Shown in pieces: positions 1-64,000 of a stretch of 64,000 nt of DNA. Where the stretch lies: positions 1 through 64,000 of the forward strand of contig NVXG01000036.1 of NCBI GenBank assembly GCA_002733805.1, given 5' to 3'. The notes under the pieces were generated by a model. That model was not told the origin of the DNA. It saw nothing but the letters and a program-made list of their open reading frames with translations, and ran no database searches. Each line of letters starts with the position of its first letter. Within the stretch, counting starts at the first letter, position 1. This DNA is from Robiginitomaculum sp. Its GTDB lineage: Bacteria; Pseudomonadota; Alphaproteobacteria; Caulobacterales; Maricaulaceae. The translations under genes were made by a program, and so were the position numbers.

Positions 1-602
1 TGACCCCACGAGCCGATACGGAAACCTTGGTCGAAACCGCCTTACGCCTAAGCCATAACCAGCCAACCGGAACTGTGCTGGATCTAGGCACTGGTTCCGG
101 GGCAGTATTATTGGCCTTTTTGTCAGAACGTCCCGGCTGGACCGGCACCGGGATTGATGTTTCAAAAAATGCGTTGGCTGTGGCAATTCGCAATGCTGCG
201 GTGTGCGACCTTGAGGCAAGAACTAGATTCACAGGTAAGAATTGGACCAACTTGCCAGATGCAAGTTATGATCTGGTCCTGTCCAACCCACCCTATATTG
301 CCCATGATGAATTGGCACAGTTGGAGCCGGAGGTGCAGATGTTTGAGCCACAAATCGCACTGGATGGCGGTCCAGATGGATTAGATGCTTATCGGTTTTT
401 AAGTCAAAACCTGCCACGCTGGATGAGTGATGCCGGTCAATTTGCCTTTGAAATTGGTTACCAACAGGCCAGACCCGTCACCGACCTGTTGGCGGCACAA
501 GGGTACTTTGCCGAACTGGCCAGCGCAAAAGACTTGGCCGGACGCGACAGAGTGGTTTACGGCCAAATGGCAACAAAGCCACAGGACAAAACCAAAATTT
601 GA
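1..602 (+). CDS. prmC: Peptide chain release factor N5-glutamine methyltransferase (5' partial)
   Basis: This enzyme methylates the glutamine of the GGQ motif of release factors RF1 and RF2 using S-adenosylmethionine. The reading frame is open to the window edge (first full codon at 3) and opens with the family motif PRADTETLVE, so the N-terminal helical domain and the start codon lie outside. The SAM-binding stretch LDLGTGSGA follows, then the catalytic SNPPY motif that holds the substrate glutamine. The C terminus is complete and ends in a polar tail. The DUF4167 gene downstream is a frequent alphaproteobacterial neighbour of prmC (family knowledge). A TTG at 27 is not the start, because conserved residues precede it. 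Confidence 0.93.
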   Translation, partial: TPRADTETLVETALRLSHNQPTGTVLDLGTGSGAVLLAFLSERPGWTGTGIDVSKNALAVAIRNAAVCDLEARTRFTGKNWTNLPDASYDLVLSNPPYIAHDELAQLEPEVQMFEPQIALDGGPDGLDAYRFLSQNLPRWMSDAGQFAFEIGYQQARPVTDLLAAQGYFAELASAKDLAGRDRVVYGQMATKPQDKTKI

Positions 603-892
603 TCCCCTGACAACAAACACAAAAAGGGGGTTGGAATGTACGCAAAGCCGGTCTAGGGTCTGTTATCGATGCAGAACTGGCCCAGCGTAAAAGGCTCGCT
701 CGGACCTGACAAATCTCAAATCGGAAGTTCGGTTGGGAGATTTGGAAATGCTCGCACCCTCTTACACCTGAACTGTAATTTCTCGGGTACTTTTCGATCA
801 TAACCTCAAGACCAACCAACTGACCATACATACAAGATTTTGATCAATGGCTTTGTACCAGACAAGCCTTGGCACCAAATAAGGAAACCGGA
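603..892. other. Intergenic region with an 8-bp hairpin
   Basis: No gene is recognised in these 290 bases between prmC and the DUF4167 gene. A perfect 8-bp inverted repeat, CAAATCTC at 710-717 and GAGATTTG at 737-744, encloses a 19-nt loop. No run of T follows, so it is not an obvious intrinsic terminator. A weak CCCC/GGGG pair flanks an A-rich stretch at about 604-631. The region probably holds the promoter of the downstream gene, but I cannot place it. Confidence 0.4.
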
Positions 893-1456
893 ATGAAACG
901 CGGACGTTCCAGAAACAATCAAGGCAGATCCAACCAAGGTCGCAAGCCCAATCCAAACCGGGCATTTGAAAGCAATGGCCCCGGTGTCAAAGTTCGTGGT
1001 GCCGCCTCGACTATTTTCGAAAAATACAAACAATTGGCCCAGGATTCCACCACATCAGGCGATCGGGTCAGTGCTGAATACTATTATCAATACGCCGAAC
1101 ATTATGGTCGTCTGGTACAGGGGCAGGTCGACGAGAAAGAAAAGCGCGAAGAAGAACAACGCACCCAGCGCGATGCCCGCCAAGCCGAATATGATGCGCG
1201 CAAAGCGGCCCGACAGGAACAAGAAGCGGCCAATCAAGCCAAGCAACAAGCCAAAGCGCCAGAACCCACGCAAGCTGATAAACCAGCAGAAGCCAAACCG
1301 GAGACACCTGCACCGTCCAGCAATGGCAATGACGTTCCAGCTTCCATGCAGGTGGTTCCCAAACAGGCTGCTGAAGCCGTTGAAGAGCCACCAGCACCCG
1401 TGCGCCGCCGTGTACGCCGCCCCCGGGTAAAAGCCGAAACACCCGCCCCGGAATAA
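893..1456 (+). CDS. DUF4167 domain protein
   Basis: The 187-aa protein has a basic N terminus rich in Arg, Asn and Gly (about residues 1-35). A conserved block ending in AEYYYQYAEHYGRL follows (about 40-80), which is the alphaproteobacterial DUF4167 domain. The rest is a low-complexity charged segment rich in Glu, Ala, Gln and Lys, ending in Arg-Pro-rich residues. The ATG at 893 is preceded by AAGGAAACCGGA, a plausible ribosome-binding site; a TTG at 869 is open but less likely. Function is not established. The basic ends suggest nucleic-acid or ribosome contact, which is inference. Confidence 0.85.
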   Translation: MKRGRSRNNQGRSNQGRKPNPNRAFESNGPGVKVRGAASTIFEKYKQLAQDSTTSGDRVSAEYYYQYAEHYGRLVQGQVDEKEKREEEQRTQRDARQAEYDARKAARQEQEAANQAKQQAKAPEPTQADKPAEAKPETPAPSSNGNDVPASMQVVPKQAAEAVEEPPAPVRRRVRRPRVKAETPAPE

Positions 1457-1527
1457 ACGGCTAAGGGCTGATCCGTTTGCATCAGCGCTTGGGTTTTCCT
1501 TGTGGCCTTCCCATACACTACCGCTTG

Positions 1528-1569
1528 CCGATCCTTCGAGGCTCCCGTTGGTCGCACCTCAGGATGAGG
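1528..1569 (-). repeat. Palindromic repeat copy R1
   Basis: A copy of the dispersed element whose ends read CCTCATCCTGAGG and CTCGAAGGATCGG, here in reverse orientation. The outer arms ATCCT and AGGAT can pair, as can GAGG and CCTC. It lies 26 bases from R2 in the opposite orientation, forming a head-to-head pair. Confidence 0.85.
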
Positions 1570-1595
1570 AAAGGGGTATGTTCCTACACCACCCA

Positions 1596-1638
1596 CCTCA
1601 TGCTGAGGGATTGCGGAGCAATCGTCTCGAAGCATCGG
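1596..1638 (+). repeat. Palindromic repeat copy R2
   Basis: Same element in forward orientation. The outer arms are ATGCT and AGCAT, a compensatory change relative to ATCCT/AGGAT in R1, R4 and R6. The inner stem is GATTGC-GGA-GCAATC. The structure is therefore kept while the bases differ. Confidence 0.85.
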
Positions 1639-1680
1639 ACAGCGGCGTGCCACTCCCACATTTGGCCCGGTCTTTGCTGT

Positions 1681-1711
1681 GGGATAGGCAAAGGGCGGTT
1701 CGCCCTGTCCC
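1681..1711. repeat. Hairpin upstream of the DUF4149-like gene
   Basis: GGGATAGG (1681-1688) can pair with CCTGTCCC (1704-1711) with one G-T wobble, and an inner GCG/CGC pair lies at 1695-1703. It ends 24 bases before the start codon of the next gene. No T run follows. It may be another repeat type or a leader structure. Confidence 0.4.
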
Positions 1712-1735
1712 GTAACGACACGATTTGAGGCCGTA

Positions 1736-2149
1736 ATGATTAGTTTTGCTTTAGTTTTGACCGCCGCTATTTTGGGGGCCATGACCTTCTTCGCCTTTTT
1801 TGTTGCTCCGGCAGCCGCGATCGCGGGTTCATCCTCCATGGTGGTGTCATTAAGCCGGGCGGTATTTCCGCGAGCCTTTGATCTGTTCGCCGTGTTGGCC
1901 GTATTGGCCACCCTGTCCGCTTCCATTGCCGGTAAGCCATTTGCCGCAACCTGCTTGTTGGTGGCCACTTGCGCCTTTGTCATTGCCGGTTGGAAAATCA
2001 CCCCGGCCTTAGAGACGGCCCGCGATGCAGCCCGCGCCGGAAATCGACAAGCCATGGTCGATTTTGCCCGGTCCCGTTCCTCGGCCATTTTTGCCAATGC
2101 CCTGCAATATCTGACCTTGTCCGCAGCCGTGGTATTCTTGAGCATCTGA
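1736..2149 (+). CDS. Small integral membrane protein (DUF4149-like)
   Basis: A 137-aa protein with about four predicted membrane segments (roughly residues 1-25, 45-62, 66-86 and 115-137) and a short polar loop between the last two. The layout and the late WKITPALETARD-like segment resemble DUF4149/TMEM205-type proteins, so the family assignment is tentative. The ATG at 1736 is the first in frame, with only a weak ribosome-binding site. It stands between the R1/R2 repeats and the DUF350 gene on the same strand. No enzymatic residues are seen. Confidence 0.65.
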   Translation: MISFALVLTAAILGAMTFFAFFVAPAAAIAGSSSMVVSLSRAVFPRAFDLFAVLAVLATLSASIAGKPFAATCLLVATCAFVIAGWKITPALETARDAARAGNRQAMVDFARSRSSAIFANALQYLTLSAAVVFLSI

Positions 2150-2181
2150 GCATTTGCTTGCGCGGAAAATTTAGTTCAGGC

Positions 2182-2206
2182 TCTTCTCTGATTTGAACAG
2201 AGGAGA
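2182..2206 (+). promoter_or_regulatory. Hairpin covering the ribosome-binding site of the DUF350 gene
   Basis: TCTTCTCT (2182-2189) pairs over 8 bp, including one T-G wobble, with AGAGGAGA (2199-2206) around a 9-nt loop. The 3' arm contains the AGGAGA Shine-Dalgarno sequence of the gene starting at 2213. The folded messenger would hide the ribosome-binding site, as in RNA thermometers. Whether it regulates is inference. Confidence 0.45.
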
Positions 2207-2212
2207 ACGGAC

Positions 2213-2626
2213 ATGGATGCTGCCTTTCAATCTTTGAGTATCGGCTTGCCAATCCTGATCCTGCATTTAAGCACCGCTGCTTTTGTGTTGGTCGTGGGCG
2301 CAATACTTTACGTCCGGCTGACCCCGCACCGGGAACTAGAATTGATCCGTAGCGGCAATGTTGCGGCGGGAATTTCGCTGGGTGCAGCTCTGGTCGGGCT
2401 GGCCATTCCAGTTGCCGTGACCTTGGCCACTGGGGTATCTGTGGCCGATATTGCCATTTGGGGCGCGGCCACCTTGATCTTGCAATTATTGTTATTCCAA
2501 CTGACCGATCTGGTTTTGCGCGGCATATCGGCCAGGATCGAAGCAGGCGAAATTGCCAGCGCGGTCTTGCTGGCCGGCATCAAAATATCTGGCTCGTTGA
2601 TTTTGGGCGCGGCTTTGGTCGGGTAG
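2213..2626 (+). CDS. DUF350 family membrane protein
   Basis: This 137-aa protein has four hydrophobic segments (about 13-36, 50-75, 80-103 and 112-137) and matches the DUF350 (YjfL-like) layout. That includes the LTPHRELELIRSGN stretch between the first two helices, where the family has a conserved E-x-x-x-G-N pattern. The function of DUF350 is unknown; proposals include a membrane partner of stress proteins. The start ATG follows a strong AGGAGAA site which is itself in a hairpin. The serine protease gene begins 10 bases after its stop, so the two are probably cotranscribed. Confidence 0.8.
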   Translation: MDAAFQSLSIGLPILILHLSTAAFVLVVGAILYVRLTPHRELELIRSGNVAAGISLGAALVGLAIPVAVTLATGVSVADIAIWGAATLILQLLLFQLTDLVLRGISARIEAGEIASAVLLAGIKISGSLILGAALVG

Positions 2627-2636
2627 GATCAAAGCC

Positions 2637-3467
2637 TTGCGAAATCTGTTTCTCTATTTTCTGGTATTGGTCGCCTTTCAAATGCTGGCCAGATATCGCT
2701 CCAGCTCGGCTGACCCTAAGCCACCAATAGTCGAGTTGAACCCGGACGATCTGGGTGCCGGAGCGGTTCGCCCACCCTCACGCGATGACGAGTCCGTTCT
2801 GGTCGAAGGCGGCGGGCCGCGACAGTCTTCGTCCGGCACCGCGTTTTCGCTAGGCAACGGCGTGTGGATGAGCGCCGCTCATGTGGCCAAAGACTGCGAC
2901 CGGACCTATATCCTGACCGGGCAAGGCGGTTGGGGCAGTGACCGGGTACGAGCCTATTCCAATATTAGCCAAAGATCTGATTTATCGGTGTTAACTACGG
3001 ATTGGGAAAAACCGGCCTTTGTCTTGGCAAGCCCAAGGGATTTACAGCGCAACCAAACCGCATTTTTTGTTGGCTACCCACAAGGGTTGGCTGGTGAGGT
3101 TACCGGCAAACTGGTCGGGCGCGGACGGGCGATTTTTGCCGGAAGACGACATCGCGCCGAGCCGGTTTTGGTTTGGGCCATTACCGGGCGTTCCAAGGGG
3201 ATGAGCGGCACGGTGGGCGGCATTTCCGGCGGGCCAGTGTTTGATGCCCGGGGTCAAGTGATCGGTGTCACCATTGCCGAAACCATGCGTCGGGGCCGAT
3301 TATATAGCGCCGCGCCGCGCTCGATCCACAAAGCAGTCAGCAAATGGGGGGTTAAACCTAAAAGCCCGGTAGCTGCCGGAGTTTTCTCCCAAACCGATTA
3401 TGCCGATCAAGGCGATTATTTGCGGGCCACCGGGCGGGTGGTCAAAGTCATCTGCATGGTCGATTAG
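2637..3467 (+). CDS. Trypsin-like (S1 family) serine protease, membrane-anchored
   Basis: A 276-aa protein with an N-terminal hydrophobic helix (about residues 4-18), then a chymotrypsin-fold domain. The catalytic triad is readable: His82 in SAAHVA, Asp115 in SDLSVL and Ser197 in GISGGP. The helix suggests a periplasm-facing, membrane-tethered protease. The TTG at 2637 is chosen because it supplies the anchor; an ATG at 2682 would remove most of it. No PDZ domain follows, unlike DegP/HtrA. Substrate unknown. The neighbouring DUF350 membrane protein could be a partner, which is inference. Confidence 0.82.
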   Translation: MRNLFLYFLVLVAFQMLARYRSSSADPKPPIVELNPDDLGAGAVRPPSRDDESVLVEGGGPRQSSSGTAFSLGNGVWMSAAHVAKDCDRTYILTGQGGWGSDRVRAYSNISQRSDLSVLTTDWEKPAFVLASPRDLQRNQTAFFVGYPQGLAGEVTGKLVGRGRAIFAGRRHRAEPVLVWAITGRSKGMSGTVGGISGGPVFDARGQVIGVTIAETMRRGRLYSAAPRSIHKAVSKWGVKPKSPVAAGVFSQTDYADQGDYLRATGRVVKVICMVD

Positions 3468-3548
3468 ATCAAACTCGAAAAAGACCCGAATGGATTTGCG
3501 ACAATCCTTCCCTTGTGATTACCCCCGGAATCAGGTCTTGTTTGTCCT

Positions 3549-4415
3549 ATGAGCGTATCTTTTGCCGATAAATTAACCGATGCCATCCGCCGATATGGTC
3601 CTTTGTGTGTTGGATTTGACCCGCATCCGGGGAAAATTCCCGAACTATTTGGCGAAGGCGAAGCGGCGATTCGGAGCTTCTTTTTGGAAGTTTTAAGTCG
3701 GATTGAGGGCAAGGTCGGCATTATCAAGCCGCAAATGGGCCTGTTTGAACCGATGGGACCGTCCGGGCTGGCTTTGTTGGCCGAATTGACCGAAGCCGCC
3801 AAGCAAGTCGGTATTTTAGTCCTGCTTGATGCCAAACGCGGCGATATTGGCTCGACTGCACGGGGCTATGCCGAGGCCTATCTTGGCCCTAATGCTTGGC
3901 TGCATGCCGATGCGATCACGGTGAATCCCTTTATGGGCATGGAAACCCTTGAGCCGTTTTTTGAACTGGCCAGCAGTGGCGATAAAGGGGTGATCGTTTT
4001 GGTCCGCACCTCCAATCCCGGTGCAGCCGACTTTCAGGAATTATTGAACGAAGGCACACCGGTTTTTGAACGAATCGCTGAAAAACTGGCGCCATTTGCC
4101 CGCGATCTACAAGTGGGCGAAAGCGGCTGGTCCTCATTGATGGTGGTGGTTGGTGCCACTGCGCCGAATGAAGCGAAACGTTTGCGAGCCATACTGCCGC
4201 GCGTACCGTTTTTGGTCCCCGGCTTCGGGGCACAAGGGGCCAGCGCCGATGATGCCTTAGCCGCCGCCGTCAACGGCGAAGGCGTGGTGGTAAACGCGTC
4301 GCGCGGTGTGCTGTACCCTGAAGGAGCACGCCGAGCCAAAGGCTTTGAGGACTGGGCTGAAATTTTCGATCTGAACCTGAAACAGATCAATGCAGCGCTG
4401 GCCGCAGCACTGTAA
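3549..4415 (+). CDS. pyrF: Orotidine 5'-phosphate decarboxylase, type 2
   Basis: Converts orotidine monophosphate to UMP, the last step of de novo pyrimidine synthesis. The protein is 288 aa, the length of the longer PyrF subfamily rather than the ~230-aa E. coli type. It has the substrate-binding GFDPHP motif near residue 22 and the catalytic DAKRGDI motif at 94-100 with Lys96. Downstream motifs VNPFMG and VPGFGAQG fit the same subfamily. The ATG at 3549 gives the expected N terminus. It stands alone, with tRNA-Leu about 100 bases downstream. Confidence 0.93.
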   Translation: MSVSFADKLTDAIRRYGPLCVGFDPHPGKIPELFGEGEAAIRSFFLEVLSRIEGKVGIIKPQMGLFEPMGPSGLALLAELTEAAKQVGILVLLDAKRGDIGSTARGYAEAYLGPNAWLHADAITVNPFMGMETLEPFFELASSGDKGVIVLVRTSNPGAADFQELLNEGTPVFERIAEKLAPFARDLQVGESGWSSLMVVVGATAPNEAKRLRAILPRVPFLVPGFGAQGASADDALAAAVNGEGVVVNASRGVLYPEGARRAKGFEDWAEIFDLNLKQINAALAAAL

Positions 4416-4520
4416 GCCAACAAACTGCAAATCTCTCCATTTGAGCCAAATCATCGGTTGACCCTTGGACGCAGTTCACTATGCTCCGCGACCGATTGGC
4501 GGATGTGTTTTATGCATGCG

Positions 4521-4607
4521 GCCCCCGTGGCGGAATTGGTAGACGCGACGGATTCAAAATCCGTTGACCTAACGGTCGTGCCAGTTCGATTCTGGCCGGG
4601 GGCACCA
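4521..4607 (+). tRNA. tRNA-Leu (anticodon CAA)
   Basis: An 87-nt class II tRNA with a long variable arm. The acceptor strands GCCCCCG (4521-4527) and CGGGGGC (4597-4603) pair, followed by A and an encoded CCA end. The anticodon stem ACGGA/TCCGT encloses loop TTCAAAA, giving anticodon CAA for UUG codons. The T loop GTTCGATTC is standard. Confidence 0.96.
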
Positions 4608-4653
4608 TATTTGTCGGTCCTAGCGCAACGCTAAAGCTTGCTGCTTGAGGACG
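4608..4653 (+). repeat. tRNA-downstream element, copy at tRNA-Leu
   Basis: The sequence starting directly after CCA, with landmarks TCCTAGCGCAACGCT and GCTGCTTGAGGA, aligns without large gaps to the minus-strand sequence directly after tRNA-Arg (TCCTATCGCGA and GCTACTTGAGGA). It contains a small perfect hairpin, TAGCG-CAA-CGCTA, at 4621-4633. In both places a palindromic repeat follows it. Confidence 0.65.
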
Positions 4654-4679
4654 TTGGTCAACTTCTGGCTTTTGGGCCT

Positions 4680-4717
4680 CCTCATCCTGAAGAGCTACGA
4701 AGCAGCCTCGAAGGACG
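4680..4717 (+). repeat. Palindromic repeat copy R3
   Basis: Forward copy of the dispersed palindromic element, starting CCTCATCCTGAAGAGC and ending CCTCGAAGGACG, slightly degenerate. It lies about 27 bases after the tRNA-downstream element, the same arrangement as at tRNA-Arg. Confidence 0.75.
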
Positions 4718-4775
4718 CGATGGCAAGCTTCAAAGAAGCTTCCATTATTACTTGCACAGCAAATGGTGCTGTCAA

Positions 4776-5801
4776 TTATCCATTCACGTCTTTTAACGAG
4801 GGCACATAAATTTGCCTCAGAGGCAGTAATGATTGGTATTTTGGGTCAAATTTTTTGTATTCACTGAATATGAGCTCAACAAGTTGTTCGCCATCTATCA
4901 ATCTAAGATTTGGCTTTGATCTATCGTATTCTCTAGCATCTCTTGTGTAACTCCCCAGAGTCACAAACAAACCATGCTCACTTTTTTCAACATTCCCCAG
5001 CAATTGAGTGACCTCTGGTCGCCCGATAGAGTTTGTGATTTGTTTACACTGCACTTTGACAATAGGCGGCTCGAATCCCAATTTATCTTTATGCGCGATG
5101 ATATCGACGCCGCCATCGCCAGATTTGGCAGATACGCGAGTATGGTATCCCATACACTCCAGTAAATGAGCAACAAAATGTTCAAATTGATATGGGTCTA
5201 TCCCGGATTTCAATTGTCTTATTACAAAATCTTGGGTGGTCTCTTCTGCTTGTAACGCCACCGCTTTGGTAATTGTTGCATCATCAATGGCGATATCTGA
5301 AGCAGAAATTCGTTCAGTTGGTTTTTTACCCTCTATGGCATCCAAAAACTCATGAGAATATTTTTTAATTGAAAACAACGTAATAAACGCCCCAATTTCA
5401 TTGAGTGCTGCCTGAGAGAAGTTTTCACGAGGGATATGCTTTATCCATTTTATCGGTCGTATATTTGGGTAAGACCTGTTGATAGAAAAGTCATGCCGAT
5501 AAGGACCGTCAACAAAACCAAGGTTTATGGTACGATTAATTTTCGAAGAATATACGACAATATCGCCTTTTTGTATCTCATGCACAAACCTGTAAAGAAC
5601 ACCTGCATTAACCGGAATTGCACCAGGTTTTATTTCTGGAAACGCCTGCTCCAATGCCATTTTAAAACTTTCTCGATCCTTGCCAATTTTTGAAAGATCG
5701 CCTAGTTCCTGCCAGCCAATGCCAACATAGTTATCATCCACTGGCTTTGATCCGACGCTGATATCCATATGGATACCCCATATTTGCGGTTCATTACTCA
5801 T
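4776..5801 (-). CDS. Mrr-type restriction endonuclease with N-terminal EVE-like domain
   Basis: This 341-aa protein has two parts. The C-terminal half is an Mrr_cat PD-(D/E)xK nuclease domain: Glu207 in FEHFVAHLLECMGYH, Asp233 in GGVDIIA and the Gln251-x-Lys253 triplet in VQCK. The N-terminal half (about 1-130) has Trp- and Gly-rich motifs (IWGIHMD, GIGWQELGD, GDIVVYSS, GFVDGPY) like EVE/PUA-fold modules that read modified bases. Together they suggest a modification-dependent type IV restriction enzyme, which is inference. No methyltransferase is adjacent, which fits type IV. The ATG at 5801 follows GAGGGC. The coding sequence is AT-richer than its neighbours and lies beside a tRNA gene, so recent acquisition is likely. 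Confidence 0.78.
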   Translation of the reverse strand: MSNEPQIWGIHMDISVGSKPVDDNYVGIGWQELGDLSKIGKDRESFKMALEQAFPEIKPGAIPVNAGVLYRFVHEIQKGDIVVYSSKINRTINLGFVDGPYRHDFSINRSYPNIRPIKWIKHIPRENFSQAALNEIGAFITLFSIKKYSHEFLDAIEGKKPTERISASDIAIDDATITKAVALQAEETTQDFVIRQLKSGIDPYQFEHFVAHLLECMGYHTRVSAKSGDGGVDIIAHKDKLGFEPPIVKVQCKQITNSIGRPEVTQLLGNVEKSEHGLFVTLGSYTRDAREYDRSKPNLRLIDGEQLVELIFSEYKKFDPKYQSLLPLRQIYVPSLKDVNG

Positions 5802-5915
5802 CAAGTGCCCTCACTTTTCCGCCATGCCTACCGTCACCTCAATAGTAGCCCATTTTGGCATCTAACTGAATTTCTGTCATCCCAATACATACCTAAAATG
5901 CGATTCACTGGGATT

Positions 5916-6635
5916 TCAATGCGCCTTTGTTTTATCACGCCAGACCACATTTCCCCAATCCTCGCGGTTGATTTCCCAGACTAGGGAGGCTCGAGTTCCG
6001 CCATCTGGTCTATGGCTCGTCACTTCGCCTTTACGCTTAAAACCCAGACCACCCAGCAGACGAGCCGAGCGGATATTGTCAGGGGCTGCAGTTTCGCAAA
6101 TCAGATCGAGCTGCAACACTTCGAACATCCAGTTGAACCCGGTTTTTGCACCCTCTACGCCGCGCCTTTGCCCTTGCAGATCAGAGCGCACCGCACCGCC
6201 CAATTCGCCAGCCGCCCACTGGGGCCAGATGATCAGATCCGTATAGCCGCTCAAACGATCATCCTCGGTAAAGTTCAGGAACAACAACCCCTCGCCGCGC
6301 TCTCTTTGCTCCAGATGATCGGCGATAAAGTCACCAAGACTAGCCAAGGTTAGCGGGCGCGGCAGCGTATAAATCGGCGCATGGATAGCCGGGTCTTGCA
6401 AAAACTCCAGAAATGCCTCGGCATCGGACGGCTGAGCCAACCGCGAGCCGCCCGTTGCGCTGGGCATGGTGCTGGCGCCCTGCACGGCGCGCCGGATCGC
6501 CTCGGCACGCTCGGGGGAAACCGGGTTTCGGGTGATCGGGATTTCTACTTTGGTCAAATCAATCAATCCTGTGTTGCGTCTTTTCGGGACAACAGAGTTT
6601 GGCATGGCGTTTGCTTTGATCAAGATTGAATGCAT
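5916..6635 (-). CDS. GNAT-family N-acetyltransferase
   Basis: A 239-aa protein whose C-terminal ~170 residues fit the RimJ/RimL-like GNAT fold, with a GYTDLIIWPQW strand, an acetyl-CoA loop region around QGQRRGVEGAK and an AAPDNIRSARLLGGLGF segment. This class transfers acetyl groups to amines of proteins, antibiotics or small molecules; the substrate is not visible. The first ~60 residues are outside the fold. The start is uncertain: ATG at 6635 or at 6605. It is divergent from the acyl-CoA synthetase gene and lies upstream of the restriction gene on the same strand. Confidence 0.78.
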   Translation of the reverse strand: MHSILIKANAMPNSVVPKRRNTGLIDLTKVEIPITRNPVSPERAEAIRRAVQGASTMPSATGGSRLAQPSDAEAFLEFLQDPAIHAPIYTLPRPLTLASLGDFIADHLEQRERGEGLLFLNFTEDDRLSGYTDLIIWPQWAAGELGGAVRSDLQGQRRGVEGAKTGFNWMFEVLQLDLICETAAPDNIRSARLLGGLGFKRKGEVTSHRPDGGTRASLVWEINREDWGNVVWRDKTKAH

Positions 6636-6669
6636 CCGTATTCATAATTTTTCCGTGCTAGACGATCCC

Positions 6670-6703
6670 GGCCTCCTGTTTCCCGACAGGAGGCCACTTT
6701 TTT
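6670..6703 (+). terminator. Intrinsic terminator between divergent genes
   Basis: A perfect 10-bp stem, GGCCTCCTGT (6670-6679) with ACAGGAGGCC (6686-6695), has a 6-nt loop and is followed by AC and six T residues (6698-6703). It terminates plus-strand transcription. It sits upstream of the plus-strand acyl-CoA synthetase gene, so it may act as an attenuator or end a short RNA. Confidence 0.8.
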
Positions 6704-6771
6704 AAGCTCACTCAATTGACCGAATCAGCCCCGCACCGCAAGCTGAACGGACAGCATTGAGAGAGAGAGCC

Positions 6772-8565
6772 ATGAACCCGTTTGCCGGTCTGACCCAAGA
6801 ATTTCGTTATTTGAGCAGCATGCTCGGCACGGTGAAAAAGCTGGCGCACATTGATCCGGCCTCTGAATTTCTGGTATCCGACGAACTGGAACAGATGGTG
6901 GATGCAAACCGTGACCGCCTCGCCTTTCTGGCCGGTGATACGGCTTGGACCTATGGCGAATTTGATGCCTACGCCAATCGAGTGGCCAATTGGGCGATTG
7001 CCGCCGGATTGGTGCCCGGTGACACCCTCGCCCTTTTTGCACGCAACCGTTTGGAATATGTGGCCATCTGGTTTGGCTTATCCAAAGTCGGTGTGATGGC
7101 CGCTTTGGTCAATGACCAATTGTCCGGCAAGGGATTGGCCCATTGTCTGCAAGTGGCGGACAGCAAGCTGGTTTTGTGTGAACCGGAGCTATTCCCAGCC
7201 ATGGCCGCAGCCGAAGCCTATTTGCCCAAACCTTTACCACTTTGGAGCTTTGACGGCCAACTGGAAGGATGCCGCGATTTTGCAGCGGCGCTGGCTTCCG
7301 CATCCGACCAACGCCCGGATCGCTCGTTACGCGCCGGGATCAAGGCCCGCGAAACCCTGCTCAAAATGTTTACCTCCGGCACGACCGGCATGCCCAAATC
7401 CGTATTGGTCTCCCATGTACGGGCCCAACGCTACATGCACTCATTTGGTGCAGCGACCGGGGCCAACTCGAACGACCGAATGATGATGGTTCTACCGATG
7501 TATCATGCCACTGGTGGATTGTGCGGGGTTGGCACCGCTCTGATGAGTGGTGGCGCAGTGATCGTTGAAACCGGATTTTCAGCCCGTAACTTTTGGCAGA
7601 GGGCAACCGATCAAGGTGCAACCCTGTTTACCTATGTCGGAGAGATTTGCCGGTTTTTGGTCAATACCAAGCCGGGTCCAGCCGATCGCACCCATAAGAT
7701 CCGCGCCATGTTGGGCAATGGCCTGCGTCCCGAAGTGTGGACCGAGTTTCAGGAACGGTTCGGCGTAAAAACCATTGCCGAATTTTATGGCTCGACCGAG
7801 GGAAATGTTGGCCTGATGAATGCCGACGGACAGGTCGGGGCAATGGGCCGTATTCCGTGGTTTGTCAAAAAGGCTTTTAATTTGGAGCTGGTGACTCATG
7901 ACTTTGAAACCGGCGATGTTTTACGTGATACAAATGGGCTTTGCACAAACGTAGAAACCGGGGAGGCCGGAGAGGCCATCGGTCGGATCGACCCCGATGA
8001 CCCGCGCTTTTTATTTGAAGGTTATGGCAATGCCAAAGACACAAAACAAAAAATCTTGCACGATGTTTTTGTGCCGGGAGATCGGTATTTTCGCACGGGC
8101 GATTTGATGCGCCGTGACAAAAAAGCCTATTACTATTTTGTCGACCGGATTGGCGACACCTTTCGCTGGATGGCCCAAAATGTTGCCACCGGCGAAGTCG
8201 CCGCCGTATTGGGCAGTTTTCCGGGAGTGCAAACCGCCAATGTGTACGGGGTGGAAGTACCCAATTGTGATGGGCGAGCCGGCATGGCCGCCTTGGCATT
8301 GGATCGTCCGTTTGATGGAAAAGCCCTGTATCGCTGGCTGGAGCCACAATTGCCGGTTTATGCCCGTCCGCTTTTCTTGCGACTGGTGACGGATACCAAC
8401 ACAACCGGCACCTTCAAATTCAAAAAAACCGAACTGGTCGCCGACGGGTTTGCCTTGAGCAAGGTACCAGACCCATTGTTTGTGCTGGATAAAATCCAAA
8501 ACGCCTATGTGCGACTGACCCAAAAGCTGGAACAGGAGATTATCGCCGGGTCGGTTCGTTTCTAG
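6772..8565 (+). CDS. Long-chain fatty acyl-CoA synthetase (FATP/very-long-chain type)
   Basis: Activates long-chain fatty acids to acyl-CoA through an acyl-adenylate. The 597-aa protein carries the AMP-binding P-loop TSGTTGMPK at 201-209, the EFYGSTEGN motif, the RTGD motif (FRTGDLMRRD) and a late DTFRWMAQNVATGEV segment. These are features of the FATP/VLCS branch rather than classic FadD. The ATG at 6772 follows GAGAGAGAG. The gene stands alone, preceded by an intrinsic terminator. The role in fatty-acid uptake or storage-lipid use is inferred from the family. Confidence 0.9.
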   Translation: MNPFAGLTQEFRYLSSMLGTVKKLAHIDPASEFLVSDELEQMVDANRDRLAFLAGDTAWTYGEFDAYANRVANWAIAAGLVPGDTLALFARNRLEYVAIWFGLSKVGVMAALVNDQLSGKGLAHCLQVADSKLVLCEPELFPAMAAAEAYLPKPLPLWSFDGQLEGCRDFAAALASASDQRPDRSLRAGIKARETLLKMFTSGTTGMPKSVLVSHVRAQRYMHSFGAATGANSNDRMMMVLPMYHATGGLCGVGTALMSGGAVIVETGFSARNFWQRATDQGATLFTYVGEICRFLVNTKPGPADRTHKIRAMLGNGLRPEVWTEFQERFGVKTIAEFYGSTEGNVGLMNADGQVGAMGRIPWFVKKAFNLELVTHDFETGDVLRDTNGLCTNVETGEAGEAIGRIDPDDPRFLFEGYGNAKDTKQKILHDVFVPGDRYFRTGDLMRRDKKAYYYFVDRIGDTFRWMAQNVATGEVAAVLGSFPGVQTANVYGVEVPNCDGRAGMAALALDRPFDGKALYRWLEPQLPVYARPLFLRLVTDTNTTGTFKFKKTELVADGFALSKVPDPLFVLDKIQNAYVRLTQKLEQEIIAGSVRF

Positions 8566-8681
8566 CGGCCATTTTTGCCGATCCCCTTCGCGGCACCACC
8601 ACAAAAACTGCTATAAAAACAAAGTTTTAGCTTTGGCGCATGACTTGCTAGTGCAATTAGCAGATAGCAAGAGGCGCACCC

Positions 8682-8903
8682 ATGCAAAAATCACAAATCA
8701 CCCCGGACGAGCTGAAATACATCGCATGGATTTTGGTCGACCGGCATGGGGATAAGGCGTTTGACTTGGCTGGACACGCAATTGCCGAAATGCGCGAATG
8801 TGGAGACAACCGGCGAACTGACGCATGGCTGGCTTTGCAATCAGTGATCGGCGATGCACTGGGTGGTCAAATATCCAGAGCCAAGCCGCTGACCTTGCAT
8901 TAG
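8682..8903 (+). CDS. Small conserved-looking protein (73 aa)
   Basis: The 73-aa product, rich in Ala, Asp and Ile, has no signal peptide or membrane segment. An N-terminal helix-forming stretch (TPDELKYIAWILVDRHG) is followed by a second helix with a Met-Arg-Glu-Cys sequence. The ATG follows AGAGGCG. Small proteins of this sort occur in alphaproteobacteria, but I do not recognise a named family. It lies between the acyl-CoA synthetase and a repeat-containing gap. Confidence 0.6.
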   Translation: MQKSQITPDELKYIAWILVDRHGDKAFDLAGHAIAEMRECGDNRRTDAWLALQSVIGDALGGQISRAKPLTLH

Positions 8904-8944
8904 GGCACGTCACTTCTAATAGGCACCACCTTCGCCTGTCATTG

Positions 8945-9032
8945 CACGGCTTGTCCGGGCAACCCAGCAGGCTTAACTACGCAAAATACAATGATAATTG
9001 CAACATGGACTGGATCACCCGGACAAGCCGTG
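8945..9032. repeat. 15-bp inverted repeat flanking an AT-rich spacer
   Basis: CACGGCTTGTCCGGG (8945-8959) is perfectly complementary to CCCGGACAAGCCGTG (9018-9032), with 58 bases between. The arm resembles the CCCGGACAAGCCGGG-type intergenic repeats of alphaproteobacteria. The spacer is AT-rich and has no open frame. This looks like two repeat arms or a very small non-coding element. Confidence 0.7.
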
Positions 9033-9120
9033 TGATGATAATAAGGTACAGGCATTCGCAATACGCTCTAGCGCCAGAACCAGCCCTTGCCGGGCGCAGT
9101 ACAATCTCTACATTGCCCTG

Positions 9121-10059
9121 ATGGTTCAACGCGTCTTTGATCTGTTTAACGGAGCTTTTGCTCAGCTGAATGACAATATCAGCGAGCGAACCATTTTAAT
9201 GGCGCGAAGTGCCATGACGTCATCCAAACAAAAAATGGAAAAGCCAGCGCCGCAAATGGCCGATGTGCGAGACCTCGCCATTGCCGGGCCAGACAGCATC
9301 CTACCCGCCCGGCTGTATACGCCGATGGCAGCCGGTCATGCACCGGGGCCGGGTTTGGTGTTTTTTCATGGCGGCGGATTTTTGGTTGGCGATCTGGATG
9401 GCTATGACAATGCTTGTCGCCGGCTAGCTGCATCAGCGCGTATAAGAGTGCTCAGCGTCGAATATCGACTTGGGCCCGAACATCCATTTCCGGCGGCCCA
9501 TGATGATGCCAAGGCGGCATTGCTCCATGTTCTGGAAACAGCGACAAAATACGGAATGGACCCGGATCAAATATCGGTCGGTGGCGACAGCGCTGGCGGA
9601 ACTCTTAGCGCATGGTTGGCCCAATGGGCCAATGAGCAACGTATTTCATTGCAAAGCCAATTGCTGCTATTTCCCTTACTGCAATTAGCTGGAAGCCAAG
9701 CAAATAAGCAAAAATCGGTCGATGATCATATTTTGGGCAAACCGGCGCTGCGAGCCATCCGCAAGCATTTTGTAGCTGGAGCTGATTTGAATGATGCTCG
9801 GCTGTCACCCTTGTTCGGGACAAAAACATCCAGCTTGGCCCCGGCATTGATTATCACCTGCGGACTGGACCCGTTGCGGGTTGAGGGAACAGCCTATGGC
9901 GATATGTTGCGCGGCCTTGGCGTTCGGATCGAATTGTTGCATTTCAAAATGATGCCGCATGGCTATATCAACCTGACCGCTTTGGTCCCCGGCGCAGAAG
10001 CCGCCAGCTTGGACGCCTTTGAGGCCTATGGACGATTTGTCGGGACATTATCCAGCTAG
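9121..10059 (+). CDS. Alpha/beta hydrolase, hormone-sensitive lipase family
   Basis: A 312-aa esterase/lipase of the HSL group. The oxyanion motif HGGGF begins at His83, the nucleophile motif GDSAGG has Ser157, and Asp250 (GLDPLR) and His280 (MPHGY) complete the triad. It hydrolyses short- to medium-chain esters; the substrate is unknown. Start: the frame is open back to 8998, but that stretch lies in repeat DNA, so the ATG at 9121 is preferred although its ribosome-binding site is weak. No signal peptide is seen, so it is probably cytoplasmic. Confidence 0.85.
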   Translation: MVQRVFDLFNGAFAQLNDNISERTILMARSAMTSSKQKMEKPAPQMADVRDLAIAGPDSILPARLYTPMAAGHAPGPGLVFFHGGGFLVGDLDGYDNACRRLAASARIRVLSVEYRLGPEHPFPAAHDDAKAALLHVLETATKYGMDPDQISVGGDSAGGTLSAWLAQWANEQRISLQSQLLLFPLLQLAGSQANKQKSVDDHILGKPALRAIRKHFVAGADLNDARLSPLFGTKTSSLAPALIITCGLDPLRVEGTAYGDMLRGLGVRIELLHFKMMPHGYINLTALVPGAEAASLDAFEAYGRFVGTLSS

Positions 10060-10136
10060 TTTCTGGTTTTGGCGCAGGTTTCGCGGTACATATTTTGCAT
10101 CACCTTCTATTCCCTGTGTGTTTTTAGGAAAAACCA

Positions 10137-11135
10137 ATGCGTTTTCTCGGATTATTATTGGTACTTGTCGCGATTCTGGCCGCTGGCATCTGGATGTTTC
10201 GAACCCCGGATTCTGATATTGCCGAACTGGAAGCCAAATATGGCGGCCCCCCATCGCAATTCATCACCTTGCCTTTGGGCGAGCGGGTGCATATCCGCGA
10301 TCAAGGTAATCCAGCCGGTCGGACACTGGTTCTACTACACGGTTCATCGGCATCCCTGCACACCTGGGAGCCATGGGTCGCTCTGCTTGGCGATGAGTTT
10401 CGGATCATCACATTGGATCTACCCGGCCATGGGCTGACCGGGCCAGTACCCGGTTGCGATTATTCGGTAGAATGCGCCGTGCGACTGGTCGATGATCTGG
10501 TTGAATATCTCGGGCTGGATCATTTCGTGATCGGCGGCAATTCGTTTGGTGGCAATGTTTCATGGCGCTATGCGCTGGCGCACGGCACCAAGGTAGACGG
10601 ACTGATCTTATCGGACGCCGGCGGGGGTCCCAATTTGAACCCGGCACCTTTGACCTTGGCCTTTCGTCTGGCTGGTATTCCGGTGGTCAACCATTTACTC
10701 GAACTGTTCACGCCCCGATCTATGGTCAAGCAAGGCATAGAAGATGCAACCAGCGTGGAAGGGTTTGCCACCGAAGAGAAGATTGATCGCTATTGGCTGC
10801 TCAGTCGTCGCCCCGGCAATCGCACCGCCATGCGGATGCGCTTTACCGTACCCGAATATAGCGGATTATATCATGACCAATTGGCTGAACTGGATATTCC
10901 CACCTTAATTATTTGGGGTCGTGAAGACGGGTTCGTTGATCTGGCCGATGGCGAATGGTTCGGACGAACCATTCCCGGAGCTATCATGTCGATTTATGAC
11001 GGGGTTGGGCATTTACCGATGGCCGAAGTGCCCGAATTAAGCGCGGCTGACACTCGTACCTTTTTGCAAGGCCTGCCAACGTTGGCTACGGAACCCGCCA
11101 CAATTCAAGAAGTTGCACCGGCGAATGCCGGTTAA
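10137..11135 (+). CDS. Alpha/beta hydrolase, membrane-anchored
   Basis: A 332-aa protein with an N-terminal hydrophobic helix (about 3-20) that anchors or exports it, then an alpha/beta-hydrolase fold. Visible are the oxyanion HGSS motif at 68-71, nucleophile Ser136 in GNSFGG, Asp264 in GREDGF and His292 in GVGHLP. The family includes esterases, epoxide hydrolases and C-C hydrolases; the reaction cannot be chosen from sequence. Its 3' end overlaps the start of selO by 11 bases, so the two are likely cotranscribed. Confidence 0.83.
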   Translation: MRFLGLLLVLVAILAAGIWMFRTPDSDIAELEAKYGGPPSQFITLPLGERVHIRDQGNPAGRTLVLLHGSSASLHTWEPWVALLGDEFRIITLDLPGHGLTGPVPGCDYSVECAVRLVDDLVEYLGLDHFVIGGNSFGGNVSWRYALAHGTKVDGLILSDAGGGPNLNPAPLTLAFRLAGIPVVNHLLELFTPRSMVKQGIEDATSVEGFATEEKIDRYWLLSRRPGNRTAMRMRFTVPEYSGLYHDQLAELDIPTLIIWGREDGFVDLADGEWFGRTIPGAIMSIYDGVGHLPMAEVPELSAADTRTFLQGLPTLATEPATIQEVAPANAG

Positions 11136-12537
11136 CGGCGCTTACCAACCCACGCCGGTTTTTGATCAACTGGGTTCGCAATTTGGCGACCCGGTTGAAG
11201 CGGCCGAATTTACCAAACTAAACCTGCGTTACTTTAATGATGCGGCCGCAAAAACAATTGGGCTGGACAATCTGGAGCCGCACGAAAAGGTGGATCATTT
11301 TGCCCACTTTGTACCGCTACCCGACAATTTACAGCAATCCTTGGCGTTGCGCTATCACGGCCATCAATTTCGAAATTATAACCCGGACCTTGGTGACGGT
11401 CGGGGATTTTTATTTGCCCAACTTACCGACAGCCAAAACCGCTTACTTGATCTGGGTACCAAAGGGTCGGGACAAACCCCATGGTCGCGGGCCGGGGATG
11501 GTCGTTTGACCCTAAAGGGCGCGGTGCGCGAAATCCTAGCCACCGAAATGCTGACGGCACTTGGGGTGAATACCTCGCAAACCTTCTGCGTGTTTGAAAC
11601 CGGCGAGCCCTTGATGCGAAGTGACGAACCCAGTCCGGCCCGTAGCGCCGTACTGACCCGGTTGTCGCACTCGCATATCCGCTTTGGCACATTTCAACGT
11701 TTGGCTTATTTGGGGCAAGCCGACCAAATGGCCGAATTGTTGGCCCATATTGCCGAACACTACATGCCAGACTTGGTTGGCTTGCCCGTGGCCGAACAAG
11801 CGGTTCAGTTTCTGAGCCGCAATGCCAAATCAACCGCCTTGATGTGTGCCAGTTGGATGGCTGCCGGCTTTGTGCATGGGGTGCTCAATACCGATAATAT
11901 GAACATCAATGGCGAGAGCTTTGATTATGGACCTTGGCGGTTTCTACCCCGGTTTGAGCCAGAATTTACCGCCGCCTATTTTGACCAACAAGGTCTATAT
12001 GCCTATGGACGACAGCCCGAAGCCGTCAGTTGGAATTTGGCCCGGCTCGGCGAAGCCTTGAGCTTGTTGGCCCCGGTTGAAACCTTACAAGCTGCCCATG
12101 CCAGTTTTTCTGATCATTGGCAAAGCGCCCTGCCCGCCGCCTTTTTACGACGGCTTGGCTTGCGCTCTACCGGTCAGGAAAACGATCTGGAATTTGTCAA
12201 AACTCTGACCCAAGCCTTGCACGAAACGCAAGTTTCATTTGATGGGTTTTTCTTTGACTGGTTTGGCGGGGATGAAGCCCGCGCCCTGACCCGGCCCAAT
12301 CTGGCTCACTACCAAGGTCAGGCTTTTGCGCCCTTGGCCAATTGCCTCAAAAACTACGAGCCGATTGATTCGGCGCGAGTGTCGAAGCTGTGGTTTCAGC
12401 GCGAAACACCAGAAACTTTGGTCATTGAGGAGGTCGAAAACCTGTGGAAACCAATCGCCGAGCATGATGATTGGGGATTATTCGATCAAAAAATCAAGGC
12501 TTTACGTCAAATGGGCGACGCCCTGTCAATTGCCTGA
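11125..12537 (+). CDS. selO: Protein adenylyltransferase SelO (YdiU/UPF0061)
   Basis: A pseudokinase-fold enzyme that transfers AMP from ATP to Ser, Thr or Tyr of proteins and is linked to redox stress. At 470 aa it has family length. Visible motifs are RYHGHQF, DLGTKGSGQTPWSR with Lys113, KGAVREIL with Glu136, the catalytic-loop HGVLNTDNMN (251-260) and the DYG triplet with Asp267, which replaces kinase DFG. The ATG at 11125 overlaps the end of the preceding hydrolase; a TTG at 11113 is also open. There is no C-terminal selenocysteine or Cys-rich end, as in most bacterial members. Confidence 0.93.
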   Translation: MPVNGAYQPTPVFDQLGSQFGDPVEAAEFTKLNLRYFNDAAAKTIGLDNLEPHEKVDHFAHFVPLPDNLQQSLALRYHGHQFRNYNPDLGDGRGFLFAQLTDSQNRLLDLGTKGSGQTPWSRAGDGRLTLKGAVREILATEMLTALGVNTSQTFCVFETGEPLMRSDEPSPARSAVLTRLSHSHIRFGTFQRLAYLGQADQMAELLAHIAEHYMPDLVGLPVAEQAVQFLSRNAKSTALMCASWMAAGFVHGVLNTDNMNINGESFDYGPWRFLPRFEPEFTAAYFDQQGLYAYGRQPEAVSWNLARLGEALSLLAPVETLQAAHASFSDHWQSALPAAFLRRLGLRSTGQENDLEFVKTLTQALHETQVSFDGFFFDWFGGDEARALTRPNLAHYQGQAFAPLANCLKNYEPIDSARVSKLWFQRETPETLVIEEVENLWKPIAEHDDWGLFDQKIKALRQMGDALSIA

Positions 12538-12620
12538 ACCTCGCGTTCATTCTGGTTTCAGGTCACATGGTCCAGTTTTGATCCTGCCGAGGGACTTCTT
12601 CTTGAGACGGGAGTCCAGAC

Positions 12621-13088
12621 ATGAATACCAAATTAGCCAAACAAGGCCTTGTTGCCTTGCTTACTTTCACCGCTTTGACATTGGCTGCACCAGCCATGGC
12701 CGGGCACAACAATTACGCCAATCAAGGCAAATACAAAAATATGCAAACCCAGAACTATTCCGGGAATTCGTACAATCGCGAACATAATCGGTCGCATAAC
12801 CGCAATGACAATCGTCATCGCGGATGGAACCGGGGTAACAATCGTGGCAGTCATTACGGCCATGATTATCGTGTCCCGCGTTCGTGGCGACAGGTGCGCG
12901 GCACCATTATCAAAGTTGGTCGCGGTGCGTATTCCAATTGTTTCCGGGTCAAGCGCCAAGGCCGCTATCAAGGCTCACCTGCCATCGTTACCGTGCGCTA
13001 TTGCGAAGACATGTACGGACAGCCAAAGTTCCAACGCGGCACCAAACGGTTAATCCGCTACACACGCCCTGCGTATTATAGCTGGTAA
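12621..13088 (+). CDS. Secreted Asn/His/Arg-rich protein of unknown function
   Basis: The 155-aa precursor has a clear Sec signal peptide (about 1-27, ending APAMA). It then has a low-complexity segment (about 28-88) rich in Asn, Arg, His, Gly and Tyr with NRxHN-like repeats. A compact C-terminal domain follows, with two cysteines (SNCFRV and VRYCED) that could form a disulfide. Similar layouts occur in periplasmic metal-binding or RcnB-like proteins, but I do not recognise a family. His clusters suggest metal binding, which is inference. The ATG follows GAGACGGGAG. A terminator follows the gene. Confidence 0.7.
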   Translation: MNTKLAKQGLVALLTFTALTLAAPAMAGHNNYANQGKYKNMQTQNYSGNSYNREHNRSHNRNDNRHRGWNRGNNRGSHYGHDYRVPRSWRQVRGTIIKVGRGAYSNCFRVKRQGRYQGSPAIVTVRYCEDMYGQPKFQRGTKRLIRYTRPAYYSW

Positions 13089-13109
13089 AGCAGTGCCGAA
13101 ACCAAAAGA

Positions 13110-13141
13110 AAAGCGGCTAAGGAATTCCTTGGCCGCTTTTT
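13110..13141. terminator. Bidirectional intrinsic terminator
   Basis: The 13-bp stem AAAGCGGCTAAGG / CCTTGGCCGCTTT (13110-13139) contains one wobble pair and has an AATT loop. T-rich ends lie on both strands. It sits between the convergent secreted-protein gene and the S1/P1 nuclease gene and serves both. Confidence 0.9.
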
Positions 13142-13160
13142 GTTTGTTTAGTGCGGTTCG

Positions 13161-13937
13161 CTATTTCTCGAACAACTCGTTCAAATAGGCTGCCAACCGG
13201 ATACCGGCTTGGCTTAAGCGCTGGTCCAGCTCGGCCTGATGGTCGTAAATATACTGCCAAGACAAGATTTGTTGTTCCGGGTAAATGGTCTCACGCAGCT
13301 CGGCACTTTCAGCGATCCACACCAAGGGATCGGTTTTGGACCAATTCATCACTTGTTCCGGGGTCATTTTTCGATCTAGCCAAGCGGCTTTTTCTGAAAA
13401 GGACAGCCGTTCGCGATTGATGATCAATTCATCCCAGACAAAATGTAAATTGGTCATTTCCTCAAAAAATACCACGTCAAACCGATTGCCACCGCGATCC
13501 TTGCCATTGCCCACATGCAAGGGCTGATGCAGATCGCCGACCAGATGCGCGGTAAAGCGCAAGGCCAGCGCTTTGTCCTCACGGCTGGCCGCCGGATCGC
13601 GCAAGGTTTTGGCAAAGCGCTGCAACGCGGTATAAGCATCGCCTTCCGGCGGCGCGCTGGTCGTCCCATAGGTTACACCCACCGGAACCGTGACATAATG
13701 AAAGACACCCGCCTCTTTACGCCAAAACGGGTCCGGGCTGGCCCGCATGAAATCTGGCCACGGGCCAGCTTCGGCCAGGTCTTCTGTGCCTAAAATGGCT
13801 TGAACTTGCAAGCGGGCTTGATCGCTCAAATGCGAATCAGCAATTTCACCCACCACCCGGTGCCCAGTCGGACCCCACGCAAAAGCTGGCGATGTGCTGA
13901 AAATTACTAATAAAACGGCTGCAAAAAATCTGGACAC
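13161..13937 (-). CDS. S1/P1-type zinc-dependent nuclease, secreted
   Basis: A 258-aa precursor with a signal peptide ending SPAFA. The mature protein then starts WGPTGHRVVGEIA. In the S1/P1 and phospholipase C fold the mature N-terminal Trp and following His bind the zinc cluster. Further zinc ligands are in HLVGDLHQPLHVGN, RGGNRFDVVFF and LHFVWDELI. The enzyme degrades single-stranded nucleic acids in the periplasm or outside. The GTG at 13937 follows AGGGGGGGAC and gives an ordinary signal peptide; the open frame further upstream runs through repeats and is not coding. Confidence 0.9.
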   Translation of the reverse strand: MSRFFAAVLLVIFSTSPAFAWGPTGHRVVGEIADSHLSDQARLQVQAILGTEDLAEAGPWPDFMRASPDPFWRKEAGVFHYVTVPVGVTYGTTSAPPEGDAYTALQRFAKTLRDPAASREDKALALRFTAHLVGDLHQPLHVGNGKDRGGNRFDVVFFEEMTNLHFVWDELIINRERLSFSEKAAWLDRKMTPEQVMNWSKTDPLVWIAESAELRETIYPEQQILSWQYIYDHQAELDQRLSQAGIRLAAYLNELFEK

Positions 13938-14055
13938 GGAAGTCCCCCCCTGACAAATGAATGTCGCCCAACCTAGCAAACCCCACCCCAAGACGAAACA
14001 CCCAGATTGTGAGCGTTTGGCCATGTTTGGGTAACGGGTGCAGCCAGCCTCCGGT

Positions 14056-14074
14056 CCCCGGACTTGATCCGGGG
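14056..14074. repeat. CCCCGG...CCGGGG palindrome
   Basis: CCCCGGACTTGATCCGGGG is a near-perfect palindrome of a kind common between genes in alphaproteobacteria. It has no T run, so it is not a terminator. It is one part of a repeat-filled 308-base gap between the S1/P1 nuclease start and tRNA-Arg. Confidence 0.7.
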
Positions 14075-14099
14075 TCGGGTTTAGGGTTGGTTCCGCTCG

Positions 14100-14139
14100 C
14101 CGATCCTTCGAGGCTGCTTCGCAGCACCTCAGGATGAGG
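14100..14139 (-). repeat. Palindromic repeat copy R4
   Basis: Reverse-orientation copy of the dispersed element, with outer arms ATCCT/AGGAT and inner stem GCTGC-TTC-GCAGC. Read on the minus strand it follows the tRNA-Arg downstream element, as R3 follows the one at tRNA-Leu. Confidence 0.85.
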
Positions 14140-14140
14140 A

Positions 14141-14245
14141 GGACAAGCAAAAACATCCTCAAGTAGCGAGCGCCAGCATCGCGATAGGACCAGCAAAGAT
14201 TTCCTCAAGTAGCGAGGCTTGCCGTCGCGATAGGACAAGCAAAGA
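14141..14245 (-). repeat. 46-bp tandem repeat next to tRNA-Arg (tRNA-downstream element)
   Basis: Two full 46-bp units (14141-14186 and 14187-14232) and a 13-base partial unit run up to the 3' end of tRNA-Arg. Each unit contains CCTCAAGTAGCGAG and TCGCGATAGGAC. On the minus strand the units follow the tRNA CCA directly and align with the element after tRNA-Leu. Confidence 0.8.
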
Positions 14246-14322
14246 TGGTGACCCCGGCGTGATTCGAACACGCGGCCTCCAGATTAGGAATCTGATGCTC
14301 TATCCGGCTGAGCTACGGGGCC
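14246..14322 (-). tRNA. tRNA-Arg (anticodon CCT)
   Basis: A 77-nt tRNA on the minus strand with encoded CCA. Acceptor strands GGCCCCG and CGGGGTC pair with one G-U. The anticodon stem TCAGA/TCTGG encloses loop TTCCTAA, giving CCT for AGG codons. The T loop GTTCGAATC is standard. Confidence 0.96.
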
Positions 14323-14406
14323 ATTGGCTTTGATGGTTTTCCTGCTTACAGGATGGTAAGCCTAGCGCAAAGCCATTAGGGTCGTTGGCGAGAGGGTTTT
14401 GCTAAT

Positions 14407-15204
14407 TTGCCGATCAATCGCCGACATTTTGGCATGGGCGTACTGGCCAGCGGACTGAGCTTGGCACAGGCCGGGTTGGCCCGGTCGCAATCCCCGGCCC
14501 TGACTGATTTTCTGGAACCCGGAACGGTGAGTGATGTTTTAAGTGGTGACAGTTTTGTGCTGGAGGATGGGCGTCAAGTCCGTCTTGCCGGGATCGAAGC
14601 ACCCCGCGCCGCCCAAGGTGAAGCTAGCGCCCAACCATTGAGCCAACTGGCCAGAATAAACTTGCAGGAATTGATCCGAGGCAAGACGGTCAAGTTTGTC
14701 GATCCAGCCCCGGATCGGTTTGGACGGTTGCGGGCTCATGTGTTGTGGGGACGGGAGCAGAATTGGCTACAGGGCGAATTACTGGGGACCGGCATGGCAC
14801 GGGTGCGAACCTGGAACGATGATCAAGCTAGGGCCGAGCAGATGCTGACCACTGAACATACCGCCAGAGCAGCCAAAATCGGCCTTTGGGCCAGAGCATT
14901 TTACGCGGTGCGCGACCCAGAAGCGGTTTCGGCAGCGGTCGGTAGCTACCAGATCGTCGAGGGCGAAGTGGTCGATGCGTCAATTACCAAAAAAATGGTG
15001 TATTTGAATTTTGGGACCGACTGGCGGCGAGATTTTACCGCACAAGCAGACAAGAAAACTGCCAAGCTGTTTGCCAAAGCCGGAATCAATATGGCCGGGT
15101 TATCTGGTGCCATGATCCGGGTGCGCGGCACCATAAGGTATCGCAATGGGCCAATGCTCTGGCTGAACCACCCGGCACAGCTCGAAGTGCTGGCCGGGAG
15201 TTAA
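14407..15204 (+). CDS. Exported thermonuclease (SNase-like) protein
   Basis: A 265-aa protein with a twin-arginine-like signal (INRRHFGMG and a hydrophobic stretch, residues 3-26). A staphylococcal-nuclease domain follows at about 38-160. Residues matching the SNase active site are the Arg of VRLAGIEAP, the Glu of GEASAQ and the Arg of DRFGRLRAHV. The C-terminal ~90 residues form a second OB-like segment. It probably cleaves nucleic acids in the periplasm. The TTG at 14407 is chosen because the RR motif depends on it; the next ATG, at 14434, would remove it. It is convergent with carD. Confidence 0.82.
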   Translation: MPINRRHFGMGVLASGLSLAQAGLARSQSPALTDFLEPGTVSDVLSGDSFVLEDGRQVRLAGIEAPRAAQGEASAQPLSQLARINLQELIRGKTVKFVDPAPDRFGRLRAHVLWGREQNWLQGELLGTGMARVRTWNDDQARAEQMLTTEHTARAAKIGLWARAFYAVRDPEAVSAAVGSYQIVEGEVVDASITKKMVYLNFGTDWRRDFTAQADKKTAKLFAKAGINMAGLSGAMIRVRGTIRYRNGPMLWLNHPAQLEVLAGS

Positions 15205-15218
15205 GCAAAAGCGTTGGC

Positions 15219-15740
15219 TCAGGCAGCAGCAACCGTTTTGGCAACCAGAGTTTCAGTCAGGTTCTCAAACGCTGCATCGCGCTCAATTTTTTGAACGGCT
15301 GCGACTTCGCGGGCCATCCGGTCAATAGCTGATTCGTACAATTGCCGTTCGGAATAAGATTGTTCCGGTTGATCATCATTGCGGTGCAGATCGCGCACCA
15401 CTTCAGCAATCCAGATCAGATCACCTGAATTGATTTTGGCTTCATATTCCTGGGCGCGGCGGCTCCACATGGTGCGCTTGACCTTTGGCTTGCCTTTTAA
15501 GGTTTCCATGGCGTCTTCCATCACGGCCACTGACGCCAAGGAACGCATACCGGTCGATTTGGCCCGGGCAGTTGGTACCCGCAAGGTCATTTTATCTTGC
15601 GGAAAGTCCACCACGTAAACTTCCATTTCAATGTCGGCGATAGTTTCCACCTCGATGCCGGTCACCCGACCCACCCCATGGGCTGGATAGACAACGTAAT
15701 CTTTGATCTTGAACATTTTTGCGGAAGGTTTTTTAGCCAT
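15219..15740 (-). CDS. carD: CarD-family RNA polymerase-binding transcription regulator
   Basis: A 173-aa CarD/CdnL protein that binds the RNA polymerase beta subunit and stabilises open complexes at rRNA and other promoters. The N-terminal Tudor-like RNA polymerase-interaction domain begins with FKIKDYVVYPAHGVGRV, and the C-terminal helical DNA-binding domain contains KPKVKRTMWSRRAQEYEAKI. MAKKPSA at 15740 is the likely start; an in-frame ATG lies at 15752. It follows fdxA at a distance of 326 bases on the same strand, a common alphaproteobacterial order, and probably has its own promoter in that gap. Confidence 0.93.
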   Translation of the reverse strand: MAKKPSAKMFKIKDYVVYPAHGVGRVTGIEVETIADIEMEVYVVDFPQDKMTLRVPTARAKSTGMRSLASVAVMEDAMETLKGKPKVKRTMWSRRAQEYEAKINSGDLIWIAEVVRDLHRNDDQPEQSYSERQLYESAIDRMAREVAAVQKIERDAAFENLTETLVAKTVAAA

Positions 15741-16066
15741 TTGGGTTCTCATCTATATGGTTTCACACCGGTTCATGGGAGCAACAGGTCAAATAAAACC
15801 TGTGCCAATCCAATGGTCGGCGGAAAAGTTCATTGTTTTTCTGGTTTTACAAGGCGGCTTGCAGTCCAAATTGTCGAAGGGGAAGAATCAAAAAATACTC
15901 GCAAGCTCACTATGGTTTGAAGGCACCATAACACAAATTGAAGCAAAAACAAAGCCGATACTGTCAAAAGGCCGGGCAATAGAACCAAATCTCGGTCTCC
16001 ATCGCCTGTTTACTTCAAAATACAGCAATTCAGCCCATGCGGAACTACAAGCCCGATCAAAGGTCG
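15741..16066. other. Gap between fdxA and carD
   Basis: These 326 bases hold no gene I can support. Open frames here have no ribosome-binding site or family-like motifs. No strong hairpin or repeat is seen. The carD promoter is presumably here. Confidence 0.5.
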
Positions 16067-16408
16067 TTAATCGCCCTCACCGGGTTTTTCTGAAAAGTAT
16101 TTTTCAAACTTGCCGGTTTCATCGATCATATCGTCCGCATCGGCCGGGGCTGGTTTGATGATTGTGATGTTGGGCCAAATATCGGCAAATTTAGTATTGA
16201 TCTCTAACCATTTGCCATCGGGATCGTCTTCGGTATCCGCTTTAATGGCCTCGACCGGACATTCTGGTTCACACACGCCGCAATCGATGCATTCATCTGG
16301 GTGGATGACCAGAAAGTTTTCACCTTCATAAAAACAATCGACCGGGCACACTTCTACGCAATCAGTGTATTTGCAGCGCACACAGGCGTCGGTAACGATA
16401 TAGGTCAT
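16067..16408 (-). CDS. fdxA: Seven-iron ferredoxin FdxA
   Basis: A 113-aa 3Fe-4S/4Fe-4S ferredoxin that carries electrons at low potential in the cytoplasm. The cluster ligands are in [18 protein letters not shown] and [16 protein letters not shown]. The length and the acidic C-terminal extension match the alphaproteobacterial FdxA type. The ATG at 16408 (MTYIVTDAC) is the conserved start; eight upstream in-frame codons are not part of the family. It lies downstream of the TerB-like gene and upstream of carD. Confidence 0.95.
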
Positions 16409-16467
16409 GGGTTTTCTTTGTAACGATCTCAATTGTCGGGCTTGTTAGAGAGGAACTGCCCATCTCG

Positions 16468-16923
16468 TCAAGGTGTATCGCTGCGAGATTGTGCCGCACG
16501 TTTCGCCTCAGCCCGTTCATGGTCGGTTACCGCCAGCAGGGCGGCCACCCGCCGAATGAACGCATCTTCAAACGGGCTTTCCTCGCCATCGGCAAAGGTC
16601 ACGTCCCACAAATGCCCGATCAAACCAATCCGTTCGGCCTTGGGCATGTACTTTTTGATGCTGCGGGTAAAGCTGTAATGATCCACCGCCATCTCGGCCC
16701 GCTCTTCGGCCTGGTCCAGCAGAAGAGCTGCCGCCTCACCCTTCAACTCAAAGCTTTGTTCAATTACATCCAAGATTTTTTCCTGCTCGATATCTGCATA
16801 AATGCCATCGGACAGGGCTGCCTCAACCAGCAGGGCAATAGAGCAAACCCGGGCATCATTCCGATCATTGGCTGGATCGAGTTTGGAGGCTGGCACAAAC
16901 AGGCGGCGCAATCGGTCAAACAT
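16468..16923 (-). CDS. TerB-like protein
   Basis: A 151-aa, mostly helical acidic protein of the TerB/DjlA-N superfamily. The motif VEAALSDGIYADIEQEKI near residue 35 and the second repeat LWDVTFADGEESPFEDAFIRRVA near 110 are the paired acidic metal-binding helices of this fold. TerB proteins are linked to tellurite and envelope stress, and the exact role is unknown. The ATG at 16923 follows AAGGAA. It sits between the Suv3-like helicase and fdxA, where an S4 RNA-binding protein is often found in related genomes. Confidence 0.85.
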   Translation of the reverse strand: MFDRLRRLFVPASKLDPANDRNDARVCSIALLVEAALSDGIYADIEQEKILDVIEQSFELKGEAAALLLDQAEERAEMAVDHYSFTRSIKKYMPKAERIGLIGHLWDVTFADGEESPFEDAFIRRVAALLAVTDHERAEAKRAAQSRSDTP

Positions 16924-16967
16924 CTGCATTTCCTTGGGTTTTGGTTCTTAAAGGTACGGCTCTGGAT

Positions 16968-19604
16968 CTATTTTTTGCCCAGCTTGAGGTCCTGTAATAC
17001 CGCAAATGGGCTGTCGGGATCAATTTTCTTTTCGGGTTTTGGTCCACGCGCCGGTTTTTTGCCCGATTTCGATGTACCTTTATGAGGACCGCGTGAAGCA
17101 GGGTTTGGTTTTTTGGCTTGGCTCGGCTTGGCAGTAATGCTGCGCTGGATCCACGTACAAGCCAGCTCATCAACTTCCCCTTCCGCATCTTTTTCTATTT
17201 TTTCCCGGCGATAACCCAGTGAACCGAGTATCTCTGGCAAATCAGGTTTGGCACATCCCAACAACGCAACCATTTCTAAAGTTGGTTGAAAACTTCCCTT
17301 TTCACCTTTCTGGCGCGCATTACGGATTTCACCACCAATACGTTCCAACACATCCAACCGGATTAGGCGTTTGCCGCATTTTCGCAACCCCACAGCCGAC
17401 AGGGCCGCGGGTGCAATTTCAGCATCGCTCACGAACGAAGTCAGGCCCGGCGGCGCAATATAGGGCGTCTTGCTGCCCTTGGGTCCAAAGGCCAAAATGA
17501 GCGCCAGCAACCGGCTCGGGGCGGGCCGCAAAAGCAGCGGCATGAACAAGGAGAACTCGCCAAAGCGAATTCCGCACTCGCGTAAATCCCCGCGTTGCTC
17601 TTGGGTTACTTCGCGCAATTCCTTGGCAATGCTGCGCCGGTCCATCGCGCCCAAGGCTTCGAGTAATTGAAAACCAATGCCGCGAACGGCTGAGTTCAAC
17701 TGTTTGGCCTCGATTTTGTCGCGCAATAAAAACAACGGGCGCAATCTCTCGTTCAACTCGGTTTGCAACCAAGCGTTCAAACGCGACAAAACCTTTTCGC
17801 GCTCCACCGACAATTCATCCGCATTGGCAATGCCACCCTCGAGCAATTCCAGTGCCGGTTGCAACACATGCACCCCAGCGCATAATTTTGCAAAAGCCAC
17901 TTCGCCACAGACAATTTCGCCCTGATCGTTCAGGGAATAGGTATTGTCTTTTTTCTCTACGAGTTCCTGCATTCGTTTTTTGATCTCCGGGATCAGTACT
18001 TTTTTCGAGGCTTGACGCAATGTGCGCCCGGCCAGTGTTTTGGAGCGGTTTTGTGGCCGAAAAACCAGCCCTTTTAAATGTCCGACCAGTTGCCCGGCAA
18101 TTTCCACCGCACCGTCTGGCTTGAACAGAGCCTCGATTGGCTCGTTCGACCGGGCGATACGTACCAGAACCGCCGTGCGCCTGTCCACAAACTGCTGCAC
18201 CAATTTTTCGTGCAAGGCATCAGACAGGCGAGTTTCCAGATCGCGGCACTGATCGCGCCAATGGGATGGGTCAGCTAACCAGTCGGCCCGGTTGGCACAA
18301 TAACTCCACGAGCGGATGTGCGAAAGGCGGGCCGAGAGCGCATCCACATTGCCTTGCACGCGATCAAGGCGCTGCAATCGCGCCGCAAACCAATCGTCCG
18401 GCAACACCCCATCCCGGTCCAATACATGATCGGCCAACTCGCCCAGAAGACGCAAATGCGGCTCTATCCCGTTTTTGCGAAAATCCGGCAATTGGCAAAC
18501 TTCCCATAATCGCCGAACCTGTGCCGCATCTGGATTTCCCATGGTCCGGTGTCCGGCTAACTCGAGCAAAGCCTCTTCGTCACTGCGGCGGCGAATACGT
18601 CGTAATATGCTCTGATTAGGTTTTTGGGCCAGACCCGCCAATAGCTCATCGACGCTCCCAAACCCAAGGCGCGAATTGCGCCAATACAATTTGGACACCG
18701 CTTGAAACCGGTTTTCTTCAATTTGAGCCACGGTGCTGTCGTCCAAGGGGCGGGCCTGACCCGTTGTGCCGAAACTACCCGGCCTTGTGCCGCGCCCGGC
18801 TCGCCCGACAATCTGTGCTAGCTCGTGCGCAAACAATTCCCGGCGCAATCTGCCATCAAACTTTGCGGTCTCGGCCAAGGCTACATGATCAATATCCATG
18901 TTCAGGCCCAACCCGATGGCGTCAGTGGCAATTAGATAATCCACTTCGCCGGATTGATAGAGTGCAACTTGGGCATTGCGGGTTTGCGGCGAAAGATTGC
19001 CCATCACAATGGCCGCACCGCCACGGGTCCGGCGCAACATCTCGGCCAGCGCGTAAACCTGATCGGCTGAAAACGCCACAATGGCGGTCCGTTTGGGCAG
19101 ACGGTTTAGCTTAATGTGTCCAATATGCGACAGGGGCGAAAACCGCTGGCGCAAATCATGGCAATTGCTGACACCTAACCCTTGCAACAGGTTCTGCATC
19201 CGGCCCGCGCCCATCAGCATGGTTTCATCAGACCCACGCATTTTCAAAATGCGGTCGGTAAAGACGTGGCCCCGTTCCGGATCATCGGCCAATTGCACTT
19301 CATCCACCCCGACAAAACCAAACGGTTGGCCGTTCAAGGAAGGCGGCATGCTCTCCACTGTGCAGGCAAACCAGCACGCGGTTTTGGGTACAATTTTTTC
19401 TTCGCCAGTGACCAAGGCTGCATATTTTTCACCCTTCTCGGCGACAATGCGCTCGTAAACTTCACGGGCCAGCAGACGCAAGGGCAAGCCAATACACCCG
19501 GAGCGCCGTGCCATCATGCGGGTGACCGCCAGCCACGTCTTGCCGGTATTGGTCGGACCCAATGCCGCGACTACTTTGCGATCTGCCGAATGATGCAGGC
19601 TCAT
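16968..19604 (-). CDS. Suv3-like DEAD/DExH RNA helicase
   Basis: An 878-aa ATP-dependent helicase of the alphaproteobacterial family related to mitochondrial Suv3. The Walker A motif GPTNTGKT is at residues 16-23, Walker B reads DEVQ, and motif VI is QIVGRAGRG. Helicase C-terminal and Suv3-type helical regions follow. The C-terminal ~60 residues are a basic Lys/Pro/Gly tail. It is expected to unwind structured RNA for turnover. The ATG at 19604 lies 26 bases after the DUF3108 stop; the open frame upstream of it overlaps that gene and is not coding. Confidence 0.9.
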   Translation of the reverse strand: MSLHHSADRKVVAALGPTNTGKTWLAVTRMMARRSGCIGLPLRLLAREVYERIVAEKGEKYAALVTGEEKIVPKTACWFACTVESMPPSLNGQPFGFVGVDEVQLADDPERGHVFTDRILKMRGSDETMLMGAGRMQNLLQGLGVSNCHDLRQRFSPLSHIGHIKLNRLPKRTAIVAFSADQVYALAEMLRRTRGGAAIVMGNLSPQTRNAQVALYQSGEVDYLIATDAIGLGLNMDIDHVALAETAKFDGRLRRELFAHELAQIVGRAGRGTRPGSFGTTGQARPLDDSTVAQIEENRFQAVSKLYWRNSRLGFGSVDELLAGLAQKPNQSILRRIRRRSDEEALLELAGHRTMGNPDAAQVRRLWEVCQLPDFRKNGIEPHLRLLGELADHVLDRDGVLPDDWFAARLQRLDRVQGNVDALSARLSHIRSWSYCANRADWLADPSHWRDQCRDLETRLSDALHEKLVQQFVDRRTAVLVRIARSNEPIEALFKPDGAVEIAGQLVGHLKGLVFRPQNRSKTLAGRTLRQASKKVLIPEIKKRMQELVEKKDNTYSLNDQGEIVCGEVAFAKLCAGVHVLQPALELLEGGIANADELSVEREKVLSRLNAWLQTELNERLRPLFLLRDKIEAKQLNSAVRGIGFQLLEALGAMDRRSIAKELREVTQEQRGDLRECGIRFGEFSLFMPLLLRPAPSRLLALILAFGPKGSKTPYIAPPGLTSFVSDAEIAPAALSAVGLRKCGKRLIRLDVLERIGGEIRNARQKGEKGSFQPTLEMVALLGCAKPDLPEILGSLGYRREKIEKDAEGEVDELACTWIQRSITAKPSQAKKPNPASRGPHKGTSKSGKKPARGPKPEKKIDPDSPFAVLQDLKLGKK

Positions 19605-19629
19605 CAAACCGTTCCAATGCCCAAATGGA

Positions 19630-20484
19630 TCAGGGTCGGGTTTTGACCTTGATCTCGATTTTTCGGGCATCAACCCGGGCGGTGCCAAAGTCAAGTCTGG
19701 CTTCAAAACGAACCGGGACCCGCAAACCTGATTGCGCCTCGTCGGCCAGCCAGATGGTAACCGGATGTGGATGCGCCAACGCCTCAGCCAGATCATCTGG
19801 GTCAAACCCGGCCACCGGCACGTACCAAGCGTTGCATCGCAAGGCCTGACCCTGATAGGCCCGGGTGCGGATATGCTCCAGCCCCATGGCTTCAAGGCGT
19901 AAATTATAGCGCTGCTTGCCATCAAACACCTTGATGGAACCGGCGCACTGATCGGCTCGCCCAGCCGCACCGCCGCGCAAGGCCAACGCCAAAATGGCAC
20001 TGACTGGATCCAAGGCTTCCAGACGTTGTTCCATCGATGCGATCGGGTCACCCATGCTGCGCAAAGGCGGGTCGGCCCGCACTGTGACTTTTTCCGGGTC
20101 GCGCGCCATCGACAATTGGCGGTTTTTGCGTCCGTCCAATTCTTTGTGCCAATAATCCTGAGTGATCAAAGTGCTTTGCTTAATCTGGCCGCTAGCGCTG
20201 GCCACCACAGAGATTGACTTGAACAAGGCCATCAGTCCCGACGATTTGAAATGGGCCCGGGCCGCATAACTTTCACCGACAAAAGCCGCCGACACCTTGG
20301 CCCGCATCACCGGGATGCCAAACACCCGGCCACTATAGAGGATGTCCAGTGACATTTCCTGACCAAGGTAAATGGGTGCTGTATCCTTCTGAGCCGGGTC
20401 GGTCTGGGCGAAAGCTGCCAAGCCCCCCGACAAATAGGTTGTGACCAACACCAATACACCAAGGCCCAATGGTTTACTTCTCAT
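19630..20484 (-). CDS. DUF3108 domain exported protein
   Basis: A 284-aa precursor with an N-terminal signal or anchor (about residues 5-27, ending AAFAQ). A beta-rich DUF3108 domain follows, with motifs GRVFGIPVMRAKVSA, DGRKNRQLSM and DPVSAILAL. The family is periplasmic and of unknown function, probably lipid- or envelope-related by fold (inference). The ATG at 20484 gives a normal signal peptide. Its stop lies 26 bases before the helicase start, so the two are an operon. The same pairing near rpmB is common in alphaproteobacteria. Confidence 0.85.
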   Translation of the reverse strand: MRSKPLGLGVLVLVTTYLSGGLAAFAQTDPAQKDTAPIYLGQEMSLDILYSGRVFGIPVMRAKVSAAFVGESYAARAHFKSSGLMALFKSISVVASASGQIKQSTLITQDYWHKELDGRKNRQLSMARDPEKVTVRADPPLRSMGDPIASMEQRLEALDPVSAILALALRGGAAGRADQCAGSIKVFDGKQRYNLRLEAMGLEHIRTRAYQGQALRCNAWYVPVAGFDPDDLAEALAHPHPVTIWLADEAQSGLRVPVRFEARLDFGTARVDARKIEIKVKTRP

Positions 20485-20591
20485 TCTTTTTATTCTCACT
20501 GCTTGCGTCTTGCGCGCAAGCTTAAAGGGGCGAATATGGCTGCAAGATGAACAAAGACCTGACAATGAACCCAAAACAAGGCAACAGACGC

Positions 20592-20620
20592 TTGACCTTA
20601 TGCCCTGCTTTAGGTATTTG
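20592..20620 (+). promoter_or_regulatory. Possible sigma-70 promoter of rpmB
   Basis: TTGACC (20592-20597) and TATTTG (20615-20620) are separated by 17 bases, about 100 bases upstream of rpmB. The -35 box is good and the -10 box is weak, so this is a guess from spacing and position. Confidence 0.3.
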
Positions 20621-20721
20621 ACCGCTCCTTACCTTCGAGCCTACGGGTTTGTCGGGGGGCATGGATTTTCGCGAGCCCGCACCATCCATGCTGAAACGAA
20701 GATAGAATAAAGAGAATTTCG

Positions 20722-21018
20722 ATGTCCCGTCGCTGTGAATTTACTGGTACCGGTGTTATGTCCGGCAATAATGTCAGTCACTCCAAACGCCGCACCCGCC
20801 GCAAATTTCGTCCAAATTTGTGCAATGTCACATTGATCTCGGATAGTCTGGAACAATCTTTCAAGTTTCGGATTACTGCAGCGGCCTTACGCTCGGTCGA
20901 TCACAATGGTGGTCTAGACGGTTTTTTGGCCAAATGCGCTGACGAAGGCCTGTCGCCAAATGCATTGAAGATCAAAAAATCTATTCGCAAAAAACAAAAA
21001 GAAGCTGCTGCGGCCTAA
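20722..21018 (+). CDS. rpmB: 50S ribosomal protein L28
   Basis: A 98-aa bL28 subunit of the large ribosomal subunit. It begins [20 protein letters not shown], followed by [12 protein letters not shown], the standard L28 signature, and has a C-terminal extension ending in Lys and Ala residues that is typical of alphaproteobacteria. The ATG at 20722 follows AGAGAATTTCG. It is monocistronic, with an intrinsic terminator just downstream. Confidence 0.97.
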
Positions 21019-21046
21019 AGGCCCAATTGCTTTTGATCTGATAAGA

Positions 21047-21075
21047 GGTGGCTCCCGCAAAGAGCCGCCTTTTTT
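21047..21075 (+). terminator. Intrinsic terminator of rpmB
   Basis: The 8-bp stem GGTGGCTC (21047-21054) and GAGCCGCC (21062-21069) contains one wobble and has a 7-nt loop. Six T residues follow (21070-21075). Confidence 0.9.
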
Positions 21076-21129
21076 ATTGCATACTCTTTCGTTATGTTCG
21101 CACACGAAATGACGAAGGACCGTAAAGCG

Positions 21130-22812
21130 ATGAAATACCAAATCACCCTTATCTCTGCCTTGATTCTATTTGTCGGCTTAAGCGCGTGCACCCCCAAGCA
21201 GCAAATTGACCGAATCATAACCGGCGGAATTATTCATTCAGGCGTCGAGGACGCGCCCTTAGCCGAGGCCATTGTGGTCGATCAGGGACGCATCCTCTAT
21301 GTTGGCGATGCCAAGGGAGCCAAACACTTTAGTGCTACGACCGTTACCGACCTTAAAGGGGCGCACCTGTTCCCCGGTTTTACGGATGCTCATGCCCATT
21401 TGTTTGGGATCGGTGAACGCGAAATTTCGTTAAATTTGGAAAATACCAAATCACTGGCCGACCTGCTGGACGCGGTAAAACAAAAAGTCACCACCCAAAA
21501 AACCGGCACCATCATGGGCCGTGGCTGGATCGAAACCCACTGGCCGGAAGGACGCTTTCTCAATCGCTTTGACCTTGAAGCCGTAGCGCCGGGACGCATT
21601 GTCCTGTTAACTCGGGCCGATGGGCACGCATTGGTTGCCAGCACACCCGCATTGGAAGCCGTTGGGATCAATGCGGACAGCATCGACCCGGCAGGCGGGC
21701 GGATTGAACGTGACGGCGAAGGCGCGCCGTCTGGCATGCTGGTTGATAATGCCATGGCGCTAGTTATCCCGCTGATCGATAATCTGGCTGGTCAGGACCG
21801 ACGGCCCATTTTGGCCGCAGGCGCTGACGTCATGGCGGCCTACGGTTGGACTGGCATGCACAATATGTCGGTTGGTCGGGATGATGTCCTATTGCTGGAA
21901 GACATGGCCAAAAAGGGAAACCTGCCGATTCGGGTCTATAATGGCCTCAACAGGGAAGCCGTGGATTTATTGCAAGATGGGCTACGCTTTGCCGGGGACC
22001 ATCGCGTCATCACCCGGGCCATCAAATTGTATATGGACGGGGCATTGGGATCACGCGGCGCGGCCCTGCTCGCACCGTATTCTGATGACCCAGAACAGTC
22101 CGGCTTGATGCTGAGCACCAAAGAGCTAACAATTCCCATTCTGTCCGAAGCCTTACGCCGAGGTTGGCAATTGCAAATCCATGCGATTGGCGATCGTGGA
22201 AATCGTGAAACGCTGGACTGGATGGAACAGACCATGGCTGAAATACCAGCCGATCAACGCAAAATTGCCGACCCCCGCTGGCGCATCGAGCACGCCCAAA
22301 TGCTTGATCCATCCGACATTGCCCGGTTTGCCGAACTGGGTGTGATCCCGTCCATGCAACCCTCCCATGCAATTGGCGATCTGTATTTTGCCAAAGACCG
22401 AGTGGGGGCGGACCGACTAGAAGGCGCCTATGCTTGGCAATCGCTGATTGATGCCGGGTCGATCATTCCCGGCGGATCAGACGCACCGGTCGAGCGCGGT
22501 GATCCACGAATTGAATTTTATGCAGCCATTTCGCGGGCGGCCCTGAACGGGTTTACGGACGAACACTGGCACGAGGAAGAAGCGGTTTCCCGGGAGGATG
22601 CCTTGAAAATGTTCACCTTGTGGCCAGCTTTTGCTTCGTTTCGCGAAGACGAGCTGGGTACAATCGAAGTGGGCAAGCGGGCTGATTTTACCGTGTTTGA
22701 TCTCGATCTGATGACGGTAGAGCCCAAGGAAATTTTAACCGCAAAAGTGCTATGGACCATTGTGGACGGAATAGATGCCTATTCTGCCAAAACACAAGAA
22801 ACATCCGAATGA
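21130..22812 (+). CDS. Amidohydrolase family 3 lipoprotein (YtcJ-like)
   Basis: A 560-aa metal-dependent hydrolase. It starts with a lipoprotein signal, hydrophobic core and lipobox LSAC (Cys about residue 20), so it is probably attached to a membrane facing the periplasm. The metal-binding HxH is in FTDAHAHLFG. Further family motifs are KLYMDGALGSRGAALL, QLQIHAIGDRGN, RIEHAQML and GGSDAPVE. The family hydrolyses amides or carbamates and the substrate is unknown. The ATG at 21130 is chosen for the signal peptide; ATGs at 21094 and 21109 add a charged leader. Its stop overlaps the next gene by four bases. Confidence 0.88.
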   Translation: MKYQITLISALILFVGLSACTPKQQIDRIITGGIIHSGVEDAPLAEAIVVDQGRILYVGDAKGAKHFSATTVTDLKGAHLFPGFTDAHAHLFGIGEREISLNLENTKSLADLLDAVKQKVTTQKTGTIMGRGWIETHWPEGRFLNRFDLEAVAPGRIVLLTRADGHALVASTPALEAVGINADSIDPAGGRIERDGEGAPSGMLVDNAMALVIPLIDNLAGQDRRPILAAGADVMAAYGWTGMHNMSVGRDDVLLLEDMAKKGNLPIRVYNGLNREAVDLLQDGLRFAGDHRVITRAIKLYMDGALGSRGAALLAPYSDDPEQSGLMLSTKELTIPILSEALRRGWQLQIHAIGDRGNRETLDWMEQTMAEIPADQRKIADPRWRIEHAQMLDPSDIARFAELGVIPSMQPSHAIGDLYFAKDRVGADRLEGAYAWQSLIDAGSIIPGGSDAPVERGDPRIEFYAAISRAALNGFTDEHWHEEEAVSREDALKMFTLWPAFASFREDELGTIEVGKRADFTVFDLDLMTVEPKEILTAKVLWTIVDGIDAYSAKTQETSE

Positions 22813-23378
22813 AACAGAAACTGTTGGAAATGGCTCGGGGAAAGAACGCTTTGCGCGCTCTAGCCGGGATATCTTTTATTGAGAGCTCGGTGTTTCCGAT
22901 CCCGCCTGATGTCATGCTGATCCCGATGGTGTTGGCCAAGCCGGAGCGCGCTTGGCATATTGCGGCGGTTTGCACGATTGCCTCGGTGCTTGGTGGATTA
23001 CTGGGTTATGCCATTGGCTGGTTTGCGTGGGACAGTATCGGCCAGCCGATTTTAGAAATGTATGGCAAGGAAGATGCGTATGCCGCATTCAAGGACTGGT
23101 TTGACCAATGGGGGTTTTGGGCCGCCTTGGGCGCTGGGTTTACCCCGTTTCCCTATAAAGTAATCACCATTACCTCCGGCGCAGTACAGCTCAATTTCGC
23201 AGTGTTTTTGGTCGCCAGTATCTTATCACGCGGCGGTCGTTTCTTCCTTGTGGCGGCAGTAATCCGCTTTGCTGGCGATAAAGCCCGGGCCAGAATTGAA
23301 CAACATTTCGGCCTGATCACCTTTGGGCTGTTTGCCATGTTACTTGCGGTTTTTGCCGCCATCAAATTCCTTCACTAG
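22809..23378 (+). CDS. YqaA/DedA-family (SNARE-associated) membrane protein
   Basis: A 189-aa integral membrane protein with about four to five hydrophobic segments. The family motif is visible as SFIESSVFPIPPDVMLIPM near residue 25 and GFTPFPYKVITITSGAVQL near 110. DedA/VTT proteins flip or transport polar lipids, including undecaprenyl phosphate in some members (family knowledge). The start ATGA overlaps the amidohydrolase stop, indicating translational coupling. Confidence 0.87.
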   Translation: MKQKLLEMARGKNALRALAGISFIESSVFPIPPDVMLIPMVLAKPERAWHIAAVCTIASVLGGLLGYAIGWFAWDSIGQPILEMYGKEDAYAAFKDWFDQWGFWAALGAGFTPFPYKVITITSGAVQLNFAVFLVASILSRGGRFFLVAAVIRFAGDKARARIEQHFGLITFGLFAMLLAVFAAIKFLH

Positions 23379-23467
23379 GGCTTGCACAATAAAGCAGGAC
23401 CCCCAGGGTCAAAAAGTCGCGTGACCAACATATTGGCAAAACGAACAAGAACGGGCAGTGTGCCCCC

Positions 23468-23986
23468 ATGAAATTGGAAATAGAATCTTTACGCAATCAT
23501 TGGGCGCTGCTGGCTGCTATGTTCAGTAGTTTGATGTTAGCAGCGGCTCACGGCTTTGAGCACTTCGGCGGCATGGCCCCGTGCGAGCTGTGTTTACGCC
23601 AACGCGAAGTCTATTGGGTTGCCTTGGCCTTGGGGCTTGGCCTGACTTTGGCAGGAAAATTTGGTTTCACAAAGCGTGGCGCTTTGGCTCTGTTGGGCTT
23701 GGTCTTTTTGACCGGCGGTTTGATCGCCGGGTATCATGCCGGAGTCGAGTGGAAATTCTGGCCGGGACCGGCTTCGTGTACCGGTAATTTAGAAGGCTTG
23801 AGCAATTTGGGCGGCGATTTGCTGGCTGGGCTGGATCAACCGGGCGAAATGCCTAAATGCGATCAAATCCCTTGGTCGATGCTGGGTATTTCTATGGCGG
23901 GCTGGAATGCGTTGCTTTCCATGGGGTTGGCAATGATCAGTTTCAAACTGGCCATGCCCACTCCAAAAGAACAGGTGACCTTATGA
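23468..23986 (+). CDS. dsbB: Disulfide bond formation protein B (DsbB family)
   Basis: A 172-aa four-helix inner-membrane protein that passes electrons from DsbA to quinone. The quinone-side pair Cys39-Cys42 is in CELC. The second periplasmic pair is Cys104 (ASCTG) and Cys131 (KCDQIPW), the expected arrangement. Arg44 follows the CxxC as in DsbB (CLRQRE). The start is ATG at 23468. It overlaps coq7 by four bases, so a quinone-using enzyme and a quinone-making enzyme are coupled. Confidence 0.88.
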   Translation: MKLEIESLRNHWALLAAMFSSLMLAAAHGFEHFGGMAPCELCLRQREVYWVALALGLGLTLAGKFGFTKRGALALLGLVFLTGGLIAGYHAGVEWKFWPGPASCTGNLEGLSNLGGDLLAGLDQPGEMPKCDQIPWSMLGISMAGWNALLSMGLAMISFKLAMPTPKEQVTL

Positions 23987-24564
23987 CCCGGCAGCAAACG
24001 ACCCGCAAACCAAAACCGGTCACGCCCGGTCCGGGTAATGCCAAGCGCATTGCCCAGATGTTGCGGGTGGATCATGCCGGAGAAACCGCTGCGGTCGGGA
24101 TCTATCGTGGCCAGCAAGCGGTGTTTGGTGGGTTGGCGCACAAACAGGAACTGGCCGATCAGTTTGCCGAAATGGAAGCGGAAGAGCAGATACATCTGGC
24201 CGCGTTTCATCAGCAATTACAAAACCGAAACGAACGACCAACCGCGATGATCGGCCTGTGGCAAGGCATGAGTTACGCCTTGGGTGTCGGCACAGCCCTG
24301 CTGGGTGAGCGGGCGGCCCATGCCTGTACCGAAGCGGTAGAAGACGTCATTGAACAACATTACCAGCATCAGATCGACGAGCTGGAACAAATAGATCAAG
24401 AACCAGAATTGCGCGAAATGTTTACAAAATTCCGCGAAGACGAACTGGAACACCGCGACACAGCATTGGCCAATGGTGCCAAAGACGCACTGGGGTATCC
24501 GATCCTCTCTTCGGTTATTCGGGCCGGATGCAAGTTGGCGATCCGCATTTCGACCCGGATCTGA
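23983..24564 (+). CDS. coq7: Demethoxyubiquinone hydroxylase
   Basis: A 193-aa diiron hydroxylase that adds the last ring hydroxyl in ubiquinone synthesis. Diiron ligands are seen in RVDHAGETAAVGIYRGQ, MEAEEQIHL, ACTEAVEDVIEQHY and FREDELEHRD. The length fits the alphaproteobacterial Coq7 rather than UbiF. The ATG at 23983 overlaps the dsbB stop (ATGA). The enzyme is expected to sit at the inner face of the membrane. Confidence 0.94.
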   Translation: MTRQQTTRKPKPVTPGPGNAKRIAQMLRVDHAGETAAVGIYRGQQAVFGGLAHKQELADQFAEMEAEEQIHLAAFHQQLQNRNERPTAMIGLWQGMSYALGVGTALLGERAAHACTEAVEDVIEQHYQHQIDELEQIDQEPELREMFTKFREDELEHRDTALANGAKDALGYPILSSVIRAGCKLAIRISTRI

Positions 24565-24651
24565 AAAGTTCAGACTGACACTGGTAGTCAGCCGCCCCGC
24601 GCCCCATATTAGGCGTAACGTGGTATGGACCCAAGCCTCAGGAGAACAGGC

Positions 24652-25602
24652 ATGACACAAGCAAACATCGGACGTGGCGGAATTTTTGAAGACATGGCGG
24701 CGACCATGGGCAATACGCCATTGGTCCGACTGGATCGCTTGGCAGCAGCCCATGATGTCAAAGCGGAAATACTAGCCAAGCTGGAGTTCTTTAACCCACT
24801 GGCCTCGGTCAAAGACCGCATTGGTGTGGCGATGATTGAAGATCTGGAAAATTCAGGCGTGCTGAAAGCAGGCGGTACCATTGTCGAGCCAACTTCGGGC
24901 AATACCGGCATCGCACTGGCTTTTGTAGCGGCAGCTAAAGGGTATCGTCTGATCCTGACCATGCCGGCCAGCATGTCAATTGAACGACGTAAAATGTTGA
25001 GCCATTTGGGTGCCGAGATTGAACTGACCGATCCTGCTAAAGGCATGAAGGGTGCCATTGCCCGGGCTGACGAACTCGCTGCTGAAATCCCCGGCGCCAT
25101 TTTAGCCCGACAATTTTCCAACCCGGCCAACCCGGCAATACATGAACGAACCACGGCCGAAGAGATATGGAACGATACCGATGGCCAGTTGGATGCGTTT
25201 GTGTCGGGCGTGGGTACCGGTGGGACATTAACTGGCGTATCCAGGGTTTTGAAATCCAGATTACCAGGCTTGCAAGTGATCGCGGTCGAGCCAAAAGAAA
25301 GTCAGGTCATTGCCGGTAAAGAAGCTGGCCCCCACAAAATTCAGGGCATTGGTGCAGGCTTCATTCCGGATAATCTGGATGTTGGATTGATCGACACCAT
25401 CGTGCCGATTGATACGCCGCTCTCCATCAAGATTGCCCAGCAAGCGGCCCGTGTTGAAGGTTTGCCGTGCGGCATTTCCTCCGGTGCCGCCTTGGCCGCT
25501 GCCTTGCAAATTGGCAAGGATATGCCAGGCAAACGCATTGTGGTAATCATCCCCTCGTTTGCCGAACGCTACCTGTCCACCGCCCTGTTTCAGCCCGAAT
25601 GA
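24652..25602 (+). CDS. cysK: Cysteine synthase (O-acetylserine sulfhydrylase)
   Basis: A 316-aa PLP enzyme that makes cysteine from O-acetylserine and sulfide. The PLP lysine is Lys54 in [11 protein letters not shown], the substrate loop is [10 protein letters not shown], and the phosphate loop is [10 protein letters not shown]. The C-terminal GISSGAAL motif is present. The ATG at 24652 follows AGGAGAACAGG. The next gene, a MoeB/ThiF-like E1, overlaps by four bases. This fits sulfur metabolism, because ThiF/MoeB enzymes prepare carriers for sulfur transfer. Confidence 0.94.
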
Positions 25603-26387
25603 GCTTGAAGCCGGAGCAGGTCGAGCGCTATGCGCGGCATTTGGTTCTAAAAGAAATCGGTGGGCCGGGTCAGGCCGCCTTGCTGCAATCCAGTGTGTTG
25701 ATCGTCGGGGCAGGTGGCTTGGGTGCGCCCGTCGCCCTTTATCTCGCAGCAGCTGGAATTGGCCGAATCGGGCTGATTGATGATGACCAGATCAGCCTGT
25801 CCAACCTGCAAAGACAAATTCTGTTCACGACCGGTATGACCGGCTGCTCAAAGGTTGGTATGGCCGCAAAACGCTTGGCGGAACTCAACCCTGATCCGGT
25901 GATTGAAACCTTTGATACCCGCCTGACCGCCGACAATGCCGCCGAGGTATTGGTTGATTATGAGTTTATTTTGGATGGTTGTGACAACTTCCCCACCCGG
26001 TTTCTAGTCAACCAGACCTGCCATACTTTGGGAAAAACCCTAATATCTGGGGCGGTTGGACGGTTTGATGGACAGGTTTCGGCCCACCAGTCCAACCCAA
26101 AACCGTTAAAGTATGACCGGGTACTACCTACCCCGACCGCTTGTTATCAATGTCTGGTTCCCGGCGCACCACCCGATACCGAGACTTGCGAGCAGGTCGG
26201 CGTGGTCGGGGCGTTGACTGGCATTATCGGTTCGATCATGGCGCTGGAAGCCATCAAGCTGATTACCGGCAGCGGGCAAAGCCTGTTGGGGCGGTTATTG
26301 GTTTGGGAAGGATTAGCTGCCAAGTCGCGCACGCTCAATTTGCCTGCCGACCCCAATTGTCCGGTTTGCGGAAAATCGGGCGCATAG
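25599..26387 (+). CDS. moeB: MoeB/ThiF-type adenylyltransferase
   Basis: A 262-aa E1-like enzyme that adenylates the C terminus of ubiquitin-like sulfur carriers (MoaD or ThiS). The ATP-binding motif GAGGLGAP is near residue 35. The conserved Arg is in SNLQRQILF, and the zinc-binding pairs are CYQC and CPVC. MoeB and ThiF cannot be separated by sequence alone. It overlaps cysK by ATGA, so it is coupled to cysteine synthesis. No rhodanese domain is fused. Confidence 0.87.
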
Positions 26388-26426
26388 GGCGCATCAAAGC
26401 GGCCCCAAAGGCCGGCCTGTCGATCG

Positions 26427-27365
26427 TCAGAGCTTTACAGCTCCACCCGTTTCCAACCAATGCGCGCAATCGTCAGACAGTTCATTTTTGATCGCTGCCT
26501 GATACTGGGTAATTTGCGCGTCGCTCAACACGTCTTTCCAACGACCATTGGTTCCCTTGTTCATAAAGGTCTTGCCGCCACCGCGCCAAATATCAGCGGC
26601 TTCGGGCATGATTGCGGTAAAATTACGTTTCATCCCTTTGAAGGAAATGCGTTGCAAAATACCGGCAAAGAGATCCTCTTCGATGGGCACATCTAAAAAC
26701 GCAGCAATATCCCTGATCTGGCTGGCCGGATCATTCAGCAGGTCGGCAAAGTGCACAAAATGAATATTGGGTAGATGGCGATAGTCCCACCAAGTCTTGA
26801 TATGGTGGAAGTGTGACCAATACGGAAAGCCGTCACTTTCCCAATCAAACCAGCTTTTGGATATCCAGTCCTGCCAAAAAGAATGAATGTCAGGATAGTC
26901 CAAAGGAAAAGCGCGGCCGGTCTGCTGACTAAACCCAATCAAAGCCTCTCGAATTTGCCCGGTATAATTTGTGTGATGGTTCCACATCGACATAAACACA
27001 TCGCGAGCATCACGCCCAACGACGATATATCGGTTGCCGTCAAAAAACGGAAGGCCATCCAGCGGTAAATGGGTTTTGATAAACCGTCTTTGGGTTTGCG
27101 CCTCCAAGCCAGCAGCAATCTGGTCCAAAGGTGGTAGGGCCATGTCCAACCACGGAGACATCACCGAAACTGGGGCCGGATAGTTCCCATCCTGATACAG
27201 CAAATTGGCCACAATGGTCTGCATCCATGTGGTTCCGGCCTTATAGGACGTGGAGATCACAATATCATTTGGACGGTGGGTATACGCTTGCCAACGAGTG
27301 CCATCTATCAACGGGTGATGGGTGTACTCACGGGTTTTCTTTGGGTGCTTCATAACTGTCTTCAT
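26427..27365 (-). CDS. Sulfotransferase (cytosolic type)
   Basis: A 312-aa enzyme of the Sulfotransfer_1 family that moves a sulfuryl group from PAPS to an alcohol or amine. The 5'-phosphosulfate loop is TSYKAGTTWMQ near residue 40. The 3'-phosphate site is VVGRDARDVFMSMWNHH near 117, and a late NKGTNGRWKD motif corresponds to the PAPS-binding RKG/RW region. The acceptor is unknown. The ATG at 27365 follows GAGG. It lies alone on the minus strand, convergent with moeB. A second, different sulfotransferase lies at 35619. Confidence 0.86.
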   Translation of the reverse strand: MKTVMKHPKKTREYTHHPLIDGTRWQAYTHRPNDIVISTSYKAGTTWMQTIVANLLYQDGNYPAPVSVMSPWLDMALPPLDQIAAGLEAQTQRRFIKTHLPLDGLPFFDGNRYIVVGRDARDVFMSMWNHHTNYTGQIREALIGFSQQTGRAFPLDYPDIHSFWQDWISKSWFDWESDGFPYWSHFHHIKTWWDYRHLPNIHFVHFADLLNDPASQIRDIAAFLDVPIEEDLFAGILQRISFKGMKRNFTAIMPEAADIWRGGGKTFMNKGTNGRWKDVLSDAQITQYQAAIKNELSDDCAHWLETGGAVKL

Positions 27366-27396
27366 CCCAATAACCTCTAGGAAAAAACGCGCTCGA

Positions 27397-28389
27397 TCAA
27401 GTGGTCAACCCACGGATCACCCGATCCGGCGGTTTGTGGCCGTCTTCAAACGCCTTGATATTGATGATCATCCGCTCGCCCATCGCGGTGCGGGCTTCCA
27501 AGGTAGAAGACCCCATATGCGGCAGAGCCACCACATTGGGCAGCTCCAACAAACGGGGTTCTACTTTCGGTTCAAACTCAAACACATCCAGCCCGGCCCC
27601 GGCCAATTGCCCGGCCTGTAGGGCATCAGCCAAGGCTGCTTCGTCGATCAATTTACCCCGGGCTGTGTTGATCAAAATGGCATGTCCGGCCAGCTTGCCC
27701 AATCGGGTCCGGTCCATCAGATGGATCGTGTCTTTGGTCAGCGGGCAGTTCAGTGAAACGAAATCCATTTCGCCCAACATCTCATCCAGATCGCTCCAAT
27801 ACAGCGCGTGCAGACTTTCCTCGATGGCGGGCGAAACTGGTTTGCGGTTGTGATAATGCACTTCCAAACCAAAGGCTCGCGCTCGCGCTGCCACCGCCTG
27901 ACCGATCCGGCCCATACCGACAATGCCCAGTTTTTTATTCCCCAAGGAACGCCCCATCATCCAGGTTGGCGACCAACCGGCTTCATAGCCACCGGAGCGC
28001 AGCAATTGCGCGCCTTCAACAATTCGCCGTGGCACCGCCAACAATAAGGCAAAGGTCAGATCAGCCGTGTCATCGGTCAGCACGTCAGGCGTGTTGGTCA
28101 CCGGGATACCGGCCGCATTAGCCGCTTTTAAGTCAATGTGATCGGTGCCCGCCCCAAAATTAGCGACCAGTTTCAAGTTATTTTTGCCAGCCCGGAAAAT
28201 TTCGGCATCAATATCGTCGGTCACGGTCGGGCACAACACATCACAACTGGCCGCCAACGCCAATAACTGATTGCGACCCAAGGCCTGATCATTCGGGTTC
28301 ATTTGCACATCAAACAAAGCCAACATGCGCTCATGGGTTGCATTGGGTAATTTGCGGGTCACGCCAACTTTGATTTTGTTATTTGCCAT
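27397..28389 (-). CDS. D-2-hydroxyacid dehydrogenase (glyoxylate/hydroxypyruvate reductase type)
   Basis: A 330-aa NAD(P)-dependent dehydrogenase. The substrate-side motif NFGAGTDHID is near residue 75, the nucleotide-binding motif is GIVGMGRIGQAVA, and the catalytic Arg, Glu and His lie in NTARGKLIDE and LPHMGSST. It is closest to glyoxylate/D-glycerate dehydrogenases; the exact substrate is unknown. The ATG at 28389 (MANNKIKVGV) is the family start. The divergent neighbour is an SH3-domain protein followed by irr, a grouping found in other alphaproteobacteria. Confidence 0.9.
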   Translation of the reverse strand: MANNKIKVGVTRKLPNATHERMLALFDVQMNPNDQALGRNQLLALAASCDVLCPTVTDDIDAEIFRAGKNNLKLVANFGAGTDHIDLKAANAAGIPVTNTPDVLTDDTADLTFALLLAVPRRIVEGAQLLRSGGYEAGWSPTWMMGRSLGNKKLGIVGMGRIGQAVAARARAFGLEVHYHNRKPVSPAIEESLHALYWSDLDEMLGEMDFVSLNCPLTKDTIHLMDRTRLGKLAGHAILINTARGKLIDEAALADALQAGQLAGAGLDVFEFEPKVEPRLLELPNVVALPHMGSSTLEARTAMGERMIINIKAFEDGHKPPDRVIRGLTT

Positions 28390-28451
28390 AGCTTGCCTGC
28401 TGCTGTTGCCGATTCGGATAGCGTTCACTTTTTGCCTTTATAGATGATTCG

Positions 28452-28943
28452 ATGATTTATTTTCCGCTTCTTATGGTTTTTTCGCTCTGGCAAACGCCGG
28501 TGCAAGCCGCTGCCTCGCAACCCGCGCAATCAACGCAGTGGGTCAGCCTGTCCTATGGCCGGACTTATGGCCGAGCCGGGCCGGGCCGGGATTATCCGAT
28601 CCGCTGGGAGTACCATCGCAAAAACCTGCCCCTGTTATTGTTGCGACGGGCCTCTGAATGGTCCCGTGTGCAGGATGTAGACGGTGATATTACCTGGATG
28701 CACAATTCCTTGCTCTCGGACAATCGCCCCACCGCCATCGTGATCGCAACCGAGCCGGTGCCGTTATACGCATTGGGCACCAAAAAGCAGAAAACCTTGG
28801 CTCGATTGGCCCCGGGTGTGGTTCTTCGGATTGAAAGCTGTCAGGACATCTGGTGTACGGTACGGATCAAGGACAAAAAAGGCCGAGTCCGGGCCAATAC
28901 ATTATGGGGTGCGGTGCAAGCTCAGGTCGGGCCCATTCCCTGA
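28452..28943 (+). CDS. Exported SH3-like domain protein
   Basis: A 163-aa precursor with a signal peptide (about 1-20, ending VQAAA). Two bacterial SH3-like repeats follow (about 30-95 and 95-155), with the motifs LSYGRTYGRAGPGRDYPIRW and EWSRVQDVDGDITWMH typical of DUF1058/SH3b proteins. Such proteins usually bind peptidoglycan or act as envelope adaptors. The gene is convergent with irr. Confidence 0.82.
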   Translation: MIYFPLLMVFSLWQTPVQAAASQPAQSTQWVSLSYGRTYGRAGPGRDYPIRWEYHRKNLPLLLLRRASEWSRVQDVDGDITWMHNSLLSDNRPTAIVIATEPVPLYALGTKKQKTLARLAPGVVLRIESCQDIWCTVRIKDKKGRVRANTLWGAVQAQVGPIP

Positions 28944-28967
28944 ACCTTGTCGAGACAAATCTATTGA

Positions 28968-29378
28968 TCAGTTCCGGGTACCAATCCGAATCACCAGATC
29001 AATCCGGTTCACCTGTTTGTTCGCCTTTAGCTTCGGCAAGGTCACCGAGCCCAATGACCCAGCCGGAATATCAGTCAACTGGCCGGTGTCTTCATCATAC
29101 ATATGGTGGTGTTCGCTCACATTAGTGTCAAACCAGACCCGACCCGGATCAACTTGTACTTCGCGCAACAACCCGGCAGCGGTAAAACGGTGCAACGTAT
29201 TGTACACCGTGGCCAATGACATGCGGACGCCCTGTTGTTTGGCTTCATCATAAACCTCTTCCGCCGTGACATGACGGGGTTGTTCGTCAGCAAACAGTAA
29301 CGCGCTCAGAGCCAAACGTTGATCTGTGATCCGCAAACCAGCCTGCATCATCAGGCTTTGTTGTTGTCGTTCATTCAT
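28968..29378 (-). CDS. irr: Fur-family iron response regulator Irr
   Basis: A 136-aa Fur-superfamily repressor. The winged helix covers about 20-85 (LRITDQRLALSALLF, SLATVYNTLHRFTAAGLLRE) and is followed by the histidine cluster EHHHMYDEDTGQL that binds heme or metal in Irr. The N-terminal heme regulatory motif GCPW of Bradyrhizobium Irr is absent, as in many orthologues. Irr controls iron and heme genes by heme status. The ATG at 29378 follows GGAAC; an open leader upstream is not conserved. It is divergent from fabA, the usual arrangement. Confidence 0.9.
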   Translation of the reverse strand: MNERQQQSLMMQAGLRITDQRLALSALLFADEQPRHVTAEEVYDEAKQQGVRMSLATVYNTLHRFTAAGLLREVQVDPGRVWFDTNVSEHHHMYDEDTGQLTDIPAGSLGSVTLPKLKANKQVNRIDLVIRIGTRN

Positions 29379-29584
29379 GTTTGTTCCGACTTCTACCAAT
29401 GGGACAACCGTAAAATTTACACCGCTTGAGCGTGTCTGCATGACATGCTAGTTCATGACTTAAATTCGGTTTGATCTGGTTGCGCCCTCCACGCAAATTT
29501 GTGCGAAGGTTGAATCCAGCATCATGGTACCCAAAAAACGATCGTTTGTGCAACAATTCTCGAATTATATAAAAAGAAAAATCT

Positions 29585-30106
29585 ATGTTTGAACCCAAAA
29601 GCAGCTATTCGTTTGATGAATTAATCCAGTCTGGCAATGACAGCCTGTTTGGCCCGGGCAATGCCAAATTGCCCTTGCCACCAATGTTAATGATGGATCG
29701 CATTACCGATATGCAGCTTGAGGGTGGCGCACACGGCAAAGGCTTTATGGAAGCCGAGCTGGATATAAATCCTGATCTTTGGTTTTTTGCCTGTCACTTT
29801 GCTGGCGACCCGGTCATGCCGGGATGTCTGGGCTTGGATGCTTTATGGCAAATGGTCGGGTTTTATCTCGGCTGGACCGGCGCGCAGGGACAAGGTCGAG
29901 CTTTGGGAGTTGGCGAGGTTAAGTTTCGCGGCGAAGTCACACCCAAGATCAAAAAAGTATCCTACCGGATTGATCTGAAACGGGTCATCAATCGCCGGTT
30001 GGTTCTGGGGATTGCCAATGGTGAGATACGAGCCGATGGCGAATTGATTTATACGACCAAAGACCTTCGGGTTGGGGTTTTCCAGCCACCAGCATCCGAC
30101 GAATAA
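29585..30106 (+). CDS. fabA: 3-hydroxyacyl-ACP dehydratase/isomerase
   Basis: Dehydrates 3-hydroxydecanoyl-ACP and isomerises trans-2 to cis-3-decenoyl-ACP, starting anaerobic unsaturated fatty acid synthesis. The 173-aa protein has catalytic His71 in [16 protein letters not shown] and Asp85 in LGLDALWQ. It is first in fabA-fabB-fabI, with 12 bases to fabB. It is divergent from irr; both promoters share the 206-base region 29379-29584. Confidence 0.96.
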
Positions 30107-30118
30107 AGGAGAGTCTCC

Positions 30119-31345
30119 ATGCGTAGAGTTGTCATAACCGGAATCGGGATCGTCTCCAGTATCGGAAATAATGCTGAAGAAGTGCATCAGGCGTTACGAG
30201 CCGGGCGCTCCGGCATTATCCCTGCTCCGGATTTTGCCGAGCTGGGGTTTCGTTGCCAAGTTAAAGCCATTCCAGACATTGATCTGACCGGCAAAATCGA
30301 TAAACGGATTGCCCGCTTTATGGAGGATGCGTCCAAATGGTGCTGGACTGCGGCCGAAGAAGCGATTGCTGATGCCGGGTTAACCCCGGAACAAGTTTCC
30401 ACGCCACGTACGGGTTTGATCGTTGGCTCCGGCGGACCCTCAACCAAAGAATTATTGCGTGCGGCCGATGTCACCCGGACCAAAGGCCCAAAACGGGTTG
30501 GCCCGTTTGCAGTACCCAAGGCCATGTCGTCGACCACGTCGGCCACATTGGCTACGGGCCTGAAAATCAAGGGCATGAGCTATTCGATCTCCAGCGCCTG
30601 TACCACTTCGCTGCATTGTATGGGGGCGGCTACCGAGCAAATTCAGTGGGGCAAGCAAGACATCATGATCGCCGGTGGCGGCGAGGAAGTGCATTGGAAT
30701 ATGTCGGTGATGTTTGATGCCATGGGCGCCATGTCGAGCAAATATAACGATACGCCACAATTGGCCTCAAGAGCCTTTGATGCCAATCGCGATGGCTTTG
30801 TCATTGCTGGCGGTGCCGGAATTGTCATTTTGGAAGAACGCGAGGCAGCAATAGCCCGCGGGGCCAACATCTACGCCGAAGTGACCGGCTATGCGGCCAC
30901 ATCCGATGGCCATGATATGGTGGCACCTTCCGGTGAAGGAGCCGAACGCGCCATGTTGTTGGCACTGGAACAGGCCAAGTTGGACAAGTCGCAAATTGAT
31001 TACATCAACCCCCATGCCACTTCGACACCGGCTGGCGATGGCACCGAGATCGCCGCGATTCGGCGGGTATTTGGCGAGAGCGACATGCCCGCTATTTCTG
31101 CCACCAAATCCATGACCGGCCATAGCTTAGGTGGCGCAGGCGCCCAAGAAGCAATTTATTCGCTGCTGATGATGAAGCACGGCTTTATCGCACCATCGAT
31201 CAATATCGAAACCATTGACCCGGAAATTGACGGGGCCAATATTATCACCAAAACAACCGATGCCGAGCTAAATGCTGTTATGTCCAACTCATTCGGATTT
31301 GGCGGCACCAATGGCTCCATCATCATGACAAAACACGAGGGTTAA
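30119..31345 (+). CDS. fabB: 3-oxoacyl-ACP synthase I
   Basis: Elongates acyl-ACP with malonyl-ACP and is needed beyond the FabA branch point for unsaturated fatty acids. The 408-aa thiolase-fold enzyme has nucleophile Cys161 in SSACTTSLH, His299 in NPHATSTPAGD and His335 in KSMTGHSLGG. The ATG at 30119 follows AAAGGAGAG. Together with fabA it forms the Fab unsaturated pathway. fabI starts two bases after its stop. Confidence 0.96.
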   Translation: MRRVVITGIGIVSSIGNNAEEVHQALRAGRSGIIPAPDFAELGFRCQVKAIPDIDLTGKIDKRIARFMEDASKWCWTAAEEAIADAGLTPEQVSTPRTGLIVGSGGPSTKELLRAADVTRTKGPKRVGPFAVPKAMSSTTSATLATGLKIKGMSYSISSACTTSLHCMGAATEQIQWGKQDIMIAGGGEEVHWNMSVMFDAMGAMSSKYNDTPQLASRAFDANRDGFVIAGGAGIVILEEREAAIARGANIYAEVTGYAATSDGHDMVAPSGEGAERAMLLALEQAKLDKSQIDYINPHATSTPAGDGTEIAAIRRVFGESDMPAISATKSMTGHSLGGAGAQEAIYSLLMMKHGFIAPSINIETIDPEIDGANIITKTTDAELNAVMSNSFGFGGTNGSIIMTKHEG

Positions 31346-31347
31346 TT

Positions 31348-32160
31348 GTGGCAGAAGAACTAGACTTTCCAAAAGGCAAACTCATGCGCGGCAAACGCGG
31401 CTTGATCATGGGTGTGGCCAATAAAAACTCGATCGCGTGGGGCATTGCCCGGCAATTACATGCCCAAGGAGCCGAATTGGGCTTTACTTATCTGGGCGAA
31501 GCGCTGGAAAAACGGGTTCGACCCTTGGCGACAAGTGTTAATGCCAGCATTTTTACCCAATGCGATGTCTCTGACGATGCTTCGATGGAAGCGGCGTTTG
31601 CCGAGGTCAAAGACAAATGGGGCGAGCTGGATTTTCTGGTTCATTCCATCGGCTTTGCGGGTCGCGAAGGGCTAAAGGGTAGTTTTGTCGAAAACACCAC
31701 CCGAGAAAACTTCAAAATGACCATGGATATTTCAGCCTTTTCATTTGTAGCCGCCGCTAAACTGGCTGCACCCCTGATGAAACCCGGCTCTTCGATGATC
31801 ACCATGACCTATCTGGGTTCAGAGCGGGTCATCCCGAATTATAACGTGATGGGCGTGGCCAAAGCGGCCTTGGAAGCCTGTACCCGCTATATTGCGCGGG
31901 ATCTGGGCGCACAGGGCATTCGGGTCAATGCCATATCAGCCGGACCGATGCGGACCTTGGCCATGGCCGGAATATCCGGCGGGCGCGGCATGCTGTCCAC
32001 CGGCAAGAATTGGAGCCTGCTCAAAGAAGACACCTCGATGGAAGGCGTGGCCGGTTCCGCGCTATGGCTCCTATCCGATCTCGGTAAATCCGTAGCCGGC
32101 GAAGTAGTCCACGTCGATGCAGGCTTTCACGCCGTCGGCATGCCGGACGGGTTGGAATAG
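31348..32160 (+). CDS. fabI: Enoyl-ACP reductase (NADH)
   Basis: Reduces trans-2-enoyl-ACP, the last step of each elongation cycle; target of triclosan and isoniazid-type inhibitors. The 270-aa SDR has catalytic Tyr165 and Lys172 (Tyr-x6-Lys) in RVIPNYNVMGVAKAAL and the nucleotide motif GVANKNSIAWGIA. The start is GTG at 31348, two bases after fabB stops. The ten-residue N-terminal extension before the Rossmann fold is usual. Confidence 0.95.
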   Translation: MAEELDFPKGKLMRGKRGLIMGVANKNSIAWGIARQLHAQGAELGFTYLGEALEKRVRPLATSVNASIFTQCDVSDDASMEAAFAEVKDKWGELDFLVHSIGFAGREGLKGSFVENTTRENFKMTMDISAFSFVAAAKLAAPLMKPGSSMITMTYLGSERVIPNYNVMGVAKAALEACTRYIARDLGAQGIRVNAISAGPMRTLAMAGISGGRGMLSTGKNWSLLKEDTSMEGVAGSALWLLSDLGKSVAGEVVHVDAGFHAVGMPDGLE

Positions 32161-32169
32161 TTTTCGGGA

Positions 32170-32637
32170 ATGAATCCCCCAAAACGATTTGAATGGGATC
32201 GTCTTAATAACCAGCAAGTCGGCGCTTATGGCGAGTATTTCGTCAAAATGGAGCTGACGATGTTTGGTTTTCAGGTCTATAGAACCGAAGTTGATGATCG
32301 GGGAATCGATTTTGTTGTAAGGTATGAAAACAACCCATTTCTTTGCATTCAGGTAAAATCCACACGAGCGCTTAATTATGTCTTTGTTCGAAAGGACAAA
32401 TTCTTCCTCACGAATGAAAATTTCTTGGCATTGGTGCTTTTGGAAGAGCGTAAAGAACCCGCTTTATATCTAATCCCGGGGGTCACTTGGAAACAACCAA
32501 ATCCACTTTTTGTCGATCGGCAATATGAAGATCGAGCCAGCAGGCCGGAATGGGGAATGAATCTTTCGCAAAAAAACCTGCCTTTGCTGGAACCATATAG
32601 TTTTGAACGCCAAATACGTCTGTTGAATTGCCGTTAG
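32170..32637 (+). CDS. PD-(D/E)xK nuclease-fold protein (DUF4365-like)
   Basis: A 155-aa protein with the restriction-endonuclease-like motif set: Glu in GAYGEYFV, Asp in DRGIDFVVRY and Q-V-K in CIQVKSTRA. This is the DUF4365/archaeal Hjc-like arrangement. The function of DUF4365 is not known; nuclease activity is inferred from the residues. It starts 9 bases after fabI stops but is visibly AT-richer, so it looks like a later insertion rather than a fatty-acid gene. No partner methylase or helicase is adjacent. Confidence 0.72.
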   Translation: MNPPKRFEWDRLNNQQVGAYGEYFVKMELTMFGFQVYRTEVDDRGIDFVVRYENNPFLCIQVKSTRALNYVFVRKDKFFLTNENFLALVLLEERKEPALYLIPGVTWKQPNPLFVDRQYEDRASRPEWGMNLSQKNLPLLEPYSFERQIRLLNCR

Positions 32638-32758
32638 CTTCCTTATCCTGAGGAGGAACTATAAGGAACTTCAAAGTTTCCAGTCACAAAATCGAATTTC
32701 GGTCACGCAAGCCCAGCTAAAAAACGAAAATGCCCTTCATTGGGATGCCAACTCCCCC

Positions 32759-33676
32759 TCAAACCCCCGTATCGCACGCGTCTACTGATCCGGTGGAAAA
32801 GCCGCGCTTGAACCATTTGATCCGGTCGGCGGCGGAGCCGTGGGTGAACGCTTCGGGTATTACATAGCCTTGGGATTTCTTTTGCAAGGTGTCGTCGCCC
32901 ACCGCGCGGGCTGCGCCGATCGCTTCCTCGAAATCACCGGCTTCCAGTGTGACGGACGACAGGCCGCGCGCTTTGGAGGCCCAAAGCCCGGCAAAGCAAT
33001 CGGCTTGCAGTTCCACTTTGACCTGCACCGCATTGCCTTCTGTTTTGGACAAACCGCGTTTCAGCCGTTGGCTTTTGTCCAATATGCCTAACACGTTTTG
33101 CACATGATGGCCGACCTCGTGCGCGATCACGTAAGCTTGGGCAAAATCACCTGCGGCATTCATCCGCGTGGCCATTTCATGAAAAAAGCTGACATCCAGA
33201 TACACTTTCTGATCGGCAGGGCAGTAAAACGGTCCCATGGCTGACGAGGCAGACCCGCAAGCCGAGCGCGTACCACCAGAATAAAGCACCATGCCCGGCT
33301 CCGGATAGGTCGCGCCACCTTGGGTGAAAACATCATTCCAAACTTCTTCGGTGGTGGCCAGAACTGCGCTGGAAAAAGCAGCCTGCTGGTTGCTGGTCGC
33401 CGATTGCGGGGCGGGTGCGGTCTGCGCCACTTGGGACCCGCCGCCCATCAGAGCCAAAACCAAGCCTTTCATTTGAGCCGGAAACAGCACAAAGCCCAGC
33501 ACGGCAATCACTCCGATTGGCAGCAGAAACCGCCGCCCGGCCCGCGAGAACAGCACTTTCATGATCGTACCGATCAGTGCGTTATTGCCCCGACCGCCGC
33601 CCAAGCGTGTTCCGCTGCTACGTTGTCCGCGCCGGTCTTCCACGTTCGAGCTACGTCTGTTGCCACCAATTTTCAT
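32759..33676 (-). CDS. ypfJ: Neutral zinc metallopeptidase (YpfJ family)
   Basis: A 305-aa membrane-anchored protease. A basic Arg/Gly-rich N-terminal segment (about 1-50) precedes a single membrane helix (about 52-68). The catalytic domain contains the zinc motif HEVGHH and the downstream ELQADCFAGLWA, where Glu and Asp complete the site. The paired cysteines CGSASSAMGPFYC are family features. YpfJ proteins are poorly characterised. The gene is divergent from rpoH with 169 bases between the start codons. Confidence 0.9.
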   Translation of the reverse strand: MKIGGNRRSSNVEDRRGQRSSGTRLGGGRGNNALIGTIMKVLFSRAGRRFLLPIGVIAVLGFVLFPAQMKGLVLALMGGGSQVAQTAPAPQSATSNQQAAFSSAVLATTEEVWNDVFTQGGATYPEPGMVLYSGGTRSACGSASSAMGPFYCPADQKVYLDVSFFHEMATRMNAAGDFAQAYVIAHEVGHHVQNVLGILDKSQRLKRGLSKTEGNAVQVKVELQADCFAGLWASKARGLSSVTLEAGDFEEAIGAARAVGDDTLQKKSQGYVIPEAFTHGSAADRIKWFKRGFSTGSVDACDTGV

Positions 33677-33845
33677 GAATTATCCGTGCCTTTTCCGGGA
33701 AAACCCTACTGTACCCAATCGGCAACAGGTTTGGCAATCACGGCTTGTTGATGTGGGAATCGGCGACTTGCCTCTTTTTCCTGCCTTAAAAATGCCTATC
33801 TACCCAAATATAACCAACAAGCCGAACAAATGGCTGGAGGATTTA

Positions 33846-34745
33846 ATGGCCAACACATTACCCGTCGCGTTAACCCCGGAAGCGTCGCTTTCACGGTATT
33901 TGTCCGAAATTCGCAAATTTCCCATGCTGGAAAAGGGCGAAGAGTTTATGCTGGCCAAATCGTGGAAAGAGCACGAAGACAGCGAAGCTGCCCACAAAAT
34001 GGTCACCTCACATTTGCGGCTGGTTGCCAAAATTGCCATGGGCTATCGCGGCTATGGTTTGCCGATCGGCGAAGTCATTTCCGAAGGTAATGTTGGCCTG
34101 ATGCAAGCGGTTAAAAAGTTTGAGCCGGATAAAGGCTTTCGGCTTGCGACTTACGCCATGTGGTGGATCCGCGCCTCGATCCAGGAATATATTTTGCGGT
34201 CTTGGTCCTTGGTCAAAATGGGTACCACTGCCGCCCAGAAAAAACTATTTTTCAACCTGCGCCGCATGAAAGGCCAGATGAAGGCCATTGATGAGGGTGA
34301 TCTGCGCCCCGATCAGGTCGAGGAAATCGCCACCAAACTCGGCGTGACCGAAACCGAGGTGATTTCGATGAATGGCCGGATGGCGGGTCCCGATGCCAGC
34401 TTGAACGCACCGATTAAATCGGCCGATGGCGATGCTGGACAATGGCAAGACTGGCTGGAAGATGAAAATCAGGTCAATCAAGAAACCTATGTGGCCGAAA
34501 CCGACGAGTTTTCATCGCGCATGGAATTGCTCAAATCCGCCATGAAAGACCTGAACGAGCGCGAGCAATTCATCATTTCGGAACGCAAACTGTCTGACGA
34601 ACCCAAGACGCTAGAACAACTGGCACAGGTTTATGGCGTCAGTCGCGAACGTATCCGTCAGATCGAAGTGCGGGCTTTCGAAAAGCTACAAGAAGCCATG
34701 CTGGCCGCTGCCGCCGATCAAGGCATTTTGCCGACGGAACATTGA
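33846..34745 (+). CDS. rpoH: RNA polymerase sigma-32-type factor (RpoH)
   Basis: A 299-aa heat-shock sigma factor. Region 2 includes HKMVTSHLRLVAKIA, EVISEGNVGLMQAVKKFEPD and ATYAMWWIRASIQEYIL. The RpoH box is in AAQKKLFFNLRRMK, and region 4 ends in EQLAQVYGVSRERIRQIEVRAFEKL. It directs transcription of chaperone and protease genes such as ftsH. The ATG at 33846 follows TGGAGGA; a long upstream open frame is not coding. No convincing promoter or thermosensor can be drawn here. Confidence 0.94.
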   Translation: MANTLPVALTPEASLSRYLSEIRKFPMLEKGEEFMLAKSWKEHEDSEAAHKMVTSHLRLVAKIAMGYRGYGLPIGEVISEGNVGLMQAVKKFEPDKGFRLATYAMWWIRASIQEYILRSWSLVKMGTTAAQKKLFFNLRRMKGQMKAIDEGDLRPDQVEEIATKLGVTETEVISMNGRMAGPDASLNAPIKSADGDAGQWQDWLEDENQVNQETYVAETDEFSSRMELLKSAMKDLNEREQFIISERKLSDEPKTLEQLAQVYGVSRERIRQIEVRAFEKLQEAMLAAAADQGILPTEH

Positions 34746-34827
34746 CCGCTCAAGCAGATCCGGGTTTTCGCAATTTATCGCTCAACAGTGGAGCCGACGC
34801 TTCTAAAGCCTGAATGTAACTGGTTTA

Positions 34828-34856
34828 TTGACGGTTATTCGATTTATTATTACAGA
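34828..34856 (+). promoter_or_regulatory. Possible promoter of the hydroxylase gene
   Basis: TTGACG (34828-34833) and TACAGA (34851-34856) are separated by 17 AT-rich bases, and the start codon follows 15 bases later. The -35 box matches 5 of 6 positions and the -10 box is weak, so this is a guess. Confidence 0.35.
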
Positions 34857-34870
34857 TACCCCATTCATTC

Positions 34871-35587
34871 ATGTTTGGGTTTTCTATGAATTTTCAAGGC
34901 AATTTCATACGGCTGGGTGCCATAGACATTTCACCGATCCAACAACTTGTTGAGCAATTTACAGAAGAGGAATGGTCGCAAAATTCCACACGCCAAAAAC
35001 GATATGAAGTTCATCAGGACACGCAATTTATTGGAATTGTCTATGATGAAGATTTTCGCCATGTCGGACCAACCAAATGCGCTGCGTTCACATCGTTTCA
35101 ACCCGTATTAAAACCCGCGCTTGCCTTGATCGCCGAACACTATGAAACGTGCCCCGAAATCAGAGCAAAACTGGGACGGCCAGTTCGGGGATATTTTATT
35201 CGGGTAAGTTTGGTTAAATTGCGTTCTGGCGGTAAAATCACTGAACACCAAGACATGAATTTTTCCCTCGCGCACTCGCACAGGATCCATATTCCGGTCG
35301 TTACAAATGACTCTGTCTTATTCAATGTTGGTCAGGAAACGATCAACATGAAAGAGGGCGAAATCTTTGAAATCAACAATCGGCGAAAGCATTCAGTGGT
35401 AAATGAAGGCGAGGCCGATCGGGTTCATCTGATCCTCGATTGGGTTTTTCCTTGGGAGCCATGTTGTTGTAGTGCCAAAACCCACCCCGGCACAGCTTGT
35501 AACCCACAGATATGTATGGCGACCGATCGATTGAAAATTCCGTGTCATTGTTATCCTGAAATAGAAATTGGGGCCAACGGCTGGTGA
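34871..35587 (+). CDS. Aspartyl/asparaginyl beta-hydroxylase family dioxygenase with Cys-rich tail
   Basis: A 238-aa Fe(II)/2-oxoglutarate-dependent oxygenase of the Asp/Asn beta-hydroxylase fold. The iron ligands are in EHQDMNFSLAHSHRIHIPVV and the distal NNRRKHSVVNEGEADRVHLILDWV. The fold ends near residue 197. A tail of about 40 residues follows, with seven cysteines (CCC, single Cys and CHC), which the family does not normally have. The start is ATG at 34871 or 34886. A sulfotransferase gene begins 32 bases after the stop, so a hydroxyl made by this enzyme could be sulfated; this is inference. The coding DNA is AT-richer than its neighbours. Confidence 0.78.
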   Translation: MFGFSMNFQGNFIRLGAIDISPIQQLVEQFTEEEWSQNSTRQKRYEVHQDTQFIGIVYDEDFRHVGPTKCAAFTSFQPVLKPALALIAEHYETCPEIRAKLGRPVRGYFIRVSLVKLRSGGKITEHQDMNFSLAHSHRIHIPVVTNDSVLFNVGQETINMKEGEIFEINNRRKHSVVNEGEADRVHLILDWVFPWEPCCCSAKTHPGTACNPQICMATDRLKIPCHCYPEIEIGANGW

Positions 35588-35618
35588 ACGGGTTGAGGGA
35601 TTTTTCAAGGATACTGTG

Positions 35619-36572
35619 ATGCAGATTCAACCGAGCATGGCAGCAGCAGCGATGCGTGCCACCCAAGGAATATCCGATGCTGAAATTTTGGATATTCTGG
35701 CCAATCCCGTTATCATCCTTTCCGCACCGCGCTCCGGGAGCACATTACTATTTGAACAACTCAGTCGTTTTGATTGTTTTTGGACCATAGGCGGTGAAAG
35801 CCACGGCATATTTCAAACATTTCCCTCGCTTCGCACAGAAAATGCTGACTTTGATTCCATGGCGTTAAGCGCGGGGCATGCCAGTCCTGAAATCTGCGCA
35901 GTATTTCGCCGTTGTTTTGTCTTGTTGATGAGAAATCATCAAGGTGTGCCGTTTCTTTCATTACCAAAACAGCAGCGCCCGACCAAGATTTACATGCTTG
36001 AAAAAACGCCGCGAAACGCTCTGAATATACCCTTCATTCGCAAGGTGTTTCCAAAGGCACGTTTTATTTTTCAGCACCGTGATCCTAGGCAAACAGTTTC
36101 TAGCTTAATGGAAGCTTGGACCATCGGCTTACAAACAGGACGGTTTGTTACCTTTCGCGACTTGCCCGATTGGACTTTGCCAGCTTGGTGCTTTTTATTG
36201 CCTCGGGGCTGGCGGGAATTGAAGAACAAGCCCTTGGCCGAAATAGCCGCGTTTCAGTGGCGGGCCAGCAATCAGGCAATTATCGATGGGTTGGCAGAAG
36301 TGCCTCGTTCCTGTTGGACATCAATCGACTATTCGGCCCTAGTCGAAGATCCAGCCAAGGCGCTGGGCGGCATCAAAACTGCCCTTGAGCTTGCATCTGA
36401 AATTCCTGATTTTACGTCACAGAACCTGCCATTTTCGCGGACAACAGTGTCACCGCCACACCCTGATAAATGGAAGCGGCACAAAGCTGAAATTGACGCT
36501 CTTTGGCCCATGCTTTCGGAGACCGAGGCGCAAATTATATCCTTTTGCCAGCCCCCTGAATTGACCCAATAA
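35619..36572 (+). CDS. Sulfotransferase family protein (Sulfotransfer_3-like)
   Basis: A 317-aa PAPS-dependent sulfotransferase of a different branch from the one at 26427. The phosphosulfate loop is ILSAPRSGSTLLFEQL near residue 35. The 3'-phosphate site is RFIFQHRDPRQTVSSLMEAW near 150, and the late region contains Glu and Trp residues typical of the group. The acceptor is unknown. The ATG at 35619 follows AAGGA; a TTG at 35568 would overlap the hydroxylase by 20 bases. Its position directly after the hydroxylase suggests joint action. Confidence 0.82.
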   Translation: MQIQPSMAAAAMRATQGISDAEILDILANPVIILSAPRSGSTLLFEQLSRFDCFWTIGGESHGIFQTFPSLRTENADFDSMALSAGHASPEICAVFRRCFVLLMRNHQGVPFLSLPKQQRPTKIYMLEKTPRNALNIPFIRKVFPKARFIFQHRDPRQTVSSLMEAWTIGLQTGRFVTFRDLPDWTLPAWCFLLPRGWRELKNKPLAEIAAFQWRASNQAIIDGLAEVPRSCWTSIDYSALVEDPAKALGGIKTALELASEIPDFTSQNLPFSRTTVSPPHPDKWKRHKAEIDALWPMLSETEAQIISFCQPPELTQ

Positions 36573-36604
36573 AAAGAGGACGTTTTAGGTTTATTTTTTG
36601 GAAA

Positions 36605-37000
36605 TTAGTCTTTGAGAACTCGCCGAAACATCAATAAGGGCCACAGCATCAAAAACAGGTTTGCGGCCCACCACAGGGCATCAAAACTAGCCTGAAACGT
36701 CCAGAAACTGACCGCCATAAATCCAGCGCAAAACGTCAGCACCATGGAGATCAGTGCCACTTGTCGCCAATTACCGCCGGTGCCTGCCATCCGCACGGCC
36801 AGCAGCCCACTGATCGAGGCCAAGATGTCCAGCGGCATGAACGACCAGTTCCAAGCGACAATATTTGGATCTGAATAATCGCGAAATAACCAGTCTTGCG
36901 GGATACCAAGCAGGTTTACCGCAACCAAAGCCGTGATCGCCCAATAGATCAAAAAACTAATATCTGTGACCAGAAATAATCGTTTGAGCGGTTTGGGCAT
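36605..37000 (-). CDS. DUF5360 (YvaD-like) membrane protein
   Basis: A 131-aa protein with four hydrophobic helices (about 8-30, 50-70, 80-102 and 108-125). The motif FRDYSDPNIVAWNWSFMPLDILASISGL matches the YvaD/DUF5360 family, which is of unknown function. Its start lies 3 bases after the purA stop on the same strand, so the two may be cotranscribed. Confidence 0.8.
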   Translation of the reverse strand: MPKPLKRLFLVTDISFLIYWAITALVAVNLLGIPQDWLFRDYSDPNIVAWNWSFMPLDILASISGLLAVRMAGTGGNWRQVALISMVLTFCAGFMAVSFWTFQASFDALWWAANLFLMLWPLLMFRRVLKD

Positions 37001-37003
37001 GGC

Positions 37004-38296
37004 TTATCCCTTAAACGGATCGCGCACCAGAATCACATCTTCGCGCTCAGGCGAGGTGGAGAGCATATCAACCGGCGCGCCGATTAGTTCTTCCAAGCGA
37101 CGTACATATTTGACCGCTTGCGCTGGCAAATCGACCCAGGAACGAGCGCCTTTGGTTGAGCTACTCCAGCCTTCAAAGGTCTCATAGACCGGCTTGGCCT
37201 CGGCTTGTTCCTTGATCCCGGCTGGTAAGCGGTGAATGCGTTTGCCGCCCAAGGTATAGGCCACGCAAACCTTCAGTTCGGCAAATCCGTCCAACACATC
37301 CAATTTGGTCAACGCAATGCCGGTAATGCCGCCAATGGTAATGGCTTGTTTAACCATCACCGCATCAAACCAACCACAGCGCCGTTTGCGCCCGGTGACC
37401 GTGCCAAATTCCGCACCCCGTTCGCCCAATCGCTGGCCAATATCGTCGTCCAGCTCGGTGGGAAACGGCCCCGCCCCGACCCGGGTCGTGTAAGCCTTGG
37501 TGATCCCCAACACATAGTTTAACCGATGCGGACCAATCCCGGTGCCACTGGCCGCCTGTCCGGCTATGGTGTTCGACGAGGTAACATAAGGCCAAGTACC
37601 ATGGTCCACATCCAACATCGCGCCTTGCGCGCCCTCGAATAAAATCTTTTGTCCGGCCCGCGCTGCAACATCCAGTTGTTTCCAGACGGCACCGGCATAG
37701 GGCAGAATTTTTGGGGCAATCTCGAGCAGGGAATCGACCAATTCTTGCGCGATAATTTCCTCCAGACCATAACCCCGGCGCAGGGCATTATGGTGCTGCA
37801 ACATGCTGTCAATGCGGGCCAATAAGGTTTCAGGATCGGCCAGATCGATCACCCGGATCGCCCGGCGCGCTGCCTTGTCTTCATAGGCCGGGCCAATGCC
37901 CCGTTTAGTCGTACCGATTTTAGCTTTTCCGGCAGCTTCTTCGCGCGCCACGTCCAGATCAGAATGCAACGGCAGGATCAATGCGGCATTTTCAGCCAAG
38001 GTCAGCCGGTCCGGGCCAACTTTTACCCCTTGTTCTGCAATGCGAGCAATTTCGGCCAGCAAGGCCCATGGATCGACCACCACGCCATTGCCAATGACCG
38101 AGCACTTGCCTTCGCGCACCACGCCAGAGGGCAATAATGACAGTTTATAAACTTCGCCATCGACCACGAGGGTATGACCGGCATTGTGGCCGCCCTGAAA
38201 CCGCGCCACCAGATCAGCCCGGGTCGATAACCAATCGACAATCTTACCCTTGCCTTCGTCGCCCCATTGCGAGCCGACGACTACTACATTGGCCAT
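37004..38296 (-). CDS. purA: Adenylosuccinate synthetase
   Basis: Condenses IMP and aspartate with GTP to adenylosuccinate, the first committed step to AMP. The 430-aa protein has the GTP P-loop [11 protein letters not shown] at 8-18, the catalytic Asp and His regions, and late motifs VGAGPFPTE and [14 protein letters not shown]. The start is ATG at 38296, 12 bases after the stop of the PagL-like gene, suggesting cotranscription. Confidence 0.96.
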
Positions 38297-38308
38297 GAAA
38301 AAACCCTC

Positions 38309-38899
38309 TTAGTTTCCAAACTTGTAAGCAATACGCAGTCCGATATTATCCAGACCTTCATTGCGCCCCTGTGCCAATATCTGGCCATGGGACAAATGCT
38401 CGAACACCAAAGCCGCATCCCAGCGATCCGACAAGTGTGTGCCCAAGGCAAATACCGTGCGAAACAACACATCGGAGCCCAGAATAACCCGCGTTGCGTC
38501 CAGTTGAATGCGTACCGGATCAGCTGGATTGGGTGGCAATTCGGTGATGCCGTCATGCACCGAAACGCCAAAATCAATTTCGCCATAAAACCTGTTAGAA
38601 AAATCCACAGCCCAAGCCAGACCAACTCCGCCAAAATTGGTCAAGCCATCCGAATTGATTGAGCCGTTGATAAACGGACGCGGTGATCCAACCCATGATA
38701 AAAACTCAGGAGAAGCAAAAACCAGCTCTGCTGCAAAATTAACCCCGCCTTCCTTGCCGCCCGCTCCGTTGCCGGTAACATTCACATCGTGCATCAGAAC
38801 GCCAAAGCGAACTTCTTCCAATTGCGCCTGCGCCGGGAGCGCAATCCCGGCAATGCCCAATGCTGCGGCGGCCATGGCGATCCATTTTATGTTTTGCAT
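38309..38899 (-). CDS. PagL-like outer membrane lipid A deacylase (acyloxyacyl hydrolase family)
   Basis: A 196-aa precursor with a signal peptide (about 1-27, ending PAQAQ), followed by an alternating beta-barrel pattern and an aromatic C-terminal end (LRIAYKFGN) typical of outer membrane proteins. The motif FEHLSHGQIL followed by GLDNIGLRIAYKF aligns with the PagL active-site region, HxSN. Here the Asn is His, so catalysis is not certain. The ATG at 38899 follows AAGGGATGG. Confidence 0.7.
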   Translation of the reverse strand: MQNIKWIAMAAAALGIAGIALPAQAQLEEVRFGVLMHDVNVTGNGAGGKEGGVNFAAELVFASPEFLSWVGSPRPFINGSINSDGLTNFGGVGLAWAVDFSNRFYGEIDFGVSVHDGITELPPNPADPVRIQLDATRVILGSDVLFRTVFALGTHLSDRWDAALVFEHLSHGQILAQGRNEGLDNIGLRIAYKFGN

Positions 38900-38930
38900 A
38901 CGTGCCATCCCTTTTGCCAATTCCCAAGCA

Positions 38931-38988
38931 CCGGGTATCTCGCCCGGCAATGGTGTGCAGCATATCCGCCAATCGGGTGCTGCACACC
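38931..38988. repeat. Two hairpins between serA and the PagL-like gene
   Basis: A perfect 11-bp inverted repeat, GGTGTGCAGCA (38952-38962) and TGCTGCACACC (38978-38988), has a 15-nt loop and lies just after the serA stop. A 5-bp CCGGG/CCCGG pair (38931-38947) follows. No T run is present. They may be a terminator of another type or the leader of the downstream genes. Confidence 0.6.
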
Positions 38989-38997
38989 TGCTTTATG

Positions 38998-40572
38998 CTA
39001 AAATTTCATCGCATAGGCGTTTCGCACATGAGACAGCGCCTTGACTGCATTTAAGGTATTGGCCGCAACCGGCGCATCGACCCCGATCAACGAAACGGCT
39101 TTGGATCCGGCTTCGGTACGGCCCAGATTAAAGGTGGCAATGTTCACCCCGTTTTGACCCAGTAGTTCACCCAAGGCACCAATATGCCCCGGTTCGTCTT
39201 CATTGGAGACAAACAACATGTGCTCCTGAAACGGTGCGTCCAATTGCACATCATCTATACGGATCACGCGCGGTACACCGGCAAACAAAGTCCCGGCTAG
39301 CTCACGCGTACCGGATTCGTCTACTAGTTTGATTTGGATCACTGAATCAAAATCACCCTTTTGCTCTTCGCAGGTTTCGGCCAGATGAATACCCCGTTCT
39401 GCTGCCATAATCGGGGCCGAAACCATATTCACGTCACACAGGATGGGCCGCAAAATACCGGCCAAAGCTGCCGAGGTCAGCGGTTTTACATTCATCCGAG
39501 CCACTGCCCCTTGAAAGCTGATCTCGACCCGGGACAAGCCGCCTGTGGTCAATTGTCCGGCCAGCAAGCCCAAATTCTGAGCCAAGGCCAAATAGGGTTT
39601 TAAGCGCGGCGCATCCTCAGCCGAAACCGATGGCATGTTCAAGGCATTTGACACCGCACCGTTCAGCAAAAAATCGCTCATTTGCCGGGCCACTTGCACC
39701 GCCACATTTTCTTGCGCTTCACGGGTGGACGCACCCAGATGCGGGGTGCCGACAAAGTTGTCTAAGGTAAACAACGGATTGTCTTTCACGGGTTCCTGGG
39801 CATACACGTCCAGCGCTGCAGCGCGCACATGACCACTGGACAATCCAGCAAAAAGCGCCGTCTCGTCGACCAGACCGCCACGCGCACAATTGATAATCAT
39901 CACGCCCGCTTTGGTTTTGTTCAACGCATCGGCTGACAGGATATTGCGGGTTTGATCGGTCAGGGGTGTGTGCAAGCTAATCACGTCTGCTTTGGCCAGC
40001 AGATCATCTAGCTCGACCTTGGTAACGCCGATTTCAATGGCCCGCTCAACAGTTAAATAGGGATCATAAGCCAGCACCTGCATTTTTAAGCCCAAGGCAC
40101 GCTCGGCCACCAAAGCGCCAATATTGCCGCAGCCGATCAGCCCCAGCGTTTTGCCGAATAATTCAGTGCCGACAAATTTTGATTTTTCCCATTTGCCAGA
40201 GCGGGTGGAGCGGTCCGCCACCGGGATATTCCGGGCGCAGGCAAACATCATGGCAATGGCGTGTTCGGCGGTGGTAATTGCATTGCCAAACGGCGTGTTC
40301 ATCACCACGATCCCTTTGGCACTAGCCGCCGGAATATCAATGTTATCGACTCCGATACCAGCCCGACCGATCACTTTCAAATTGGATGCAGCGGCAACCA
40401 GTTCCGCATCGGGCCGGGTGCGCGAACGCACCACCAGACCGTCATATTGATCAATACATTCAATCAGCTCAGCCCGGGAAAGATCAAGCCGCACGTCGGC
40501 CTCCACCCCTTCGTCGACAAAGATTTGAACGGCGGCATCGGATAGTTTATCGGCAATCAGTACTTTTGGCAT
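38998..40572 (-). CDS. serA: D-3-phosphoglycerate dehydrogenase
   Basis: Oxidises 3-phosphoglycerate in the first step of serine synthesis. The 524-aa long form has a catalytic domain with motif SRTRPDAELVAAASNLKVIGRAG, a nucleotide fold with GLIGCGNIGALVA, an intervening domain, and a C-terminal ACT domain that binds serine as feedback inhibitor. The ATG at 40572 gives MPKVLIADKLS. It follows serC on the same strand with 29 bases between, so serC-serA form an operon controlled by the serC leader. Confidence 0.95.
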   Translation of the reverse strand: MPKVLIADKLSDAAVQIFVDEGVEADVRLDLSRAELIECIDQYDGLVVRSRTRPDAELVAAASNLKVIGRAGIGVDNIDIPAASAKGIVVMNTPFGNAITTAEHAIAMMFACARNIPVADRSTRSGKWEKSKFVGTELFGKTLGLIGCGNIGALVAERALGLKMQVLAYDPYLTVERAIEIGVTKVELDDLLAKADVISLHTPLTDQTRNILSADALNKTKAGVMIINCARGGLVDETALFAGLSSGHVRAAALDVYAQEPVKDNPLFTLDNFVGTPHLGASTREAQENVAVQVARQMSDFLLNGAVSNALNMPSVSAEDAPRLKPYLALAQNLGLLAGQLTTGGLSRVEISFQGAVARMNVKPLTSAALAGILRPILCDVNMVSAPIMAAERGIHLAETCEEQKGDFDSVIQIKLVDESGTRELAGTLFAGVPRVIRIDDVQLDAPFQEHMLFVSNEDEPGHIGALGELLGQNGVNIATFNLGRTEAGSKAVSLIGVDAPVAANTLNAVKALSHVRNAYAMKF

Positions 40573-40601
40573 TTCTGCCTCCATCATAAGTTTTTGTTTG
40601 G

Positions 40602-41786
40602 TTATTTGGTTGCAAGGCTTTGCAGCGCTTGCCCATAGGCCCAATCGAGCCAAGGGGTCAGCTTTTGCAAATCCGTGGCTTCGATGCTGGCTCCGCACCA
40701 AATGCGAAGTCCCGGCGGCGCATCGCGGTAGCCCCCAATGTCAAAGGCCACACCTTTTGCATCCAGCAAGCCGGTGATTTGTTTGACCAATGCTTGTTGT
40801 TCGGACTTGGGCAGCGCGCAGACCTGTTCATCTGCAAAGGCCAGACAGACCCCTGTATTGGAGCGATTGGCCGGGTCTTCGCACAGAAACCGGGTCCAGT
40901 CGCTTTGTTGGACCCAAGCTTCCAATACGGCCAGATTCGCATCGCATCTGGCATGTAAGGCAGCCAAGCCACCCAATCCCATGCCCCAGTTCAGGGTATC
41001 CAGATAATCCTCCACACACAGCATGGAAGGCGTGTTGATCGTCGAGCCGGCAAAGATCGCTTCGTTGATTTTGCCTTTTTTGGTCAGGCGGAAAATCTTC
41101 GGCATCGGCCAAGCCGGTTGATGACTTTCCAATCGCTCTACGGCACGTGGCGACAGGGCAATCATGCCGTGGGCAGCTTCACCGCCCATGACTTTTTGCC
41201 AAGACCAAGTAATCACATCGAATTTTTCCCACGGCAGGTCCTGCGCGAACGCAGCCGACGTGGCATCGCAAATGATCAACCCGGTTCGGTCATCAGCAAT
41301 CCAGTTGCCATCCGGCACCCGCACCCCTGACGTGGTTCCGTTCCACGTAAAGACCACATCGGCCTCGGGCCGCACAGCATCCAAATCTGGTAATTTCCCA
41401 TAGGGTGCATCCAATACGCGCACATCTTCGATTTGCAGTTGATCGCGAATGTCGGTGGCCCAGCCTTTGCCGAAGCTTTCCCAGACCAGCACATCAACGG
41501 CACGTGGCCCCAATAACGACCACAGGGCCATTTCCATGGCTCCGGTATCTGAGGCCGGGGTAATGGCAATTCGGTAATCATCCGGGATTTGCAACAATTC
41601 GCGCGATTGCTCAATCGCTTGGGCAAGCCGGTCTTTACCGATTTTATGTCTATGGGAGCGACCCAATGGCGCATCGGCCAAATGGTCGAGCGACCAATTT
41701 GGTCGTTTTTTACAAGGTCCGGACGAAAACCGTGGATCGTCGGGATATACTACCGGCATAAGTGCCGGTTTGGCGTGAAGTTTCAT
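40602..41786 (-). CDS. serC: Phosphoserine aminotransferase (alphaproteobacterial type)
   Basis: Converts 3-phosphohydroxypyruvate to phosphoserine with PLP. The 394-aa protein belongs to the divergent alphaproteobacterial SerC subgroup, beginning [20 protein letters not shown], with PLP lysine in [18 protein letters not shown] and the GSTINTPSM motif. The ATG at 41786 lies directly behind the serC leader hairpins. The open frame upstream is the leader itself, not coding. Confidence 0.94.
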
Positions 41787-41840
41787 ATTGTCTCCTATCC
41801 TCACTGGACAGGCGCGCACCGTTGGGGGTGCGAGGCCCGC
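41787..41840 (-). ncRNA. serC leader (cis-regulatory RNA)
   Basis: Two perfect or near-perfect hairpins precede serC on the minus strand: CGCACC-CCCAAC-GGTGCG (plus coordinates 41815-41832) and CCTGTCC-AGTGA-GGATAGG (41794-41812) with one G-U pair. The second hairpin partly covers the AGGAG ribosome-binding site. This matches the alphaproteobacterial serC motif described from comparative genomics. The ligand, if any, is unknown. It may repress translation of serC-serA. Confidence 0.82.
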
Positions 41841-41948
41841 CGTCAAATTGCCGATGGCGAGCCACTTGTCAACAAAAATGCGCGCACATCCTTGTGAAGA
41901 GGCAAAATCGTTATTTGACAGTGCAAATTTGCCACGCCACACAGCGCC

Positions 41949-42878
41949 ATGGATCAACCTGCCAAAAACAGCAAACCGGGCGCGCCCAGTCATCACCGGC
42001 TGATCGACTGGGCTCGCATGTTGGTGATGATTTTATTGTGGGGCACGGCCTTCGCCCTGCTGAAAGTTTCGGTGGCTGAGGTTCCACCCACCACCGTGGT
42101 CATGGGGCGTCTATGGGTGGGTGCCTTGATGCTGTTAATTTGGGTTCGCATACGCGGCCGTTCCATGCCGCGCCTCTGGGGACCAATGGATGTCCACTGG
42201 AAATGGTTTGCCCTGTTGGGAGCCACCGGCGCAACCATCCCGTTTTCCCTGATCAGTTGGGGGCAGCAAAGCATGGATTCGGCCATGACCGGAATTTTCA
42301 TGGCAATTATGCCCTTGGCCACCATTGCGTTGGCCCATGTGTTTGTTCCCGGTGAGCAAATGAATTTGCGGAAATTTGCCGGATTTGCGCTGGGGTTTAT
42401 CGGCGTGGTGATCCTGATGGGGCCACAGATACTATTTCATCTGGGCGGGGAGACCTTTATTGCTCAAATAGCGGTAATTTTTGGAGCTTTGTTTTATGCC
42501 GTGCAAGCCATATTGGCTCGCAACATGCCGCCGATTAGCCCGTCTGTTTCTGCGGCGGGACTATTGTTATGTGCGGCTATTTTCATCACGCCGTTTGGAA
42601 TTGTCGATGCCATCGGCATGTCGATGCCAAGCACTGGCGCATTGATCTCAATCTTGGCACTGGGTCTGGGTGCGACCGGGCTGGGCGGCATTTTGATGAT
42701 GATGGTAATCCGCGATGCGGGGCCGAGCTTCTTGGCTTTGTCCAATTATCTGATGCCAATGGTCGCCGTTGGCGTTGGCATGCTGATCGGCGAAAAACTG
42801 GGCCTGAATGTCTGGGTCGCCCTTGTGGTGATTTTGTTGGGTCTGGCTCTGGCCGGACTGCGGCGCAGTTCAAACTAG
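41949..42878 (+). CDS. EamA/DMT-family transporter (first of two)
   Basis: A 309-aa integral membrane protein with about ten helices in two EamA repeats (starting about residues 22 and 170). It has the typical [13 protein letters not shown] entry motif and [15 protein letters not shown] in the middle. DMT exporters move amino acids, metabolites or drugs; the substrate is not deducible. It is divergent from serC. A paralogue follows 65 bases later. Confidence 0.88.
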
Positions 42879-42943
42879 AATAAGTTTGCCTTACCCCAAA
42901 ACGGTGTTTGACAGAGCGCCACGCAACTGGCACCGCGTAGGTA

Positions 42944-43861
42944 ATGAGCCAGCCCTCTCCTGAAAACAGAATGAAACCGCAACCGGGTCGCGGCGATTGG
43001 ATCCGCTATGTGGTGCTGGTCTGCCTGTGGGGATCAGCCTTTTCCTTATCCAAAATTGCCATTGCAGAATTGTCCCCAACCATTGTCGCGGCGGTTCGCA
43101 TCTGGGTTGCGATCGGGCTTTTATATGGCTGGATGATGTTTCGAAAACACAAATTACCGCAAATCTGGCCCAAGCCTGATGTGCGTTGGTTGTGGTTCTT
43201 GCCGGTTGGGCTAACCGGCTCTGCCCTGCCGTTCTTGCTCAATGCTTGGGCCATGCAATCGCTGGATAGCGGCCTAGTGGCTATTCTGCTGGCCACCATG
43301 CCGCTTTCGGTGGCCTTGCTCACCCACTTTACCATTCCCGGCGATCAATTGTCGGTGGGCAAAGTTGTTGGCTTGGTCTTGGGACTGTTCGGGATTGTTT
43401 TGCTAATTGGCCCGGCAGCACTGCACGATCTGGGCGGGCCAACCGCGATTGCCCAGTTTGCCGTGCTGCTGTCTGCGGTGACATACGCGGTGAATAGCGT
43501 GCTGGTCCATTTCATGCCGGAAACACCACCCAGCGTTGCGGCAACTGGGATGTTGTTGGTCGGCGGGATTGCTTTGGCCCCCTTTGCGTTGATTGATGCT
43601 AGCCACACTCCTATGCCCTCACTTGGCACCATCATTGCCGTTGTGGCGCTGGCATTGGGTGCCACCGGGTTGGGTTCGATCCTCTATATGCAAACGGTAC
43701 GCAGCGCGGGCCCAAGTTTTATCGCCTCCTCCAATTATTTTGTGCCGCCCTTTGCGGTGTTTGTCGGCGTGCTGTTTTTGGGCGAAAAACTATCCGTTTT
43801 GGCCTTTGCCGCACTGGCAATCATTTTTGTTGGAATTCTGGTGGAGCGAAAAAAGTCGTAA
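42944..43861 (+). CDS. EamA/DMT-family transporter (second of two)
   Basis: A 305-aa paralogue of the preceding transporter, with the same two-repeat, ten-helix plan and parallel motifs (LWGSAFSLSKIAIAE and TGSALPFLLNAWAMQS). The pair is a diverged tandem duplication, probably with different substrates or acting together. It ends in a basic tail. The aminotransferase gene starts 1 base after its stop, so transport is likely linked to that enzyme's substrate or product. Confidence 0.87.
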   Translation: MSQPSPENRMKPQPGRGDWIRYVVLVCLWGSAFSLSKIAIAELSPTIVAAVRIWVAIGLLYGWMMFRKHKLPQIWPKPDVRWLWFLPVGLTGSALPFLLNAWAMQSLDSGLVAILLATMPLSVALLTHFTIPGDQLSVGKVVGLVLGLFGIVLLIGPAALHDLGGPTAIAQFAVLLSAVTYAVNSVLVHFMPETPPSVAATGMLLVGGIALAPFALIDASHTPMPSLGTIIAVVALALGATGLGSILYMQTVRSAGPSFIASSNYFVPPFAVFVGVLFLGEKLSVLAFAALAIIFVGILVERKKS

Positions 43862-43862
43862 A

Positions 43863-44999
43863 ATGAATTTACCCTGCCAACGCGACAAATTCGAAATACC
43901 CGAAGCCATTACCTATCTGGATTGTGCCTATATGTCGCCTTTGCCGCGCAAGACCATCCTCGCCGGGCGTGTCGGCTTGCAGAAAAAAGCCCAACCATGG
44001 ACCATTACTGGTGACGATTTTTTTGATCTGTCTGAACGGCTGCGTGCCCAAATGGCCGAGCTAACCCACGCCAAGGCCGGGGACTTTGCGCTGGTCCCAT
44101 CGGTCAGTTATGGCATGGCAGTCATTGCCAAAAACCTAGAGCTGCCCGAGGGAAGTAAAGTCTTGATTCTGGACCGGCAATTTCCATCCAATGTATATCC
44201 GTGGCGCGATCTGGCCACACGCACCGGGGCCGAGATCATCCATATTTCACCCGAAGCAGGGCACAGCTGGACCGAAGCCGTGTTGGCCGCGATTGATGGC
44301 GAGACTGCCCTGCTTGCTTTGCCGCAAGTGCACTGGATCGAAGGGGCAGAACTTGACCTGATCGCCATTGGAAAAAAGGCGCGAGCCAATGGCGCTTTGC
44401 TGGTGCTCGACCTAACCCAATCTTTAGGCGCGGTGCCATTTTCAGTTACTGCGGTCGATCCCGACTATTTCGTAGTAGCTAATTATAAATGGCTGCTTGG
44501 TCCCTATTCGACCGGGTTTCTCTATGCCGCGCCCCGGCATCAAAGCGGGCAACCATTGGAACAATGCTGGCAAAGCCGTTTTGGCTCCGAGAACTTCGCC
44601 GAACTGACCCAATATACCGATCAATTGGCTGCCGGCGCCCGGCGCTATGATATGGGGGAGCGTTCCAATTTTGCATTGTTGCCCGCTGTGGAGGCCTCCT
44701 TGGCTCAATTGCTGGAATGGGGCGTGGAAAACATTGAACACAGCTTGCGGAACATTACTGATCAATTGGCGAGCATTGCGGCCAAACATGGCCTGCAACC
44801 TGATATGGCCAGCCCACGAGCCGCCAATTATCTGAGCCTGAAAGTACCGACCGATGCACCATCGGACATTTTGCAACAAGCACGTGCGGCAGGGTTGTAT
44901 TTTTCCCATCGGGGTGACCGGCTGCGGATCACGCCCCATTTGTGGGTCAATCAGCAAGACCTGCACCGGTTTGACCAAACTCTCGGGAACATTTTTTAA
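43863..44999 (+). CDS. Class V PLP aminotransferase-like enzyme
   Basis: A 378-aa protein of the class V aminotransferase/cysteine desulfurase/kynureninase superfamily. The PLP lysine is Lys209 in VANYKWLLGPYSTG, Asp183 and Gln186 lie in LLVLDLTQSLGA, and the substrate entry motif YLDCAYMSPLPR is at the N terminus. It cannot be assigned between desulfurase, kynureninase and aminotransferase. The catalytic Cys loop of desulfurases is not obvious, so aminotransferase or lyase is more likely. The ATG at 43863 follows the transporter stop almost directly. It overlaps PhzF by four bases at its end (convergent). Confidence 0.82.
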   Translation: MNLPCQRDKFEIPEAITYLDCAYMSPLPRKTILAGRVGLQKKAQPWTITGDDFFDLSERLRAQMAELTHAKAGDFALVPSVSYGMAVIAKNLELPEGSKVLILDRQFPSNVYPWRDLATRTGAEIIHISPEAGHSWTEAVLAAIDGETALLALPQVHWIEGAELDLIAIGKKARANGALLVLDLTQSLGAVPFSVTAVDPDYFVVANYKWLLGPYSTGFLYAAPRHQSGQPLEQCWQSRFGSENFAELTQYTDQLAAGARRYDMGERSNFALLPAVEASLAQLLEWGVENIEHSLRNITDQLASIAAKHGLQPDMASPRAANYLSLKVPTDAPSDILQQARAAGLYFSHRGDRLRITPHLWVNQQDLHRFDQTLGNIF

Positions 45000-45793
45000 G
45001 GTAGAACGATCTGCCCACGCATAAAATCATTGGCACCGCCACCCAATAGAACCCGATCCCCGCGCAATTCCACAGCAACCAGCCCAGAGCGTTTCGACGC
45101 CTGTTCGGCCTGCATGTTTTGCTTGCCCAGACGCTTGGCCCAATAGGCAGTGATTTGTGCGAACGCGGCTCCCGTGACTGGATCTTCATCAATCCCCACA
45201 CCGGGAACAAACACCCGCACTACAAAATCCAGATCCCCATCGCCCGGTGCGGCAATGATCAGCTCCCCCGGCGAGGTCAGCTTGGCCGCCCTTACACCGG
45301 TTTCAATGTTGAGTCCCCGCACAAAGCTGACATTCTCCACCACAATAAAAGGGAATTTCGAGCCGCCACTGGCAACAACCGGAACCCCCAGCACATCTTT
45401 CAATTCGGCCGATGGCACCCAATCTCTGGCCGCACTGACCGGCAAGTTGACGATAAACCGATTGCCATCACGCTCCACCGTCAAAACGCCACTTGGACTA
45501 TTGAACGAAACCTTGTCCAGCTCTGGATGCAAATGGCGTAACACACAAACCCCGCTGGCAAAGGTGGCATGACCACACAAGGGGACCTCCGTGGTCGGTG
45601 TGAAAAATCGCAAATCCCACCGATCTGGCCGGTCACTGGCTACAATGAAGCCGGTCTCGGACAGGTTGTTTTCCAGTGCTATGTTCTGCATCAGATCGGT
45701 ACCCAACGGCTCGGTCAGCGGAACGATCGCCGCCGGATTTCCGGTGAACATGGCATCGGCAAAAGCATCAATCTGGTAAAGATCAAGTTTCAT
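44996..45793 (-). CDS. PhzF-family isomerase/epimerase-fold protein
   Basis: A 265-aa protein with two repeated domains of the diaminopimelate-epimerase fold. The PhzF landmarks are present: YQIDAFADAMFTGNPAAIV, ALENNLSETGF with the catalytic Glu, FFTPTTEVPLCGHAT and VGIDEDPVTGAAFA. PhzF itself isomerises a phenazine precursor, but most family members have unknown substrates, and no phenazine genes are present here. The start is ATG at 45793. Confidence 0.88.
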   Translation of the reverse strand: MKLDLYQIDAFADAMFTGNPAAIVPLTEPLGTDLMQNIALENNLSETGFIVASDRPDRWDLRFFTPTTEVPLCGHATFASGVCVLRHLHPELDKVSFNSPSGVLTVERDGNRFIVNLPVSAARDWVPSAELKDVLGVPVVASGGSKFPFIVVENVSFVRGLNIETGVRAAKLTSPGELIIAAPGDGDLDFVVRVFVPGVGIDEDPVTGAAFAQITAYWAKRLGKQNMQAEQASKRSGLVAVELRGDRVLLGGGANDFMRGQIVLP

Positions 45794-45890
45794 TTTTATC
45801 CCTGTACGGTCCGTAATTTGGTCAATTCGCCCAAATTGAGTACCCTGCTACTATAAGCCTGTCCACCGATCTGCTGAAAGCGATTTGCTC

Positions 45891-46286
45891 ATGACAAAGC
45901 CATTGCCGAATTTTGAAATGTTGAAAAAGATATGGGCCAGCTCTCTTGTGGTTGGTGCGTTGGTTTTTGCCGGTGGCATCGTCTATTGGCGTCAGGTTTT
46001 ACAACCCGATCTGGTCACCATAGTTATCCTGTTTGCGGTTTCGGCCATTGTGTTTAGCGCCTTGTTTTTCTTCCTGTGCCGAATTGTTACGCCCGGTCTG
46101 GCTGATTCTGTGGTCGATGAAGAAACCAAGGTCGAAGGCCCCACCGTCAAAATGATTACGACCATCGCCGCTAGTGGTGATGCACAATTGGACCGCTGGG
46201 TGAAACGCTATGTGTTTACCCGCAATTTGTTTGGAATGGCGGTTATTCCATTATTGCTTTTGGGTGGATTGTTTTTGTTCGCCTAA
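45891..46286 (+). CDS. Small membrane protein of unknown function (131 aa)
   Basis: The 131-aa product has two hydrophobic segments near the N terminus (about 12-30 and 40-62), then a soluble stretch with VDEETKVEGPTVKMITT. A basic segment (LDRWVKRYVFTRN) and a last helix (about 112-131) follow. I recognise no family. The ATG at 45891 is preceded by TGAAAGCG. It is convergent with thiD, overlapping by four bases. Confidence 0.6.
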   Translation: MTKPLPNFEMLKKIWASSLVVGALVFAGGIVYWRQVLQPDLVTIVILFAVSAIVFSALFFFLCRIVTPGLADSVVDEETKVEGPTVKMITTIAASGDAQLDRWVKRYVFTRNLFGMAVIPLLLLGGLFLFA

Positions 46287-47089
46287 CCGGGAGGTTGGAA
46301 GGTCCAACCATGACCCAATGGCCCATGACCTGCGCCCAGCTCAGGGGCGTGTTCAATGGCTTTTTGCACATATCTTCTCGCCAGCCGCACGGCTTCTTCG
46401 AGTTGTAATCCCAGCGCCAACCAGGTGGCAATGGCGCTGGCCAGTGTGCATCCGGTGCCATGGGTGTGGCGGGTGATAATCCGAGGGCTTTCAAATACCG
46501 CCTCACCCTGTTCCCAAACCAATACGTCATGAATGATCTCGCCCGGTAAATGCCCGCCTTTGAGCAATACGGCCTTTGGCCCCATGTCCAATAAGACCTC
46601 AGCAGCGCGCTTTTGATCTGACAGGTTTTGGATGGTCTGGCCGCTCAATGCTTCGGCCTCAGGTACATTTGGGGTTAGCAATCGGCTCACCGGCAATAAC
46701 TCGCGCACCAACGCATCACGGGCACCTTCATCCAACAGCGAAGCGCCTCCTTTGGCCACCATCACCGGGTCCAGCACAATCGGGATGTCAAATGCGCGCA
46801 AAATCTCGGCGACCGCTTCAACCATGGCCGCATTGCCCAACATGCCGATCTTGATAATGTCAGCTCCGATATCATTCAGTACCGCCTTGATCTGGGCTTG
46901 TACTAGCTCCGGCGGCAACATCTGCACCTGCAAAACGCCTTGGGTATTTTGTGCGGTAATCGCGGTGATGGCACTGGCAGCATAGCCCCCCAAGGCGGTA
47001 ATGGTTTTGATGTCAGCCTGTACCCCGGCCCCGCCACCGGAATCCGATCCAGCAATGCTGAGCACAATAGCAGCTTTACGTTTTGCCAT
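46283..47089 (-). CDS. thiD: Hydroxymethylpyrimidine/phosphomethylpyrimidine kinase
   Basis: Phosphorylates HMP to HMP-P and HMP-PP for thiamine synthesis. The 268-aa ribokinase-fold protein has AGSDSGGGAGVQADIKT near residue 13, VLDPVMVAKGG in the middle and the catalytic THGTGCTLASAIA anion hole near 210. The ATG at 47089 overlaps folP by 14 bases, so it is translationally coupled at the end of the ftsH operon. Linkage of thiamine and folate genes to ftsH is probably only transcriptional. Confidence 0.93.
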   Translation of the reverse strand: MAKRKAAIVLSIAGSDSGGGAGVQADIKTITALGGYAASAITAITAQNTQGVLQVQMLPPELVQAQIKAVLNDIGADIIKIGMLGNAAMVEAVAEILRAFDIPIVLDPVMVAKGGASLLDEGARDALVRELLPVSRLLTPNVPEAEALSGQTIQNLSDQKRAAEVLLDMGPKAVLLKGGHLPGEIIHDVLVWEQGEAVFESPRIITRHTHGTGCTLASAIATWLALGLQLEEAVRLARRYVQKAIEHAPELGAGHGPLGHGWTFQPPG

Positions 47090-47924
47090 GTTCAATTGCC
47101 TCCAACACCCGCAACATCTGCACGGTTTCAGCCACATCATGCACCCGGACCAGCGCCACTTTTTGGGCGAACGCCGCCGCAATGCTGGCCAATGACCCGC
47201 CCAGACGCTGATCGGCAGATGCCTGTGGATCGAGATCGGCAATAAAGCGTTTGCGCGAGGCACCGAGTAATACCGGGCATCCGGTTTGCTCCGCCAACCG
47301 ATCCAAATTGGCCAATAACGCCAGATTGTCGGCCAGTTTCTTGCCAAATCCGATTCCCGGATCGACCATAATATTACACCGCTTGACCCCAGCTTGCAGC
47401 GCCAACTCAATACGAGACTGCAAAAAGACGATCACTTCGGCCAATACATCGCCGTATGTTGGGTTTTTTTGCATGGTCTTGGGCGCGCCCTGCATGTGCA
47501 TCAGGATCAACGGGCAATCCAGCTCTGCGGCCATTGCCGCCGAATTTGGATCAAATGCCAAGGCACTGACATCATTCCAGACCTTGGCACCCGCCGCCAA
47601 AGCAGCACGGGCCATTTCTGGCTTCATGGTATCAATAGAAATGGGAATTGAGGATTGTTGGCTGATGCCCTCGATCACTGGCAATACCCGCTCCAGTTCC
47701 GCCTCGATGGGTACCGGATCAGCACCGGGCCGGGCCGACTCGCCGCCAATATCCAGCAGATCAGCCCCTTGCGCCGCTAGTTGCAAACCATGCTCAATGG
47801 CGCGGGGTGCGCTTCGATACTGGCCACCATCGGAAAAACTATCCGGCGTGACATTAAGGATGCCACAGACCAGAGGTCGGTTTTGCGTAGACCTTACGTT
47901 TTGCCAAAAACCAGTTTCGATCAC
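47076..47924 (-). CDS. folP: Dihydropteroate synthase
   Basis: Joins p-aminobenzoate to hydroxymethyl-dihydropterin diphosphate; the target of sulfonamides. The 282-aa TIM barrel has [14 protein letters not shown] near residue 21, the pterin site [17 protein letters not shown]-like VWNDVSAL, and C-terminal VRVHDVAET. It overlaps the ftsH stop by four bases (ATGA) and thiD by 14. The usual third gene after ftsH-folP, glmM, is not here. Confidence 0.94.
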
Positions 47925-49849
47925 GCGCCCTGTGGCTCTGGGTTTTCAGGTTTACCTGCTGGCGGTTTTTTAGGCTTTGGAGCCGATGTTACCGGCACCG
48001 CAGCACCCGGACCTTTGGGTTTAGAGGTGTCCTCAGGGTCGGGCCGAGATGGACGCTTACCTTTGAGCAGACCTTTGATCTCATCGCCAGTCAAAGTTTC
48101 AAACTCGATCAGCCCCTCGGCTACGGTTTTCCAACCCTTTTTGTATTTGGTCAAAATCGCCCGAGCCTCGGCTTCGCCTTCATCAACAAAGCGCTTGGTT
48201 TCTGCTTCGATAATCCGCGCCGTTTCCGGTGAAACCGAACTGCTGCGCATGATTTGCTGTCCCAAAAAGACTTCGCCGCCATCATCACCATACGAGATAT
48301 TGCCGAGCTTCTCGGAAAAACCCCATTTGGTCACCATAGCTTGAGCCAGTTTGGTTGCTTGCGAAATATCCGATGCGGCGCCAGAGGTAACTTTTTCAGC
48401 ACCAAAGGCCAGCTCCTCAGCCACCCGGCCGCCCATTAAAATGGCCAGACGAGAGGTCATTTCTTCGTAACTCTGCGAGTATTTGTCGTCTTCGGGCAAC
48501 TGCATCACCATGCCCAGCGCTTGGCCGCGCGGGATAATCGTGGCTTTGTGTACCGGATCAGCCGCTTTGACATAAAGCGCGACCACGGCGTGGCCGGCCT
48601 CATGATAGGCCGTATTGCGTTTTTCTTTTTCGCTCATCACCATTGAGCGGCGCTCGGCACCCATCATCACCTTGTCTTTGGCATCTTCAAAATCAATCAT
48701 GGTCACAACGCGCTTTTCACGGCGCGCCGCCAGCAAAGCTGCTTCATTGCAAAGATTGGCCAGATCAGCCCCGGAAAAGCCGGGTGTGCCACGGGCAATA
48801 ATCCGCCTGTCAACATCGGATGCGATCGGGATATCGCGCATGTGGATTTTCAGAATTTTTTCGCGACCCAGAATGTCCGGATTTGGCACCACGACCTGTC
48901 GGTCAAAACGGCCGGGGCGTAGCAACGCACTGTCTAACACATCTGGACGGTTGGTTGCGGCGATCAGAATGACCCCTTCATTGGTTTCAAAGCCATCCAT
49001 TTCCACCAGCAATTGGTTCAGGGTTTGCTCACGCTCATCATTACCGCCGCCAAGACCGGCCCCACGAGAGCGGCCAACCGCGTCAATCTCGTCAATGAAG
49101 ATAATACATGGTGCATTTTTCTTGGCTTGTTCAAACATGTCGCGAACCCGGCTTGCGCCGACGCCAACGAACATTTCTACGAAGTCAGAACCCGAGATGG
49201 AAAAGAATGGGACACCGGCTTCACCAGCAATGGCCCGGGCCAACAAGGTTTTACCTGTACCCGGAGGGCCAACCAGCAATGCACCACGTGGAATTTTGCC
49301 GCCCAGTCGTTGGAACTTGGTCGGGTCTTTCAAAAACTCGACAATCTCTTCCAGTTCTTCCTTGGCTTCATCGACCCCTGCCACATCATCAAAGGTGACC
49401 TTGGATTGGTTTTCAGTCAGCAATCGGGCTTTGGACTTACCAAACCCCATCGCGCCACCTTTGCCGCCGCCTTGCATCTGGCGCATGTAAAACAACCAGA
49501 AACCGATCAATAACATGATCGGCAGAAAGTTCATCAAAATGGTGAACAACAGACCGCGACCTTCCGGCTTTACGGTCACGTCAACACCCGCTTCACTCAG
49601 CTTGGAAACCAAATCAGTATCCGGGTAGGTCGTGGTCGAAATAAACCGTTCGCCGGTGCCATAAGTTCCGCTCAGCTTCATCCCGTTCAAACTAACGGAG
49701 GAAATCCGGCCAGCTTCGGCTTCGCGGATCAGGGTCGAAAAACTGATCTCATTGGGTTGGGAACTGGCCCCATTGCCCTGCACCATGGAAAATAGCGAAA
49801 CCACCAATAAAATGATGATTGCCCACAAAAGAAGATTTCGCATTGCCAT
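47921..49849 (-). CDS. ftsH: ATP-dependent zinc metalloprotease FtsH
   Basis: A membrane-bound AAA+ protease that removes misfolded or unassembled proteins and short-lived regulators such as sigma-32. The 642-aa protein has two membrane helices (about 5-24 and 100-122) around a periplasmic domain. The Walker A motif GPPGTGK is at 194-200, the second region of homology lies in [20 protein letters not shown], and the zinc site HEAGH is at 416-420. The Pro/Lys-rich C-terminal tail is longer than usual. The ATG at 49849 is favoured over the TTG at 49864. Confidence 0.96.
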
Positions 49850-49978
49850 GGATAGTGTCCTCAAATTCGCTCGGAGATTTCCGATATGGTGTTCTTTGTC
49901 CTAAATGGGAACGATTTAGCTCGTGTACAATGGTGTACTTGTGTTGAATCGTCTCGTTTTGGCCATTCTAGTGATAGT

Positions 49979-51274
49979 TTATGCGAAACAGGTGCCAGTT
50001 TCCAGACCCCGAGCTGCACCTGCAAAAGAAATTGTCTGCGGCGCATCCAAACAGAGCAGGTTTGGCTTGTGACCATCACACAATAAAACCGGCAAGGTTT
50101 GACGGACAAAGCTCGGAATTGCCTTCAATGCGGCCAATTGGGCCGGGCTTAACGGCTCCCGGCAATTACCCAATGGCACAATTGTCCCGCTCATAGGGGG
50201 TTTGATCTGCCAGCGGGCGTCAAACCAAACAGGCTGCCCCGCTGTTTTAACTTCCACACGAAGCCCCGGCTTTTTACCGCGTCCACACACAGCGCCCGGT
50301 TCACGCATGACCCAGAGCTGCCCGGATTTGACTTGCAGCACACAGCCATTTTTAGTTTGGGTTTGGCCGATGATGGCTACCTGTTGCCACAATTGCTCCA
50401 AGACCAGCCCCCGGTGTTTGCAGCGCCCTGCGCCGGACACCGCCAGCATCACTTTTTCCAGAAGCAATTGCCGGATTGAACTGTCCAGTTTGGCCACTGA
50501 CTCCACAGCAAGATTTGCAAACCCGAGCCGGTCAAATCGCACCGACTGTTGTATGGCTGGAGCCAAAGCGGCCAATTGATCGCGGGCCAGAGCTTGAAAC
50601 CGCTGAATCGCGCGATCCAGCATTTCGGCCCGAAATCCATTTTTGTGCAAACGGGCCAAATGTTCGCGCATCCGCACCCGGGCATATCGATGATCCTGAT
50701 TGGCCGGGTCATCAATCCAACTCAGATTTTGTCCCGTCAAGAACTGTCGCAACTTAGCACGGCTCTCGTGCAGGACCGGACGCAAAACCCGCAAACTGGC
50801 ACCCTCCGGCCAAAGTGGATATGGCGCGTCCACGCCCATCACCGCCAACCCGGTTGGGCCGGAATTGGCCAAAACTCGCAACAAAAATGTCTCGTGCTGA
50901 TCGTCCCGCGTATGGGCCAACAACAAATGCTGGGCACCCAATTCACGGCACGCCCCGGCCAGCAAAGCATATCTGGCCGAGCGAGCTTGGGCGTGGCCAA
51001 CTAGGGACGCACCGCCCCAAACCAAGCCTTGGGCCTTGGCCCCTAACTCACTGGCTTGGTCCAGCGCACGGGCAGTTTGTGCATCGGCCCCTGAACTAAT
51101 TCGGTGGTTGACCACCAGTGCATGTACGGGTCGCCGAGTTTGTCGGCCAAATTCTAGCAAGCGTACCAGCAGCGCCAGCGAATCGCTGCCACCGGAAAAC
51201 CCCAAGACCAGCGGCTCCGAGGCGCCAAGTCGGTCCAATACAGAACGGTAAATTTGTTGCGGGTCCGAACCCAT
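49979..51274 (-). CDS. tilS: tRNA(Ile)-lysidine synthase
   Basis: Changes the wobble cytidine of tRNA-Ile(CAU) to lysidine so that it reads AUA codons. The 431-aa protein has the PP-loop SGGSDS near residue 27, the HTRDDQHETFLLR and RPVLHESRAKLRQFL motifs, and a C-terminal TilS domain. The ATG at 51274 lies 8 bases after the ybgF stop. Position between ybgF and ftsH is a conserved proteobacterial order. Confidence 0.93.
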   Translation of the reverse strand: MGSDPQQIYRSVLDRLGASEPLVLGFSGGSDSLALLVRLLEFGRQTRRPVHALVVNHRISSGADAQTARALDQASELGAKAQGLVWGGASLVGHAQARSARYALLAGACRELGAQHLLLAHTRDDQHETFLLRVLANSGPTGLAVMGVDAPYPLWPEGASLRVLRPVLHESRAKLRQFLTGQNLSWIDDPANQDHRYARVRMREHLARLHKNGFRAEMLDRAIQRFQALARDQLAALAPAIQQSVRFDRLGFANLAVESVAKLDSSIRQLLLEKVMLAVSGAGRCKHRGLVLEQLWQQVAIIGQTQTKNGCVLQVKSGQLWVMREPGAVCGRGKKPGLRVEVKTAGQPVWFDARWQIKPPMSGTIVPLGNCREPLSPAQLAALKAIPSFVRQTLPVLLCDGHKPNLLCLDAPQTISFAGAARGLETGTCFA

Positions 51275-51282
51275 AACCAGAC

Positions 51283-52155
51283 TTACGGCGTACAGCCAGC
51301 GCGACGCCGTTCTATATCAGCCTTGGTTTTTACCGCAGCAGAAGCCTTTGGGTATTCTTTTGGAAACAGCTTCAAGGTTTGGCAGGCTTCAGCCGTATCG
51401 CCGATCGCCGCAAAAGCTGCGGCCAGTTTTACCATGGCATCGGGGGCGCGCTCTCCACCGCGAAATGATTTTAGCGATTGTAAGTAACGCTCGGCTGCCT
51501 GTGAGGCATTGCCGCGAACCATTTGGATCTCGCCCAGCCAAAATAAAGCATCACCCGACAAAGGATGATCGCTATAGGTGTTCACAAAGTTTTCGAGCGC
51601 CCCGTGGGCTTGATCAAAGAAGCCGCTTTCGAGCATTTGCCGTGCCGCTGCAAAATCTGCTTCGGCACTTAATCCCGGATCGGCTGTGGTACGTTCACCA
51701 GAGGTGTTAGAGTTTGCTGGAGCAGCACCACTCGCGGCCCCAAACGGGTTTTGCCCGTCATCGACCAAATCAGCAGGCTGTCCGCCAGAAATGTATCCGC
51801 CCAAGGCACGCCGGGCGATCGCGGCATCATCACGAGCCGTCTGCACATCGGTGTTGAGCAAGTCCAGTTCACGGCGCAAATCATCAATATCGGCCCGCTG
51901 GCGAGCGTTTTCGAAACGCATCCGCTCGTTCTCACCAACCTGATTACGTAATTGCCGTTCCAAATCATCCGTGCGTTCTTGTAGCCGCACCGCCGCCGGG
52001 TCACCGGTCAGCATCCGGTTTTCTAAAACCAGAATGCGTTGGGTCAGAGCATCGAGGCGCAAGCCCAGCTCTTTGCGTGACTCGGCCGCGATGGCTGGAG
52101 CCAAGGGCACCAGCGCCAAACAGAGAGCACCAATGAGCGGGGTCAGAATACGCAT
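51283..52155 (-). CDS. cpoB: Tol-Pal system protein YbgF/CpoB
   Basis: A 290-aa periplasmic protein that links peptidoglycan synthesis to outer-membrane constriction with the Tol-Pal complex. A signal peptide covers about 1-24. A coiled coil (about 25-100) follows, then a low-complexity linker, then three TPR-like repeats (from about 165, FAAARQMLESGFFDQAHGAL, SGDALFWLGEIQMVRG). The ATG at 52155 gives a normal signal peptide. It follows pal on the same strand. Confidence 0.9.
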   Translation of the reverse strand: MRILTPLIGALCLALVPLAPAIAAESRKELGLRLDALTQRILVLENRMLTGDPAAVRLQERTDDLERQLRNQVGENERMRFENARQRADIDDLRRELDLLNTDVQTARDDAAIARRALGGYISGGQPADLVDDGQNPFGAASGAAPANSNTSGERTTADPGLSAEADFAAARQMLESGFFDQAHGALENFVNTYSDHPLSGDALFWLGEIQMVRGNASQAAERYLQSLKSFRGGERAPDAMVKLAAAFAAIGDTAEACQTLKLFPKEYPKASAAVKTKADIERRRAGCTP

Positions 52156-52235
52156 ACCGACATCCTCTAGGTCAAATATAGCCAAAAAAGGGCAGGAACC
52201 CGGCGCGAACCGGGCATTTTACCCCCAATACAGCT

Positions 52236-52775
52236 CTAGCTGGAAGCGCCAGAGACAATCGCCGTGTGAGTGTTGCGATTGATCGACCAAGCTTCACCCA
52301 TGGAGCGCGGATCAATGGGCCGTTCCTTACCATAGGAAATGGTGGTCATCCGCGATGGATCAACACCCAGATTGACCAGATAATCCTTGACTGAATTGGC
52401 CCGACGAGCCCCCAGCGCCAGATTGTATTCCCGGGTACCACGTTCGTCGCAATTCCCGGCCAACAGCACCCGCACGCGCGGATAGCTGTTCATCCAAGCG
52501 GCTTGTTTGGACAAGGTGGCCCGTGCCTGCGCGCTCAAGGTATAACTGTCATAGCCAAAATATATCCGGTCACCGGCACTGGTCGAAAATTCTTCGATCG
52601 AGCCGGGGCGCGGTGCGTAGGTTTGTGTGGTTTGCACCGGCGTTACCGGACGGCTGGATGGTTGTTGCTGCGTCGGGCCGGGCGTGGAGGTCTGTGTGAC
52701 CTGCGGGTCACTGGCACAAGCGGACACCACAAACACAGCGGCGAACCCTAATGATTTTAGCAATTTGATTTTCAT
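52236..52775 (-). CDS. pal: Peptidoglycan-associated lipoprotein Pal
   Basis: An outer-membrane lipoprotein that binds peptidoglycan. The 179-aa precursor has a lipobox VSAC with Cys about residue 20, a Pro/Thr-rich linker, and an OmpA-like domain with FGYDSYTLSAQAR, LLAGNCDERGTREYNLALGARR and SYGKERP. The third Tol-Pal component after tolB, in its usual order. ATG at 52775. Confidence 0.95.
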   Translation of the reverse strand: MKIKLLKSLGFAAVFVVSACASDPQVTQTSTPGPTQQQPSSRPVTPVQTTQTYAPRPGSIEEFSTSAGDRIYFGYDSYTLSAQARATLSKQAAWMNSYPRVRVLLAGNCDERGTREYNLALGARRANSVKDYLVNLGVDPSRMTTISYGKERPIDPRSMGEAWSINRNTHTAIVSGASS

Positions 52776-52865
52776 GTTCAGTTCCTTATTACAAAGTGGG
52801 GTTGGAAACAGAGGCTTTTACGTCCCCGCCATAATAATTCATGGCAGCAAACTAGCCCCGCAGGA

Positions 52866-54179
52866 TTATTCAATCAAGGGTGACCAAGCAGGATCAGACG
52901 AATCACCCGGTGTCGTCACGCGTCGCAAGTTCGCGCCGGTCAGATCAATACTCCAGACATGAGGTCCAGCACCGGGACGCGTTTCGCGGGTAAACATCAA
53001 AACCCGACCATTGGGCGACCAAGTTGGACCTTCATCCAGATAGGCCGTGGTCAAGGTGCGTTCTCCCTCCCCATCCGGCCGCATCACTCCGATATGAAAC
53101 TTTCCCTGATAATGCTTGGTAAAGGCGATCAGATCACCGCGCGGCGACCAAACCGGGGCCGAATAGCGGCCCTTGCCAAAGGTGATCCGGCGCAAGGCAG
53201 AACCATCTACATTCATAATGTATAATTGCGGCGAACCGCCACGATCTGAATTGAACACAATTTTCGAGCCATCCGGCGAAAACGATGGCGAGGTATCAAT
53301 CGCTGGTGAATTGGTCAGACGGACCCGCCGACGGGTCCGCAGGTCCATCAGCCAGATCTCGGAATTGCCGCGCTGGACCAGACTCATGATCACTTTTTTA
53401 CCATCGGGCGAAAACCGAGGCGCAAAGGTCATACCGGGGAAATCCCCCAACACTTCCTGTCGGCCAGTTTCAATGTTGAACAGAAACACCGAAGGGACAA
53501 TCGACGAATAGGACAAATAGGTAATTTGCTGGGCGGTTGGCGAAAAGCGCGGGGTCAGCACCGTATAGCTACCGGGGGTTAAAAAGGTCGGGTTGGCCCC
53601 ATCCTGATCCATGATGGCCAGCCGTTTGGTCCGATTTATCTTGGGACCGGATTCGGCGATAAACACCACGCGAGTATCAAAATACCCGGATTCGCCAGTT
53701 AGTTTTTGGTAAATTGAATCAGCAATTTTATGAGCAATCCGCCGCCAGTTCTCTGGCGTGGTTCCCATTTGCTGCCCGAATAAGTGAGTTTCGGCAAACA
53801 CATCCCACAACCGCATATCGACCCGCACCCGGTTCTCATTCTCGATCACCACGCGACCGGCCAACAGAGCATCGGCCCGGATCACCCGCCATTCGGCAAA
53901 TCGTGGTTGCAGATCAATATTGGCTTGATGTTCGATATAGGATGCCGGGTCGAGCACCTTGAACAACCCGGATCGTTCCAGATCGGCCCGGATCACCCCG
54001 GCGATTTGCCGACCGATCTCGCGTTCTGGTTCGGAACTGCCGGTAAAGGACGGAATAGCCAAAGGTGTTGGCTCCAAATGCCCTCGGGTAATGTCAATTT
54101 CCAGAGAGGCAAAAGCCGGAGCTGCAAAACCAGTTGCAAATACCATCATGGCCAAAAGCAAAGCACGTTTCAAATTCAT
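52866..54179 (-). CDS. tolB: Tol-Pal system translocation protein TolB
   Basis: A 437-aa periplasmic beta-propeller protein that binds Pal and TolA. It has a signal peptide (about 1-24), an N-terminal alpha/beta domain (about 30-150), and six-bladed WD40-like repeats with repeating [22 protein letters not shown] and [14 protein letters not shown] at 54179 overlaps the tolA stop by four bases. Confidence 0.95.
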
Positions 54180-55030
54180 CGGGTGGAACTCCCCATCATT
54201 TCGGCAGCACTGAAACGCATAATGGTTTCCTGCCAGTTGGAATATTTTTCAGGTGGTAACGCATACGGTTGGCACTTGATCACCGCGCGCCGTGCCGAAT
54301 TGGCAGCAGCCCGCCAAAATGGATCGCCGGAGCGTTCGATCTGTCCTCGGTTCAACACTTCAGGTGCTCCTTGCAAACTACCGTCACTATTCAAGCGCAA
54401 TCGGACCCGCACTACCAGCTTTTCCGGATTGGGTGCATCGAGCGGGGCGCGCCAGCATCGATACATTTGTGATCTTAACAAATCTATCTCATCCACCGTC
54501 AAATTGATCGCCGCGCCGGCAGCCTCCCGTGGCAGAGCATCAGAGGCGCTGGTTTTATCTTCGGTGGGTACAGCGGGACGAGCCTTGGCTAGTTTGTTCT
54601 CCAGTCGGGCCAGATCAAACGATGGCGGCTTGGGTTTCGGTTTCGGTTTCGGTTTCGGCTTGGGCTTGGGTTTGAGCCTCGGCGCTTCGGCCACTTTTTT
54701 AGGTTTGGGTGCCGGTGGTTTTTCTACTTTGGGTTCCGGGGCTTTGGAAACAGGCTCAGGCACCGGTTCTGGTTTGACCGGCTCAGGCTCTACAACCGGA
54801 GCGGCTTGGGCGATGATTGGCTCCGGGGCCAGTTCTTGTTCCATTTCTGGCTCAGGTTCTGGTTTGGGCGGACTCGCCTTGATGTCGGTTTCTTCGGCCA
54901 AGACAACCAGTTCAATCGGGATAATCGGCGTGTCGTTCAAACGATCATCCATCGTACTGGGCAGCACATAAATGCCGACCAGAATAACCCCGGAATGGGC
55001 CAAAACAGAAAGAGGAATACCAGCACGCAC
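54176..55030 (-). CDS. tolA: TolA-like cell envelope protein
   Basis: A 284-aa inner-membrane protein that spans the periplasm. One N-terminal helix (about 6-24) is followed by a long Pro/Glu/Lys-rich stalk including eight consecutive Lys-Pro pairs, then a C-terminal TonB/TolA-like domain from about residue 180. That domain contains [26 protein letters not shown]. The start is GTG at 55030, 29 bases from tolR. Sequence similarity to E. coli TolA is low, and the assignment rests on position and layout. Confidence 0.88.
54627..54675 (+). repeat. Hexanucleotide tract in tolA (Lys-Pro repeat)
   Basis: About eight copies of a 6-base unit (GGTTTC, GGCTTG and related) encode the Lys-Pro run on the minus strand. 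The tract has uneven codon use (AAA/AAG and CCG/CCC), so it is old enough to have diverged, but the four identical central units could still slip. Confidence 0.75.
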
Positions 55031-55059
55031 GTCTATGGTCTCTTTTCACTTAAATGGGA

Positions 55060-55494
55060 TCAATTTGGCTCGGTAACCAAACCAAGATTGACAAATCCGG
55101 CCCGATGCACCCGCGCCATCACATTCATCACCGAACCGTAATCCGTTGCTTTGTCAGCCCGCAGGAAAATTCGCTCCTGCACACCGTTTTCGGCAATCGC
55201 GGTTAGTTTGGCGACTAGATCTTCGACCTCGATCTCGCTTTCCATCAGATACACCTTGCCGTCAGCCAAAATGGTGATGGTCAGGGGTTCGCTGTCCGCG
55301 TTTAACGCTTTGGCATCGGCCTGGGGCAGATCAACCGGTACGCCCGGCGTCATCAAAGGCGCGGTGATCATAAACACGATCAGCAAGACCAGCATCACAT
55401 CGACCATCGGGGTCACATTGATCTCGGCCCGGGGCTTGTATTTTTGACCGCGCCGCCGTCCGGAGCCGCTCAACGATGTTGACATCACTCCCAT
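55060..55494 (-). CDS. tolR: TolR (ExbD-family) protein
   Basis: A 144-aa proton-channel partner of TolQ. An N-terminal basic segment and one membrane helix contain the key Asp in NVTPMVDVMLVLLIVFM near residue 27. A periplasmic domain follows to the end. The ATG at 55494 overlaps the tolQ stop by one base. Confidence 0.95.
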   Translation of the reverse strand: MGVMSTSLSGSGRRRGQKYKPRAEINVTPMVDVMLVLLIVFMITAPLMTPGVPVDLPQADAKALNADSEPLTITILADGKVYLMESEIEVEDLVAKLTAIAENGVQERIFLRADKATDYGSVMNVMARVHRAGFVNLGLVTEPN

Positions 55495-56204
55495 TATTTC
55501 CTCCCGGCAATACGGCGCGAGAAGATCGCCGACAGTTCGTCAGCAAAGCCCTCCAGCCGAGTGGCATATTGTTCGGTATCGGACGCAAATTTATTGTAGA
55601 AAATCACCGCCGGGATCGCTGCCAGCAAACCCAGAGCGGTCGCAAACAATGCCTCGGCAATACCAGGGGCCACGACAGCCAAATTGGTGTCATGGCTGGC
55701 CGCAATGGCCCGGAACGAGTTCATGATACCCCACACCGTACCAAACAGGCCAATAAACGGTGAAGCCGACCCGATCGAGGCTAATATGCCCAAACCTTTT
55801 TCGGCCCGCGACAGCTCGCGCGAAACGCGCAAGGCCATCACGCGGTCAAGGCGTTCTTTTAGGGTAATGATCTGCAAATCAGAGCCGGTACCGCTGCGCC
55901 CTTCTTTCCACTCGCGCATGGCCGACATGAAGACCCGGGCCATCGGGTCGCCGGGTTTATCGCCAATCCGGTCGAACATTTCGTCAAGCGATCTTCCCGA
56001 CCAGAATGTGGTCTCAAATTTGTTGGCTTTGCTGCGCAGGCTCATAAACGAGAACTGCCGGTCAAAGATAATCGCCCATGACCAGATCGACGAAAAGACC
56101 AACAGGCCCATAATGATTTTGATCACGATATCGGCGCGCAAAAACAGAGCCAGAAACGAAAAATCGGTTTCGGTAAATGCGGGCTGGATCAGACTGACAT
56201 CCAT
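55494..56204 (-). CDS. tolQ: TolQ (ExbB-family) protein
   Basis: A 236-aa inner-membrane proton-channel protein that energises TolA. Three membrane helices lie at about 20-43, 135-160 and 178-200, with motifs LGILASIGSASPFIGLFGTVWGIM and GIAEALFATALGLLAAIPAV. The ATG at 56204 is followed by tolR with a one-base overlap. Confidence 0.95.
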   Translation of the reverse strand: MDVSLIQPAFTETDFSFLALFLRADIVIKIIMGLLVFSSIWSWAIIFDRQFSFMSLRSKANKFETTFWSGRSLDEMFDRIGDKPGDPMARVFMSAMREWKEGRSGTGSDLQIITLKERLDRVMALRVSRELSRAEKGLGILASIGSASPFIGLFGTVWGIMNSFRAIAASHDTNLAVVAPGIAEALFATALGLLAAIPAVIFYNKFASDTEQYATRLEGFADELSAIFSRRIAGRK

Positions 56205-56261
56205 GTGAAATTCCTGTTCGATACAATTAAGATGAATGTTGAGAAAAGATTGTGACCATTT

Positions 56262-56729
56262 TCAGGTCATTTGTGTACAAAGGAAAGGCATCATTTTAGC
56301 CAAAACTGCTTTTGGGATGCGCCGGGGTCGACCGGTGAGGTCGATACAAGCCAACTCGACCTTGGCCCGGGTCAATTCCTGCCCCTGACAAAATACGATT
56401 TGCTCGGCCTGTAATCTGGCCCCTTTGGCCACCAAAAACCGGGTGCGAACCAATAGCGCATCATCAATTCGGGCCGGAGCCGTAAACACCAAGTCCATCC
56501 GTCGAATGGCAAAGGCCAATGCCATGTCGCCATCCAGCAAGTCTTGGTGTGTGGTACCGGTAGCGCGCAGGCTCTCCGAGCGGCCACGTTCCATGAATTT
56601 CAGATAGGCCGCATGATAGACCAATCCGGTAAAATCGGTGTCTTCGTAATAGACTCGAACCGGGAGGAAGTGATCCGTCCCCTCGATCCAACCGGATGCA
56701 GGTTCTGTAGGTTTTGAAGCCGTGTTCAT
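56262..56729 (-). CDS. ybgC: Acyl-CoA thioesterase YbgC
   Basis: A 155-aa hot-dog-fold thioesterase that hydrolyses acyl-CoA or acyl-ACP and is associated with phospholipid enzymes at the Tol-Pal complex. The catalytic Asp is in [25 protein letters not shown]. Between tolQ and ruvB it keeps the usual order. ATG at 56729 overlaps the ruvB stop by four bases. Confidence 0.93.
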
Positions 56730-57760
56730 TTGCCATTCTCTTCAAAGAGATTTGCCGCTGGACGTCCTTTGGTCGCCAACCCCAAATGGGCAAAGGCCCG
56801 TTCTGTCGCCACCCGTCCGCGTGGTGTGCGCTGCAAAAATCCTTGCTGGATCAGAAATGGCTCAATCACTTCTTCTAGTGAATCACGGGCCTCTGACATG
56901 GCTGCGGCCAGCGTTTCCAATCCAACCGGACCTCCAGCAAACTTTTCGGCCAAAGCGGACAAATACCGCCGGTCTTGTGCATCCAGACCTAACTTGTCCA
57001 CTTGGAGCCGGGTCAGGGCATTGTCGGCCATGGCCGCATCAATTTGGACCACACCGGAACTATCGGCAAAATCACGAACCCGGCGCAATAGTCGCCCGGC
57101 CACGCGCGGCGTTCCGCGCGAACGACAGGCAATTTCACCCGCTCCATCATCAGTGACTTGCACCCCCAGCTTATTGGCGGCTCGAAGTACAATCTTGGTC
57201 AGCTCATTCGTTTCATAGAAACCCAGCCGCAAGGGAATGCCAAAGCGGTCCCGTAATGGCGTAGCCAGCAAACCGGCCCGCGTAGTGGCCCCGACCAAGG
57301 TAAATGGTGACAGATCAATTTTGATGGAGCGGGCCGAGGGTCCCTCGCCGATCATCAAGTCCAATTCAAAGTCTTCCATGGCTGGATAGAGGATTTCTTC
57401 TACGTGTGGGCTAAGCCGATGTATCTCGTCGATGAACAGCACATCATGCGGTTCCAAATTGGTCAGGATCGCCGCCAGATCGCCAGCTTTGGCAATCACC
57501 GGCCCCGAGGTCGAGCGAAAGCCAACTCCCAGTTCACGAGCTAGGATTTGCGCCAATGTGGTCTTGCCCAATCCGGGCGGGCCAGACAGCAACACATGGT
57601 CCAACGCTTCATTTCGACCAGAAGCCGCACTGACAAACACTTTCAGATTGGCCACCAGATCCTGCTGGCCGACAAACTCATCAAACTGACGCGGGCGCAG
57701 CGCTTTGTCTGCCCCATCGCCAACCTGCTGTTCGTGGTCCAAAACGCGCTCTTCGCTCAT
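56726..57760 (-). CDS. ruvB: Holliday junction helicase subunit RuvB
   Basis: A 344-aa AAA+ motor that drives branch migration with RuvA. The Walker A motif GPPGLGKT is near residue 61, Walker B reads LFIDEIHRL, and sensor I lies in [11 protein letters not shown]. The C-terminal winged helix ends in [17 protein letters not shown] at 57760 overlaps ruvA by four bases. The protein has family length. Confidence 0.96.
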
Positions 57761-58377
57761 TGGTTCAACTCTTTTAGGCCCAACCGGATCAACTCATCCA
57801 AACTGGCCGCATCGCCCAATTGTCCGGCGGCAACCCGCACGGCTTGGCTCGCATCCGGGCCGGCAAACCCCAGATTGACTAACGCCGAGATTGCGTCTCT
57901 CATTTGCAAACCGCTACCGCTAGTCATAGCTGTCTGCGTTGAATCGGTGTTGGTCATGAAGGCACCACCGCGACCCACCGGAGCCGGTTTGTCTTTCAGT
58001 TCGGCCACAATGCGCGCCGCGACCTTGGGGCCAACCCCATTGGCTCGCGCCACGGACGCTTTGTCTTCCATCAACGCGGCTTGCATCAGATCAGCTGGTG
58101 CCAACACATCCAACACGCTCAATGCCGATTTGGCACCGACGCCTTGGACATCCTGCAAGCGGATGAACCAGGCCCGCTCGTCTTCAGACGGGAAGCCGAA
58201 CAGTTTGAATACGTCTTGGCGCACATAGGTCTCAATATGCAGCACGGCAGGTTGGCCGGGAGCCAGACCGGCCAAGGTGCGCGCCCCAGCCTGTACCAGA
58301 TAGCCCACGCCGCCCACATCCAGGATCAGCTCACCTTGGCCGATGGTATCAACCGTGCCTGTCAGTTTGCCAATCAT
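57757..58377 (-). CDS. ruvA: Holliday junction DNA-binding subunit RuvA
   Basis: A 206-aa tetrameric DNA-binding protein. The OB-fold is at residues 1-63 ([10 protein letters not shown]), the helix-hairpin-helix repeats are [14 protein letters not shown] and [13 protein letters not shown], and the C-terminal domain III binds RuvB. The ATG at 58377 is the conserved start and overlaps the ruvC stop by four bases. Confidence 0.95.
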
Positions 58378-58871
58378 CCGGTTGACCGTAGGTTTCTGGG
58401 GGCGTGATGGGCATGACAAATGGCCAAGGATAAGGCATCAGCCTCATCGCCGGTGGTTTGGGTGCCGGGCAGCAACATGGCAACCATGGCCGCGACTTGG
58501 GCCTTGTCGGCCCCGCCAGTACCGACCAGTGCCAGTTTGACCGTGCGCGGCGCGTATTCAGCCACGTCTAACCCGCGATTGCTGGCCGCCAGCATGGCGG
58601 CGGCGCGAGCATGGCCCAGCTTCATGGCGGAGCCAGCATTGACGCTGACAAAGCTGCCCTCGATCGCCGCGCAATCCGGCGCGTGGGTGACGATACAAGT
58701 GGTCAGTTCGCTGAACACGGTTTGCAACCGCTCCGACAATGGACCGCTGGTTTTCGGAGTAATTACCCCGCTGGCCAGATGGCGCATTTTATTGCCTTGG
58801 GTTTCAATGATCCCCCAGCCGGTACGGCGCAAACCGGGATCAATTCCCAAAATTCGAATTGGTTGGTTCAT
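58374..58871 (-). CDS. ruvC: Holliday junction endonuclease RuvC
   Basis: A 165-aa resolvase with the four acidic residues of the family: the Asp of ILGIDPGLRRTGWG, Glu in AAIEGSFVSVN, and Asp residues in TGGADKAQVAAMVA and TTGDEADALSLA. The ATG at 58871 starts MNQPIRILGIDPG. It is normally preceded by yebC; here 3.5 kb separates them. No clear LexA operator is found upstream. Confidence 0.95.
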   Translation of the reverse strand: MNQPIRILGIDPGLRRTGWGIIETQGNKMRHLASGVITPKTSGPLSERLQTVFSELTTCIVTHAPDCAAIEGSFVSVNAGSAMKLGHARAAAMLAASNRGLDVAEYAPRTVKLALVGTGGADKAQVAAMVAMLLPGTQTTGDEADALSLAICHAHHAPRNLRSTG

Positions 58872-59090
58872 CGGACCAGTGTACCCCGGCAAGCCGTGAA
58901 GGAAAGTGTCAATGAGTGTCGACGATTGTCATTTAAGGGTAGGTTAAGCGCAAGTTGATTGTTGCTTTAGTGTGAATGTTTTGTGATTTATCTGTCGGCC
59001 CCAACCATTTGTGACAATGCAAACAGACAATCAGGCACAGTGACCCTGCAAGTTATCCCCGCACCACCCACCCGGGCTATACTGCCCGTC

Positions 59091-59696
59091 ATGATCGAAA
59101 CACCGGAATTGTTTATCGAAGCCAAACGTCTGTTTGAAGCGGGGCTAAGCCCCCGGCAGATCGCTCGACAACTGGACATTTTACCTAGCCGGATCAAACG
59201 CCAAGCCGAGCAACAAAATTGGCAAGGGGCTGCGCCGACCGATTGGGTGCGTATTCGACAGAGATTTGAACAAGGGGCGCGCCATTGTGATCTGGCCAGA
59301 GAGCACCGGGTTTCGCTCTCGACCTTGGGCCAAAAAGCCCGGCGCGAAAAATGGAGCCGCATTACCACAACGGGCTTAGATGCGTTGCGTCGATCGGTAG
59401 TCGCGCTGGAAACCGCTTTGGCCGAAGCGCCTGAAAATGATCCCGTGCTGACCATGCGAATCAGCACGGCCCTTTCGATGGCGGCCGGACGATTGGCCCG
59501 CGCCGAACAAAACGGCGGCAAGCTCGCCCCACCAGATGAACCAGATGAATTTGAAAGCCAAGAAGCCGCCGACAATCAATTTGCCTTAGCAGAGTTTTCC
59601 CGCCTGCTGGGTGAATGGCGTCCGGCGGACGGAGAAGCCGGACCCCCGACTTCCCCGGCACCCCCAGCCTTGCACGCTCCAGATACAGAAACCTAA
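59091..59696 (+). CDS. Protein with two helix-turn-helix segments, unknown family
   Basis: A 201-aa protein. Two tandem helix-turn-helix-like segments are visible, LSPRQIARQLDILPSRIKRQ (about 19-38) and HCDLAREHRVSLSTLGQKAR (about 65-84). Each ends in a basic tail (RQAEQQNW, RREKW). An alpha-helical region (about 90-140) and an acidic Pro-rich C terminus follow. The layout resembles small terminase or resolvase-type DNA-binding proteins, but no large terminase or recombinase is near. The ATG at 59091 is preferred over the open frame from 58983. Confidence 0.68.
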   Translation: MIETPELFIEAKRLFEAGLSPRQIARQLDILPSRIKRQAEQQNWQGAAPTDWVRIRQRFEQGARHCDLAREHRVSLSTLGQKARREKWSRITTTGLDALRRSVVALETALAEAPENDPVLTMRISTALSMAAGRLARAEQNGGKLAPPDEPDEFESQEAADNQFALAEFSRLLGEWRPADGEAGPPTSPAPPALHAPDTET

Positions 59697-59712
59697 AGCG
59701 CGCAAAAACCTC

Positions 59713-60726
59713 TTATACCACGCCGTATTTTTCCATGGACTTGGCCATAGACACGCTCATTTCTTCGAGATCGCGCGGCTCGATCTCCAATACGGTACGA
59801 AGTTTGGTATTGTCAACTAAGGTTTCCTTGCCCAGATCGCGCGAGGCAAGCCGGATGGTTTTGTCAAAAATACCGACCAGTCGCACCATGAAATTGGGCA
59901 GTATTCCGGTTGGGGTATTGTAGCCATTTTTGGCCAAAGCTTTTGAAATATCGACCATCCAAGCCGAGTCTGTCACCAGCAAAAAGCGCTCGCCAGCCGC
60001 TTCGGGGCGGATCATCGCTTGATAATGGGCTTCGGCCACATCGCGCACATCTATCATCGCAAACGAAATGCGTGGACAAGCGGGCATTTCGCGGCGCACC
60101 AATTTACGCACGAGCTCGCCAGAAGTTGACCAAGTTTTATCTAACACCGGACCCAAAACGGCGCCCGGATTAATCACAGATAATTCCATGCCTTTGGCTG
60201 CGTCAGTACCCATAAAGGTCCAAGCGGCGCGTTCGGCAATGGTCTTACTCTTCAGATACGCCCCGACCTTGCCTTTGGTATTGGTCCAGTCTTTTTCGGT
60301 AAACGGCCCCGGTTTGCGTTTTTGCTTGCCATAGGCAATCGAGGCCATCGACGAGGTCAGCACCACGCGCTTAACCCCGGCTGCGGCTGAAAACCGCAAC
60401 GCCCGCAATGCGCCTTCGCGAGCTGGAATGATCAGATCATTTTCGTGTTTTGGCTCACCTGCTGGAAAAGGCGAAGCCACATGCTGCACAAAATCACAGC
60501 CCTTTACCGCATCTGCCCAACCCTCATCGGACATCAGGTTCAGCTCAACAAACGACAGGTCCGACACGTCCGTATGTTCGGCCAACACGGCTTTTAACTC
60601 ATCTGCCTTAGCTAACGAGCGCATAGAGCCGCGCACTTTATACCCCGCATCCAGCAATCGGATAATGCAATGTTTGGCGATAAAGCCCGTTGCGCCCGTG
60701 ACAAGAACTGTCTGTTTTTCCGCCAT
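59713..60726 (-). CDS. Extended SDR reductase (dihydroflavonol-reductase type)
   Basis: A 337-aa NAD(P)H-dependent oxidoreductase. The nucleotide motif VTGATGFIAKH is at residues 9-19 and the catalytic Tyr-x3-Lys lies in GAYLKSKTIAE. A TSSMASIAYG motif supplies the Ser. The group reduces ketones or aldehydes, for example DFR-like or methylglyoxal-type substrates. Its start is divergent from a TetR regulator, 73 bases away, with operator-like repeats between. The regulator probably controls it. Confidence 0.85.
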   Translation of the reverse strand: MAEKQTVLVTGATGFIAKHCIIRLLDAGYKVRGSMRSLAKADELKAVLAEHTDVSDLSFVELNLMSDEGWADAVKGCDFVQHVASPFPAGEPKHENDLIIPAREGALRALRFSAAAGVKRVVLTSSMASIAYGKQKRKPGPFTEKDWTNTKGKVGAYLKSKTIAERAAWTFMGTDAAKGMELSVINPGAVLGPVLDKTWSTSGELVRKLVRREMPACPRISFAMIDVRDVAEAHYQAMIRPEAAGERFLLVTDSAWMVDISKALAKNGYNTPTGILPNFMVRLVGIFDKTIRLASRDLGKETLVDNTKLRTVLEIEPRDLEEMSVSMAKSMEKYGVV

Positions 60727-60754
60727 TTCTGATCTCCTGAATATCTAAACGTTC

Positions 60755-60805
60755 TGACATTTTTTGTATATTTGTCAGTTTTGACAAACCACGCATAAAA
60801 TGTCA
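60755..60805. promoter_or_regulatory. Operator-like TGACA/TGTCA half-sites between SDR and TetR genes
   Basis: Four half-sites lie in the 73-base divergent promoter region: TGACA at 60755-60759, the palindrome TGTCA-GTTT-TGACA at 60773-60786, and TGTCA at 60801-60805 overlapping the start of tetR. This is the usual look of a TetR-family operator with autoregulation. Confidence 0.65.
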
Positions 60806-61405
60806 ATAGACTTTATGGCTCGACAAAACAACACATCTGCCAAACAAGCCAAAGTGGTGATGGCCGCGTTTGAAGTGGTTTCGGCCTATGGGTTCAAGCG
60901 AACCAATATGGCCGATATTGCCAAGGCGGCTGGCATGTCTCGCCCGGCGCTTTACCTCCTGTTTGCCAACAAACGTGAGATCGCCCGCGCTGTGGTGGTC
61001 ATGCTAAAAGACGCCTCCATAACCAATGCCAAGGCAGCCTTAGCGTCCGATGCTCCGTTTCAAGAACGCCTGACCAATGCCATGCACGCCCGCACCACTG
61101 CATTCTTGGAGGCGGTCGAAGGTTCACAACATGGACAGGAATTGTTCGAAACCGGTATGGAAGTAGCCGGCGATATTTTGGCAGGCGGCGAGGAAGAATT
61201 TACCAAGCTGTTGCAAAGTAACTTACGAAAAGCAGTCAAAGACGGCGACATCAATCTAAAAGCATCGGACTTAAGCGTGCCCCGGTTGGCTGATCTGCTG
61301 ATCCACGGTGCCTATGGCCAAAAAACCAATGCTGCATCCGCCAAAATCCTACGCCGCCGCATCAACGATTTCACCGGCGCTGTGTTGGCCGGGTTAGTGG
61401 CTTAG
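60800..61405 (+). CDS. TetR-family transcriptional regulator
   Basis: A 201-aa repressor. The N-terminal helix-turn-helix is readable as FKRTNMADIAKAAGMSRPALYLLFANKREI (about residues 32-61), and the variable C-terminal ligand domain is helical. It is divergent from the SDR reductase, which it probably represses. The ATG at 60800 is used; an ATG at 60815 is also possible. Ligand unknown. Confidence 0.87.
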   Translation: MSIDFMARQNNTSAKQAKVVMAAFEVVSAYGFKRTNMADIAKAAGMSRPALYLLFANKREIARAVVVMLKDASITNAKAALASDAPFQERLTNAMHARTTAFLEAVEGSQHGQELFETGMEVAGDILAGGEEEFTKLLQSNLRKAVKDGDINLKASDLSVPRLADLLIHGAYGQKTNAASAKILRRRINDFTGAVLAGLVA

Positions 61406-61415
61406 GGCCGAGTGC

Positions 61416-62336
61416 TTACTCCACCACTGCCAAATCACGCACTTCGCCCGGTTTTGTGAACAAATCTACATCGTCCAACGCAGTGCCGTAACGCTCTTTT
61501 AAGGTGGCCAGATCAGTTGGGACGTGTACGCCGATGGCGCTTCTGGGCCGGATGTGCAGGTCCAATGCGGCGCGGCGCTGATCGTTTTTGAACAACCAGT
61601 ATGGCGTGAACACTAGATTATTTTCGGCGGCATCCCAAAATTGCTGCTGGCTGGCAATCGGCGCGGTTTCGGTGGTGGCATCGCCCAGATGAAGCACTCG
61701 CAGATCGTCGGCCACATGAACCCGATACACCGTGTTACGGATATGGGCAAAGCGCGCCCCGCCCGAATGCGGAATAGTGATCGCCTCGACGGTAATGGCA
61801 CCGGCTTGCAGGGTCAGACTGGCATCATTGGGGCTTTGGTCAAAGGCAATGATGTTGGCGGTATCACTCAATCCGGCAGCTTCTAGTTTTTCTACCGCTT
61901 GTACCGGCGCGACTAATTTGACCTGCGGATGTGCTTGTAAATAAGCCAAGACCGGCGCGGCCGAGAAATGATCGCCATGGGCATGGGAAATGAACAAAAC
62001 ATCGACCCCGTCAAACGGCGCAGTTCCGGCCATCATGGCGGCGCGAATGTCGTCCGGGACCAATTGGTATTGCTGGTAATTTTCGTCAAACAACGGATCA
62101 AACAATAGCTTGGTATCGCCATCGGTGACCATCACCCCGGCATTGCCCAGATAACGCGCATTGCGGGCCGGGGCCAAAGTCGGGGCGCTTTGCTCAAGCG
62201 CTGCGATTTCCGCGTGGCTCGGCAAGGTCGACGCAGTGCCACACGCCGCCAGCGCAAAGGCTAGGATCAGCAATAGTCCGATGCTTCGAGGCTCACTTCG
62301 CTCGCACCTCAGCATGAGGTTGCTTGTTGTTGCCAT
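61416..62336 (-). CDS. Metallo-beta-lactamase-fold lipoprotein
   Basis: A 306-aa protein of the UlaG/NAPE-PLD-like branch of the MBL fold. The metal site is ISHAHGDHFSAAP (about residue 118), with His further along in PHSGGARFAHI and HLGDA. A lipobox LAAC places it as a membrane-attached lipoprotein facing the periplasm. The start is not certain: ATG at 62336 follows GAGG supplied by repeat R6, and residues 8-21 are encoded by repeat R5; an ATG at 62315 lies inside R5. The substrate is unknown; a phosphodiester or lactone is likely from the family. Confidence 0.8.
   Translation of the reverse strand: MATTSNLMLRCERSEPRSIGLLLILAFALAACGTASTLPSHAEIAALEQSAPTLAPARNARYLGNAGVMVTDGDTKLLFDPLFDENYQQYQLVPDDIRAAMMAGTAPFDGVDVLFISHAHGDHFSAAPVLAYLQAHPQVKLVAPVQAVEKLEAAGLSDTANIIAFDQSPNDASLTLQAGAITVEAITIPHSGGARFAHIRNTVYRVHVADDLRVLHLGDATTETAPIASQQQFWDAAENNLVFTPYWLFKNDQRRAALDLHIRPRSAIGVHVPTDLATLKERYGTALDDVDLFTKPGEVRDLAVVE
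62278..62319 (-). repeat. Palindromic repeat copy R5 (inside a coding region)
   Basis: Reverse-orientation copy of the dispersed element with the ATGCT/AGCAT arm variant seen also in R2. It encodes part of the N terminus of the MBL-fold lipoprotein, and forms a pair with R6 in opposite orientation. Confidence 0.85.
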
Positions 62337-62344
62337 ATCACGAA

Positions 62345-62384
62345 CCTCATCCTGAGGTGGCGCATAGCGCCCTCGAAGGATCGG
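62345..62384 (+). repeat. Palindromic repeat copy R6
   Basis: Forward copy with arms ATCCT/AGGAT and inner stem GGCGC-ATA-GCGCC. Together with R5 it makes a head-to-head pair separated by 25 bases, the same arrangement as R1/R2. Confidence 0.85.
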
Positions 62385-62405
62385 CAACGTAACGCGCTGG
62401 ATTGA

Positions 62406-63152
62406 TCACTCATCCAAGCTGGCCATGACTTCATCGGAAATATCGAAATTGGCATAGACGTTTTGCACATCGTCACAATCTTCCAACACTTCGAGCATTT
62501 TTAGGAGCGTGGCAGCGTTTTTGGCATCCATCTCGATATTGTTCTGCGGTTTCCAGACCAGATTGGCCGCTTTGGCTTCGCCAAAGGTTGTTTCCAACGC
62601 AGCAGCTACGTCAATCATTTCTTCGCGAGCGCAGTAAATAACGTGATCTTCGGCATCGGACACCACATCATCGGCACCGGCCTCTAGCGCCGCTTCAAAC
62701 ATGGCTTCTTCATCCGCCTTGTCCGCCGAGTATTTGATCTCCCCGACATTGTCGAACATGAAGGAGACCGATCCGGTTTCACCCAGATTGCCGCCATTTT
62801 TGGCAAAGGCGGTTCGCACTTCCATCGCCGCACGGTTTTTGTTGTCGGTGGATACCTCGACAATCACCCCAATGCCGCCCGGTCCAAAACCTTCATAGCG
62901 GATCTCGTCATAGCTCTCGCCTTCGCCGCCCGCACCTTTGGAAATGGCCCGCAGGATATTGTCCTTGGGCATGCTGTCGCCCCGGGCATTTTTAATGGCC
63001 AGTCGCAAACGTGGATTACCGTCCGGATCGCCGCCACCGATTTTGGCAGCAATGGTGATCTCTTTGGACAGTTTGGAGAACGCCTTGGCGCGGATTTTAT
63101 CCTGCCGGCCTTTGCGATGCTGGATATTGGCCCATTTGGAGTGCCCTGCCAT
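62406..63152 (-). CDS. yebC: YebC/PmpR-family regulatory protein
   Basis: A 248-aa protein of the YebC/TACO1 family. These proteins bind DNA or assist translation of polyproline stretches. The signature [20 protein letters not shown] is complete and is followed by [19 protein letters not shown] and the [10 protein letters not shown] motif. In many proteobacteria it lies directly upstream of ruvC; here it is separated by a 3.5-kb insertion. The ATG at 63152 is the family start. Confidence 0.95.
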
Positions 63153-63232
63153 GATAATTCCTTGTAACAATTCAAGTGTGCTGGTTGGGCATTTTGTAGC
63201 CCCGGCATGGCTTCGGGGCAAGCGCTCTGCGC

Positions 63233-64000
63233 TTAACGCGCATCCATTTTCAGCTCAATTCGCCGGTTAGCAGCCAAGGCCTCGGCGCTGCGGCCCTTTT
63301 TGATCGGGTGATATTGCCCAAATCCAGCCGCCGCCAGATGTTTAGGTGGTACCCCGGCGCTCTCAAAGAACTGCACCACCGACAAGGCCCGCGCGGTCGA
63401 TAATTCCCAATTATTAGCATAGCGCCCTTTGATCGGCACCACATCGGTATGGCCATCCACCCGAATTACCCATTCGATTTTGGTCGGGATGTCCTTGGCA
63501 ATTTCGATGATCGCATTGGCAATTACTATCAATTGCTGCTCCCCGGCCGGATTAAAATCGGCCGAGCCACTGGCGAACAACACATCGCTTTCAAATACAA
63601 ACCGATCACCCTCGACCCGCACGCCCTCGCGATCGGCCATCACTTCTAGCATTTTAGCAAAAAACTCGGATTTGTATTTGGCCAGTTCAGATACTTGTCG
63701 GGCCAGAGCCGCGTTCAATCGTTTACCCAGATTGACGATCTGTACTTTTTGTTCCGTATCCTTGGCCTCAGCAGCTTCCAGCGCTTGGTTCAAAATGGCC
63801 AATTGTGCGTTTAATGCCGCCAATTGTCGGGTCAGCGCCGCCACTTCGTCGCGGGCTTCTTCGGTCAGTTCCTCCTGATCCTTCAAAGCATCACCGGCCA
63901 GACCCAATTGCGCCGCGCCTTCATCGATCTGGGTTTGCAACACGGCCAGCAGACCGGCTTGCTCATCGGCTGCGGCCTGCGTTTCCTCCAACGTGGCCAG
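63233..64000 (-). CDS. OmpA-domain peptidoglycan-binding protein with coiled coil (partial)
   Basis: The C-terminal ~255 residues of a larger protein continue past the window edge. A long coiled coil (Glu/Ala/Leu/Gln-rich) precedes an OmpA-like domain. That domain contains [29 protein letters not shown] and [19 protein letters not shown], with the Asp and Arg residues that bind diaminopimelate. This matches the alphaproteobacterial peptidoglycan-binding, MotB-like proteins of the cell envelope. The TTG at 63991 is not the start, because the frame remains open. Confidence 0.85.

Follow-up and report, generated by a model that had tools for sequence, protein, structure and literature searches.

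A gene pair in the 64-kb window studied here (the whole stretch of Robiginitomaculum sp. DNA analyzed, 64,000 nucleotides) encodes an oxygenase of the Asp/Asn beta-hydroxylase type and, 31 bases further on the same strand, a PAPS sulfotransferase. There is good support for a coupled, mobile and widespread unit that carries out hydroxylation and sulfation in sequence. Sequence evidence establishes that the two genes are coupled, that their catalytic motifs are present, that the pair is an insertion and that the cysteine-rich tail of the hydroxylase is conserved. We tentatively favor, at slightly short of an even chance, a horizontally acquired two-step modification unit whose likeliest target is a Sec-exported surface protein, with TonB-dependent receptors (TBDTs) considered first. 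The oxygenase would add a hydroxyl to a carbon atom, which for this family should be the beta position of Asp or Asn, and the sulfotransferase would then move sulfate from PAPS onto the new hydroxyl, hydroxylation probably preceding sulfation. The target would be the unfolded cytoplasmic precursor of such a protein, again with a TBDT as the first choice. The two enzymes very probably share one substrate; that it is a protein has an even chance, and that this protein is a TBDT is doubtful. The recurrence of the pairing points to a little-known route by which surface proteins are decorated. To our knowledge, few bacterial protein sulfations are known, RaxX/RaxST being one, and a new class of surface modification would be opened up if such a case were confirmed.

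The gene pair, its site and the cysteine-rich tail

Both products score above their Pfam cut-offs, the hydroxylase with 58.6 bits for Asp_Arg_Hydrox (PF05118; cut-off, 22.6; residues 87-192) and the sulfotransferase with 78.5 bits for Sulfotransfer_3 (PF13469; cut-off, 27). These matches and the coordinates (Table 1) agree with the sequence-only reading, which had placed a hydroxylase before a sulfotransferase. The HxD...H and Arg residues expected of PF05118 are kept in the hydroxylase alignment, as are the PAPS-binding motifs expected of PF13469 in that of the sulfotransferase. By analogy with their superfamily, H126, D128 and H174 would bind iron and R184 would bind 2-oxoglutarate, and the two PAPS motifs would have the roles given in Table 1. 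Since the tail-bearing homologs begin with MNFQGN, the true start of the hydroxylase may be the ATG at 34886. APS kinase, for PAPS supply, is present in all five genomes examined.

Table 1. Coordinates of the gene pair, its predicted sites and its flanks in the window
Feature	Position	Strand	Remarks
rpoH, left flank (start approximate)	33831..34745	+	TIGR02392, 370.6 bits
Insert, probably acquired, separating rpoH from the DUF5360 gene	34746..36604	.	Pair is sole content; empty site in G128; lower GC
PF05118 Asp/Asn beta-hydroxylase-like Fe(II)/2-oxoglutarate oxygenase (P0001)	34871..35587	+	238 aa, 717 bases, ATG 34871
HxD motif (H126, D128), predicted iron ligands	35246..35254	+	Invariant in 18/18 aligned proteins
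H174, predicted distal iron ligand	35390..35392	+	Invariant in 18/18 aligned proteins
R184, predicted 2-oxoglutarate-binding Arg	35420..35422	+	Invariant in 18/18 aligned proteins
Cys-rich C-terminal tail, residues 198-238, seven Cys	35462..35584	+	All seven Cys also in G037, G554 and the Woeseiaceae MAG
PAPS sulfotransferase, PF13469 (P0002)	35619..36572	+	317 aa, 954 bases, ATG 35619
SAPRSGSTLLF, presumed PAPS 5'-phosphosulfate loop	35721..35753	+	P37, R38, G40, S41, F45 invariant in 7/7
RDPRQTVSS, presumed PAPS 3'-phosphate site	36078..36104	+	R154, P156, S162 invariant in 7/7
DUF5360 gene, right flank	36605..37000	-	PF17314, 147.6 bits
purA, next after the DUF5360 gene	37004-38296		Named from reading of the sequence

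Other single-protein searches returned little. Matches to NCBIfam were all far under the cut-off for both proteins; a single-sequence search of the PDB gave no match for the hydroxylase and two weak ones for the sulfotransferase; and PHROGs gave one weak unknown family for the hydroxylase (7.5e-7) and no family for the sulfotransferase. Three phage records matched the window hydroxylase weakly. The same genome encodes a second, canonical PF05118 protein (G000:C12:151402-151872; 165.7 bits), of a size common among bacteria of the family.

The pair is an insert in this lineage, probably gained by horizontal acquisition. It occupies the 1.86 kb between rpoH and the DUF5360 gene, a site that is empty in the nearest relative found (G128, rpoH 97% identical), where the two flanking genes lie less than 20 bases apart; a further genome (G120) also lacks the pair. 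As the earlier reading had noticed, the DNA is AT richer: the insert has 46.9% GC, versus 53.7% for the window, a value equally low in 4 of 311 segments of the insert's length. That reading had also placed the pair outside core neighborhoods, which proved incorrect, as it lies between the core genes rpoH and, past the DUF5360 gene, purA. Inspection of the window's genes showed no transposase gene in the insert.

The hydroxylase tail carries three adjacent cysteines followed by four more. All seven are shared, at about 60% identity, by four genomes: those of the window (G000), G037, G554 (locus L071) and a Woeseiaceae-titled MAG (L015), the last from a gammaproteobacterial family. A pattern scan of 446 sequences returned these four carriers and no fifth. 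Because the tail is conserved in four genomes, with every cysteine kept, a frameshift artifact, the outcome that would have undone the earlier claim of an extra seven-cysteine tail, is ruled out. Residues 201-238 are disordered in the structural model (confidence, about 32 to 51), and no Pfam domain was found in the tail at E 0.01. The tail may bind metal or dock a partner or target. It may conceivably resemble the Cys-rich tail of SecA, which binds SecB. L084, a member of the sister clade, lacks the Cys tail and has no SecB match in its region.

Recurrence of the pairing in bacteria and phages

Searches with the two window proteins point to their coupling. Of 137 family genomes, 11 have a match to the hydroxylase at E 1e-3 and 3 have one to the sulfotransferase at E 1e-10; these 3, namely, G000, G037 and G129, also hold the three best hydroxylase matches among the 137. 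The two genes are adjacent or one gene apart in each, a SecB gene intervening in G129. A scan of genome_contigs returned 29 stretches with a pattern, one of which, the Woeseiaceae MAG, is a relative with both genes, and G554 provided the fourth tail-bearing pair. The genes are adjacent in all four tail carriers found, so that the separation in relatives that would have spoken against the pairing did not appear. In a midpoint-rooted FastTree tree of 161 hydroxylases, the tail carriers group as one clade with a support of 0.965; G129, G696 and G735 adjoin it (0.837), and 79 of 80 phage proteins come next (0.95). A P0002-type sulfotransferase is adjacent or one gene off in all seven of these bacterial cases.

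The co-occurrence and fusion search proposed with the sequence-only reading showed that the pairing recurs and that fusions occur in several genera. A profile of sulfotransferase relatives matched 9 of 398 phylum genomes at E 1e-15, and its top three matches after the window are single proteins with the hydroxylase N terminal and the sulfotransferase C terminal. Such fusions, about 600-740 aa long, occur in genomes of the same order, in one genome from a different class and in the genera Diaphorobacter and Asticcacaulis; Pfam finds both domains in loci L033 and L036, and G033 has a fusion of a hydroxylase with a Sulfotransfer_1 domain. The fusion of Diaphorobacter sp. HDW4B lies beside an IPTL-CTERM protein. 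In Asticcacaulis sp. DW145, a TonB receptor gene is followed by genes for a sulfotransferase, a hydroxylase, a TPR-sulfotransferase and a 596-aa hydroxylase-sulfotransferase open reading frame (ORF). The last, on a plasmid (L037:12040-13830), is entered in the PLSDB gene table with just its C-terminal sulfotransferase part.

Across the order, a hydroxylase profile (A3) matched 155 of 299 genomes at E 1e-8. We examined 60 regions from this search, 42 strong (L071-L112; E values up to 3.1e-36) and 18 weak (L113-L130; 1.5e-32 to 9.9e-24), a boundary that was chosen after the neighborhoods had been viewed; by single-sequence score, the two sets show a slight overlap (91.9 and 98.8 bits). The 60 regions leave out the strong places in G000, G129, G156 and G441 as well as the weaker places of this search, and many regions share a genus. 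In 34 of the 42 strong regions, a sulfotransferase is found at most 2.5 kb from the hydroxylase, versus none of the 18 weak ones; in both sets, genes are longest-ORF guesses, and sulfotransferases, like TBDTs, were sought with few seeds that miss other types. Counted by genus, the figures are 10/12 and 0/7, or 9/12 for the strong group if L106, which is one of the 34 and rests on a 30-bit match on the opposite strand, is omitted. The distance is at most 300 bases in 31 of the 42. In 14, all from two genera, both domains share a single reading frame, a class that is partly circular because profile A3 took in the N-terminal parts of three fusions found through their sulfotransferases; the searches of family genomes with the window proteins are free of this circularity.

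No sulfotransferase is in reach in the remaining eight strong regions, of which six carry instead a TIGR03032/DUF4915-type gene adjoining the hydroxylase and three end at a contig edge. At L112:9438-11000, the hydroxylase is fused to a protein of this type. At L109:9788-12451, an 887-aa ORF matches both the TPR-sulfotransferase and the P0002-type sulfotransferase, with a hydroxylase adjoining on the other strand.

The pairing extends to phages. Scanning IMG/VR with a profile yielded 144 viral hydroxylase relatives, of which 80 were kept, some on contigs that are near copies of one another. Pfam-supported sulfotransferase types, from two Pfam families, lie within 300 bases of the hydroxylase in 27 of 80 loci and within 3 kb in 34, counts that are favored by queries partly drawn from hydroxylase loci. 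These figures rise to 40 and 47 of 80 with two motif-only groups (groups 27 and 29, two of the four used as queries), whose members have no Pfam match above the cut-off and whose motif was read by eye. Within 300 bases, neither set of control loci, anchored on a virion protein or on another oxygenase, yields a sulfotransferase (0/80 each), whereas within 3 kb the controls give 2/80 and 30/80, the latter close to the 34/80 of the hydroxylase. Because 30 of the oxygenase control loci match at this distance, close adjacency alone separates the hydroxylase from that control. A wider region of such enzymes is common to the hydroxylase and the other oxygenase in phages. By a loose test, a hydroxylase-like ORF also occurs in 48/80 and 72/80 control loci, and the 32 and 8 control loci that lack one have no sulfotransferase within 3 kb.

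Genes of an APS-kinase-like and linked nucleotidyltransferase-like similarity group occur within 3 kb in 23 of 78 phage loci, 21 of which also have a sulfotransferase (all four groups counted); the one member examined scores 72.4 bits for APS_kinase in Pfam. Halogenase-like genes are found in 11 of 80 phage loci. Both kinds of gene would fit a decoration of virion proteins. Among the IMG/VR contigs (L206-L285), the hydroxylase is seen with sulfotransferases and with APS-kinase-like and Trp-halogenase-like genes; in L252, a weak cytidylyltransferase-like stretch follows the APS-kinase-like gene, perhaps forming a small PAPS synthetase.

Receptors, SecB and nutrient genes around the unit

TBDT genes lie within 8 kb in 17 of the 42 strong regions versus none of the 18 weak ones. 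An operon in the order TBDT, sulfotransferase, hydroxylase, TPR-sulfotransferase, hydroxylase is shared by Asticcacaulis and six genomes of the order. As for CciO and PiuC, oxygenase and TBDT genes share one locus in L015, L018, L037, L071, L073 and L077-L082, mostly with intervening genes. The window pair has no TBDT gene in its locus: four TBDT seeds matched neither within the 64 kb nor on the 14.6-kb contig that carries the pair in G037. Several fusion loci likewise have housekeeping neighbors and no TBDT.

The G696 locus reads TBDT, TPR-sulfotransferase, hydroxylase, SecB, sulfotransferase and GH20 chitobiase; a GntR/UTRA regulator gene lies upstream, on the opposite strand. The G129 locus, cut off by a contig end just ahead of the TPR-sulfotransferase gene, matches this order from that gene onward. 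Both genomes have two SecB copies, one of them inside the operon, and the four other genomes searched have one. The operon-borne second SecB gene lies between hydroxylase and sulfotransferase in two genera (L017:11927-12379 and L073:9530-10048). The operon of Asticcacaulis and its relatives is near phospholipase C, phosphonate or phosphatase genes, and overall the nutrient genes vary by locus, from GH20 chitobiase to phospholipase C with phosphonate genes to peptidases. An exported surface protein, a TBDT first, is favored because these nutrient genes differ, receptors recur and phages import nothing.

TBDT and Trp-halogenase genes are present in the pair's locus in L015 and L071. The TBDT of L071 (G554) has one relative in the window's genome (55%) and two in G037 (53 and 52%), in loci that each hold a halogenase and a second sulfotransferase-like gene (Sulfotransfer_1, 21.5 and 18.6 bits, below the cut-off of 22); Trp_halogenase genes thus accompany a TBDT in L015, L071, G000:C15 and G037:C86. 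The receptor at G000:C15, with its own sulfotransferase-like and Trp-halogenase-like genes, would be the first candidate target in the window's genome. At that locus (L180, G000:C15:84000-103900), M28 and S9 prolyl-oligopeptidase genes flank the TBDT, Sulfotransfer_1-like and Trp-halogenase-like genes.

The case for a specific partnership with this receptor is weakened because about 18 of 137 family genomes have the type (15 with a full-length match of 49% or more, 3 in pieces), and 2 of these carry the pair; by our arithmetic, the chance of both pair genomes falling within these 18 or so is near 0.016. No TBDT alignment column separates the 5 sequences from pair-bearing genomes from the 13 from pair-lacking ones (random-split control: mean 0.45, maximum 23).

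Related systems and the nature of the substrate

In full-text literature searches on the hydroxylase-sulfotransferase unit or its parts, none of the titles or abstracts returned dealt with it. In structural comparisons, the hydroxylase model (mean pLDDT, 81.5) ties between the folds of human AspH (Z 14.8, rmsd 3.1 over 165 residues, about 10% identity) and of proline hydroxylases, with PiuC also among the matches (Z 13.3). AspH, which we take to belong to the same Pfam family, acts on secretory proteins; it differs from the window enzyme, which has the Cys tail and a sulfotransferase partner and presumably works in the bacterial cytoplasm. The sulfotransferase model (85.2) ties in fold with tyrosylprotein sulfotransferases (Z 17.1), STF9 and CurM (Z 16.6). 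By profile against solved proteins, CurM (5.8e-18) and an olefin-synthase domain (2.2e-14) lead, followed by STF9 and then, still significantly, tyrosylprotein sulfotransferases (2.5e-8), from which the window enzyme would differ in that its expected target is a hydroxyl made by its partner and not Tyr. The closest solved relatives include small-molecule enzymes, the proline hydroxylases and the CurM domain of polyketide synthesis, which counts against a protein target, and overall the modeled ties fit a protein as well as a small-molecule substrate.

Relatives of the pair resemble CciT/CciO of Caulobacter, PiuA/PiuC and Fiu/YbiX in that a 2-oxoglutarate (2OG) oxygenase is genetically tied to a TBDT. 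The portions of the CciO reports considered here mention no sulfotransferase for these systems, and the window oxygenase is of the PF05118 type, with no TBDT beside it. The halogenases found in TBDT loci of the relatives recall TBDT-associated flavin halogenases, although in the window a halogenase lies outside the pair. According to the parts of these reports considered, CciO is a cytoplasmic 2OG oxygenase required for the function of one TBDT (PMC12004947; PMC12004943), and the support of outer-membrane receptors by such oxygenases is an open question (PMC12004947). The present unit, which recurs near receptors for different nutrients, is joined by SecB twice and is mirrored in phages, offers a directly testable answer, namely, that the mark may sit on the receptor itself.

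The mechanistic models that the CciO authors put forward concern a ligand or inhibitor (PMC12004947; see also PMC12004943 for the precedent), and this precedent, with that of PiuC/PiuA, lends weight to an alternative that we regard as unlikely: that the pair modifies a small molecule imported by the receptor, or exported for it, and so releases, detoxifies or builds a ligand. The proline hydroxylases among the fold ties are consistent with it, but the neighboring genes indicate unrelated nutrients, the same pairing occurs in phages and SecB is present in two operons.

Modification of an exported protein, our preferred reading, is what remains plausible of the earlier proposal that the pair hydroxylates and then sulfates a protein or peptide side chain; its other part, joint action of the two enzymes, is strongly supported by adjacency in 4/4 tail carriers, fusions, operons and phages. 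In a broader form that is rather improbable as a whole, bacteria and phages would share a widespread surface-protein modification in which cytoplasmic PF05118 oxygenases hydroxylate unfolded exports (TBDTs or virion proteins), sulfotransferases sulfate them, some phages bring PAPS-making genes, halogenases act on the same targets, and a dedicated SecB or, possibly in the window's clade, the Cys tail holds the client. Under this reading, the marks might adjust how the receptor binds its ligand or is recognized by phages.

It is quite unlikely that the pair tailors a secreted peptide or other natural product, such as a lasso peptide, that originates from another part of the genome. Table 2 of PMC10040529 lists, for clusters 1738 to 1748, a lasso B2 protein, a nucleotidyltransferase, an ABC transporter (listed earlier in the table), a sulfotransferase, an aspartyl beta-hydroxylase, a hypothetical protein, a further sulfotransferase, PqqD, asparagine synthase and a glycosyltransferase, and the near-consecutive numbers in this table, taken by itself, hint at one cluster in Pontixanthobacter-type genomes. 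Against this, no lasso genes were recognized beside the pair in the window, where the flanks are rpoH and DUF5360 and not precursor and maturation genes, or among the conserved neighbors listed. The earlier reading had found no precursor peptide gene close by, in line with our comparison of 359 small ORFs (15 to 110 aa) taken from about 2 kb around the four tail loci, none of which is shared outside known genes; a ribosomal precursor peptide beside the pair was thus rejected.

In curacin biosynthesis, sulfate turns a hydroxyl into a leaving group, and CurM and olefin-synthase sulfotransferase domains sulfate a beta-hydroxyl. That the sulfate here activates a leaving group for dehydration or cross-linking of the target, possibly aided by the Cys tail, seems very unlikely, even though these domains are the closest solved sequences to the window sulfotransferase. 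They are parts of polyketide synthases acting on a carrier-bound beta-hydroxyacyl chain, whereas the window enzyme is a free-standing protein of 317 aa with an oxygenase neighbor; no polyketide gene was seen beside the pair, tyrosylprotein sulfotransferases tie with CurM structurally, and a comparison of neighbors found no third enzyme common to all four tail pairs. Finally, it is highly improbable that the two genes are chance neighbors of unrelated function on a mobile cassette, as their insertion in this lineage might suggest, a view contradicted by the fusions and by the separate pairings in bacteria and phages.
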